DNA from: a bacterium
GTDB lineage: Bacteria > Bacteroidota > Bacteroidia > Flavobacteriales_D > Sanyastnellaceae
NCBI GenBank assembly: GCA_029979565.1
Contig: JAPOHG010000019.1
Location: 1 to 36,866 of the forward strand
Reading direction: 5' to 3'
DNA length: 36,866 nucleotides
A model generated the notes under the pieces. That model ran no database searches, had not been told where the DNA came from, and was given only the letters and a program-made list of their open reading frames with translations. A program made the position numbers and the translations under genes. Shown in pieces: positions 1-36,866 of this stretch. Numbering within the stretch: the first letter of the stretch is position 1; each line of letters begins with the position of its first letter.

Positions 1-1116
1 ACCACCGAAGATGGTGACGCCGCTCACGACCAATTGCTCGCTCATGTCCACCTTGAAGGTTACAGGGACAGGAGAGATCATTTCGCATGAACCGTCCGTG
101 CTGCACTGGCCGAAGCATGTGCTGACGACAGTGTTGTTGTTGACTTCTGGCAAGAATCGGTCGTTGTAGTTGTTGGGGTCGCCACATGGCAAGCCTGCGA
201 GGTTTTCCTTGCACGACCAATCGCCACAAGCACCGTTGGTGAAGGTGTAGAAGCTGCTAAAGCCAGCAGCGACCTCCACCGTGATGGAGTAGATGCCATC
301 GCCGTCTTCGTCCGTCATCTCATTGTCACCGGGGTTGCCAAAGTTGCCGCCGCCCGCGAGGTATACACCTGTCGGGTCAACATCTTCCATTTCCATGTTC
401 ACATTGAACGTGACGGTGTACGTGCTGTCACCTCCGCCGCCACCGCCGGAACCTTCACAGGCGTCGCAGCTGTTGAAGCAGTATGCCTCGGTAACAATTG
501 GTTCATCGACTACCTCGAGGATGCGGTTGGTGTACGCACCGCTGGTCAATGTGCACTCCACGTAAGTCGAGTCAAACGCTTCGTTCGCTCCACTGTTTTG
601 GAAGAGGTATTGATAAACGCCCGTTTCCAAAGATGTAGTGTACTCGTAGATGTTATCGCCATCGTCATCGGTCATGGGAATCGCGCCCCAGCCGTCGTAT
701 GCAGCATGAAGGTACACGCCGTCTGTCACGGTCTGTTCTGACATGTCCACGCGGAACGTGACATCGGACGCCGTGAGCGAAGCGCACGTTCCATCTGTAG
801 TGCACTGCGCGAAGCACGTTGAGTAGGTCGCTCCAGCCGAGGTTACTTCTGGCAAGAATCGGTCAGACCATTGGCCGTAGGCGCAATCTTGTCCGACGAT
901 GTTTTCTTTGCATGACCAGTCTCCACAGGCACCATTGGTAAATGTGTAGGCCCCGGAATATCCGAGAGGCATGGCCATGGTGATGGTCCAGATGCCGTCG
1001 CCGTCATCATCTGACATGGGATTATCCCCGGGAAGACCGAAGTAGTCACCACCAGCGAGGTAAACGCCATCTGGCGAAACCTCTTCGTTGGCCATATTGA
1101 CCTCCCAGGTTATGAT
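1..1116 (-). repeat. A-B-A-B tandem protein modules inside the partial secreted protein
   Basis: Two copies of a roughly 110-residue module (type A) alternate with two copies of a related but distinct module (type B); the fourth is cut by the window edge. The two A copies share GVYLAGG, the PGDN segment and GACGDWSCKEN almost unchanged, which suggests duplication of an A-B unit. Boundaries are approximate. Confidence 0.65.
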
Positions 1117-1179
1117 TCCAACTTGGGCGGTTGCCAAGCCAAAAAACGCGAGAAACGCGAGGGTAAAGAAATGTTTCAT
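1..1179 (-). CDS. Secreted protein with alternating glycan-binding-like modules (3' end missing)
   Basis: An open minus-strand frame runs from an ATG at 1179 to the window edge (about 393 codons, no stop), so the C-terminus is missing. Residues 1-19 are a signal peptide ending near ATA-QV. The rest is built of modules in an A-B-A-B order. Type A (about residues 22-130 and 250-362) carries GVYLAGG, FG-PGDN and GACGDWSCKEN motifs; type B (about 137-238 and 370 onward) carries V-F-VDMSEQ and a GW-type loop followed by TDDDGD. A Gly-rich linker near 240-248 separates the two halves. Modules like these accompany secreted Bacteroidota glycoside hydrolases and resemble starch- or glucan-binding beta-sandwich domains; this is recognition by eye. 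The gene starts 22 nt after the GH3 stop on the same strand, so the two are probably co-transcribed. The missing part could hold a catalytic domain and a T9SS tail. Ligand unknown. Confidence 0.8.
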   Translation of the reverse strand, partial: MKHFFTLAFLAFFGLATAQVGIITWEVNMANEEVSPDGVYLAGGDYFGLPGDNPMSDDDGDGIWTITMAMPLGYSGAYTFTNGACGDWSCKENIVGQDCAYGQWSDRFLPEVTSAGATYSTCFAQCTTDGTCASLTASDVTFRVDMSEQTVTDGVYLHAAYDGWGAIPMTDDDGDNIYEYTTSLETGVYQYLFQNSGANEAFDSTYVECTLTSGAYTNRILEVVDEPIVTEAYCFNSCDACEGSGGGGGGDSTYTVTFNVNMEMEDVDPTGVYLAGGGNFGNPGDNEMTDEDGDGIYSITVEVAAGFSSFYTFTNGACGDWSCKENLAGLPCGDPNNYNDRFLPEVNNNTVVSTCFGQCSTDGSCEMISPVPVTFKVDMSEQLVVSGVTIFGG

Positions 1180-1201
1180 TTAGATATAGTTTGGGTTGTT
1201 T

Positions 1202-3484
1202 TCATTCAACTTTAAAGTCTGCCGTAATCTCGTTGATTACCAAGGTAAAGGCGCCTGGCTCGACCCGGTCTTTCAGGTCCCTGTGTACAAAAGACAGGTC
1301 GCTAATTGGCAATTTGAGGTCATAAGTGACTGTTTCACCGGGTCCAACGTACACACGTTTAAAATCGCGCAAGCGCCGAACGCTTGGTGTAATGGATGCC
1401 ACATGGTCCTGCGCGAAAACAAGGACCAATTCATTGGCCGTTCGCTCCCCTGCATTGGAGATCTCGACCGTTCCGCGAATGGTATCGCCCAGATGGTAAA
1501 TGGAATCCTTCAACGAAAAATTGCTGTATTCAACGGTTGTGTAACTCAAGCCGTGACCGAATGGGTACTGAGGGTAGAACCCTCCGGAGGAATCAGGTTC
1601 AAAACGGTCAGCATGCTTGTGGTCATAAGTCAAATGCGCAGACGGATGACGCGGCCAAGTAAACGGCAATCGGCCGCTGGGGTTGTACGACCCATCCAAA
1701 ACTTGAGCGATGGCTTGTCCGCCGTAATCGCCGGGTAAGTAGGCCATCACCACGGCATCCATCAGAGGTTCAATGTCGGCAAACGTCCGCGGACGGCCCT
1801 CAATGAACACGCCGACAATGGGCACATTCAATGCGTGAATCGTGCGCACGAGTTCCTTTTGGTTGCTGAACAAGCTCAGGTCTTCGTCGTTTCCGACAAA
1901 TTCCGTGTACGGCATTTCCCCCAACCCCAAGACGACACAGGCCGGCCGAGCCGTTTTAATCGATCGGACAATCCTGTCGATGTCTTCCGAATCAAAATCC
2001 ATGGTCAAGGGCGCATCGACAATGCGGTCCGCCCCAAAATGCCCCGCCATGGCCTCTGCCAAATGCGGCCGACCAGGTGTGTTGTAAAGGGGGTTATTTC
2101 CCTGCCATGTGCCTGTCCATCCGCCATTCAAGGCATTCAAGCTGTGGGCCGTTGGTCCGGTGACGAAGACCTTGCCGGTCCCTCCGATGGGTAAAATGGG
2201 CCGATCCGGATAAACAGCATGCTGACCTTCGTTCTTGAGGACCGTGATGGACTCCAACGCCGCGCGCGCCGCTGTCCCTTCGAATCGTGATTTGTCTGGA
2301 TAGTTCTGCAACGCGGGCGGCATCCCCCCTGTTTCAAACAATGCCAATTCCCATTTCATGTTGAGGATTCGTCGCACGGAAAGATCGATGCGCTCTTCGC
2401 TGACGGTGCCTTCTTGCACCAACTCAACCAAGGCTTCACTGAATTCGAGATCAAGTGGCACCATACTCATGTCAATGCCGGCCTCAATGGCCATGCGCGT
2501 GGCCTCTTTGTAATCTTCGGCAACCTTGTGGCGCTTGTACAAATACTTGATGTCGGCCCAATCCGTCACCACTACCCCTTTGAAGCCCAACTCATCGCGC
2601 AACAAATCCGTCAACAGGTGGCGATTGGCGTGCACCGGAATGCCGTTGATTTCACCGCTGTTGACCATGATGGACATGGCTCCTGCATCGATGGCGGCTT
2701 TGAAGGAAGGAAGAAAGTATTCTCGCAATTCACGTTCCGGAATCCAAGCTGGGGTGCGGTCCTTACCGGATAAGGAAAAGCCATAACCGAAAAAATGCTT
2801 CAACGTAGCCGCGAACGGGACCTCGCCATTTTGGTATCCATCCACCATGGCCACACCTAGTCGCGAGGCGAGCAAGGGATCTTCACCGAAGGTTTCCCAG
2901 AAGCGAGGCCATCGGGGATCCCGTCCCAAATCGAGCACCGGAGAAAAATTCCAGGGAATGCCACACGCCGCGACCTGTGCAGCAGTAGCGGCAGCATTCT
3001 TCCGCACCAATTCCTCGTTCCACGTAGCGGCCAAGCCAATCTGCTGAGGACCGAGAACAGCTTCCGACGTGTACGTCGGACCGTGAATGGCATCGATGCC
3101 ATACAAAACGGGAATGCGGGATTCTTTCAGCGCAGCACGCTCTTGGATACCCGTGATGAACTCGTGCCATTTGGCGGGGGTGTGTGCGTGGTTCCCGCAG
3201 TTGAGAATGCTCCCTACCTGGTACTCGATCAATGCCTCTGCTGCACGCAACGAATCGAAGTCCTGCGGCTCGATGATTTTCTTTTTTTCCTTTTGTAAAA
3301 TGGCCCCCAAAGTGAGCTGGGTCATCTCTCCCACCTTAGCCTCCAAACTCATGGTTGACAAAAGGGAATCAATGAACACCTGTTTGTCGCTTTTTTCGCC
3401 CGTCGCCGCGCTACCACACCCCCCCATGAGTAGGAGAAGTCCAGCAATCCCAAATAGGTAATAGAATTTTGACAGGCTGTTCAC
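1202..3484 (-). CDS. GH3 beta-glucosidase-type lipoprotein
   Basis: This is a glycoside hydrolase family 3 enzyme that should remove glucose or related sugars from beta-glucan oligosaccharides. The GTG at 3484 gives a compact lipoprotein signal (LLLLMGGC); a TTG at 3550 would add 22 residues without an obvious role and no ATG is available. In the longer numbering the lipobox Cys is residue 45. Family marks include the RDPRWPR-WETFGEDP segment (about 210-225), KHF (251-253), the catalytic nucleophile Asp330 in VVVTDWAD, the PFGHGLSYT motif and a C-terminal Fn3-like domain after about 690. Length (about 760 residues) is normal for BglX-like three-domain GH3. The lipobox places it on a membrane surface in the periplasm or outside. 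It is divergent from the GH2 gene and 22 nt upstream of the modular secreted protein. Exact linkage specificity cannot be read from sequence. Confidence 0.93.
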   Translation of the reverse strand: MNSLSKFYYLFGIAGLLLLMGGCGSAATGEKSDKQVFIDSLLSTMSLEAKVGEMTQLTLGAILQKEKKKIIEPQDFDSLRAAEALIEYQVGSILNCGNHAHTPAKWHEFITGIQERAALKESRIPVLYGIDAIHGPTYTSEAVLGPQQIGLAATWNEELVRKNAAATAAQVAACGIPWNFSPVLDLGRDPRWPRFWETFGEDPLLASRLGVAMVDGYQNGEVPFAATLKHFFGYGFSLSGKDRTPAWIPERELREYFLPSFKAAIDAGAMSIMVNSGEINGIPVHANRHLLTDLLRDELGFKGVVVTDWADIKYLYKRHKVAEDYKEATRMAIEAGIDMSMVPLDLEFSEALVELVQEGTVSEERIDLSVRRILNMKWELALFETGGMPPALQNYPDKSRFEGTAARAALESITVLKNEGQHAVYPDRPILPIGGTGKVFVTGPTAHSLNALNGGWTGTWQGNNPLYNTPGRPHLAEAMAGHFGADRIVDAPLTMDFDSEDIDRIVRSIKTARPACVVLGLGEMPYTEFVGNDEDLSLFSNQKELVRTIHALNVPIVGVFIEGRPRTFADIEPLMDAVVMAYLPGDYGGQAIAQVLDGSYNPSGRLPFTWPRHPSAHLTYDHKHADRFEPDSSGGFYPQYPFGHGLSYTTVEYSNFSLKDSIYHLGDTIRGTVEISNAGERTANELVLVFAQDHVASITPSVRRLRDFKRVYVGPGETVTYDLKLPISDLSFVHRDLKDRVEPGAFTLVINEITADFKVE

Positions 3485-3638
3485 GTAGAGTGAGCGGTTT
3501 TCCTTCGGTGAGTTCACGCCGGGTTCATTGCTCAGGCGACAGGTGTGCAATTTACACGCTTAATTTGACATAACCTGTAGATTCGAGAGCCTTTTTTTGC
3601 CCCTCCTGACGGAGCGTTCTATCTTGGAGAATTGCAGC
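3485..3638. promoter_or_regulatory. Divergent intergenic region between GH3 and GH2 genes
   Basis: This 154-base stretch lies between the two divergent glycosidase genes and must hold both promoters if they are independently transcribed. I see no convincing pair of Bacteroidota -33 TTTG and -7 TAnnTTTG boxes on either strand, and no clear operator repeat. Confidence 0.4.
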
Positions 3639-6179
3639 ATGCAAACCACTAAAAACATCCACACCACCTTGCCCTTTTGTACAGCTCAATTATGGCATTG
3701 CCTCGCGCTGATACTGTTCGCCATGTCCGGCTGCACGCCTAAATCGCAGGTAGATTCCGTTTGTATTGATGATTGGGAGCTGTACCTCCCACAAACAAAT
3801 GAATGGTTGGCAGTTCAAGTACCGGGAGATGTCATGACCGACTTGCTACAGCATGGACGGATTGATGACCCATATATGGAAACCAACGAACGCACATTGC
3901 AGTGGGTTGAAAATGAAAATTGGGTGTACAGAACACGCGTTTTGGTTTCGGATCATGCAACGGAATCGGTGCTTCGATTTGAAGGACTGGATACGTACGC
4001 AAGCATCGTCGTCAACGATTCTCTGATGCTGGAGACCGACAATGCCCACCGGGCATACGAGGTCGCCTTGCCGCCGTCCGAGGATGCCTGGAACATTGAG
4101 GTAACCCTCCATTCTCCGGTCGAACGGGGCCAGGCCATCTTGGATGTGCAGCCGCGCAACATTCCCGTCAGCAATGAAATGAAACCGATTGGTGAGCAAA
4201 CGAGCAGCGTCACGCGCAAGCCGTATTACCACTTTGGTTGGGATTGGGGACCTCGACTGGTTTCTGCGGGCATTTCAGGTCCGGTCACCATTGTGCCAGC
4301 CACCCAACCGCAGGCCTCATCGAACCGGATTCAAACCACGATGGCAGCAGACGGGTTGGCCGTCATCAGCTTTACACCGGACAGCACTTGGCCCACCGGA
4401 ACATGGACCTTATCTCACCCTAATGGAACGCAAGAAGCCGTCAGTGTGGGCCACAATGGCGGATCATGCACCATAGCATCCCCCGAATGGTGGTGGCCAA
4501 ACGGCATGGGCGACCAACCGCTTTACCGTTTGACGTGGACACCTGATTCGCCTTCGCTTCATTCGCTTCATTGGAACATCGGACTCCGGACCATCGAGTG
4601 GGTACGCGAGCCAGACGCATGGGGCCAGTCGTTCGCCTGTCACGTCAACGGGGTGCGGGTTCAAGCCCGGGGAGCCAATGTGATCCCCACGGACTTTTTC
4701 ACGGTGCGCGGCAGCGAAAGCGAATTATCCCGGCTCCAAAGTGCCGTCGATGCCAACATGAACATGGTGAGGGTCTGGGGCGGTGCCTCCTACCCCAGCG
4801 AGCAGTTTTACAACTTCTGTGACTCTGCGGGGCTCTTGGTGTGGCAGGACTTCATGTTCGCTTGCGCCATGGTGCCCAGTGACTCTGCCTATGTCGCCAA
4901 CGTAGAAGCTGAAGCAGTGCACCAAGTCAAAAGGCTTCGTCATAGGCCGTCACTCGCGCTGTGGTGCGGCAACAATGAGTCGCAAAAGGCCTGGGAAACG
5001 TGGGGCTGGCCTGATTTATTTGAATTGCACGGTGCAGATTCGATTGCGACGGAGGAGGCCTATGCAGCTGTGTTCCACCAAGCGCTTCCGTCCGTCGTGG
5101 CGAGTGAATCCAATGCCTTTTACTGGCCGTCCTCCCCCTCTCGAGATTCACTTGCTCAATATGCATTGGATTCGGGGGATGAACATGCCTGGCATGTATG
5201 GTTTGACACGCTGGATTTCGACTTCTTTTCAGAACACATTGGACGATTTGCAAGCGAATACGGATTGCAGAGTTTGCCCGATGCATGGACGCTCTCAAAG
5301 GTGGGGGTTCGTGCCTTCGAAGACGAGGCACTGCAATTCCGTCAGCGCTCGAAAATGGAGTGGCTGGAGCCCGGGCTGGACGGTTGGGGCATGATGCGCA
5401 TCTACGCCCGTCGGTATGCTGCGGACCCTGTAACGGACGACACCTTGCACACCCCATTGGAACGGTGGATTTACCTAACCCAATTCACCCAGGCCCTTGG
5501 ACTGCGGGAAGCGCTCGAACGGCACCGCACCAGCGATGGACGATATGCTGGCTCTTTGTATTGGCAACTGAGTGACGTCTGGCCCACTGTATCGTGGTCG
5601 ACGGTGGATTATTACGGACGTTGGAAACTGGCGCACCATGCCGTCCAGCAAGCCAACAAACCCCGGTGCGTTCAACGGGCTCATGGACGCACCACAGAAA
5701 CGTTGATCGCCTTCAACGACGCACCGGAGGCATTGGAATCCACTTCACTTCAAGTAGCATTACTCAATATTCAGGGTGACACGTTGCATGCCGAAAATTT
5801 TGCGATCGATTTGCCCGCTTTCTCCCACCATGACCTCGACCTAGGTGCATCCTTTCGCACTTCAAAAGGCATCCTGCGCTGGACGTGGAGCGATGGTGCC
5901 GGAAACGTTCTCGACAAAGGAACGCACCTACACGCAAAGCCCGCAGACGTAGACTGGCCCGACACCACCATTGAAACCGTCTGGAAAGGCGACTCCTTGG
6001 TGTTGACATCCGATCACGTCGCACTGGGGGTGCGGCTTCAATTGGAGGGCGTGCAGTTCGAAGAAAACGGGTTCATGCTCTTCCCGAACGAGCACAAAGC
6101 CGTCCGGTTCCGAACCACCGGTTCTCAAAAAGCGGTGCGTGACGCGCTGAGCGTGGAACATTTTGCCCAGTATCAGTAG
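3639..6179 (+). CDS. GH2 beta-mannosidase-like lipoprotein
   Basis: An 846-residue GH2 enzyme of the beta-mannosidase type. The ATG at 3639 is chosen over an in-frame TTG at 3597 because it directly precedes a lipoprotein signal ending LFAMSGC. The N-terminal half has the jelly-roll and Ig-like domains of GH2 (HFGWDWGPRL segment, YRLTWTP). The TIM barrel carries the acid/base Glu447 in WCGNNES and the nucleophile Glu540 in ASEYGLQS, both typical of beta-mannosidases rather than LacZ-type beta-galactosidases. GH2 beta-mannosidases release terminal mannose from beta-mannosides; other beta-glycosidase activity is possible. It is divergent from the GH3 lipoprotein with a gap of about 150 bases, so the pair may share a control region. 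Its last 7 nt overlap the end of the converging gene. No SusC/SusD transporter genes are seen next to it. Confidence 0.9.
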   Translation: MQTTKNIHTTLPFCTAQLWHCLALILFAMSGCTPKSQVDSVCIDDWELYLPQTNEWLAVQVPGDVMTDLLQHGRIDDPYMETNERTLQWVENENWVYRTRVLVSDHATESVLRFEGLDTYASIVVNDSLMLETDNAHRAYEVALPPSEDAWNIEVTLHSPVERGQAILDVQPRNIPVSNEMKPIGEQTSSVTRKPYYHFGWDWGPRLVSAGISGPVTIVPATQPQASSNRIQTTMAADGLAVISFTPDSTWPTGTWTLSHPNGTQEAVSVGHNGGSCTIASPEWWWPNGMGDQPLYRLTWTPDSPSLHSLHWNIGLRTIEWVREPDAWGQSFACHVNGVRVQARGANVIPTDFFTVRGSESELSRLQSAVDANMNMVRVWGGASYPSEQFYNFCDSAGLLVWQDFMFACAMVPSDSAYVANVEAEAVHQVKRLRHRPSLALWCGNNESQKAWETWGWPDLFELHGADSIATEEAYAAVFHQALPSVVASESNAFYWPSSPSRDSLAQYALDSGDEHAWHVWFDTLDFDFFSEHIGRFASEYGLQSLPDAWTLSKVGVRAFEDEALQFRQRSKMEWLEPGLDGWGMMRIYARRYAADPVTDDTLHTPLERWIYLTQFTQALGLREALERHRTSDGRYAGSLYWQLSDVWPTVSWSTVDYYGRWKLAHHAVQQANKPRCVQRAHGRTTETLIAFNDAPEALESTSLQVALLNIQGDTLHAENFAIDLPAFSHHDLDLGASFRTSKGILRWTWSDGAGNVLDKGTHLHAKPADVDWPDTTIETVWKGDSLVLTSDHVALGVRLQLEGVQFEENGFMLFPNEHKAVRFRTTGSQKAVRDALSVEHFAQYQ

Positions 6180-6619
6180 ACCTTCAGGATGGCGTGCTTC
6201 GCGCCGTTGATTTCGAAACCCTCTCCTGCTCGTTTTCCGAGCATGGCTTGAGCAGCGGGGGATACTGGCGAAAGGGCATACACCGGTTTGGCACCCTCCA
6301 CTGGCAGTTTACCGAATGAAATGGAAATGAAATAGATGATGCGCTCGGTTTCGACCGCGGCACCGCGCGCTGCAACTTCGCACGGCGCATCGGTTAATTG
6401 TTGCAACTCCGATTGGCTGCGCTGTGCCTTTTCCCGTTGCTGATTCAATTGTTGCAGCTCCTGGTCCACCATGGCTCGGGCTGTTTCGTGCTTATCCCCT
6501 GCTGAACTTTTGGTATCCGCCTGCCTGCTATCTTGAAGGGCCACCATGTCCGCCTGAAGGCGGTTCAACGCGTCCCGAACACCGGCGTCCATGATTTTCA
6601 GCCAAGCTTGCTTTTTCAT
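6173..6619 (-). CDS. GreA/GreB C-terminal-domain family protein
   Basis: A 148-residue protein, starting at the ATG at 6619 (upstream codons are read-through of the intergenic AT-rich DNA). The N-terminal half is helical and charged with a TKSSAGDKHETARAM motif (about residues 35-50) and a likely coiled coil (QELQQLNQQREKAQRSQSEL). The C-terminal half has the beta-rich pattern of the GreA/GreB C-terminal FKBP-like domain, with ALSPVSPAAQAMLGKRAGE resembling the SPLG-ALLGK signature. Small proteins of this kind are common in Flavobacteria and are often mislabelled 3-oxoacyl-ACP synthase. A role as a transcript-cleavage or RNA-polymerase secondary-channel factor is plausible but unproved, because the N-terminal coil lacks the full GreA layout. 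It converges on the GH2 gene with a 7-nt overlap. Confidence 0.75.
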   Translation of the reverse strand: MKKQAWLKIMDAGVRDALNRLQADMVALQDSRQADTKSSAGDKHETARAMVDQELQQLNQQREKAQRSQSELQQLTDAPCEVAARGAAVETERIIYFISISFGKLPVEGAKPVYALSPVSPAAQAMLGKRAGEGFEINGAKHAILKVY

Positions 6620-6880
6620 TCCCGACAAATTTTGAAAAAAGTTGAATTGAAAAGTTGAAAATCCAACTAATATTGCTTCAGCAAATTTGAACGTTTTGTC
6701 AAACGCACACATCCAACCCACTCTGGCTCAATGGAAAGCAGAGCGCCAGCGCATCGTTACGAAGCGCCGTGGATGTGCTTTTGCTTTCCGAATCTGATCG
6801 GTCATTGAAAAGAATTGCCTGCGTTGGTAGCGTCGGGCACTCGCAGCCTTTTTCAATGTTTTACCCCTCAGATTCTTGCA
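6620..6880. other. Intergenic region, AT-rich on the left
   Basis: This is the largest gene-free stretch in the window (261 bases), between the divergent Gre-like gene and the polyamine operon. The left 80 bases are AT-rich and repetitive (GTTGAA, AAATTTG), as expected for a promoter of the minus-strand gene, but no full -33/-7 pair stands out. I see no tRNA, small RNA or convincing ORF here. Confidence 0.4.
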
Positions 6881-8329
6881 ATGAAACTGCAGTATTTTGA
6901 TTTGGTGGACCAAACGTTTGATTGGCCACAACCCGAGTTTGAAATCGAAAACGACGCGTTGCGTTTCCACGGCATTCCCATGATGGATGTGGTGGAACGA
7001 TTCGGCTCCCCCCTCCGCATTACGTACCTCCCAAAAATCGGCGAGAACATTCGCCTTGCGCACGGGTGGTTCCGGGATGCCATGAAAAAGCTCAACTACC
7101 CCGGTGCGTATCATTACTGTTATGTCACCAAGAGCTCACATTTCCGGCACGTAACCGAGGAGGTCTTGAAGCACGGAGCCCACATCGAGACTTCGAGCGC
7201 ATTCGATCTCGACATCGTGAATTCTCTGCATTCCACCGGCCACCTGGACAAACAAGACCGCATCATTTGCAACGGCTTCAAAACCGACGGGTACATCGAC
7301 CGAATCGTTGCGTTGCGCGAGAATGGATTCAGCGGATTGCTGCCGGTCATCGACAACGAAGATGAATTCAAGCGATTGGCTTCGCGGCTGGATCGGCCAA
7401 TTGACGTCGGCATCCGGATCGCGACGGAAGAAGAGCCCAAGTTTGCTTTCTACACCTCCCGCCTTGGCATCGGCTACCACCGCATCAAAGGATTTTACCA
7501 AGAGGCGATTGAACCCAACGACTTGGTCAACCTGTCGATGTTACACTTCTTCTGCAACACCGGCATCCGCGACACGGCATACTACTGGAACGAACTCCGC
7601 AAGGCCATGCGCGTGTACACAGAGCTGCGGAAGGTCTGTCCCACATTGACCGCGCTGAACATCGGCGGAGGGTTGCCAACGAAAAACTCGTTGGCGTTTG
7701 AATACGATTACGCGTACATGATTGAGGCCATTTTGGAACAGGTGCAATTGGCCTGCCAAGAAGCCGATGTTCCAGCACCGGATATCTACACCGAATTCGG
7801 CTCTTTCACCGTCGCCGAGGCGGGTGCCACCGTCTTCAAGGTCATCCACCAAAAGCGTCAGAACGATCGGGAGAAATGGAACCTCATCGACTCTTCGTTT
7901 ATGACCACCTTGCCCGATTCGTGGGCGATTAACAAGCGATTTTTGATGTTGCCGTTAAACCGGTGGTTGGACCCGTATGAACGCGTTTTCTTGGGTGGTC
8001 TGACCTGCGACAGCGACGACTACTACAATTCCGAGCAGCACCTCAACGCCATTTACCTTCCTCAGTACAAGCGCGATGCACCGCTTTACATCGGCTTCTT
8101 CAATACCGGGGCGTACCAGGACAACATTGGTGGACACGGAGGCGTGCACCATTGCCTCATCCCGGGCTTGCAGCATGTCCTGATCGACCGCGATGCCAAT
8201 GATGAATTGACCTACGAGGTGTTCTCAATCGAACAAACCTCGGAACAGGTGCTAGGACTGCTTGGATATGCCAAACCTGCTGCTCGTAAGAAAACAACTC
8301 CAGTTTCTGTTCAATCCAATCGAAAATGA
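6881..8329 (+). CDS. speA: Biosynthetic arginine decarboxylase (fold III PLP enzyme)
   Basis: A 482-residue enzyme that decarboxylates arginine to agmatine, the first step of polyamine synthesis. The ATG at 6881 gives the MKLQYFDL start usual for the short Bacteroidota form; in-frame codons before it look untranslated. The PLP-binding Lys is Lys84 in HYCYVTKSSHF, followed by the alanine-racemase-like barrel. Glycine-rich phosphate-binding sequence is seen in ALNIGGGLPT, and TEFGSFTVAEAG and the active-site Cys376 in GLTCDSDD lie in the C-terminal beta domain. It is shorter than E. coli SpeA (about 658 residues), as is normal for this lineage. Its stop overlaps the next start as ATGA, so it is translationally coupled to agmatinase. 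A related decarboxylase specificity cannot be excluded, but the neighbour makes arginine the best substrate. Confidence 0.9.
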   Translation: MKLQYFDLVDQTFDWPQPEFEIENDALRFHGIPMMDVVERFGSPLRITYLPKIGENIRLAHGWFRDAMKKLNYPGAYHYCYVTKSSHFRHVTEEVLKHGAHIETSSAFDLDIVNSLHSTGHLDKQDRIICNGFKTDGYIDRIVALRENGFSGLLPVIDNEDEFKRLASRLDRPIDVGIRIATEEEPKFAFYTSRLGIGYHRIKGFYQEAIEPNDLVNLSMLHFFCNTGIRDTAYYWNELRKAMRVYTELRKVCPTLTALNIGGGLPTKNSLAFEYDYAYMIEAILEQVQLACQEADVPAPDIYTEFGSFTVAEAGATVFKVIHQKRQNDREKWNLIDSSFMTTLPDSWAINKRFLMLPLNRWLDPYERVFLGGLTCDSDDYYNSEQHLNAIYLPQYKRDAPLYIGFFNTGAYQDNIGGHGGVHHCLIPGLQHVLIDRDANDELTYEVFSIEQTSEQVLGLLGYAKPAARKKTTPVSVQSNRK

Positions 8330-9225
8330 ATCCATCACCATTCAGTCCGTACGCCGGGGTCGACACCCCGAATGCCGAGTATGAGCACGCCAAGGCCGTC
8401 CTCATCCCGGTTCCGTATGACGGGACATCCACGTGGGGAAAAGGAGCCGATGCGGGACCTGAAGCGCTCCTTCATGCCACCGAGAACATGGAGCTGTACG
8501 ACATCGAAACGGGTACGGAAGTGTTCCGCGAAGGGATATTCATTGCCCCTGCGGTGGAGGAATCCGCCTCCCCCGAATCCATGACCGCCGCTGTCAAAAC
8601 CTACACCGCCCAGGTTCTATCGGACGACAAAACTCCTGTGGTCTTGGGCGGCGAACACAGCGTGAGCATCGGTGCTATCCAAGCGTGTGCTGCTGTCCAT
8701 CCCGACCTGGCCGTACTCCACATCGATGCCCATGCGGACCTGCGACCGTCCTACCTCGGTTCGGTATGCAATCACGCCTGCGCCGTGCATTGGGCATCTC
8801 AACATTGCACCCTCGTCCAAGTAGGGATTCGAAGCATGGATGCGTCCGAATTGCCATTTATCCAGGAGGGCTGCCTCTTCACTGGCGATGACTGCCGATA
8901 CCGCAACGACGATGCTTGGCAAGCTGACGCTCTCGCGGCATTGGGACAACCAAAGCGCCCTCTTTATATCACTGTGGACCTCGACGCCTTTGATCCCGCC
9001 TACCTGCCCGATACAGGGACCCCTGAACCGGGCGGGCTCGACTGGTTTCAAATCACCCGTTTGATCCGCAAAGCTTCCGAAAAATTTCATGTCGTTGGCT
9101 TCGACATCGTCGAATTGGCCGCACATGCCGGCAGCAAACCCAGCGACTTTTTGGCGGCCAAACTGCTGTATAAAATGCTCACTTATTGCCTCAAACCTAC
9201 CCCCGTCAGCGCACCCCAATCATGA
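8326..9225 (+). CDS. speB: Agmatinase (ureohydrolase)
   Basis: A 299-residue ureohydrolase that converts agmatine to putrescine and urea. The dimetal site is complete: His111 in GGEHS, Asp134/His136/Asp138 in HIDAHAD, and Asp218/Asp220 in VDLDAFDP. The length is typical for agmatinase, and the position directly behind arginine decarboxylase favours agmatine over arginine, guanidinobutyrate or formiminoglutamate. Start and stop both overlap their neighbours by 4 nt (ATGA), so decarboxylase, agmatinase and the deoxyhypusine-synthase-like enzyme form one coupled unit. Cytoplasmic, no signal peptide. Confidence 0.93.
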   Translation: MNPSPFSPYAGVDTPNAEYEHAKAVLIPVPYDGTSTWGKGADAGPEALLHATENMELYDIETGTEVFREGIFIAPAVEESASPESMTAAVKTYTAQVLSDDKTPVVLGGEHSVSIGAIQACAAVHPDLAVLHIDAHADLRPSYLGSVCNHACAVHWASQHCTLVQVGIRSMDASELPFIQEGCLFTGDDCRYRNDDAWQADALAALGQPKRPLYITVDLDAFDPAYLPDTGTPEPGGLDWFQITRLIRKASEKFHVVGFDIVELAAHAGSKPSDFLAAKLLYKMLTYCLKPTPVSAPQS

Positions 9226-10202
9226 GTCAAACTTCTTACATGCGGGATTTTGTCTCTCGCCACTTCAAACATTTCAACGCCGCAGCGCTCGAAGACGCTG
9301 CCAAAGGGTACGAATCCCATTTGGCTGCCGGCGGCAAAATGATGATTACGCTCGCGGGAGCGATGAGCACTGCAGAATTAGGTAGAAGCCTCGCCGAAAT
9401 GATTCGCCAAGACAAAGTAGCGATCATCAGTTGCACCGGCGCGAACTTGGAAGAAGACGTCATGAACCTGGTTGCTCACTCTCACTACGAGCGCGTTCCC
9501 CACTACCGGGACCTCACGGCAGCCGACGAGCAAGCGTTATTGGACCGCGGGCTGAACCGGGTTACGGACACCTGCATTCCGGAGGAGGAAGCCTTCCGAC
9601 GATTGGAGCACCATATGGTCGATTTGTGGCAAGCTGCTGAGTCAGCGGATAAGCGTCATTTCCCGCATGAATTTTTCTTCCAAGCACTCACCTCGGGTAT
9701 TCTCGAACCGTACTACGAAATCGACCCCAAGGATAGCTGGATGTTGGCCGCAGCCGAGAAAAACATCCCCATCGTCGTCCCGGGTTGGGAGGACAGTACG
9801 TTGGGCAACATCTTCGCCGCCCACTGCTTGATCGGTGAAGTACAACCAAGCACCGTCAAAAGCGGCATCGAATACATGATGTGGTTGGCCGATTGGTATA
9901 CCGACGTCACCGCGGACGGAACGACCATCGGCTTCTTCCAAATTGGTGGCGGCATCGCAGGGGACTTCCCCATTTGCGTCGTCCCCATGTTGCACCAAGA
10001 CCTGGGCCGTGAAAGCGTACCGCTCTGGGGGTATTTCTGTCAAATTTCAGACAGCACAACGAGCTATGGATCATACTCCGGTGCGGTTCCGAACGAGAAA
10101 ATCACCTGGGGCAAATTGGGCGAGAAGACACCCAAGTTCATCATTGAAAGCGACGCCACCATCGTGGCTCCCATCGTTTTCGCCTGGATTTTGAATTGGT
10201 AA
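9222..10202 (+). CDS. Deoxyhypusine-synthase-family protein, probable homospermidine synthase
   Basis: A 326-residue NAD-dependent aminobutyl transferase of the deoxyhypusine synthase (DHS) family. The ATG at 9222 overlaps the agmatinase stop (ATGA). The nucleotide-binding motif CTGANLEEDVMN corresponds to TAGG-EED of DHS, and the catalytic lysine is Lys298 in ITWGKLG, matching the WGK of eukaryotic DHS. In eukaryotes DHS moves the aminobutyl group of spermidine to eIF5A, which bacteria lack. Homospermidine synthases evolved from DHS, and homospermidine is a common polyamine in Flavobacteria, so conversion of putrescine to homospermidine is the best guess. The order speA-speB-DHS-like supports a putrescine-derived product. 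Modification of a protein lysine is the alternative. Confidence 0.85.
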   Translation: MSQTSYMRDFVSRHFKHFNAAALEDAAKGYESHLAAGGKMMITLAGAMSTAELGRSLAEMIRQDKVAIISCTGANLEEDVMNLVAHSHYERVPHYRDLTAADEQALLDRGLNRVTDTCIPEEEAFRRLEHHMVDLWQAAESADKRHFPHEFFFQALTSGILEPYYEIDPKDSWMLAAAEKNIPIVVPGWEDSTLGNIFAAHCLIGEVQPSTVKSGIEYMMWLADWYTDVTADGTTIGFFQIGGGIAGDFPICVVPMLHQDLGRESVPLWGYFCQISDSTTSYGSYSGAVPNEKITWGKLGEKTPKFIIESDATIVAPIVFAWILNW

Positions 10203-10205
10203 GCC

Positions 10206-10469
10206 ATGAAGCGCATCATCAAGAACTATACAAACATCACGGAGGTGCACATTGCCTTGATCACGGCGGAATACCCCGACGGTTTCGGCGATGAAGACGT
10301 TTGCACGCTGTCGTTGCCGGACGGCAAATACATTCGATGCTTGGAAATCAAGACGGAAGACACCATCTACCTGTTCCGCATCGACAGCGAAATGATTGAA
10401 ATGCTCGAAGAAGCCACAGACGATGATTTCGGCATTAATGTAGAAGGAGAAGAAGAATCCGACGATTAA
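10206..10469 (+). CDS. Small acidic protein, last gene of the polyamine operon
   Basis: An 87-residue cytoplasmic protein of unknown function, 3 nt after the DHS-like gene and therefore probably co-translated with it. The first 65 residues look like a compact beta-rich fold with a hairpin between TLSLPD and IRCLEI whose turn is PDGKY; a short helix (MIEMLEEA) follows and the last 15 residues are almost all Asp and Glu. No signal peptide or membrane segment is present. I do not recognise the family. Its place suggests a role linked to polyamine synthesis, for example a regulator or partner of the DHS-like enzyme. Confidence 0.75.
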   Translation: MKRIIKNYTNITEVHIALITAEYPDGFGDEDVCTLSLPDGKYIRCLEIKTEDTIYLFRIDSEMIEMLEEATDDDFGINVEGEEESDD

Positions 10470-10470
10470 G

Positions 10471-10493
10471 CCCTCAATGGTCTCTTTTGAGGG
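10471..10493 (+). terminator. Possible hairpin after the polyamine operon
   Basis: CCCTCAA and TTGAGGG form a 7-bp perfect stem with a 9-base loop directly after the last operon stop. There is no T-run downstream (the T-run is inside the right arm), so it is either a weak terminator or an RNA-stabilising hairpin. Confidence 0.4.
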
Positions 10494-10536
10494 ACCCGAG
10501 AACTTGTGGCTCCGTTTTGCAGTTTAATTTAGCGAA

Positions 10537-11412
10537 ATGGAAAAGCGTTTGAGTCATCTTGTGAAATGCATCGGAACCACGGGGTTTGTGCTCGCAACGG
10601 TGCTTGCATTTGGACAGGATTCCTTGTTTATCATGCGAGGGACGTGGGATCAGCTTCCCGAAGCACCACAAGTACTCAGGCTGAACACCTCAGCCAATTG
10701 GTCCGAGCAAAACGCCATCCTTGAACGCGAAGCTGATTTAGCTTCCACCCTCGTCATCGTCAATGCAGATTCCACAAGCCATCAATGGGCGCTGCTCATG
10801 GGCGATACGGAAGGCATCACCATTGAATCAGGAGATACCACAGTGGTCAACTTGCCCGCTCTGCCCATGGGAACCTACCGCCTCGGATTGATCGATGGCG
10901 AGGGCAGCGGATTGGGCGCACAGAGCATGTTGCAAGTCGGGCTCCAGTCGGATGCAAACCTCGCCTTGTTTCACTGGAATTTGTGCGATTGGGAAACCGA
11001 TCAAATGGCAACCTGGAGCAGTGGCACGGAGCCTGACCCAACGGCGACGTACGTTCCGAATTATTTCTCCATCAACGAGCAAACCTACCCTACGACCCTT
11101 GAAGACCCCAATGCCCTCGTCAGCGTCGCTTTGGGTGACACCTGTTGGATTGCAGTAGCGAACCATGGACAAATGGACCACGTACTGCACTTCCACGGGT
11201 TCCATGTGGAGGTGCTTACCAGCAACCTGCAACCCGCCCGAATCGGCTGGTCGAAAGACACCGTTCCCGTGAAGAAAGGAGAAGGCCTAACGGTGCAATT
11301 GGTTGCGAATCAAGCCGGCATCTATCCGGTGCACGACCACAACCTCATCGCCGTGACCAACGCGGGCTTTTACCCAGGTGGCATGCTCACGCAAATCATC
11401 GTCGACCCATGA
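10537..11412 (+). CDS. Exported cupredoxin-domain protein, first of a coupled multicopper pair
   Basis: A 291-residue exported protein (signal peptide ending near AFGQ, residues 1-27) with two cupredoxin-like regions. The C-terminal one has a multicopper-oxidase pattern: His215-x2-His218-x-His220 and His223 in DHVLHFHGFH, and His266/His268 in YPVHDHN, followed by a YPGGM stretch. The position that holds the type 1 copper Cys in multicopper oxidases (HCH) is Asp267 here, so this domain should not form a normal blue copper site, though it keeps His pairs able to bind copper. The first region (about 30-140) has HQW at 82-84 but no full copper motif. The stop overlaps the start of the next gene (ATGA), pointing to an obligate partner. 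No T9SS tail is visible, so it may remain periplasmic. Role: copper-dependent oxidation or copper handling; exact substrate unknown. Confidence 0.78.
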   Translation: MEKRLSHLVKCIGTTGFVLATVLAFGQDSLFIMRGTWDQLPEAPQVLRLNTSANWSEQNAILEREADLASTLVIVNADSTSHQWALLMGDTEGITIESGDTTVVNLPALPMGTYRLGLIDGEGSGLGAQSMLQVGLQSDANLALFHWNLCDWETDQMATWSSGTEPDPTATYVPNYFSINEQTYPTTLEDPNALVSVALGDTCWIAVANHGQMDHVLHFHGFHVEVLTSNLQPARIGWSKDTVPVKKGEGLTVQLVANQAGIYPVHDHNLIAVTNAGFYPGGMLTQIIVDP

Positions 11413-12569
11413 GCACCTTCCAATGCATCCTTCGCACGGTGGTACTCATCAGCACCGCATGGCTTGCAACATCCGTTTACGCCCAGCAGCAGCCTCCGCA
11501 GCTGTTTTCGGGTATGGAAGGGTATACGTTTCTGCCGGATGGCACACCAGTGCCAATTTGGGGATACGGCTGGATAGCCGACGGGTTCATCACGCTTCCC
11601 GCTCCGCTGCTCACCTATACCGAAGGCGAGTCGGTCCAGTTGAACTTCACCAACCCGAGTCCTGAGAGCCACACCATCCACCTGCATGGACTGGATGTCG
11701 ACCAAGCGAATGACGGCGTCCCCGGGACGAGCTTTTTGGTGACCACTGGAGGCGAAGCGACCTATTCCTTTGAAGCCGATTATCCAGGCACTTTTCTCTA
11801 TCACTGCCACGTCACGACCACGTTGCACTTGACGATGGGCATGTACGGCATGGTCTTGGTCACACGCCCGGACTTCACGTTATACGAAGGCGGACCTGCA
11901 TATGCTGAGGATGTTCCGTTGCTGTTCAGCGATTTGGAAATCGCCACCAACATGGATCCGGTGGGCTCTTACCCTTTTCACGACATCCGTCCAGACGTTT
12001 TCATGGTCAACGGTCAGTCGGGCAGCCAACTCGAAGCCCCCGAGCGCATTGTGCACTTTGAGCCCGGCCAGCCGCTCGCGCTCCGATTGGGATCCATGGC
12101 CTATAGCCGTGTGGTGTGCCAATTCCCAGCGGAATTGAATGCTACGTGTTACATGAGCGATGGCCGCCCTCTCCCAACGCCTTTCGATCCGGATGCGTTG
12201 GAAATCTTTCCCGGCGAGCGTTTCACTGTTTTGATTGATCCTGAGCCCGGTTGGGACGGATCGCTTCCGTGTGAATTTTGGAGCATGGTTGATGAAACCC
12301 TCGAATCCGTCGAGAACATCAAGATCCGTGATGCTGCCTTGGGGGTTACACAACTAGAATTCACCGGCGCAAAGGGCTACCCAAATCCAGCGCGGGAGCA
12401 CATCACATGGGACGAAGCACGGCAAATTCAGGTTTGGAATGCATACGGCGTACCGGTGGCCGACATTCGTTTCGAGCAGGGTGTCCTCGATGTAGCCGGC
12501 TGGCCTGTAGGTACCTACGTAGCGCGCATTGACGGTGGCCGCAGTGTGCGGTTCGTCGTTACCGAATGA
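11409..12569 (+). CDS. Multicopper oxidase-like protein with T9SS type A sorting tail
   Basis: A 386-residue protein with a signal peptide (cleaved near VYAQ, about residue 25), cupredoxin domains and a T9SS C-terminal tail. Copper motifs are complete: His88-x2-His91-x-His93 in HTIHLHG and His132-Cys133-His134, His140 and Met145 in YHCHVTTTLHLTMGMYG, which form a type 1 site plus potential type 2/3 ligands. A second cupredoxin region (about 190-300) lacks clear copper ligands. The last 75 residues start with KGYPNPA and end with a GTYVARI-type strand, typical of type A sorting signals, so it should be secreted or surface-attached. ATG 11409 overlaps the upstream stop. It could be a laccase-like or cuproxidase-like enzyme; substrate not readable. 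It converges on the giant adhesin gene with an 11-nt overlap. Confidence 0.85.
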   Translation: MSTFQCILRTVVLISTAWLATSVYAQQQPPQLFSGMEGYTFLPDGTPVPIWGYGWIADGFITLPAPLLTYTEGESVQLNFTNPSPESHTIHLHGLDVDQANDGVPGTSFLVTTGGEATYSFEADYPGTFLYHCHVTTTLHLTMGMYGMVLVTRPDFTLYEGGPAYAEDVPLLFSDLEIATNMDPVGSYPFHDIRPDVFMVNGQSGSQLEAPERIVHFEPGQPLALRLGSMAYSRVVCQFPAELNATCYMSDGRPLPTPFDPDALEIFPGERFTVLIDPEPGWDGSLPCEFWSMVDETLESVENIKIRDAALGVTQLEFTGAKGYPNPAREHITWDEARQIQVWNAYGVPVADIRFEQGVLDVAGWPVGTYVARIDGGRSVRFVVTE

Positions 12570-15500
12570 GGGTCACGTGGCCGCGCCACTCCCGCTGAGC
12601 AGGGCGCTGAGCGAGGGATTCCACGCGCAAGATCCAAGTATACGCATCATTCATCCCGAAGAAGGCGCTTTCCTGTCCTGCTTGACCGATCCAGTATTCC
12701 TCCGGATCGTGGGATTCCCAGACGAGCTGGCCGTAGCGATTGAATACGCGTAACCAGTAGCTGTCCACCAATTCAGGGGCTGAAATTTCGGGGCGCCACC
12801 CGTCGTTGACGCCATCCGAGTAGCCATTCGTCGGTGGAGTAAACGCATTGGGAACGAATACTTGAAGGTTTTCTTCTACTTCGATCTCCCGCGTCGCCTC
12901 GCCTGCACAGCCAAAAGCATTGACCACCATCACATTCACCGCGTACGTTCCCGGTTGGTCGTACGTGTGCTCGCCGTTCCAAATGGTTGACAGTGTTCCG
13001 TCGCCGAAATCCCAAAGGGCTTCGCCTGCGTCTGAGAGGTTCTCAAACGACCACGTGCTATTGAGGGGATCCGGGTTTTCAAACGTTCCTGCATACGGGT
13101 TCGCTGCGAAGTCCACAAAGGGCGTCGGGAAAACAGTAATGCTGTCGGCGAGTTCGACGGTGTTTTCGCACCCCCGATTGTCCACGACGTGCAACATCAA
13201 CTGATAAGCACCCGGCTGGTTCAACACCAGAATAGAATCGAGCGCAGGAAGCATTGACGTGCTTCCCTCATGGAGCAAGCTCAACGTGGGCTCGGCTTCG
13301 CCAGAAGCAACATTCAATAGGACTTCCAGTGGCCCGCAGCCCATCATCGGCTCGGCGCTCAATGCAGCCGAAGGAAGTGGGAGGACTTCAACGGAGTCCG
13401 CCGCAACTTGGGTGCATCCCCATGCATTGGTCAAGACCGCCTCAACCGAGTGCCAGCCGAGGCTGAGCAACGAAATCGAAACCGCATCGCCCGTCGTGAC
13501 CGGTTGATCATTCACGTTCCAGTACACTTCTTCACCAGCGTTTGTTCCTACCAGCGCTTGAACCGTTGAAGGGAATCCGCAAACGACAGCCTCCTCCAGT
13601 TCAATCTCAGCATTGGGCTGGGGCCACACTTGAATTTCTTTGCTCGCAAAACCCGAGCATCCATTGGCATCTACGAGGCTCACCCCAACAACGGACGTGC
13701 TTAGCGTATCCACGGTCTCAACGACCATCTCCAACGTTGCCTCTCCACCTGCTACCTCACCGTTCAGCAACCAATTCCAATCCGATGAGCCGGTGATTCC
13801 TTCCACTGAGAAGGCCACCTGCAAAGGGCTGCATCCTGCATCCACATCAGAGAGCACATCAAATTCCGGCGCTGGGTGAACGGTTACCTGCCACGTGGCA
13901 CTCGCACTGCATCCGGATTCAGCATCATAGGCCAAGACCTCAAATTCCTCCGTCCCGACTGTAGCCGGTGCAAAGAGCAAGGAATCAGTATATACCGATT
14001 GATTCGACCAATGCCATTCTACGGAGTCTGCATCGACCGCATCGACGGTTAACAACACCTCCGAATCTGCACATGCGGCGGCAGCCGTTTCAGAAAAGTT
14101 CAACTCGGGAGCCGGCACAACCTCAAGGAGCAAGGTGTCGCCGGTGGCGCACGTGCCCATTCCGGCTGCAACCACCAAACCATGAACACCTAAACCCAAC
14201 GCCTGAACATCAATAACGCCCAAGGACGCATCCAAAACCGCCGATGACGGCCCATCTACGGCTGACCAGGTGACCGGTACTGACCCGTTCACTGGCGAAA
14301 GCTCTAACGTGGCATTCGACACACAGGCTGCTGTATCGGGGCCTGCTTGGACGTAGAAGGGAAGCTCTACGAACAACGCGATGGTATCACGGGCTGCGCA
14401 CCCCGTCGCTGGCGCGAACTCGTAGAGCATACTGTAGGCCCCAGGTACGAGCGTTTCCGGATGGAGAATACCAAGTGTATCAATGGAAGAAGCTGCGAAA
14501 TCCAATCCTGTGAAGGCGTTTATTCCCGGCTCAGTACCTCCGGCATACTGCGTGAGGTCCACCGGAATGGCTTGGTTGCAAACCGTCACGGATTCTGAGG
14601 AGTTGATGGTGGATGCCGGAAGCACCTCCACACTCCAATTCAAGCCGGCACTGCACCCCCAATCGTCCGTAGCGCTTACTTCGATTAGGTGCGTACCTTC
14701 TGTAGGCCAGAAGACACTTAGCACTGTGCTATCCCCGGCAACAGGGACCGCATCAACGGTCCATGCCATGGCAACGGGTAAAGCCGCTGTCATCACGTCT
14801 ACCTCCAGCATCAACAACGAATCGGCACATACCTCATCGGTAGAAATCGCAGAGAGTTCAGGTTGAGCGTGAACCTCCAATTCAACATCTGACGACGATG
14901 TGCACACCTCACCCGTATGGGTAAAGGAATAAGCATACGTTCCAGGAATGACCAAACTCAAATCCACTGCGTCCGGATTCTCGGTGCTCAATGCGGGGCC
15001 TTCCCAAAAGCCTATCAGCTCAGCCGGCGTTGGTAAAAAGGCCAAGCCTTGATCCTCGCATGCGTGCACCTTGGGTCCCAAGTCAAATTCAACGGGTGCG
15101 ACCACTTCCGTTTGCATCACCGCCTCATTGGCACATCCTGAATCGTCAACAACCGCATACGTCAAATCATGGACACCTGCAGCTGCAGCCGACGCATTGA
15201 AAACGTCCGATTCCACGCCCGTGCCAGACCAGATCCCACCATTCGGTATGGCCTCAGGGAGGTCAACGGTGCCCTCATTGGCACAGATGGCCCAATCGGA
15301 CGGAAGGTCAATCATTGGAAGCGCTTGTACTTCGAACAGCAATTCAGCCGAGGCCTCGCATCCTAAGGAATCCGCAACCACGACTGTCGCTGTCACTGGA
15401 CCCGGTGCAATCCACGGTCCTGCGCTCAACTCCCACGGATTATCGGCGTCCAACATCTCCGGCGCCTCCCACATGAAACTATACGTTCCGAGGGTGGCTG

Positions 15501-18015
15501 CACCTACGATGGCCACTTGGCCAAAGGCTGTATCGCCAGCGCAGAGCACCTGTGCCTCAGACGGTGAAAGCACAGGCAAAGCCGTGACGGTTACCGTCAT
15601 GGTGTCACTCACAGCGCAAGAAGCCTCGCCTACGGAATAGGTTAAAACGTGCATGCCAATACCCGATGCGAGAGGATCGAACATCCACGCACCTGCAGCC
15701 GTTTGCTGCGCTCCTTCCCAAAAGCCCAAGGAAGGTTCAAATTCCTCCAATTCAAATGGCATTGCATCGGCGCAAACAGACAGAGACGGTCCGGCGGACA
15801 CAAACGGGGTGGCCAGGACAGTCATCAAAGCCGTATCGGAGTTCACGCAACCCAGCGTACCTGTAACGGTGTACACCAGACTTACATGGCCTTCACCTAC
15901 CTCAGCCGGATTGAATGCGTTGGTATCCTCGTTTACACCTGGACCGCTCCAAGCGCCTGTTTCGCCTTCTTCAATGGGCAAAAAGATGGGGAAATCCTGA
16001 TTGCAAGTAGGTTCCAACAAAGGCGCAGTGGCATCCGGCAAGGAAACGGGCGTCACAAAAGCCAGAGCCTCGTCTTGGCATCCAACATCATCGATAACCA
16101 CCAGCTCGATGGCATCGAGAGGATCATTTGCATTTGCTACGACAAAAGGCATACCCTCGGGACCAAAATTGACCTGGCTTGAAAATTCAAACTGGTAATC
16201 GCTGCCTGCGGCAATTTCACCGCCGCCCGCGAATGCTTCAAGCCAAACGGTATCACCGTCGCACGCCAGACTGCCTTCTGTGGAGAGGAAGACGGTCGGA
16301 TTTTCGAGAATTTCCCAAACCATGGTATCCGCAGTTGCACAGGAGCCTTCACCGAGGTGATAGACCAAGTCGTGCAGACCGGGCGACAACGCCGAAAGGT
16401 CAACCACTCCAGCTCCAGAATCGGTAATGCCTGGACCGGTCCAGTACCCTCCTTCATCAGAAGTGCCCAGAATCGCCAATTCGTTGCTCTCACAGCTAAC
16501 CGTATCGGCACCTGCTGCCGCCCAATCGGGCGCTTGAACTTGAAGCAAGATGGAATCAGAAGATTGACAACCGTAGCCGTCCTCATACGTGTACACCACT
16601 TCATGCTCGCCCAACCCAAAAGCCCCGGGTACCCATTCATTCAAAAGCGTCCCATCAAGAGTCGACCACCAGCCACCTTCAGGGGCAACCGGCGGGAAAT
16701 CTTCCGCAATCGCTTGATCGCAGCCCGTCCAATACGACGGTGCTTCTATTACGGGCAATGGCACAACTTCAATTTGGTGGGCGATGGTATCGGCACACCC
16801 GTAATCGGGGAGCCACACGGGATACGGATCAAACACAACCGCCGCTTCCACGGTGTGAACCCCCGGAATCGTCTCCCCTTCCCATGCATAGTTTACCGAT
16901 GTGGACGTGGAACCCGTAGGCGCCCAGACCGTATCGGCAGAAACACCATCGACAATCCATTCGACCGAAGTATCCCACCCGTAAGAGGTGATGATGGCCT
17001 GTAGTTCTACGGCATCGCCAGCACAAGCCACTTCATCGGCCACAACCGATACCGATGGCACAAAAAATCCATATGCGTTGAATCCCATGCTGGATGCACA
17101 TTCCTTGGTTCCGTGATCCACTGTGGTGAACACCGAACCCAACACCTGAGAACCAACCGTATAGCGGGCTGTAGAATCACCAACCTCTCCGCCTGCGAGC
17201 AATTCCGAATTCGAGCTCCACGTGAATTCACCATCGCCCTCTGCCACAAAGTCTACATAGGATCCTAGGCAGTACCAAGAATGCGAAGAGCTCACCGTCA
17301 ATGCCGGAGTCGGATACACCGTAACATGCACCGTGTCCGCATTAGATCCACAAGCATTGGATGCCCAAGCTACGACTTCGTTTGGCCCTGGTGTTTCAAA
17401 TGATTGCACCAATGGCGCAGGAAATGCCAAGGTGTCCCACGCAGCATTTGCTCCCCAGGCAAAAGCAGTCAAGGCCGTGTTTCCAGGATTGACAAGCACC
17501 TGCAATGTTCCATCTTCTCCGACACACAATTCAGGCACTTCCGTAATCATCACTTCCGGAGCGTTTGCAACGGAAATTGTCGTTGCATTGGATGTCCCTA
17601 AACACCCGGTTCCAGCAGTGTCCACCACCGTCAGTTCAACCTGAAAAACACCGGATTCTAGAAACTGAATAGAAGGTGATTCGGATGCATTTGAGGTTCC
17701 TCCCGTCCAGGCAAAATCCCCTCCGGTCACCTCCCAAGCGAAGGAATAACCCGCGGTCGATGTCGGTTCCAAACCATGGGACAACAAAGTGGTAAAAGGC
17801 GCGCATCCAAATGCCTCAGCCGGTTCAATGCCGAACCCGTTGCTCAACGGGTGGCATTCGCACGTCTCCAAGCAATCTTGGGCCCAGGCCGTACCACTGC
17901 ACAACAATCCTACGAGGCTTAATACCACGAACTGAAATCGGCTTGAGCACGAAACGGAATGCAATGGTCCATTCATACGCATGGGCATACGGGAATTGTG
18001 GACAAAACGTTTCAT
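12559..18015 (-). CDS. Giant Ig/PKD-repeat surface protein with gliding-type (CHU_C) sorting domain
   Basis: An 1818-residue secreted protein: signal peptide 1-46 (ending AWAQ), an N-terminal PKD-like domain, then a long run of Cys-containing Ig-like repeats, a PKD domain near 1640-1710 (WDFGDG, HTYDQPGTY) and a C-terminal CHU_C domain (about 1715-1818; PNAFTP, DSYWLRVFNRYGQLVWES). The repeats share a G-W-GPG turn (GGYWTGPGI, TGAWSGPGV, GGIWSGTGV, IGFWEGPAL) followed by G-H-L-Y-V and a paired Cys region. Such proteins are secreted by T9SS, attached to the cell surface and serve as adhesins or in gliding; SprB-like function is inference. The composition is acidic and rich in Ala, Val, Glu, Thr and Ser. 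It is divergent from amtB, with a 190-base gap. The ATG at 18015 gives the longest signal; ATGs at residues 10, 12 and 14 are alternatives. Confidence 0.9.
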   Translation of the reverse strand: MKRFVHNSRMPMRMNGPLHSVSCSSRFQFVVLSLVGLLCSGTAWAQDCLETCECHPLSNGFGIEPAEAFGCAPFTTLLSHGLEPTSTAGYSFAWEVTGGDFAWTGGTSNASESPSIQFLESGVFQVELTVVDTAGTGCLGTSNATTISVANAPEVMITEVPELCVGEDGTLQVLVNPGNTALTAFAWGANAAWDTLAFPAPLVQSFETPGPNEVVAWASNACGSNADTVHVTVYPTPALTVSSSHSWYCLGSYVDFVAEGDGEFTWSSNSELLAGGEVGDSTARYTVGSQVLGSVFTTVDHGTKECASSMGFNAYGFFVPSVSVVADEVACAGDAVELQAIITSYGWDTSVEWIVDGVSADTVWAPTGSTSTSVNYAWEGETIPGVHTVEAAVVFDPYPVWLPDYGCADTIAHQIEVVPLPVIEAPSYWTGCDQAIAEDFPPVAPEGGWWSTLDGTLLNEWVPGAFGLGEHEVVYTYEDGYGCQSSDSILLQVQAPDWAAAGADTVSCESNELAILGTSDEGGYWTGPGITDSGAGVVDLSALSPGLHDLVYHLGEGSCATADTMVWEILENPTVFLSTEGSLACDGDTVWLEAFAGGGEIAAGSDYQFEFSSQVNFGPEGMPFVVANANDPLDAIELVVIDDVGCQDEALAFVTPVSLPDATAPLLEPTCNQDFPIFLPIEEGETGAWSGPGVNEDTNAFNPAEVGEGHVSLVYTVTGTLGCVNSDTALMTVLATPFVSAGPSLSVCADAMPFELEEFEPSLGFWEGAQQTAAGAWMFDPLASGIGMHVLTYSVGEASCAVSDTMTVTVTALPVLSPSEAQVLCAGDTAFGQVAIVGAATLGTYSFMWEAPEMLDADNPWELSAGPWIAPGPVTATVVVADSLGCEASAELLFEVQALPMIDLPSDWAICANEGTVDLPEAIPNGGIWSGTGVESDVFNASAAAAGVHDLTYAVVDDSGCANEAVMQTEVVAPVEFDLGPKVHACEDQGLAFLPTPAELIGFWEGPALSTENPDAVDLSLVIPGTYAYSFTHTGEVCTSSSDVELEVHAQPELSAISTDEVCADSLLMLEVDVMTAALPVAMAWTVDAVPVAGDSTVLSVFWPTEGTHLIEVSATDDWGCSAGLNWSVEVLPASTINSSESVTVCNQAIPVDLTQYAGGTEPGINAFTGLDFAASSIDTLGILHPETLVPGAYSMLYEFAPATGCAARDTIALFVELPFYVQAGPDTAACVSNATLELSPVNGSVPVTWSAVDGPSSAVLDASLGVIDVQALGLGVHGLVVAAGMGTCATGDTLLLEVVPAPELNFSETAAAACADSEVLLTVDAVDADSVEWHWSNQSVYTDSLLFAPATVGTEEFEVLAYDAESGCSASATWQVTVHPAPEFDVLSDVDAGCSPLQVAFSVEGITGSSDWNWLLNGEVAGGEATLEMVVETVDTLSTSVVGVSLVDANGCSGFASKEIQVWPQPNAEIELEEAVVCGFPSTVQALVGTNAGEEVYWNVNDQPVTTGDAVSISLLSLGWHSVEAVLTNAWGCTQVAADSVEVLPLPSAALSAEPMMGCGPLEVLLNVASGEAEPTLSLLHEGSTSMLPALDSILVLNQPGAYQLMLHVVDNRGCENTVELADSITVFPTPFVDFAANPYAGTFENPDPLNSTWSFENLSDAGEALWDFGDGTLSTIWNGEHTYDQPGTYAVNVMVVNAFGCAGEATREIEVEENLQVFVPNAFTPPTNGYSDGVNDGWRPEISAPELVDSYWLRVFNRYGQLVWESHDPEEYWIGQAGQESAFFGMNDAYTWILRVESLAQRPAQREWRGHVTLIR

Positions 18016-18205
18016 CCCATGCTATCATTTTTTCTATCAGGATTTTGGGGGTTCCCGTCAGCGTTCATACCCACATCATTGCAACTTCTACCGGTTCCCC
18101 TTCATTGGAGAGAAGTATTGGGGTTTAATTTTTCCAATTCGAAGCCGTAGCGTAATTTGCCCGCACGGCAATTTCCCGCACTTTTTATCGGTTTTTTCAT
18201 TCAAA
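18016..18205. promoter_or_regulatory. Divergent region between giant adhesin and amtB
   Basis: A 190-base gene-free stretch that should hold promoters for both genes. A short inverted repeat (TTGCC-cgcac-GGCAA) lies within it around 18158-18172. No strong TAnnTTTG box is seen. The region looks otherwise unremarkable. Confidence 0.35.
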
Positions 18206-19495
18206 ATGAACAGAAAATGGAATTTTCTGCTGCTTTCCGCTTTGGTCGCAGCCACCCTCGTCGTTGGTGTTGATTACGACACAATTCAGTCCCAAACCGC
18301 CTCTTACGACTCAGGTGATATCGCCTGGATGGTCGTCGCAAGCGCATTTGTCTTGCTCATGACGCCCGGTCTTGCCTTCTTTTACGGCGGCATGGTGAAC
18401 AAGAAAAACGTCATCTCAACCATGCTCCAGAGCTTTGTCGCACTCGGCGTCATCAGTGTCGTCTGGGTTGTGGTCGGATTCAGCCTGTGCTTCGGCGATT
18501 CACTCGGGGGGATCATTGGTGACCCGCGCACGTATTTCGCTTTTCGTGGCGTGGGATTGGTTCCAAACGCGGATTTCGCGGAAACGATCCCCTTTCTGCT
18601 CTTCGCGCTGTTCCAGCTGAAGTTTGCCATCATTACGCCCGCTCTGATTACGGGGAGTTTTGCCGGTCGCATCCGGTTCCGGGCATACATTTTGTTCATG
18701 GTGCTCTTCAGTTTGATCATTTATCCGCCTTTGGCTCATATGACTTGGCATCCAGATGGTCTCCTTCGCAATTGGGGCGTATTGGATTTTGCCGGCGGAA
18801 CAGTGGTGCACATGTCAGCGGGATTTGCCGCTTTGGCCGGTGCCTTGTTTTTGGGCAAACGCAACGAAGTGGACAACCAGCCAGCCAACATTCCATTTGT
18901 CATTCTCGGAACGGGATTGCTCTGGTTCGGTTGGTTCGGTTTTAACGCAGGTTCGGCACTTGGCGCCAACGCCGATGCAGTCAAGGCATTTGCCAACACA
19001 AACCTCGCGAGCGCCACGGCCATGATCACGTGGGTGTTCTACGACCGCTTCCAGAATCGAAAGATGTCTGCCCTTGGTGCGTGCATCGGAGCGATTGTTG
19101 GCCTCGTCGCCATTACGCCAGCTGCGGGATTCGTATCCATTTCGCACAGTATTTTCATTGGCTTCCTCGCCGCGCTGATCAGCAATTGGGCCATTCGATT
19201 CCAATCGCGGTTTGCGATCGACGACACGCTGGACGTGTTTGCAAGCCATGGCATTGGCGGCTTGGTAGGCATGGTGCTCACCGGGGTTTTTGCTGAAGAA
19301 GTGGGGCTCATTCACGGCGATGCGACCGTATTTGTTCGGCACCTCATTTCTTTGATGGGGGTTGTTGTAGGTGTCTTCGCCTTGAGCTACGCGCTCTATT
19401 TCCTTGTCAACCGCATCATTCCGCTGCGTGTTCGCACCGACCAAGAACAGCGTGGATTGGACCACTCGCAGCACGGTGAAAGGCTCATTTCATAG
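18206..19495 (+). CDS. amtB: Ammonium channel of the Amt/MEP/Rh family
   Basis: A 429-residue inner-membrane protein with about 11-12 transmembrane helices that moves ammonium into the cell. Family signatures are clear: the DYDTIQSQTASYDSGDIAW start, the GLAFFYGG-V--KN segment (55-68), the pore histidine His202 in GGTVVHMSAG, the FGWFGFNAGS stretch (241-250) and the second pore histidine His348 in FASHGIGGLVG. The ATG at 18206 is chosen because it starts directly before the first hydrophobic helix; longer in-frame extensions run through the promoter region. There is no glnK gene beside it, so any PII regulator must lie elsewhere. It sits between two large T9SS surface proteins, with 45 bases to the next gene on the same strand. 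Confidence 0.95.
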   Translation: MNRKWNFLLLSALVAATLVVGVDYDTIQSQTASYDSGDIAWMVVASAFVLLMTPGLAFFYGGMVNKKNVISTMLQSFVALGVISVVWVVVGFSLCFGDSLGGIIGDPRTYFAFRGVGLVPNADFAETIPFLLFALFQLKFAIITPALITGSFAGRIRFRAYILFMVLFSLIIYPPLAHMTWHPDGLLRNWGVLDFAGGTVVHMSAGFAALAGALFLGKRNEVDNQPANIPFVILGTGLLWFGWFGFNAGSALGANADAVKAFANTNLASATAMITWVFYDRFQNRKMSALGACIGAIVGLVAITPAAGFVSISHSIFIGFLAALISNWAIRFQSRFAIDDTLDVFASHGIGGLVGMVLTGVFAEEVGLIHGDATVFVRHLISLMGVVVGVFALSYALYFLVNRIIPLRVRTDQEQRGLDHSQHGERLIS

Positions 19496-19540
19496 AGAGA
19501 TTTACAGAAATCGGACTATCTTCCCAACAAACTGCCTGGA

Positions 19541-22348
19541 ATGATCCTGAATCCTTCGAAAACCCTGTGGCTGGCCCTTGCCACGCTCTTCCTGTCAACG
19601 GCCTACGGGCAATCCGAAATCACCTTCGGATATACAGGTGAGGTGGAAATTTATGTTGTACCCAATTGTGTTTCGCAATTGGAGGTACAACTCAAGGGTG
19701 CTGCCGGAGGAGGATCCAATGGTGGAAACGGATCCACCGTCACCGGAATCATCGATGTGGTAGAAGGAGAAATTCTGGAAATCAGGGTGGGCGGCGAAGG
19801 CGGATGCCCATCGGCTGGCTACAATGGAGGTGGCGCAGGCGGGGCTGCCGGCGGGGCCAATGCCGGATGCGGAGGGGGCGGAGCATCTGATATTCGCATC
19901 GGAGGATCGGCATTGGCGGATCGCTTTGTCGTTGCTGCAGGCGGCGGAGGCATGGGGGGAGGGAATACAGACGCCGACGCCGGTGATGCGGGTTGCAATG
20001 CCGGCGGTGAAGGCGACAGCCCCTTTGGCCAAGGCGGCAACGGAGCGACGCAGAATTCTGGCGGTGCCGGAGGCCCGCCTTGGATTGGATCCGGAAACAA
20101 CGGCGATGGCGGTGGCCTTGGCTTAGGGGGCGATGGTGCCATTGACCCCTGCTACAACGTCGGTCCTGGTGGTGGCGGTGGCGGTGGCTACTACGGCGGT
20201 GGCGGTGGCGGAAGTGACTGCTTCGCGTCGGGTTCGCTGGGTGGCGGTGGCGGAGGCGGAGGATCAAGCTTGACCCCAGCGGGCTTCTCATGCGTGGGGG
20301 GTAACGTCTCCGGTCAAGGCTCCATTGTCATTACGCCCATTGGCGGAGTCGGTTTGGTGGTCGAACCCACCGCTCCACAGTTCTGTGAAGGTGACTCGCT
20401 TTTTTTGACCCTTTCTGGAGCAGACAATTACGATTGGTTTGAAGCGGATGGCTTAACGGTCATTGATGGGGCAAACGTCCTGGTCAATCCGCTTGAAACC
20501 ACCGTGTACAACGTCATCGCATCCAATGAGGAGTGCATCGATACCGTTGACGTCACGGTAACCGTGGTGCCCTACCCTGTTATCACGGTAGACCCCGAGT
20601 ACATCACTACGTGCAATGAACCTGTATCCCTTTCAGCCACAGGGGCTTTTCAACTCCAATGGTTGCCCAATGAGAGTTTGGTCGGAAATGGTTACGGTCC
20701 ATTCCAGACCGCAAACCCCACCGAGACAACGGTCTATACGGTGATTGGGACGAATTCTGGATGCAGTTCCGAAGCAACCGTAACGGTCGCATACCAGTTG
20801 GAAGTGGAAAGTACCGAGTACTACTGCGAAGGAGGAAGCTACAGCCTGCCCGACGGGTCGGAAGTCAGTGAAGAGGGAACGTACATCGCGGAATACGTTT
20901 CCGTCGAGGGGTGCGACAGCATCGTAACGGTAAACCTCTTTGAACAGTCCACCTACGACTTCCAGATGCCGGTGCAGCTCTGTGCTGGCGAGACGTTCAC
21001 CCTCCCTGACGGGACCATTATCAATGAGCCGGGTACATTCCCCGTGGTGCTCGAGACTGCTCAAGCGCAATGCGACAGCGTCATCACCACAGTGGTGTCG
21101 ATGCTTCAGCCGTTTGAAACCCAAAATACTTTGGCGCTCTGCGAAGGAGAACCGGTGGTATTGGGCGACGGCACAGTTGTCACGGAGGAAGGCGTGTACA
21201 CAGTGGTCTTGACATCCGAAACCAATGGATGCGACAGCACGGTGACGTCCAATGTGATTTTCCAACCCAACTACGACATGAGCGTTGCCCTGGACGCCTG
21301 CGATGACGGTTCCTATCTCTTCCCGGACGGAACCCTTCCCACTTCCTCGGGCGTTTTCAATTTTGATTTGCAAACCACACTGGGTTGTGACAGCAGTGTC
21401 ACCATTGATTTAACCCTCAATCCGGCGTACGACATTGCCTACAACGCATCCATATGCGCGGGCGAAAGCTATACCATGCCTGACGGTTCCGCCATCACGG
21501 CAGCCGGTCCGTACACGTCGGTCTTGCAGACCACTGCCGGGTGCGACAGCAGCATCACGGTTCAGTTGACGGTCAACCCGCTTCCTGAACTCTCTAGCAG
21601 CGCTGAAGAGAGCTACTGCCTTTACGACGGGAACATTGAATTGAATCCCACGCCAGGTGGCGGGACGCTTTCAGGAGATTTACTGAACGGAAGTACCCTG
21701 CAGCATGAGGGGGCCGACCCCGGGACATACGAAGTGAGCTATTCCATCACCGACGGCAACGGATGCACCAACATCGATTTGGTCGAATACGTATTGGCAA
21801 CGCCCATCGAACCTACGTTTGATTTCGAAATGATTTGCAATGAACTCGAACTCATCAGCACCGTCAACGATTCCAACGAAGAATATGGATATGAGTGGTA
21901 TCTGGATAACGAACTGGTCGCCATTTTCGCCAATCCAACCTACTTCTTCGACCAAACCGGCAGCTTTGAAATGCAGCTTTCTGTCACCGATCCTTACGGA
22001 TGTGTCTACGATGCCTCGCAGGAAGTGTACCTGCAAAACGCCTTGAACCTCGATGGATTTTTCGTTCCGAATGTCTTCACGCCCAATGGTGACGACTACA
22101 ACGATTCCTTCCAGATACCTTCAGCGGTGAGCGCCTGCCTGAATTATAACGTCGACATCTTCAACCGCTGGGGCCAGCTGGTGTACACCATGACACCTTT
22201 GAAGTCTGACTTTGCTGGTAAAGATGAGCTGGGCAACACGTTACCAGAAGGTGTGTATTACTACACCATGGAAATCCTGGAATACCCCTGCGATGAAACA
22301 CCGGAACTGCAGCCTTTCTGCAGCGGCACCATCTCTCTCTTCCGATAA
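19541..22348 (+). CDS. Glycine-rich, repeat-containing T9SS surface protein (CHU_C)
   Basis: A 935-residue secreted protein. Residues 1-23 are a signal peptide (AYGQ). Residues about 50-270 form a glycine-rich domain with GGGG runs and scattered Cys. Two Ig-like segments follow (about 275-345 and 346-420), then five copies of a 52-53 residue repeat with the pattern C-G--Y-LPDG----GTY----GCDS-VTV (about 425-680), a PKD/Ig segment (about 690-830), and a CHU_C domain (about 845-935; PNVFTPNGDDYNDSF, DIFNRWGQLVY, LPEGVYYYTM). It is likely exported by T9SS and surface-attached, perhaps forming an adhesive or structural layer. The downstream small exported protein begins 12 nt after its stop, suggesting an operon. 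Function as adhesin is inference from architecture. Confidence 0.9.
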   Translation: MILNPSKTLWLALATLFLSTAYGQSEITFGYTGEVEIYVVPNCVSQLEVQLKGAAGGGSNGGNGSTVTGIIDVVEGEILEIRVGGEGGCPSAGYNGGGAGGAAGGANAGCGGGGASDIRIGGSALADRFVVAAGGGGMGGGNTDADAGDAGCNAGGEGDSPFGQGGNGATQNSGGAGGPPWIGSGNNGDGGGLGLGGDGAIDPCYNVGPGGGGGGGYYGGGGGGSDCFASGSLGGGGGGGGSSLTPAGFSCVGGNVSGQGSIVITPIGGVGLVVEPTAPQFCEGDSLFLTLSGADNYDWFEADGLTVIDGANVLVNPLETTVYNVIASNEECIDTVDVTVTVVPYPVITVDPEYITTCNEPVSLSATGAFQLQWLPNESLVGNGYGPFQTANPTETTVYTVIGTNSGCSSEATVTVAYQLEVESTEYYCEGGSYSLPDGSEVSEEGTYIAEYVSVEGCDSIVTVNLFEQSTYDFQMPVQLCAGETFTLPDGTIINEPGTFPVVLETAQAQCDSVITTVVSMLQPFETQNTLALCEGEPVVLGDGTVVTEEGVYTVVLTSETNGCDSTVTSNVIFQPNYDMSVALDACDDGSYLFPDGTLPTSSGVFNFDLQTTLGCDSSVTIDLTLNPAYDIAYNASICAGESYTMPDGSAITAAGPYTSVLQTTAGCDSSITVQLTVNPLPELSSSAEESYCLYDGNIELNPTPGGGTLSGDLLNGSTLQHEGADPGTYEVSYSITDGNGCTNIDLVEYVLATPIEPTFDFEMICNELELISTVNDSNEEYGYEWYLDNELVAIFANPTYFFDQTGSFEMQLSVTDPYGCVYDASQEVYLQNALNLDGFFVPNVFTPNGDDYNDSFQIPSAVSACLNYNVDIFNRWGQLVYTMTPLKSDFAGKDELGNTLPEGVYYYTMEILEYPCDETPELQPFCSGTISLFR
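19690..20290 (+). repeat. Glycine-rich low-complexity coding stretch
   Basis: A run of GGN-rich codons encodes clusters such as GGGGGGGYYGGGGGG interspersed with Ala, Asn, Asp and Cys. The base composition departs strongly from the neighbours because of the glycine codons, giving spurious open frames on the other strand. Confidence 0.8.
20815..21580 (+). repeat. Five tandem 52-53 residue repeats with GCDS motif
   Basis: The TGCGACAGC/TGTGACAGC motif (Cys-Asp-Ser) recurs near 20912, 21071, 21230, 21386 and 21542, a period of 156-159 bases. Each unit also has a Cys-x-Gly and an LPDG turn about 35 residues earlier (third copy LGDG), so these are true protein-level tandem repeats that have diverged at DNA level. 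Confidence 0.85.
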
Positions 22349-22360
22349 ATACGTTCCACC

Positions 22361-22714
22361 ATGAAGCATTTTTTCTCTGCGACCCTCTTGACGCTCGTCT
22401 TTAGCGCCACCTCCGCTTTCGGGCAATCCACTCCCGTTGAAACCGCTGACATCAAATCAAGTTACGAGGCTCAAGGCATCAATTTCGATCAAGTACGTTC
22501 CATGGTTGAGACGGTCACGAACAATGCGCTCGAGCCCACTGAAGCGGTGATGGCAGACTTTTTGCGAACCATCGCATCGTTTCAAGCCGCTGGCACCCCC
22601 GTCCCCATGACCGAAGAATGGTTGACCCACTGGACCATGGCGTACGCCATCACCAATGAACAGGCACAGGACTTGTACAAAGTTGCGCTCCGATTCGGGC
22701 TGCAACGTCGGTGA
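22361..22714 (+). CDS. Small exported protein of unknown function
   Basis: A 117-residue protein with a clear signal peptide (residues 1-22, SAFGQ) and a mature region of about 95 residues that looks largely helical (SSYEAQGINFDQVRSMVETV, TEAVMADFLRTIASF, NEQAQDLYKVALRF). No Cys, no known domain recognised. It starts 12 nt after the large glycine-rich surface protein, so it may be co-expressed with it and could assist its export or assembly, but nothing in the sequence proves this. Confidence 0.75.
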   Translation: MKHFFSATLLTLVFSATSAFGQSTPVETADIKSSYEAQGINFDQVRSMVETVTNNALEPTEAVMADFLRTIASFQAAGTPVPMTEEWLTHWTMAYAITNEQAQDLYKVALRFGLQRR

Positions 22715-22725
22715 CGGTGAAACGC

Positions 22726-22789
22726 TTACAAACTATGTGCAGTCATTTACAAAGTGTGGCATATGTGCACAAATGTGATGGATTTGTAA
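22726..22789. promoter_or_regulatory. Repeat-based operator candidate upstream of the HTH-like gene
   Basis: The 7-mer TTACAAA occurs at 22726-22732 and 22747-22753 and in inverted form (TTTGTAA) at 22783-22789. ATGTGCA also occurs twice, at 22735-22741 and 22763-22769, each time after a TTACAAA. This arrangement in a 91-base gap, directly ahead of a gene with an HTH-like N-terminus, looks like a regulator-binding region. Binding is inference. Confidence 0.4.
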
Positions 22790-22793
22790 TGAT

Positions 22794-22801
22794 TACTTTT
22801 G
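22794..22801 (+). promoter_or_regulatory. Possible Bacteroidota -7 box (TACTTTTG)
   Basis: TACTTTTG matches the Bacteroidota -7 consensus TAnnTTTG perfectly and ends 4 bases before the GTG start at 22806. No matching -33 TTTG is found at the usual distance. If real, the transcript would start at or next to the start codon. Confidence 0.3.
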
Positions 22802-22805
22802 CTTA

Positions 22806-23978
22806 GTGCATATTACCCCAAGTAACATTCACGCGTGTCGCAATGAAATCACCAAGGCTTGGGGACGCTCAGTGCAAACGCAACGCGACTGTGTTGCCCT
22901 TTCCGAAGCCGTTTTCTCGAAAACAGGTAAAAAGGTAGCGAGCCACACGTTGCGGCGATTTTTTGGTCTGGTGTCCTTTGACGGGCAGTTTCGAAAGTCC
23001 ACCCTCGATAACCTGGCCAATTTTGCAGGGTACGAGTCCTGCGATGAGTTCCTCGATCGCCTCAAGGACGAAGAAGACATGGTTGAGCTGTTGGTGCGGC
23101 TGCAGGTGCAGAACGTCGAGATTGACGAATACTACATCAACCGCCTCATCGAACGGGACATATCGATGGAAGCCGTGATGATGGCAGGGCATTTGATCAA
23201 CCTGCGGCTGGAACAAAACGATCACGAACGCATCATCCGGCTGTTCCAAGCCTTAAAACCGGTGGACGAAGGAAGGCCTTTGTATTACGCCATCGTATCC
23301 GTTTTTGCCCACTACGTAGGGTCCAAGTTTTTCGCCATTGAAGACAAGACCTTCATCCATCGGCTCATGAAGGAAACCCCATTCATCAACTTGGTGGTCT
23401 CGTTTTACGTACCGGTCATGAATCTGAATGGTGAATACGGTAGAATCATTGAGATGATGTTGAGCACATCGACCGATCCAGAGCATCAAGCTTTCGGGAA
23501 CAGTCTATTGGCAACAAGGGCAATGTTGAGTGGAAATAGAGAACAGGCGCTCGACCATTTTCATCGGATTCCAGGCGGTTCATACTTCCCCATTCTTGAA
23601 GGACGGATTGCCGTGTTGGATTACTTTTTGAACGGCGTGAAGGAGGATGCCGTTGAAGCCCACTTTACGCCGCCCGCGAACCAAGCAATTTTCTATTTCA
23701 AGGCCATCACACCCTTGTTGGTTGCATTCGATGAGGATGAATTACTTGAGCGCCTCATCGATAAGCATGATCTCCTCAACATCACCTCTCAACATTGGAT
23801 GGAAGAATCGGTCAAAAAGCAAACGGGATTGGCCAGAGCCTGGATCCTCGCCAAGCGAGGAAATGTCTTGGAAAGCAAGGCCACTTTGGGCATTTTAAAG
23901 GAAACGACCTTTCCACGCGACTACCAAGGCACATCACAACTCATCATCGAAGCAACTGAAGCGCTATTGAACGCGTAA
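22806..23978 (+). CDS. Bacteroidota protein with HTH-like N-terminus and alpha-helical body
   Basis: A 390-residue cytoplasmic protein starting with GTG at 22806; an in-frame TGA at 22776-22778 and no ATG nearby fix this start. Residues about 8-85 match a domain common in Bacteroidota (a wHTH-like fold seen at the start of TPR-like proteins): LSEAVFSKTGKKVASHTLRR followed by FFGLV and STLDNLANFAGYESCDEF. The remaining 300 residues are almost entirely helical, with repeats of about 35 residues that resemble a TPR-like superhelix. A regulatory DNA- or protein-binding role is likely, but no target can be read. It abuts the converging PH-domain gene with no gap (stops at 23978 and 23979). Confidence 0.7.
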   Translation: MHITPSNIHACRNEITKAWGRSVQTQRDCVALSEAVFSKTGKKVASHTLRRFFGLVSFDGQFRKSTLDNLANFAGYESCDEFLDRLKDEEDMVELLVRLQVQNVEIDEYYINRLIERDISMEAVMMAGHLINLRLEQNDHERIIRLFQALKPVDEGRPLYYAIVSVFAHYVGSKFFAIEDKTFIHRLMKETPFINLVVSFYVPVMNLNGEYGRIIEMMLSTSTDPEHQAFGNSLLATRAMLSGNREQALDHFHRIPGGSYFPILEGRIAVLDYFLNGVKEDAVEAHFTPPANQAIFYFKAITPLLVAFDEDELLERLIDKHDLLNITSQHWMEESVKKQTGLARAWILAKRGNVLESKATLGILKETTFPRDYQGTSQLIIEATEALLNA

Positions 23979-25481
23979 TCACATCCAAGGTCGATTGGTC
24001 GATTCCGCTTGATAAAGAACCAGATCGCGCAATTGCATCGCTGTTTTTTTCGGAATGAAACGCACCACGACAGGCCCAGCGGCCGTGTAAACACGAGCAT
24101 GCGCAAGTCCTCGTCGGCGCATCAACCAACTTTCTGTCAGGACGACACGTTGCGCTTTTCGCAATTCCGTTCGAAGGTGTTTTTGGCGAAGCCATCCCGT
24201 ACGCATGCAAAGTTGTTCCTCGGATGTCATCAATTCCACGCCACGGTATTGATTAACCCCTGCTACGGCCAACCAAACGCCCCAAACAAATGCAGCCAAT
24301 TGCATCCAAGTCTCGCCCCAAATCAAAACCGGGACCACCACAGCAGCCCGAAACACCAACATGCGAATAAGCATCAACTTGTGAGGTCGAATCACCTCAG
24401 ATTCACCAGCAAAAGGTGGAAACAACATCGCATTAAGGCGGTTTGCATGGTCGGATTCCAACCCCGGAATCGCCAAACTCACAGCACCTTGAGCATCATC
24501 GGTTTGAGCTCGAGCCTGGTGAATTCGAAACGTCTCAAAGCCCACCACACGTTGCAAAACACTGCTGCTGCCTTCCAACATTTGAACTTTGTGCAATGGA
24601 ATTTTGAATTCAAATTTTTTGAACAAGCCCCCGGATAATTCCAACCCTTCCGACTGGGCGCGAACCTGCAGATTGTAATACCGCAATACAGCACCGATGA
24701 GTGAAACGAGCATGCCCACAACAACCACCCCAATGGCAATAAGGGGAATCATCAGCACCCACAAAAACTTCAACACCACCCACGTGTAAGACGGGACATT
24801 TGAAAGCCACCCCGTCATCAGCCCTTCCAACGGTTCTGCCAAGGCAATGATCGAACCAAAGGCAATCAGGGCATTGCGCAGATGATTCTGCGTGAGGCCA
24901 ATCTTAAACAACCGACTCCAGGACAAGGAAATCAGCTGCTCGCCATGCGCCATGGAATCCAACCCTTCATGATCTGATTCTACCTGCAGGCGGCCCGAGG
25001 ATAAAACCACCTTCAAAGCCTTCGCGTCTTCCACCTTGAGGGCTGCGATTTCCACCTCGGCCCCAGCTGTACCCGCCGTATCCACCTTCACACTCATCAC
25101 CCCAAAAGCCCGTTGCCAAATAGACTGCTCGAGGTTGACCACTTGAATGCGCTCAAAAGCGATGGTGATGCGCTCACGTTCTAAGACTCCACGGCGGATA
25201 ACCAAGGCATCTTCGGTAATCTGGAAGGTGAATTTCCAATACTGAAACACAGCGCTCAAACATGAAATGACCAAAACAGCGAGGCTGATCCATTCCCCAT
25301 AAGCGCGGATGTTATCGGAAACGGCAGCTCCGGCAAGGATTGGCCAAAAACCACGTATGAACATCCACGTGTATTTGACGATGTATTGAAAAACACCCGT
25401 CGGATGCTGGCGACGTGCAGGGAAATGCACGGCTAGCGGTTGAGGGATTTCCTCGGGGCTAGGCGTGGCTGACTCGTTCAT
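23979..25481 (-). CDS. PH-domain membrane protein, YdbT type
   Basis: A 500-residue inner-membrane protein with three bacterial PH (bPH2) domains separated by pairs of transmembrane helices. Start ATG 25481 (MNESATPS) is inside the end of the upstream gene, a 23-nt overlap. Each PH copy has the pattern R-G-L-R-ER--I-F-RIQ-V---QS--QR-FG, for example RRGVLERERITIAFERIQVV (residues about 110-130), KFEFKIPLHKVQMLEGSSSV (about 325-345) and a C-terminal copy with WLRQKHLRTELRKAQRVVLT. Membrane pairs flank positions about 40-85, 205-270 and 370-420. This family works with a short single-PH partner, which is the adjacent gene. Its role in Bacteroidota is unknown; links to envelope or lipid stress are known only for related families. 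Confidence 0.85.
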   Translation of the reverse strand: MNESATPSPEEIPQPLAVHFPARRQHPTGVFQYIVKYTWMFIRGFWPILAGAAVSDNIRAYGEWISLAVLVISCLSAVFQYWKFTFQITEDALVIRRGVLERERITIAFERIQVVNLEQSIWQRAFGVMSVKVDTAGTAGAEVEIAALKVEDAKALKVVLSSGRLQVESDHEGLDSMAHGEQLISLSWSRLFKIGLTQNHLRNALIAFGSIIALAEPLEGLMTGWLSNVPSYTWVVLKFLWVLMIPLIAIGVVVVGMLVSLIGAVLRYYNLQVRAQSEGLELSGGLFKKFEFKIPLHKVQMLEGSSSVLQRVVGFETFRIHQARAQTDDAQGAVSLAIPGLESDHANRLNAMLFPPFAGESEVIRPHKLMLIRMLVFRAAVVVPVLIWGETWMQLAAFVWGVWLAVAGVNQYRGVELMTSEEQLCMRTGWLRQKHLRTELRKAQRVVLTESWLMRRRGLAHARVYTAAGPVVVRFIPKKTAMQLRDLVLYQAESTNRPWM

Positions 25482-25983
25482 CCAATTGTTGCCTGAGGCG
25501 CTTGGCCCGTTCGACGTCCATCCCGGGCACACGCAAATTGGCCCCCGAGTTGCCCGCGGTATAGAGTTTCAACGTACATACCTGGAACGCCCGCGCAACC
25601 GGACCTTGGGCGATTTCACTGTGCTGGATTCGATTGAACGGGACCGTAACGGTTTCACGCTTGAAAAACCCCGACCGGTAGCTTAAGTCGTGTTCGCGAA
25701 CAAGTACACCGCGCAATGGGAATCCCTTGATTTCTTCGATCGCCCAAAGCAAACCAAACGCGATACTTGCACCGGTAACCAGCCGCACCCCCCACCGAAG
25801 GGTTTGTACCTCCTTCCATTCAAACCAAATCAGTACACCCAATCCGGCAAACACCAATAGCATTACAATGGCATAGACCGCGGCCCGCAGTGTGCGGTAC
25901 CGCAACGGCAGCCCTTCAAATTCTTCTTCCACAAGGGAAGGCAAAGCGTCAATGCGCAATGAATTATTGGAAAAAAGTGCCAT
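25459..25983 (-). CDS. PH-domain membrane protein, YdbS type
   Basis: A 174-residue membrane protein with two N-terminal transmembrane helices (about 32-53 and 68-84) and one bPH2 domain (about 90-165; YRSGFFKRETVTVPFNRIQH, AFQVCTLKLYTAG). It is the short partner of the YdbS/YdbT pair and overlaps the longer partner by 23 nt, which indicates translational coupling. The ATG at 25983 is the only sensible start. Probably forms an inner-membrane complex with its neighbour. Confidence 0.87.
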   Translation of the reverse strand: MALFSNNSLRIDALPSLVEEEFEGLPLRYRTLRAAVYAIVMLLVFAGLGVLIWFEWKEVQTLRWGVRLVTGASIAFGLLWAIEEIKGFPLRGVLVREHDLSYRSGFFKRETVTVPFNRIQHSEIAQGPVARAFQVCTLKLYTAGNSGANLRVPGMDVERAKRLRQQLDERVSHA

Positions 25984-26025
25984 GCAATGGTAGGCCTGAA
26001 TTTACACGAATGTTGCCAATTCTCC

Positions 26026-26259
26026 TCAGGAGCACGCACCGGCCGTAAATTCCATGATGCCATAGCAACCTGCTTCTCCAGAATTCATGTAGGTATTGCC
26101 ATCGCATCCACATACGGGATCGACGACCATGGGGTAGAAACAGTCCTCATTTAGGACCGGTGTGCAGTCGGAATTTTTGGCGCACCCCGTCGCCATGATT
26201 AGAAAAAGGACAACGGCTTCAATTGCCGCTGCCCCTTTTCTGTGTGTTCGTAGATTCAA
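26026..26259 (-). CDS. Small Kazal-type lipoprotein
   Basis: A 77-residue predicted lipoprotein starting at TTG 26259, 1 nt after the SulP stop; there is no ATG upstream that avoids the SulP gene. Residues 1-25 form a lipoprotein signal (AVVLFLIMATG, then Cys26). The mature part has six Cys in a Kazal pattern: Cys32, Cys40, then DPVCGCDGNTYMN with Cys50 and Cys52, Cys65 and Cys76. Kazal domains inhibit serine proteases; small Kazal-like lipoproteins are common in Bacteroidota, but their targets are mostly unknown. It is the last gene of a long minus-strand run; the gap to the PH-domain genes is 42 bases. Confidence 0.7.
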   Translation of the reverse strand: MNLRTHRKGAAAIEAVVLFLIMATGCAKNSDCTPVLNEDCFYPMVVDPVCGCDGNTYMNSGEAGCYGIMEFTAGACS

Positions 26260-26260
26260 T

Positions 26261-27535
26261 TTATTCAGACTTATCGGCCATGAGGTGGCTGCAAACCAGA
26301 GCGACGACCAATCCAATGCCCAATCCCTTGAGCAAGTCGATGAAGACAATGGCCAATATGGTCACCACAAACGGAATGAAGTGCTTCATGCCGCTTTCAT
26401 AGATACGCTTGAACGTAGCGGGCTTAGCAAGCTTATACCCCACTACAAAGAGCACCGCCGCGAGACTGCCCAATGGAATGTAGGTAAGGAGCGTAGGCGC
26501 CAACAAGAAGAACAAAAGCAACCACGCACCGTGCAAAATCGCACTGAGCTTGGTGGCGTTTCCCGTCTGAATATTGGCAGAAGAGCGCACAATCACCTGG
26601 GTAATCGGCAAGCCACCAATCAATCCGCTTACGGTATTACCGACCCCTTGAGCCAGCAGTTCCCGGTTGGTGGGCGTAACACGTTGCTCCGGATCCAGCT
26701 TATCCGTCGCCTCGACACACAGCAAGGTTTCCAAACTCGCAACCACTGCGATGGTCGCCGCGAGAATCCAAATTGCGCTGTCGCCGATGGCGGAGAAATC
26801 AGGGAACGTTAACAGTGAACCCCATGCCGATGGATCAATGCCGTCAGCAGCATGGCCTGTTGGTACTTCGACCAGTTGTTTCGTCGTCAAGGCACCGTCT
26901 CCGTTGCGCGTGATGAGGTGGACCACAATCCCCGCTAGGACCGCTGTCAATGAACCCGACAGCACCTTGGTGAACTTCTGGGCCTTCATGAACGACGTTT
27001 CCCACGAGATCAAGATGGCGAGGCACACGAACGTGACCACAGTCGCCGTCGCCGAGGCGTAGCTGATGTTGTCACCAAGTAGCAACAGCACATCAAAAAC
27101 CTTGTCAGCCTTGGTGGTTCCCTCTGCGCCGGCATAGCCCAAGCCATGGGGGATTTGCTTGATGAAAATGATGATGCCAATGGCGGCCAACATCCCTTGG
27201 ATGACGCTGGAAGGAAAGTACTTTCCGACCACGCCGGCCTTGACAATACCCAACACCAACTGAGCCAATCCACCGATGACTACGGCTAATAAAAAAGCTT
27301 CAAAGCCGACCTCTTGAATGCCGTCATATACAATAACCGCCAGGCCAGCCGCCGGTCCGGATACGCCAACATGGCTTCCGGAAATGGGTGCAACAATAAG
27401 TCCGCCAATGATGCCGGCAATCAAGCCGGCGATGGGCTCTGCGCCCGAGGCCAATGCAATGCCCAGGCAGAGAGGCAGTGCGACCAAAAAAACAACCAAG
27501 GATGCTGGAGCATCCTTTCCAATATGCTGAAACAT
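26261..27535 (-). CDS. SulP-family anion transporter without STAS domain
   Basis: A 424-residue inner-membrane transporter with about 12-14 helices. The N-terminus (ALPLCLGIALASGAEPIAGL) and the SGSHVGVSGPAAGLAVIV motif (residues about 52-70) are typical of SulP, as is the ETLLCVEATDKL segment (about 270) and GGLPITQVIVRSSANIQTGN (about 303-322). Most SulP proteins carry a cytoplasmic STAS domain; this one stops after the last helix (HLMADKSE), so it is the short form. In Bacteroidota and cyanobacteria similar proteins import bicarbonate with sodium; sulfate is the other usual substrate. A carbonic anhydrase gene is not seen nearby. It lies between a small acidic exported protein and a Kazal lipoprotein. 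Confidence 0.9.
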   Translation of the reverse strand: MFQHIGKDAPASLVVFLVALPLCLGIALASGAEPIAGLIAGIIGGLIVAPISGSHVGVSGPAAGLAVIVYDGIQEVGFEAFLLAVVIGGLAQLVLGIVKAGVVGKYFPSSVIQGMLAAIGIIIFIKQIPHGLGYAGAEGTTKADKVFDVLLLLGDNISYASATATVVTFVCLAILISWETSFMKAQKFTKVLSGSLTAVLAGIVVHLITRNGDGALTTKQLVEVPTGHAADGIDPSAWGSLLTFPDFSAIGDSAIWILAATIAVVASLETLLCVEATDKLDPEQRVTPTNRELLAQGVGNTVSGLIGGLPITQVIVRSSANIQTGNATKLSAILHGAWLLLFFLLAPTLLTYIPLGSLAAVLFVVGYKLAKPATFKRIYESGMKHFIPFVVTILAIVFIDLLKGLGIGLVVALVCSHLMADKSE

Positions 27536-27572
27536 GGATTTCGAGAGTAAAATGAAAGAGAAATGAACGCGC

Positions 27573-27587
27573 AGCCTGTTGCAGGCT
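27573..27587 (-). terminator. Short perfect hairpin ahead of SulP gene
   Basis: AGCCTG-TTG-CAGGCT forms a 6-bp stem with a 3-base loop in the 62-base gap between the small acidic gene and SulP. On the minus strand the following sequence is moderately T-rich but has no clear T-tract, so it may be an attenuator, a processing hairpin or a weak terminator. Confidence 0.35.
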
Positions 27588-27597
27588 ACTATGGCCT

Positions 27598-27933
27598 TTA
27601 GGCCTTCATTTCCGGGGGCTCAAACACACCTTTGCGGAAAGGGGAATCCCAATCTCTATTTGCTGTAGCCGAGCGATTGAGCTCATGCATCGCCAAGGCT
27701 TCAGCATTCCATTCCGACCATTCCGACCACTTCTTCACCTCGTCGTCTGCTGCCTCCTCTTCGCCTTGTTTATTTTCCTCGCCTCGCTCATCTTCCGCAT
27801 CGGACATGAGCCATACCACTTCTTCCTCACCCCAATTCAAAGCTGAGGCACACGGCATCCCCACCCAACACACAATGGAAAGCAACCCGAGGGCGAAAGC
27901 CCAAAACGCTCGATAAGTGGAACCCAAAGTCAC
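27598..27933 (-). CDS. Small acidic exported protein of unknown function
   Basis: A 111-residue protein starting at GTG 27933, with a hydrophobic signal segment (residues 10-31, ending ASAL). The mature part is strikingly acidic (EDERGEENKQGEEEAADDEV), followed by WSEWSEW and a C-terminal FRKGVFEPPEM. Similar small exported proteins with a Pro-rich end occur in other Flavobacteria by memory, but I cannot name a family. It lies between the diheme b-type protein and SulP on the same strand. Expression is not certain because no ATG is available; the clear signal peptide argues for a real gene. Confidence 0.55.
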   Translation of the reverse strand: MTLGSTYRAFWAFALGLLSIVCWVGMPCASALNWGEEEVVWLMSDAEDERGEENKQGEEEAADDEVKKWSEWSEWNAEALAMHELNRSATANRDWDSPFRKGVFEPPEMKA

Positions 27934-27992
27934 GGAGCAAAACTACATACTATGGCCGAGGCGACGTGCCTCAAAACTGTCAAAAAAACCCA

Positions 27993-28457
27993 CTAGCGGA
28001 AATAGACCACACGCCAGAGATGCATCAACGAACCGGCGAGGGTCACCGCCGCAAAAACGAGATGATACGGAAGCCATTTTCGGCTTTGTTCCTTGATCGA
28101 CACCCAAGAGCCAAATACCAGTGAAGCGAAAAGAGCAAGTGGCAGGAAGCCGAGCAGTCCGTAACCCAGCTGCAGCGAATGAACCAAGGCCAGCAGAGGC
28201 ACGGCCCAAGCCAATGCTTGATGAACCTCCACCCAATCGTCCCACTGCGCCCCCTGTTTTTGGTACACCAAGCGTCCAATGGAAAGCGCCCACTGCGCAA
28301 GGATGGACACAAGAAGCGCACTCCCTGTCCAATTTCGAAATGCATCACCCTGTTGGAAGTCCATATCGATGAACCCGAACTTGGACAGAACTGTCCCAAT
28401 GAGCAAGCCCATCAGGCACCCCCAAATCCATACCAATTGCCGCTTAAGGTTGGTCAT
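27993..28457 (-). CDS. Four-helix membrane protein with diheme b-cytochrome His pairs
   Basis: A 154-residue membrane protein with four transmembrane helices (about 7-27, 45-65, 77-110 as one long hairpin region, and 130-150). Two helices each hold a pair of His residues 14 positions apart: His-x13-His in VHQALAWAVPLLALVHS and in YHLVFAAVTLAGSLMHLW. Such spacing, one pair near each end of two helices, is the mark of diheme b cytochromes (b561 and ferric-reductase-like families), so two hemes stacked across the membrane are likely. The start overlaps the end of the monoheme DUF3365 gene by 14 nt. It probably passes electrons across the inner membrane for the redox proteins encoded upstream; the heme assignment is inference from His spacing. 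Confidence 0.7.
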   Translation of the reverse strand: MTNLKRQLVWIWGCLMGLLIGTVLSKFGFIDMDFQQGDAFRNWTGSALLVSILAQWALSIGRLVYQKQGAQWDDWVEVHQALAWAVPLLALVHSLQLGYGLLGFLPLALFASLVFGSWVSIKEQSRKWLPYHLVFAAVTLAGSLMHLWRVVYFR

Positions 28458-29274
28458 CGATGTTGAGTATGCTGGCCATCAAATGCACCGCTGCCAATTC
28501 GGCCACACTGTCTTGAAACGTCTTTACGTCCGGAATGAAGGCTCCTTGGGAAGGCCACCCAACGCCAATGGCAGGTTGCTCACTTGGATCCATGGCTTGG
28601 ATCTCATCGAGGTACCGGGACCAGACAGAGGACACCCCGGACCGATATGCCTTGAGCATATCAACGAGTTCATCGGTCGTCACCGAATCGCCGGGATACG
28701 ACCACGTGGTAGCGCCCATCAGATCCCCGAGTTGCCAATCGGACTTCGAGGTACGTTCGTGCTCGTTGTGGCAAGAAACACAGGCCGCTGCTGAAGCGAA
28801 ATCCGGGTACATGCCGATGGTCTCGTTGGTCACCTCATCCATAAAGTACTGCGGAGAGCGGTCTTCCCGCATAAGCGCGAAGGCCTCTGCCTGACGCCCT
28901 TGAAATTGATTGGATGCCTCAATGGGGAAATCCGAACCTAGGTACAGCCCCAGGGGCACGTCGCTCGCCTTCAGTTCATCTGCAACTCCGCGCAAAAACA
29001 GTGCTGGAAGCGGTCCGGCGATGACCTCCGGGTCGGCCCAACGTTCCGAAAAAGCGAGGCCTCGAGGCTTTCCGGCACCGACGATGGCCTTGGTGTAGAG
29101 GGTGCGCGTCACATCGTTTTCCAGCGCCAACATGGCCATGGCCTCCTGTGTCGAATAGGACTTCACCGCGGCATCGGTTGCTAGAAGCGGAACCGGTGCT
29201 GAAAAAAACAGGTACCCCATAACCCCGACAAATCCCATCGACGACAACACCCAGAACTTTGTGACTCTGTTCAT
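28444..29274 (-). CDS. Membrane-anchored Tll0287-like (DUF3365) c-heme protein
   Basis: A 276-residue protein beginning at ATG 29274 with an N-terminal hydrophobic segment (about 7-27) that acts as signal or anchor. Residues about 35-195 match the Tll0287-like heme domain (DUF3365): a YLGSDFPIEASNQ segment, FMDEVTNETIGMYPDF, and the heme c motif Cys165-Val-Ser-Cys168-His169 followed by DWQLGDLMGATTWSYP, which is the usual conserved end. These periplasmic monoheme domains occur alone or as sensory domains; here no signalling domain is attached, so a redox carrier or sensor role is likely. The 80-residue C-terminal region is unassigned. It lies between the beta-barrel and the diheme b-type gene, 11 nt after the barrel stop. 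Confidence 0.83.
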   Translation of the reverse strand: MNRVTKFWVLSSMGFVGVMGYLFFSAPVPLLATDAAVKSYSTQEAMAMLALENDVTRTLYTKAIVGAGKPRGLAFSERWADPEVIAGPLPALFLRGVADELKASDVPLGLYLGSDFPIEASNQFQGRQAEAFALMREDRSPQYFMDEVTNETIGMYPDFASAAACVSCHNEHERTSKSDWQLGDLMGATTWSYPGDSVTTDELVDMLKAYRSGVSSVWSRYLDEIQAMDPSEQPAIGVGWPSQGAFIPDVKTFQDSVAELAAVHLMASILNIDDQP

Positions 29275-29285
29275 GCTTGCGAGGT

Positions 29286-30482
29286 TTACAGCCGAATCGT
29301 CGGCGAAAAATTCAGTGCAATCCAACCCCACTGTTGCCATCCATTCTCAATGGCAGTTCGGTTCTGGGATGCGTACATCGCATCGGTCGCGGTCATAACG
29401 GACCAACCGAAGGACGCTTTTACAAATTCAGTGGGATTGAATACGAGCACCGCGTCCAACTCATTGGCGAACAATGCGTCGAATGATGAACGGTAGAAGC
29501 GGTGGTACCGCACGTCCCACTTGGCTTTCCACGCTGCCTTTCCAAAAGGCCTTGACCAGTGCACCCGCGCATCGGCCATGCCATTGGCTGGGATGCCAAC
29601 GTAAAATTGGTCCATCCACCCGTAGTGGCGGTGGTTGGTGCCCAAGAAGGGATGGAACGCTCGGCCTCTGTTATCCCCTTCGAGCCAATCCAAAGCCACC
29701 AATGCCTTTCCCATTGCACTCGACGTGTAGTGCAACTCTGCCACGCCCATGTAGGACGCCGGCTGGCCGTTCGATTGTTCTTGCACGTAGCCTTCAACGA
29801 CCCATGAAACGACCTCGCCTCTGGCTTTACCGGTCCATGTCGCTCCGGCCGTGACGACCGAAGCCGTTGGATCCAGGGAGTTCTTCTGGTTGAAATAAAG
29901 AATTGAAATCCGATTCCGCTCACTGGCATAGACGTGGTACCCCATGATTCGGGTCAAACCGGCAGGAGCGTCCCAGGTCAAGGCGGCTGTTGTGGTGCCG
30001 ATGGCCGTGGATTGGTCCCAACGGAGTCCATCGAGGAATCGACCGTATTGCGACCAATTTACTGCGCCAACAATGCGTTCGTTGTCAAAGGCGATACGCT
30101 GACGCCCGGCTGTGAAGCGGGTGTTGGCATTCGGTTTCCATGCGCCCCATGATTCGGTCGCCGCAAATGCTCCGTAGCCCGCCGTGTTGCCGGCCATGTC
30201 CCCAAACGTGCGAACATCCTGAAAGCCGAGCCGCACTTCCCATTTTTCGGTGCCGTGGTGCCAGGTTAAGCGGGTGCGTTGCATGGTGAGCAACTCCCCT
30301 GCGTCGCCCGGTTGCCGCAATCGCTTGTACCCGTCTCGCCATTCCGAGCGCGGGCGCACTTGAAGTATGATACGGTCCTCCTCACTTGGCTTTTCTTGGG
30401 CGTGGGAGGCATCGGCGCACGCCAACAAACCACCTAAAATCAAGGCTCCCAACCTCAGCCAACTGTCCAATCTAGTCTTCAT
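29286..30482 (-). CDS. Outer-membrane beta-barrel protein, alginate-export-like
   Basis: A 398-residue protein with a signal peptide (residues 1-29, DASHAQ) and alternating polar and aromatic strands throughout (for example RTRLTWHHGTEKWEVRLGFQ, ARVHWSRPFGKAAWKAKWDV), ending in an aromatic strand (WQQWGWIALNFSPTIRL). This is the pattern of an outer-membrane barrel of about 16-18 strands, close to the alginate-export/porin-like group (MQRTRLTW, GRQRIAFDNERIVG are typical). Start ATG 30482 overlaps the end of the fusion cytochrome gene by 11 nt. As it is embedded in a redox operon it might act as a pore holding a cytochrome, or as a solute porin; sequence alone does not decide. No heme motif is present. 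Confidence 0.8.
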   Translation of the reverse strand: MKTRLDSWLRLGALILGGLLACADASHAQEKPSEEDRIILQVRPRSEWRDGYKRLRQPGDAGELLTMQRTRLTWHHGTEKWEVRLGFQDVRTFGDMAGNTAGYGAFAATESWGAWKPNANTRFTAGRQRIAFDNERIVGAVNWSQYGRFLDGLRWDQSTAIGTTTAALTWDAPAGLTRIMGYHVYASERNRISILYFNQKNSLDPTASVVTAGATWTGKARGEVVSWVVEGYVQEQSNGQPASYMGVAELHYTSSAMGKALVALDWLEGDNRGRAFHPFLGTNHRHYGWMDQFYVGIPANGMADARVHWSRPFGKAAWKAKWDVRYHRFYRSSFDALFANELDAVLVFNPTEFVKASFGWSVMTATDAMYASQNRTAIENGWQQWGWIALNFSPTIRL

Positions 30483-32064
30483 TTTTTGCGTTGTATCGCT
30501 TTCCGTTTCCATACGGGTCCAATCCGCCCTCAAAGTAATCGCGCACTTCGGATTCTCGCAACCTATTGGCCATGCGCGTCGGTACTTCGTACATGTGATT
30601 TCCGTGAAAATCATGGCACGTCAAGCACGTGGACCATTGTCCGGATTCAGCCAATTCGGCGTGGGGCACGTCAATCGGGTCATCCACGACCTCCATGGCG
30701 CTGTGGCAATGTTGGCAGTAATCCATTTCAATAACACCGACCCGGGCCCCCGTGTGTTCCCCGTGGCAGTTCGCGCAGCGGTGGACACCAATGGCCTCTC
30801 GCTGTGCGGCGAACCGCAGCTCTTCGAAGCGTGTGACCGGATGGCGATCGTTCGGACGTTCGTGGCACGACTGGCAGGCTGCATTGTCCACTTCCGCATA
30901 ACCCACCGGCACCCAATCGTGCCCGTGCAAGGCAACAGCGGTTCGAGCATTGTGGGCCAGTTGTTGGCGCAACGAACCGGGCGCCTTCTTATGGCAGGAC
31001 TCGCATTTCAAGTTGGAATGCCCGGTATTCATACTGCCTTTCGACGACAGTCCAGTTCCCGGTGAAACATTCCAAAAACCGAAGAATACCACCCCAATAA
31101 CCAAGGCGGCTGCGTACCACTGCGACCGGTTCAATCGGTTTGCCGGTCCCAGCAGTGCCTGTTCACCTTCCATTGCCGTGGTGGTGCAAGTCGTCACGCG
31201 GTCGCCCGCACGTTGAACCTTTCCATTGCACTGAACGCGTCCTTCAAGCACCCGGGCTTCACAGGTACCGCAAGCGCCGACCAAACAAGCCGCATCCAAT
31301 CGAACGCCTCGTGCTTGCAACGCCGTGAGCACCGTGTGGTTCGATGCTACCTGAACTTCCTGTTTTCTACCAAACAAGCCCTTCCAAGCCACCTTGCCTG
31401 CATTGGACGTCGAGGCCCTTTGACCATACGATTCCATGCGAATGGATTCAGCAGGAACTCCAAATGTCCCGAGCTTGTCCACTACCGCTCGATTCATGGC
31501 TTCAGGACCGCAGATGTAGGCCGCAGCTTCTTCAAAATCTTCTGGCCTGAGGCCGTCAAGCAGCGTCCTGCCAATAAACTCATGAAGATCCAACTGACCG
31601 GTATCGGCGAGCTGCCGCAATTCCGATCCAAACATCACCTCATCCGCTGATGCGTTTCCATAGTACAACGATGGGCGCACCCCCTCCTGCACCAACTGTT
31701 GAATCAAGCAATAAATCGGACTGATTCCACTGCCACCTGCCACAAAGGTGTGTTGCGAAAACTCCCTATTGAGGGCAAAAGCACCAAAAGGACCAGCCAC
31801 GCGAACCGGAGTGCGCTCGTCCAGCTCGCAGAGCCATTCACTCACGCCACCCTTGCGTGCCTCCTTGACCCCCAAGCGCCAGTGGTCTGCTTCTATTCCG
31901 CTCAGCGAAAACGATGCCCGTTGCGGCGCGCGATTGACCTGGGCTTCGAGTACTACAAATTGACCGGGATGCGCCTCCGGCATACCGCCGCGGATATCCA
32001 ACCGCAATTCGACCGCTCGACCGGTGAGCCTTTTTACCCGTTCTATGTACCCTTTTCGCCACAT
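30472..32064 (-). CDS. NAD(P)H/FAD reductase - [2Fe-2S] ferredoxin - TM - pentaheme cytochrome c fusion
   Basis: A 530-residue redox fusion. Residues 1-95 form an FNR-type FAD domain (RASFSLS at 49-55), 105-215 an NAD(P)-binding domain (VAGGSGISP at 108-116, CGPEAM at 185-190), and 235-305 a plant-type ferredoxin with Cys260-x4-Cys265-x2-Cys268 and a fourth Cys at 293. One hydrophobic helix (about 316-333) follows, and then a periplasmic-type domain with five c-heme motifs: CESCH 354, CQSCH 397, CANCH 430, CQHCH 450 and CLTCH 480. The topology should be N-in, C-out, since hemes c are attached in the periplasm. The protein has no N-terminal signal peptide. It heads a minus-strand run containing the barrel, the DUF3365 protein and the diheme b protein. 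Electrons would flow from NAD(P)H via FAD and FeS to periplasmic hemes, or the reverse. The physiological partner is unknown. Confidence 0.88.
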   Translation of the reverse strand: MWRKGYIERVKRLTGRAVELRLDIRGGMPEAHPGQFVVLEAQVNRAPQRASFSLSGIEADHWRLGVKEARKGGVSEWLCELDERTPVRVAGPFGAFALNREFSQHTFVAGGSGISPIYCLIQQLVQEGVRPSLYYGNASADEVMFGSELRQLADTGQLDLHEFIGRTLLDGLRPEDFEEAAAYICGPEAMNRAVVDKLGTFGVPAESIRMESYGQRASTSNAGKVAWKGLFGRKQEVQVASNHTVLTALQARGVRLDAACLVGACGTCEARVLEGRVQCNGKVQRAGDRVTTCTTTAMEGEQALLGPANRLNRSQWYAAALVIGVVFFGFWNVSPGTGLSSKGSMNTGHSNLKCESCHKKAPGSLRQQLAHNARTAVALHGHDWVPVGYAEVDNAACQSCHERPNDRHPVTRFEELRFAAQREAIGVHRCANCHGEHTGARVGVIEMDYCQHCHSAMEVVDDPIDVPHAELAESGQWSTCLTCHDFHGNHMYEVPTRMANRLRESEVRDYFEGGLDPYGNGKRYNAKNED

Positions 32065-32150
32065 GGGAAGGCGAATTTAATTCCTTCCTTGCAATGCGCT
32101 GAACATCATCCGCTTACGCGTGTTATTATTTTGATTTGCAGTACATTACC

Positions 32151-32999
32151 ATGAAGTCTTTTTTGCTCGATAGCGCCAACGCTGTACTCTCCGAATCCAC
32201 CCGGTCCCGTGTGGAACGCGGGCTGGTCGGCTTGGCTTTGGGTATGTTCATGTTGCACCTGCTGCTCTATGGCATCAACCTCATTTTTGAATTCAACTGG
32301 CCGGCTGCCTACTTCAGCCACCCCTTGCAGACGTTGTACACCCCTTTCTCTGCTATTCTGGTAGCCGAGGTGTACTTGCTGATCCACTACCTCCCAACTT
32401 CTTTTGCTCGGTCCATGGGCAAGCAAATGGAAATTGTAGCCCTGATTGAAATCCGGTCGGTATTCAAAGACGTGGACTTCACCACGAAATGGCCGTGGGA
32501 TGCGGATTTCTTTCCGCACTTGATGGGCGCCATGGTTGTCGGCAGCATCCTCGTCGCTTTCTACCGTGTGTTGCCCCGAAGGATTGCGCGCATCGAGGAA
32601 TTGGAGCTTCAGCGTTTCATCGAATTCAAAAAAATCCTGGCTGGGTTCCTGTTCGCCTACCTGATTTTCTTGAGCGGCTGGTCGTTCTTCACCTGGGCAT
32701 ATGACCTCTACGCCGGTTCAGACTGGGCCCTTCACGACCCCAATGACTTCTTCTACAACGACTTTTTCACGGCGCTGATTCTGGTGGACGTCTTGCTGTT
32801 GGTCATTTCCTTTCGGTACCTGTCCGACTTCGGCTTGGTGTTCCGCAATTGTGGGTTCATCATCAGCACCATCCTACTGCGCCGTGCATTGGTCATCGAA
32901 CCCTGGCATGCGCTAGCGTACGAAGCCACCAGCGCCTTGTTGGCACTCCTTGTACTGTTATTGCACCGAGGGTTGACAAGCAAAGACCCTGAGGAATAA
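32151..32999 (+). CDS. Polytopic membrane protein of unknown function
   Basis: A 282-residue protein beginning at ATG 32151 with about seven hydrophobic helices (around residues 25-48, 62-84, 123-143, 165-187, 207-227, 235-250 and 258-276). There are no convincing conserved motifs, heme His pairs or known transporter signatures; some scattered Trp, Tyr and His residues lie between helices. It is divergent from the redox operon with an 86-base gap and converges on the asparaginase-like gene with an 11-base gap. A role in the same redox process is possible but unsupported. I do not recognise the family. Confidence 0.7.
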   Translation: MKSFLLDSANAVLSESTRSRVERGLVGLALGMFMLHLLLYGINLIFEFNWPAAYFSHPLQTLYTPFSAILVAEVYLLIHYLPTSFARSMGKQMEIVALIEIRSVFKDVDFTTKWPWDADFFPHLMGAMVVGSILVAFYRVLPRRIARIEELELQRFIEFKKILAGFLFAYLIFLSGWSFFTWAYDLYAGSDWALHDPNDFFYNDFFTALILVDVLLLVISFRYLSDFGLVFRNCGFIISTILLRRALVIEPWHALAYEATSALLALLVLLLHRGLTSKDPEE

Positions 33000-33010
33000 G
33001 GCTGAAGCAA

Positions 33011-34048
33011 TTAGTGCACTTCCACTGTGCCCTCCACCGTCGCTCCGAACATCGCAACGCCTCGGCCGTCTGGCGAGGACCACGCTCGAAACATACCGGC
33101 GCTGTTGCAAACGAGTGAAATGGCTCCCGAAGCATCCACAGCGACCACACCCCCATCGCCGCCCAACGCCCCCATCTCATCGAAGATGGCCCCGCGGCAT
33201 GCCTCCGCCAGCTTTTCGTCGCCGTGCAGCATGCGTCCGTGGATTTCCTGCGCCACACCTGTCCGAATGAAGTACTCTCCCCATCCGGTAGCCGAGACCG
33301 CACAGGTGCGGTTATCGGCCCAAGTTCCCGCGCCAATGATGGGGCTGTCGCCAATGCGCCCGTGCTCTTTGTAGGTCATCCCACCCGTTGACGTACCTGC
33401 AGCTAAGTTGCCTTGGCGGTCCAAGGCCACGCATCCGACCGTACCCTTCTTGTAAGCAAGGGCGTCTTTCGCTTCAGCCCTGCGTTTGGCACGCAGGTAG
33501 CGGCTGTGGGCTTTATGCGTGAAAAACCACGCATCGGAAGCGGGCTCATGCCCCATCGCAGCGGCAAATTCTCCGGCCCCGTGCCCACTAAAAAACACGT
33601 GTTCGCTGCTGTCCATCACCGAACGGGCCACGGATATGGGATGCCGAAAACCACGGATGCCGGTCACGGCCCCGCAGTTGCGTGTCTTCCCGTCCGCTAT
33701 GGATGCGTCGAGTTCTTGGACGCCTTCAGCGGTGAACACCGCCCCGCGCCCTGCATTGAAAAGCGAATCATCTTCCATCCGTCGGATCACAGCCTCCACG
33801 GCTTCCACACTTGTTCCGCCTTGCGCGAGTAACTCCTCACCAAGCGCCAGGGCCGATGATAACGAAGCCGTGTAAGCCGCTTGTTGTATGGGCGAGAGGT
33901 CCTCTTCCCCAAAATGACCAGCGCCGCCGTGGATGGCGATGGCCCAGTCCCGCGGTTGCTCGACCGATTGCTCTGCGCCTGGTTGCCCGCATCCGAATGC
34001 CATGACCATCAACAAAGCCACGGATGTGGCTATCCAATACTGTTTCAT
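33011..34048 (-). CDS. Isoaspartyl peptidase / L-asparaginase (Ntn hydrolase), lipoprotein
   Basis: A 345-residue Thr-type N-terminal-nucleophile hydrolase. Start ATG 34048 gives a lipoprotein signal (VALLMVMAFGC, Cys20). The mature part begins with the family mark AIAIHGGAG (about 36-44) and the LFNAGRGAVFT segment (about 97-106). The chain is expected to cleave itself before Thr203 in KKGTVGCVALD, and TSTGGMTYKEHGRIGDSP carries the substrate-binding residues. Such enzymes hydrolyse beta-aspartyl peptides and asparagine. Surface or periplasmic attachment means it would act on imported peptides. It starts 7 nt after the dioxygenase/methyltransferase stop, suggesting one transcript, though a functional link is unclear. 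Confidence 0.92.
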   Translation of the reverse strand: MKQYWIATSVALLMVMAFGCGQPGAEQSVEQPRDWAIAIHGGAGHFGEEDLSPIQQAAYTASLSSALALGEELLAQGGTSVEAVEAVIRRMEDDSLFNAGRGAVFTAEGVQELDASIADGKTRNCGAVTGIRGFRHPISVARSVMDSSEHVFFSGHGAGEFAAAMGHEPASDAWFFTHKAHSRYLRAKRRAEAKDALAYKKGTVGCVALDRQGNLAAGTSTGGMTYKEHGRIGDSPIIGAGTWADNRTCAVSATGWGEYFIRTGVAQEIHGRMLHGDEKLAEACRGAIFDEMGALGGDGGVVAVDASGAISLVCNSAGMFRAWSSPDGRGVAMFGATVEGTVEVH

Positions 34049-34055
34049 CGTTTCT

Positions 34056-35459
34056 TCATATTGTTGGCTTTCGCCCAGACACAAACAACTTTCCATTGTG
34101 GGCTTCCACCCCGACCTCTTGATCGTAACCGATGGTGGTCATTTCGATGTCCTCAAACCCTGCTTCCTCCATCAATGACCTCAAACGGTCTGAGGAGCAA
34201 TAATGCAAAAAGGCCACGTGCTCTCCTCGGGTCCTTCGGTAAAAAACATCCCCCTCTTCATACCCCTGCTGACCAAGGCGCTGGTCGCGAAATTGCTGCA
34301 GGGCCTCTGGGCCCCACTCGTGTTCGTCCTGCACATCAAAGGCATCGAAATAAAACCGCCCACCTGGATTGAGCATCCTGAAGGAGGCCTCGATGACACA
34401 ACGTCGCGTTTCCCGGTTCGGCAAGTGGCCATAGGCATATAACAAGGTCACGGCGTCGTACGAAGTACCTTCAATAAATTTCTGCGGGTGGCGTAAAGAG
34501 GCTACCTGCACATCCACATCGCGCTCGGCGGCTTGGGTCGCCATCTCCTCGCACATGTCCACTCCTTCCATGGCGTAGTCCAACTCCGATTCATCCCGGA
34601 TGTCCACCGCGCGCCGACCCGTCCCGCAGGCGAGGTGCATGACGCGTTCTACTGGCTTGGATTGGGCGAGCGATTGCAGACCCTGTGCTACTAAGCGATC
34701 TATGGCTGAGGTATACCGCCGGCGTTTTTGAATTTGCGCATCCAAGGCGTCGTATTGGTTCGCATGCTCAGCGAAATAGCCTTCGATCATTCGTTCAATG
34801 GCTGCCGCATCCGGCTTGGGGACAATGTTGCATTGCAGGTGCGAGGCTTCCGGAAGGGGCGCGTAACGGAAGGCCTCTTGTTGTATACCCCGGTAATTCG
34901 AAGGCGGCAAATGGATGGAAGCCGTGGGAGCGGTTTTGTTGCAGGTGAAAGCGGAGCCGGTGGCTAGGTCGTACAACACCAGCCCGTCCAAATCTTCCAA
35001 GGCGGGGTGGTAAAAATGCAGGGTCACCAATGCATCCTGATCGCTCCCGTTTCGAATCTTGTGAATCGTACCGTCGGGCTCGGGTACGATGCCTTTCGGT
35101 AGTGCGCGCAAAACATCCTTTTCACTGAGCACGCCATCCGCGAGGTTGTACGTCACATTTTCAAGAACCCCTTGCAGGCATACCACAGTGCCCCAAAATC
35201 CCTCGTGGTGATGAACGGCACTCTCCACACCAGCAGGCCAATGCAGCAAGACCACCTCAAAAGGCTCAAGGCACAAAATGTTGCGGGCATAATTGTCCTC
35301 CTTTTCAACTTCCGGGACGTGTTCGGCCCAATCGCTCTGGGTCCAGTCGATGCCTTCGACCCAGCTACACAACCCTTCGTACGTCAGTGGTTGGGGTGCG
35401 GTCCGGGCCAGGTTGGCACAGAGGTCCTTGAGCTTGATGGGGATTGGAACTGCAGGCAT
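34056..35459 (-). CDS. Cysteine dioxygenase-like cupin fused to SAM methyltransferase
   Basis: A 467-residue fusion. ATG 35459 is chosen; an in-frame TTG at 35528 would add 23 residues and sit next to the GH16 gene. Residues 1-180 match type I cysteine dioxygenase: iron ligands His83 and His85 in VHHHEG, His133 in GTIHKIRN, and the Ser/Thr-x-His-x-Tyr triad as Thr146, His148 and Tyr150 in VTLHFYHP. The crosslinking Cys position is Gly in FWGTV, as in bacterial forms. Residues about 220-467 form a class I SAM-dependent methyltransferase with motif I HLACGTGRR (about 275-282), an acidic post-motif, and SFRMLNPGGRFYFDAF (about 375). The substrate is presumably a thiol such as cysteine or a mercapto acid; the methyl acceptor is unknown. 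It is probably co-transcribed with the isoaspartyl peptidase gene. Confidence 0.85.
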   Translation of the reverse strand: MPAVPIPIKLKDLCANLARTAPQPLTYEGLCSWVEGIDWTQSDWAEHVPEVEKEDNYARNILCLEPFEVVLLHWPAGVESAVHHHEGFWGTVVCLQGVLENVTYNLADGVLSEKDVLRALPKGIVPEPDGTIHKIRNGSDQDALVTLHFYHPALEDLDGLVLYDLATGSAFTCNKTAPTASIHLPPSNYRGIQQEAFRYAPLPEASHLQCNIVPKPDAAAIERMIEGYFAEHANQYDALDAQIQKRRRYTSAIDRLVAQGLQSLAQSKPVERVMHLACGTGRRAVDIRDESELDYAMEGVDMCEEMATQAAERDVDVQVASLRHPQKFIEGTSYDAVTLLYAYGHLPNRETRRCVIEASFRMLNPGGRFYFDAFDVQDEHEWGPEALQQFRDQRLGQQGYEEGDVFYRRTRGEHVAFLHYCSSDRLRSLMEEAGFEDIEMTTIGYDQEVGVEAHNGKLFVSGRKPTI

Positions 35460-35530
35460 GGGTTGGTTTGCTACATCCGACAAGATAGGCGGCCTGCATT
35501 CCCCCTTCCAAATTGGCGTATCTTTCAAGT
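35460..35530. promoter_or_regulatory. Short divergent region between dioxygenase fusion and GH16 gene
   Basis: This 71-base stretch must hold both promoters if the genes are transcribed separately. On the minus strand a TTTG (35512-35509) is followed after 21 bases by a poor -7 match TATCTTGT (35487-35480), which could serve the dioxygenase gene. For GH16 only a partial TATCTTTC next to the ATG is seen. Weak evidence. Confidence 0.25.
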
Positions 35531-36866
35531 ATGTGGAAACTCCGCCTCACTTCTTGCTGCTTGGCCCTCGTTTTGGGAACCGTGGCGCTCGTACCAAACC
35601 CCGTTGCAGCTCAAACCGATTGCGGCTGGAATCCCGATTTCGAGCAGGATTATGCCATCGGCATCACCGACATTTTGGCCATTCTGGGCATTTTCGGAGC
35701 CGTTGACAACGACCAAGACGGCCTGTGGGATGTGAACGATTTGTGTGAGGACACCACGGCGTGCAACTACGACGCTAACCCAACCGAATCCTGCCTCTAC
35801 GAAGATGCATTTGGCGTGTGTGGTGGCGAAGGGATCTTTCCCGAACTGCTCATCGGCTCCTGGCAGTTCTCCAGTGTCGCGGGTGCGGTATCGGTTGGAC
35901 CGGATCCCTTCAGCGATGCGTGGTACAGCAGTCCAGCCAATGGCCTACAAAACGCCCAATACGATGACGTGTACACATTCCACCCGGATGGATCGTTGAC
36001 GACCGACTACAGCGGTGCCATCATCGATGCCTTCGCAGGGTATAGTGAGGTCGCTTACGGCTGCACCTCCCCCTCCACCCAATTCCTTCCAAACGGAGGA
36101 ACGTCCGGTGAAGACGCCATTGAACTGCTCACGGGAACAGGTGACTGTGCATGCCCATTCATTGGGACAAACGATGCGGGCTTGATCTACGACATCGTCA
36201 CGCTTGATGAAACCACCTTGGTCCTGCACGCCCAAGGAGACGATGCCAATTGCAACGCGGCCGGTCTGTATTTCACCTTCACTTTCACCCGCATATCAGA
36301 CGGCCCGGGAGATACCGGAGACGGCGAGGGCTATCCTGCAGCTGACGCCTACGAAGGCATGACGTTGGTGTGGTCGGATGAATTTGACGGAACCAGTGTA
36401 AACCTCAACAACTGGACGTACGATCTCGGCGCGTCCGGATGGGGCAACAACGAGTGGCAGAATTACACCAACAGTTCGGAAAACAGCTCGGTAGCTGATG
36501 GCTATTTGACCATCACTGCGCGGCAAGAAGGCTCGGGATACACGTCGGCTCGCTTAAAGTCGCAAGGCCTCCAGTCCTTCCAATACGGCCGGATGGACAT
36601 CCGGGCCAAATTGCCTGAGGGCCAAGGCATCTGGCCAGCTATTTGGATGTTGGGGGATAATTTCAGCACCACCGGATGGCCAGCCTGCGGGGAGATTGAC
36701 ATCATGGAATTGGTGGGGCACCAGCCATCCACCACGCACGGAACGGCCCACTGGGGCAGCAGCTGGAATGTGCACCAGTACAACGGCTCCAGCATCTCGT
36801 TGCCAAATGGCGAAAAATTCTCTGACGCCTTTCACCTCTTCTCCGTCATTTGGGAGGAGAACGAAA
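35531..36866 (+). CDS. GH16 laminarinase-like secreted protein (3' end missing)
   Basis: At least 445 residues; the frame is open at the window edge. Residues 1-32 form a signal peptide ending VAAQT. Next come an EF-hand/dockerin-like stretch (ITDILAILGIFGAVDNDQDG), a Cys motif TACNYDANPTESCLY common in secreted Bacteroidota proteins, and a lipocalin-like unassigned domain (about 107-253, LIGSWQFSS to FTFTFTR). The GH16 catalytic domain begins about residue 277 (MTLVWSDEFDG) and carries the active-site motif Glu388-Ile-Asp390-Ile-Met-Glu393; RLKSQG and YGRMDIRAKLPEGQGIWPAIW are also typical. GH16 laminarinases cut beta-1,3-glucans. The ATG at 35531 leaves a 71-base gap to the divergent dioxygenase gene. 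A C-terminal T9SS signal probably lies outside the window. Confidence 0.93.
   Translation, partial: MWKLRLTSCCLALVLGTVALVPNPVAAQTDCGWNPDFEQDYAIGITDILAILGIFGAVDNDQDGLWDVNDLCEDTTACNYDANPTESCLYEDAFGVCGGEGIFPELLIGSWQFSSVAGAVSVGPDPFSDAWYSSPANGLQNAQYDDVYTFHPDGSLTTDYSGAIIDAFAGYSEVAYGCTSPSTQFLPNGGTSGEDAIELLTGTGDCACPFIGTNDAGLIYDIVTLDETTLVLHAQGDDANCNAAGLYFTFTFTRISDGPGDTGDGEGYPAADAYEGMTLVWSDEFDGTSVNLNNWTYDLGASGWGNNEWQNYTNSSENSSVADGYLTITARQEGSGYTSARLKSQGLQSFQYGRMDIRAKLPEGQGIWPAIWMLGDNFSTTGWPACGEIDIMELVGHQPSTTHGTAHWGSSWNVHQYNGSSISLPNGEKFSDAFHLFSVIWEENE

Follow-up and report, generated by a model that had tools for sequence, protein, structure and literature searches.

A reductase-ferredoxin-pentaheme cytochrome c fusion and its operon, a candidate electron chain from NAD(P)H to the periplasm

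The fus-barrel-tll-cyb operon

The window, that is, the whole stretch of 36,866 nucleotides analysed here (GenBank assembly GCA_029979565.1, contig JAPOHG010000019.1, Sanyastnellaceae), carries on its minus strand four genes in the order fus-barrel-tll-cyb, whose ends overlap or nearly touch (Table 1). At the fus stop, 11 bases are shared with the start of the barrel gene, and at the tll stop 14 bases with that of cyb. A single frame of 530 codons makes up fus, from the ATG at 32064 to the TAG at 30474-30472.

Table 1. Genes of the operon and domains of Fus, with window coordinates.
Feature	Coordinates	Strand	Evidence
fus, 530-aa FNR-ferredoxin / helix / pentaheme c fusion	30472..32064	(-)	Pfam, Foldseek, alignment
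Fus residues 1-220, FAD and NAD(P) binding domains	31405..32064	(-)	Pfam, NCBIfam, AF2, Foldseek
Fus residues 230-300, plant-type [2Fe-2S] ferredoxin domain; Cys 260, 265, 268, 293	31165..31377	(-)	Fer2 3.6e-9
Fus residues 313-333, lone membrane helix without His	31066..31128	(-)	AF2, charge bias, sequence
Fus residues 349-490, pentaheme region; five CXXCH and six further invariant His	30595..31020	(-)	
barrel, predicted outer-membrane barrel, alginate-export related, signal-peptide-like start	29286..30482	(-)	blastp, clustering
tll, membrane-anchored Tll0287-like (sCache_heme) monoheme c protein	28444..29274	(-)	PF11845
cyb, 154-aa five-helix protein, candidate diheme b carrier	27993..28457	(-)	His pattern, AF2, profile

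Pfam matches on Fus were found for NAD_binding_1 (residues 107-194, 1.1e-8), Fer2 (residues 232-297, 3.6e-9) and Cytochrom_c3_2 (residues 350-455, 3e-6); that of FAD_binding_6 was weak (0.0088) and under the Pfam cut-off. Residues 1-300 meet the criteria of an FNR-ferredoxin reductase of the PDR class: an FAD domain, an NAD(P) domain with GGSGI.P and CGP, and a C-terminal Fer2 with four Cys. The AF2 model, with block means of 88-98 over residues 1-220 except 59 at residues 211-220, matches phthalate dioxygenase reductase 2PIA in Foldseek (E 8.1e-20). The NCBIfam model of PaaE (TIGR02160) matches the reductase part at 7.5e-30 and 103.9 bits, the curated cut-off of 420.8 being unmet; this part is a fold relative of PaaE and not PaaE itself. 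AF2 places the helix at 313-331, with no His inside, and its confidence is poor over the heme part, where the CXXCH motifs lie at 354, 397, 430, 450 and 480 and the further invariant His at 349, 408, 437, 468, 487 and 490.

The barrel protein of the window has no Pfam match itself. By blastp it is 70% identical to one member of its similarity cluster (C4, locus L030) and 25% identical (2.7e-23) to the member in locus L063, and the latter matches Alginate_exp (1.2e-11). Tll matches PF11845 at 5.1e-6 (27.4 bits, cut-off 24.1). Its CXXCH is present in 78 of 79 aligned Tll sequences, the remaining row being a gap. The window Tll has only two Cys, both within the CXXCH, such that the Cys/His ligation of Tll0287 is impossible there, and no other Cys is invariant in 27 aligned Tll. 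Thus Tll passes as a Tll0287-like, or sCache_heme, protein (PF11845 plus CXXCH), but not as Tll0287 proper, which is defined by the Cys/His ligation (PMC12889525). A PDB sequence search with the Tll profile gave chance-level matches only. The window's own genome holds two Cytochrom_C_asm matches over the cut-off.

The AF2 model of Cyb (pLDDT 94) shows the His-bearing helices 70-93 and 125-152 as helices 3 and 5, with His 79 and 93 on the former and His 132 and 146 on the latter; all four are invariant in 79 of 79 copies, with 13 residues between the members of each pair. This meets the His pattern of the FRD superfamily (Ferric_reduct; NOX, MsrQ, STEAP), two H-x12/14-H pairs on two helices, which are helices 3 and 5 as in SpNOX, where two hemes are bound via H69/H129 and H82/H142 on TM3 and TM5 (PMC11031084). 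By the positive-inside rule Cyb is oriented with its N-terminus inside. Pfam Ferric_reduct was matched by 37 of 59 Cyb at E <= 0.1 (best 1.9e-5; window Cyb 0.012, below the cut-off), and a rerun at E <= 0.01 retained two of ten members, matched at different places (45-94 in L094, 104-156 in L050). Foldseek returned nothing for Cyb at E <= 0.001, the best NOX entry (E 0.75) ranking third behind two talin domains, and a PDB sequence search with the Cyb profile gave no match. Against single E. coli sequences, hhalign gave E 0.12 for MsrQ, 0.049 for the b561-type YodB and 0.68 for an unrelated kinase. DUF1259 matches in 8 of 59 Cyb were taken as chance. We regard Cyb as a probable electron carrier across the membrane on the NOX/MsrQ-type diheme b plan; its heme binding is inferred and its sequence homology to the FRD superfamily is unproven.

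Conservation and linkage of the genes

From 236 relatives, the best 80 homologous loci were kept. FNR and pentaheme parts are fused in 25 of them (including L060, whose fused gene has a broken frame) and are separate genes of one cluster in 46; in the other nine (Methylococcaceae/Methylococcales, Methylomirabilota, Nitrospirota and Sporocytophaga) pentaheme, tll and cyb genes are present and no FNR gene was seen in the stretch. Whatever the FNR arrangement, tll and cyb accompany the pentaheme gene in 79 of the 80 loci, in four phyla; the sole exception, L042, has neither, its contig breaking off within the fus gene. Judged by aligned starts, the distance from cyb to the start of the following FNR gene is 6-57 bases in every one of the 46 split loci. 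At least 14 of the 25 fused loci have a labelled barrel gene within the operon or next to it, and the gene does not occur in all loci; the figure is a lower bound, as L035, among the other 11, has a barrel-sized gap. Cluster counts are in general lower bounds, since some genes behind overlapping frames were dropped (cluster C2 appears in 70 loci, cyb by profile in 79).

All 81 sequences (the window and 80 loci) keep the ten heme Cys, the five proximal His and the six further His, and each of the four ferredoxin Cys is retained in 71 or 72 of 72 sequences and in 23 of 23 fused ones; being conserved across relatives, these motifs are more than chance. The sequences are conserved beyond the heme ligands as well. 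Over 23 fused sequences, the mean K+R count is 3.1 before the helix and 1.1 after it, and a basic stretch precedes the anchor helix in seven of eight stand-alone pentaheme N-termini inspected. The N-in/C-out topology of Fus fits these charge data; the signals are shown, and the location of the parts is inferred from them. The eighth stand-alone pentaheme, that of L095, has a long frame start and its true start is uncertain.

The window comes from a draft assembly of 96 contigs, 79.6% complete, which would fit two genes joined through misassembly or frameshift. That reading is rejected: 22 other full-length, single-frame fused relatives were aligned, at 29-56% identity. Two relatives, L045 and L060, do carry a broken fusion frame. 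The original prediction, which gave no strand (now minus), had claimed that one 530-residue frame joins FAD and NAD(P) motifs, a ferredoxin Cys motif, one helix and five CXXCH, and this held by sequence, Pfam and Foldseek; its domain order and N-in/C-out topology are supported by domain searches and charge bias. It would have failed on an assembly or frameshift join near the helix, which the 22 intact relatives answer in the negative, or if close homologues were always two genes, which is not so for the closer ones, although two genes are found in 46 of the 80 loci. A tree built from the window's tll and 78 of the 79 others (one was a fragment and was left out) leans weakly towards a single origin of the fusion (64/16), with a long-branch warning.

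Across 100 genomes near the window's, which is counted among them, the fused gene and near-full-length cyb occur in the same eight. tll was searched in ten genomes and found in those eight, and not in G013 or G030. G013 (84% complete) retains the barrel gene, flanked on both sides by losses: tll, cyb and, except for its 3' end, fus; neither tll nor cyb was found elsewhere in it. G030 (98% complete) has a partial cyb at a contig start, with no fus or tll found, which may reflect missing sequence or a cyb that occurs alone.

A proposed electron chain and its alternatives

We propose that the operon likely encodes a membrane-spanning electron chain from NAD(P)H to the periplasm. The cytoplasmic N-terminal part of Fus would oxidise NAD(P)H at its FAD, which would hand single electrons to the [2Fe-2S] cluster. 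Cyb would take them outward, in the manner of the NOX or MsrQ membrane part, via a transmembrane stack of two bis-His b hemes (inner H79/H132, outer H93/H146). From the outer heme they would reach the pentaheme tail, tethered to the same site by the single helix of Fus, and the tail would pass them to the Tll0287-like monoheme protein and on to a periplasmic acceptor of unidentified nature. Gene order, fusion, conserved ligands, co-occurrence and topology signals are shown; heme occupancy, electron direction, protein-protein contact and the acceptor are inferred. The candidate conduit of the original prediction fits this scheme, with electron flow itself inferred and not measured. Its doubt that Fus alone passes electrons was right: a heme held by Fus's own helix is ruled out, as there is no His in the window's helix and a mean of 0.04 His in 23 fused sequences. 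What it missed was a partner crossing the membrane, for which the operon offers a likely one in Cyb, whose four invariant His follow the NOX/MsrQ-type diheme b plan.

The chain is supported by the linkage in 79/80 loci, the FNR gene close behind cyb in all 46 split loci, the co-occurrence in eight genomes, the His pattern and model of Cyb, its N-in orientation and the Ferric_reduct matches of its family at E <= 0.1, the overlapping gene ends, the joint loss in G013 and Cytochrom_C_asm in the window's own genome. Against it stand the unproven homology of Cyb to the FRD superfamily, the partial cyb alone in G030, the poor AF2 heme part, the lack of a complex model or heme distances, and the nine FNR-less loci, in which another electron source, e.g., quinol, may serve.

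It is also possible, though unlikely, that the two halves exchange no electrons: FNR-ferredoxin would serve cytoplasmic partners; pentaheme, Cyb and Tll would form a quinol-driven periplasmic chain, and the fusion would merely co-locate them. In favour are the same nine loci, the best NCBIfam match being PaaE (below cut-off), and the Bradyrhizobium flavoprotein that serves both a globin and NasC (PMC4724949); PaaE-type reductases normally feed cytoplasmic oxygenases. Against it, the fusion is retained in 22 other intact loci, the FNR gene lies within 57 bases after cyb in 46 of 46 split loci, and no globin to be served was found in the window's lineage. Inward flow, in which electrons gathered outside by the pentaheme would let the FNR part produce NAD(P)H or reduced ferredoxin, appears very unlikely. 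The parts are reversible in principle, and the barrel gene accompanies 14 of 25 fused loci; however, in FNR-ferredoxin modules of the dioxygenase-reductase type NAD(P)H is the electron donor and flow is outward, the barrel belongs to the alginate-export type, no gene for an outer-surface multiheme protein lies in the window operon, and up to 11 of the 25 fused loci (an upper bound, given the gap in L035) have no labelled barrel.

As to the acceptor in the proposed chain, many copies in Flavobacteriaceae (such as Maribacter, Aquimarina and Polaribacter) sit among nitrate-assimilation genes, and these together with adjoining globin genes suggest a nitrogen oxide. The function would be periplasmic reduction or detoxification of NO or nitrite, fed by NAD(P)H, with the open or weakly ligated Tll heme or one of the five hemes as catalytic site. 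This reading is compatible with the electron chain, whose acceptor it names, and we hold it more doubtful than credible. In its favour, a globin gene is found in 44 of 46 split loci, in 41 of them no more than 274 bases upstream of tll and on its strand, along with an NMT1_2-type ABC transporter (30/46), a Crp-type regulator (32/46) and a molybdopterin reductase/NirB-like cluster, C9 (18/46); these neighbours were counted as similarity clusters, one member of each tested by Pfam. A globin also directly follows cyb in two fused loci, L048 and L061. In Bradyrhizobium, NO is detoxified by a globin-flavoprotein pair encoded in a nitrate assimilation operon (PMC4724949), and a Tll0287 domain linked to signalling shows tight NO binding (PMC12889525). 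The lack of Cys/His ligation in the window Tll, with no Cys outside its CXXCH, and conservation extending beyond the heme ligands point the same way.

Against the nitrogen-oxide reading, a globin lies in the stretch in only two of 25 fused and none of nine FNR-less loci, and none was detected at E <= 0.001 in any of the 100 relatives, the eight carriers of the fused gene included (the control was detected in 3 of 14). None of the eight carriers reaches the NirK or the NirB cut-off. The stand-alone protein tested in the same preprint binds NO weakly (PMC12889525), and the pentaheme has no CXXCK and enough His for bis-His ligation at all five hemes. At a looser E <= 0.001, the NirK model matches 47 of 100 genomes and the NirB model 13 of the 13 searched (eight carriers and five others), which we take to be paralogues. 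On the cut-offs, NirK, NirB or globin was rejected as a shared partner for the window's lineage. Nitrate assimilation as a shared role is disfavoured, not excluded; completeness falls short in several of the carriers (73-99%), and nitrate reductase, NirA and nitrate transporters were outside the search of that lineage. A bolder reading remains possible, though unlikely, that of an undescribed NAD(P)H-driven chain which would combine a reductase of the ferredoxin type with a split NOX-like diheme b protein and with pentaheme and monoheme c proteins, which would reduce NO or nitrite in the periplasm and whose inside and outside ends are, in the window, one polypeptide.

Comparison with known systems

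We found no description of such a fusion or operon in the literature searched, and the search was not exhaustive. Together, Fus and Cyb look like an undescribed electron wire from an inside reductase to five outside hemes, electron transfer being inferred. Few routes carry electrons from NAD(P)H into the periplasm while bypassing the quinone pool; if Cyb is part of one, another such route would exist, in four phyla. The fused and split forms make the logic of the chain testable in cultured Flavobacteriaceae (Maribacter, Aquimarina, Polaribacter).

Systems of the NrfA/NrfH, CymA/NapC, Cbc and Mtr types likewise feed the periplasm through membrane-anchored c hemes, with quinol as the source, unlike the NAD(P)H proposed here. 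The active-site heme of NrfA is bound by CXXCK, and CXXCH variants exist; the pentaheme failed the NrfA test, all five sites being CXXCH in 81/81 sequences with no CXXCK. An MtrCAB conduit consists of a decaheme inside an outer-membrane barrel and an outer-surface decaheme; the window operon failed this test too, having a barrel gene but no gene for a decaheme in the barrel or an outer-surface cytochrome. The narK-bjgb-flp-nasC operon of Bradyrhizobium, like the split loci of Flavobacteriaceae, brings together nitrate assimilation genes, a single-domain globin and an NAD(P)H flavoprotein (PMC4724949); it differs in being cytoplasmic, and no such b-heme or c-heme genes appear in the relevant sections of that paper. 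The window Tll has no signalling module, like the "Cluster 1" Tll0287-like members given redox roles (PMC12889525), and differs from known Tll0287-like proteins in lacking Cys/His ligation and in its gene adjoining those of the pentaheme and Cyb in 79 of 80 loci.

Phthalate dioxygenase reductase and PaaE share with Fus the succession of FAD domain, NAD domain and C-terminal [2Fe-2S] ferredoxin; they are soluble enzymes that supply oxygenases, whereas in Fus a helix and five predicted hemes come after. In MsrPQ with Fre (E. coli), NOX and SpNOX, as proposed here, an FNR-type NAD(P)H reductase feeds two stacked b hemes and, through them, an acceptor beyond the cytoplasmic membrane, and His-X12/14-His pairs lie on two helices as in Cyb (PMC5676040, PMC11031084). 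Cyb has five helices compared with six in SpNOX, and the Foldseek and hhalign comparisons gave no significant homology. Unlike those systems, the chain proposed here has a ferredoxin between flavin and b hemes, and its reductase shares a polypeptide with the acceptor-side pentaheme and not with the b-heme part.

The fused frame and its homologues

The original prediction that a flavin reductase, a ferredoxin and a pentaheme cytochrome c are joined in one frame held: the frame is real, and fus, the gene encoding the Fus protein, is a true fusion and not an assembly artefact. In Pfam searches of Fus, the reductase, ferredoxin and cytochrome models (NAD_binding_1, Fer2 and Cytochrom_c3_2) all scored above their cut-offs, and a FAD_binding_6 match fell below its own. 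In the AF2 model, block-mean pLDDT was 88-98 over residues 1-300, except for 59 at residues 211-220; the single expected helix was recovered at residues 313-331, and the heme part was modelled with poor confidence. Foldseek matched the model to phthalate dioxygenase reductase (2PIA, E 8.1e-20).

The window comes from a draft assembly (1.96 Mb, 96 contigs, 79.6% complete), and two genes joined there by a frameshift or an assembly error would have refuted the prediction. When a single genome from each species was scanned, 236 relatives were found, and the best 80 loci were retained and evaluated against a profile for each of the four parts; seven of these records appear to be genomes already in our set of 100 relatives, and L030 is the nearest relative among the sequences fetched for the window. 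The reductase (FNR) and pentaheme parts are fused in 25 loci, split into separate genes of the same cluster in 46, and without an FNR gene within the stretch seen in nine. The artefact explanation failed because 22 of the fused loci elsewhere are intact and full-length; L042 is truncated by a contig end, and L045 and L060 have a broken frame, in which sequencing error and decay are indistinguishable. By the same counts, homologues are not always two genes, which would also have been refuting.

Among the 100 relatives, a set that includes the window's own genome, eight carry the fusion, one of them (G018) with a divergent N-terminal part. The split loci, mostly from Flavobacteriaceae, have an FNR-to-pentaheme gap of 32-52 bases in 44 of 46 cases (aligned ends); the gap is larger in L089 and L097 (2.8 and 3.0 kb), and a gene for cytochrome c assembly separates the two in L089. 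Pentaheme, tll and cyb genes without an FNR gene in view were observed in L086, L087, L090, L092, L095, L098, L103 and L105, from Methylococcaceae/Methylococcales, Methylomirabilota and Nitrospirota.

Coordinates of the features discussed
Feature	Location	Strand	Remark
fus	32064 to 30472	minus	one frame, 530 aa
barrel gene	29286..30482	minus	
tll	28444..29274	minus	Tll0287-like monoheme c
cyb	27993..28457	minus	154 aa, five helices
SulP-type anion transporter gene	26264-27535	minus	457 bases downstream of cyb
Gene of 287-aa protein	32136-32996	plus	no Pfam match; divergent from fus
CDO_I/methyltransferase gene	34059-35528	minus	one frame
G013 site	L029:7626-9762		close relative of window
Broken fused gene	L045:5677-7323		
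Broken fused gene	L060:1928-3374		
Fused form, Allomuricauda isolate	L057:5887-8893		horizontal transfer suggested

Genes linked to the fusion

Downstream of fus, and in the same direction, lie the barrel gene, tll and cyb. The end of fus and the beginning of the barrel gene share 11 bases, 11 bases separate the barrel stop from the tll start, and the end of tll and the beginning of cyb share 14. Of the 80 loci, 79 yielded both tll and cyb; only L042, which ends at a contig edge, did not. The barrel gene was labelled in only 14 of the 25 fused loci (within the stretch seen), and we therefore regard it as optional.

Near-full-length cyb was found in eight of the 100 relatives, the same genomes that carry the fusion, and all eight have tll. 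Weak short cyb matches in G003 and G025 look like chance. Genome G030 has a partial cyb at a contig start and, being 98% complete, argues against strict linkage unless the contig end hides the remaining genes. Searches for tll in non-carriers covered only G013 and G030 and found none. In G013, the barrel gene is retained, and most of fus on one side and tll and cyb on the other are missing; neither tll nor cyb was found anywhere else in that genome (84% complete). A fus remnant adjoins this barrel gene (the last 37 codons by blastp, 62 by tblastn).

Other neighbours were also recorded. The SulP-type gene has a homologue within the corresponding stretch of G006, G016 and G013. The 287-aa protein has 88% identity in G006 and 95% in G013; its retention in G013 indicates that it is not tied to the fus cassette. 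Farther along, one frame unusually combines a cysteine dioxygenase domain (CDO_I, 1.6e-7) with a methyltransferase domain (5.8e-12) after it (Pfam).

Proposed electron route and possible acceptor

Cyb was modelled with high confidence (AF2; pLDDT 94, pTM 0.88) as five long helices, of which the third and the fifth carry the His pairs. Only six columns are invariant in 59 aligned sequences (G45, Q55 and His 79, 93, 132 and 146), and the four His are invariant in 79/79 loci. Loops 2-3 and 4-5 are rich in K+R (means 3.3 and 2.1, n=59) and the remaining loops are poor, which implies an N-in orientation such that H79/H132 would lie towards the cytoplasm and H93/H146 towards the outer face of the membrane.

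The system likely works by passing electrons from NAD(P)H to FAD and [2Fe-2S] in the cytoplasm, across the membrane through two b hemes of Cyb, whose occupancy is inferred, and on to the pentaheme tail of Fus and Tll outside. The original prediction had doubted that electrons cross by Fus alone, its single helix having no heme; the proposed Cyb route answers this doubt, as no heme would be needed in that helix. In all 46 split loci, the FNR gene lies 6-57 bases downstream of cyb.

All five heme sites of the pentaheme part are of the CXXCH form. Beyond these, His 349, 408, 437, 468, 487 and 490 are invariant in 81/81 sequences, a supply that, judged from sequence alone, would suffice for bis-His ligation at five hemes. 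R403, D406, E436, D462, D485 and N489 are equally invariant, and a catalytic role is not excluded because these residues perhaps exceed the needs of a plain wire.

Of eight stand-alone pentaheme proteins inspected, seven have a brief run of basic residues at the N-terminus, followed by an anchor helix; the fusion thus placed the FNR-ferredoxin part at the position of that cytoplasmic tail. In the Tll tree, a well supported branch (100/95) has the split loci all on one side, and one fusion event is possible, with weak support (64/16). L057 groups with a Saprospiraceae sequence (100/100), which suggests transfer.

As to the acceptor, a globin gene occurs in 44 of the 46 split loci; in 41 of the 46 it shares the strand of tll and lies at most 274 bases upstream of that gene. 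Other neighbours are an NMT1_2-type ABC transporter (30/46), a Crp-type regulator (32/46) and a molybdopterin reductase/NirB-like cluster (18/46); one member per similarity cluster was checked by Pfam, and contig ends limit the counts. In a Bradyrhizobium nitrate-assimilation operon, a globin and a flavoprotein remove NO (PMC4724949). No globin was found in the 100 relatives of the window at E <= 0.001, and none of the eight carriers passed the NirK or NirB cut-off in a search that did not extend to nitrate reductase and transporters, so that an N-oxide role is a lead and not a shown shared function.

Comparison with known systems

Window Tll scores above the Pfam cut-off for PF11845, named sCache_heme in a 2026 preprint, in which a tested member with a signalling part binds NO tightly and a stand-alone member binds it weakly (PMC12889525). 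Both Cys of window Tll are thioether Cys; its distal ligand must therefore differ from that of Tll0287, which is a Cys.

The His pairs of Cyb follow the plan of SpNOX, with H69/H129 and H82/H142 on TM3/TM5 (PMC11031084); a survey of bacterial NOX filtered on His-X12/14-His (PMC5676040). Ferric_reduct matched 37/59 Cyb sequences at E <= 0.1 (best 1.9e-5, Pfam) and, at E <= 0.01, two of ten rerun, at differing positions. Single-sequence comparisons with MsrQ (E 0.12) and YodB (0.049) were weak (unrelated control 0.68), and Foldseek gave no structural match to the model at E <= 0.001. Cyb thus has an FRD-protein architecture; direct homology was not shown, and FRD membership is undecided.

The window barrel, Tll and Cyb and their counterparts in L063 had no NCBIfam match at E <= 0.01. 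We found no description of the gene set or fusion in the open-access literature searched, with partial coverage and subscription papers mostly outside. Each component is of a familiar class; new, as far as we searched, are their combination, the covalent link between an inner reductase and an outer pentaheme, and the conserved b-heme candidate encoded next to them.
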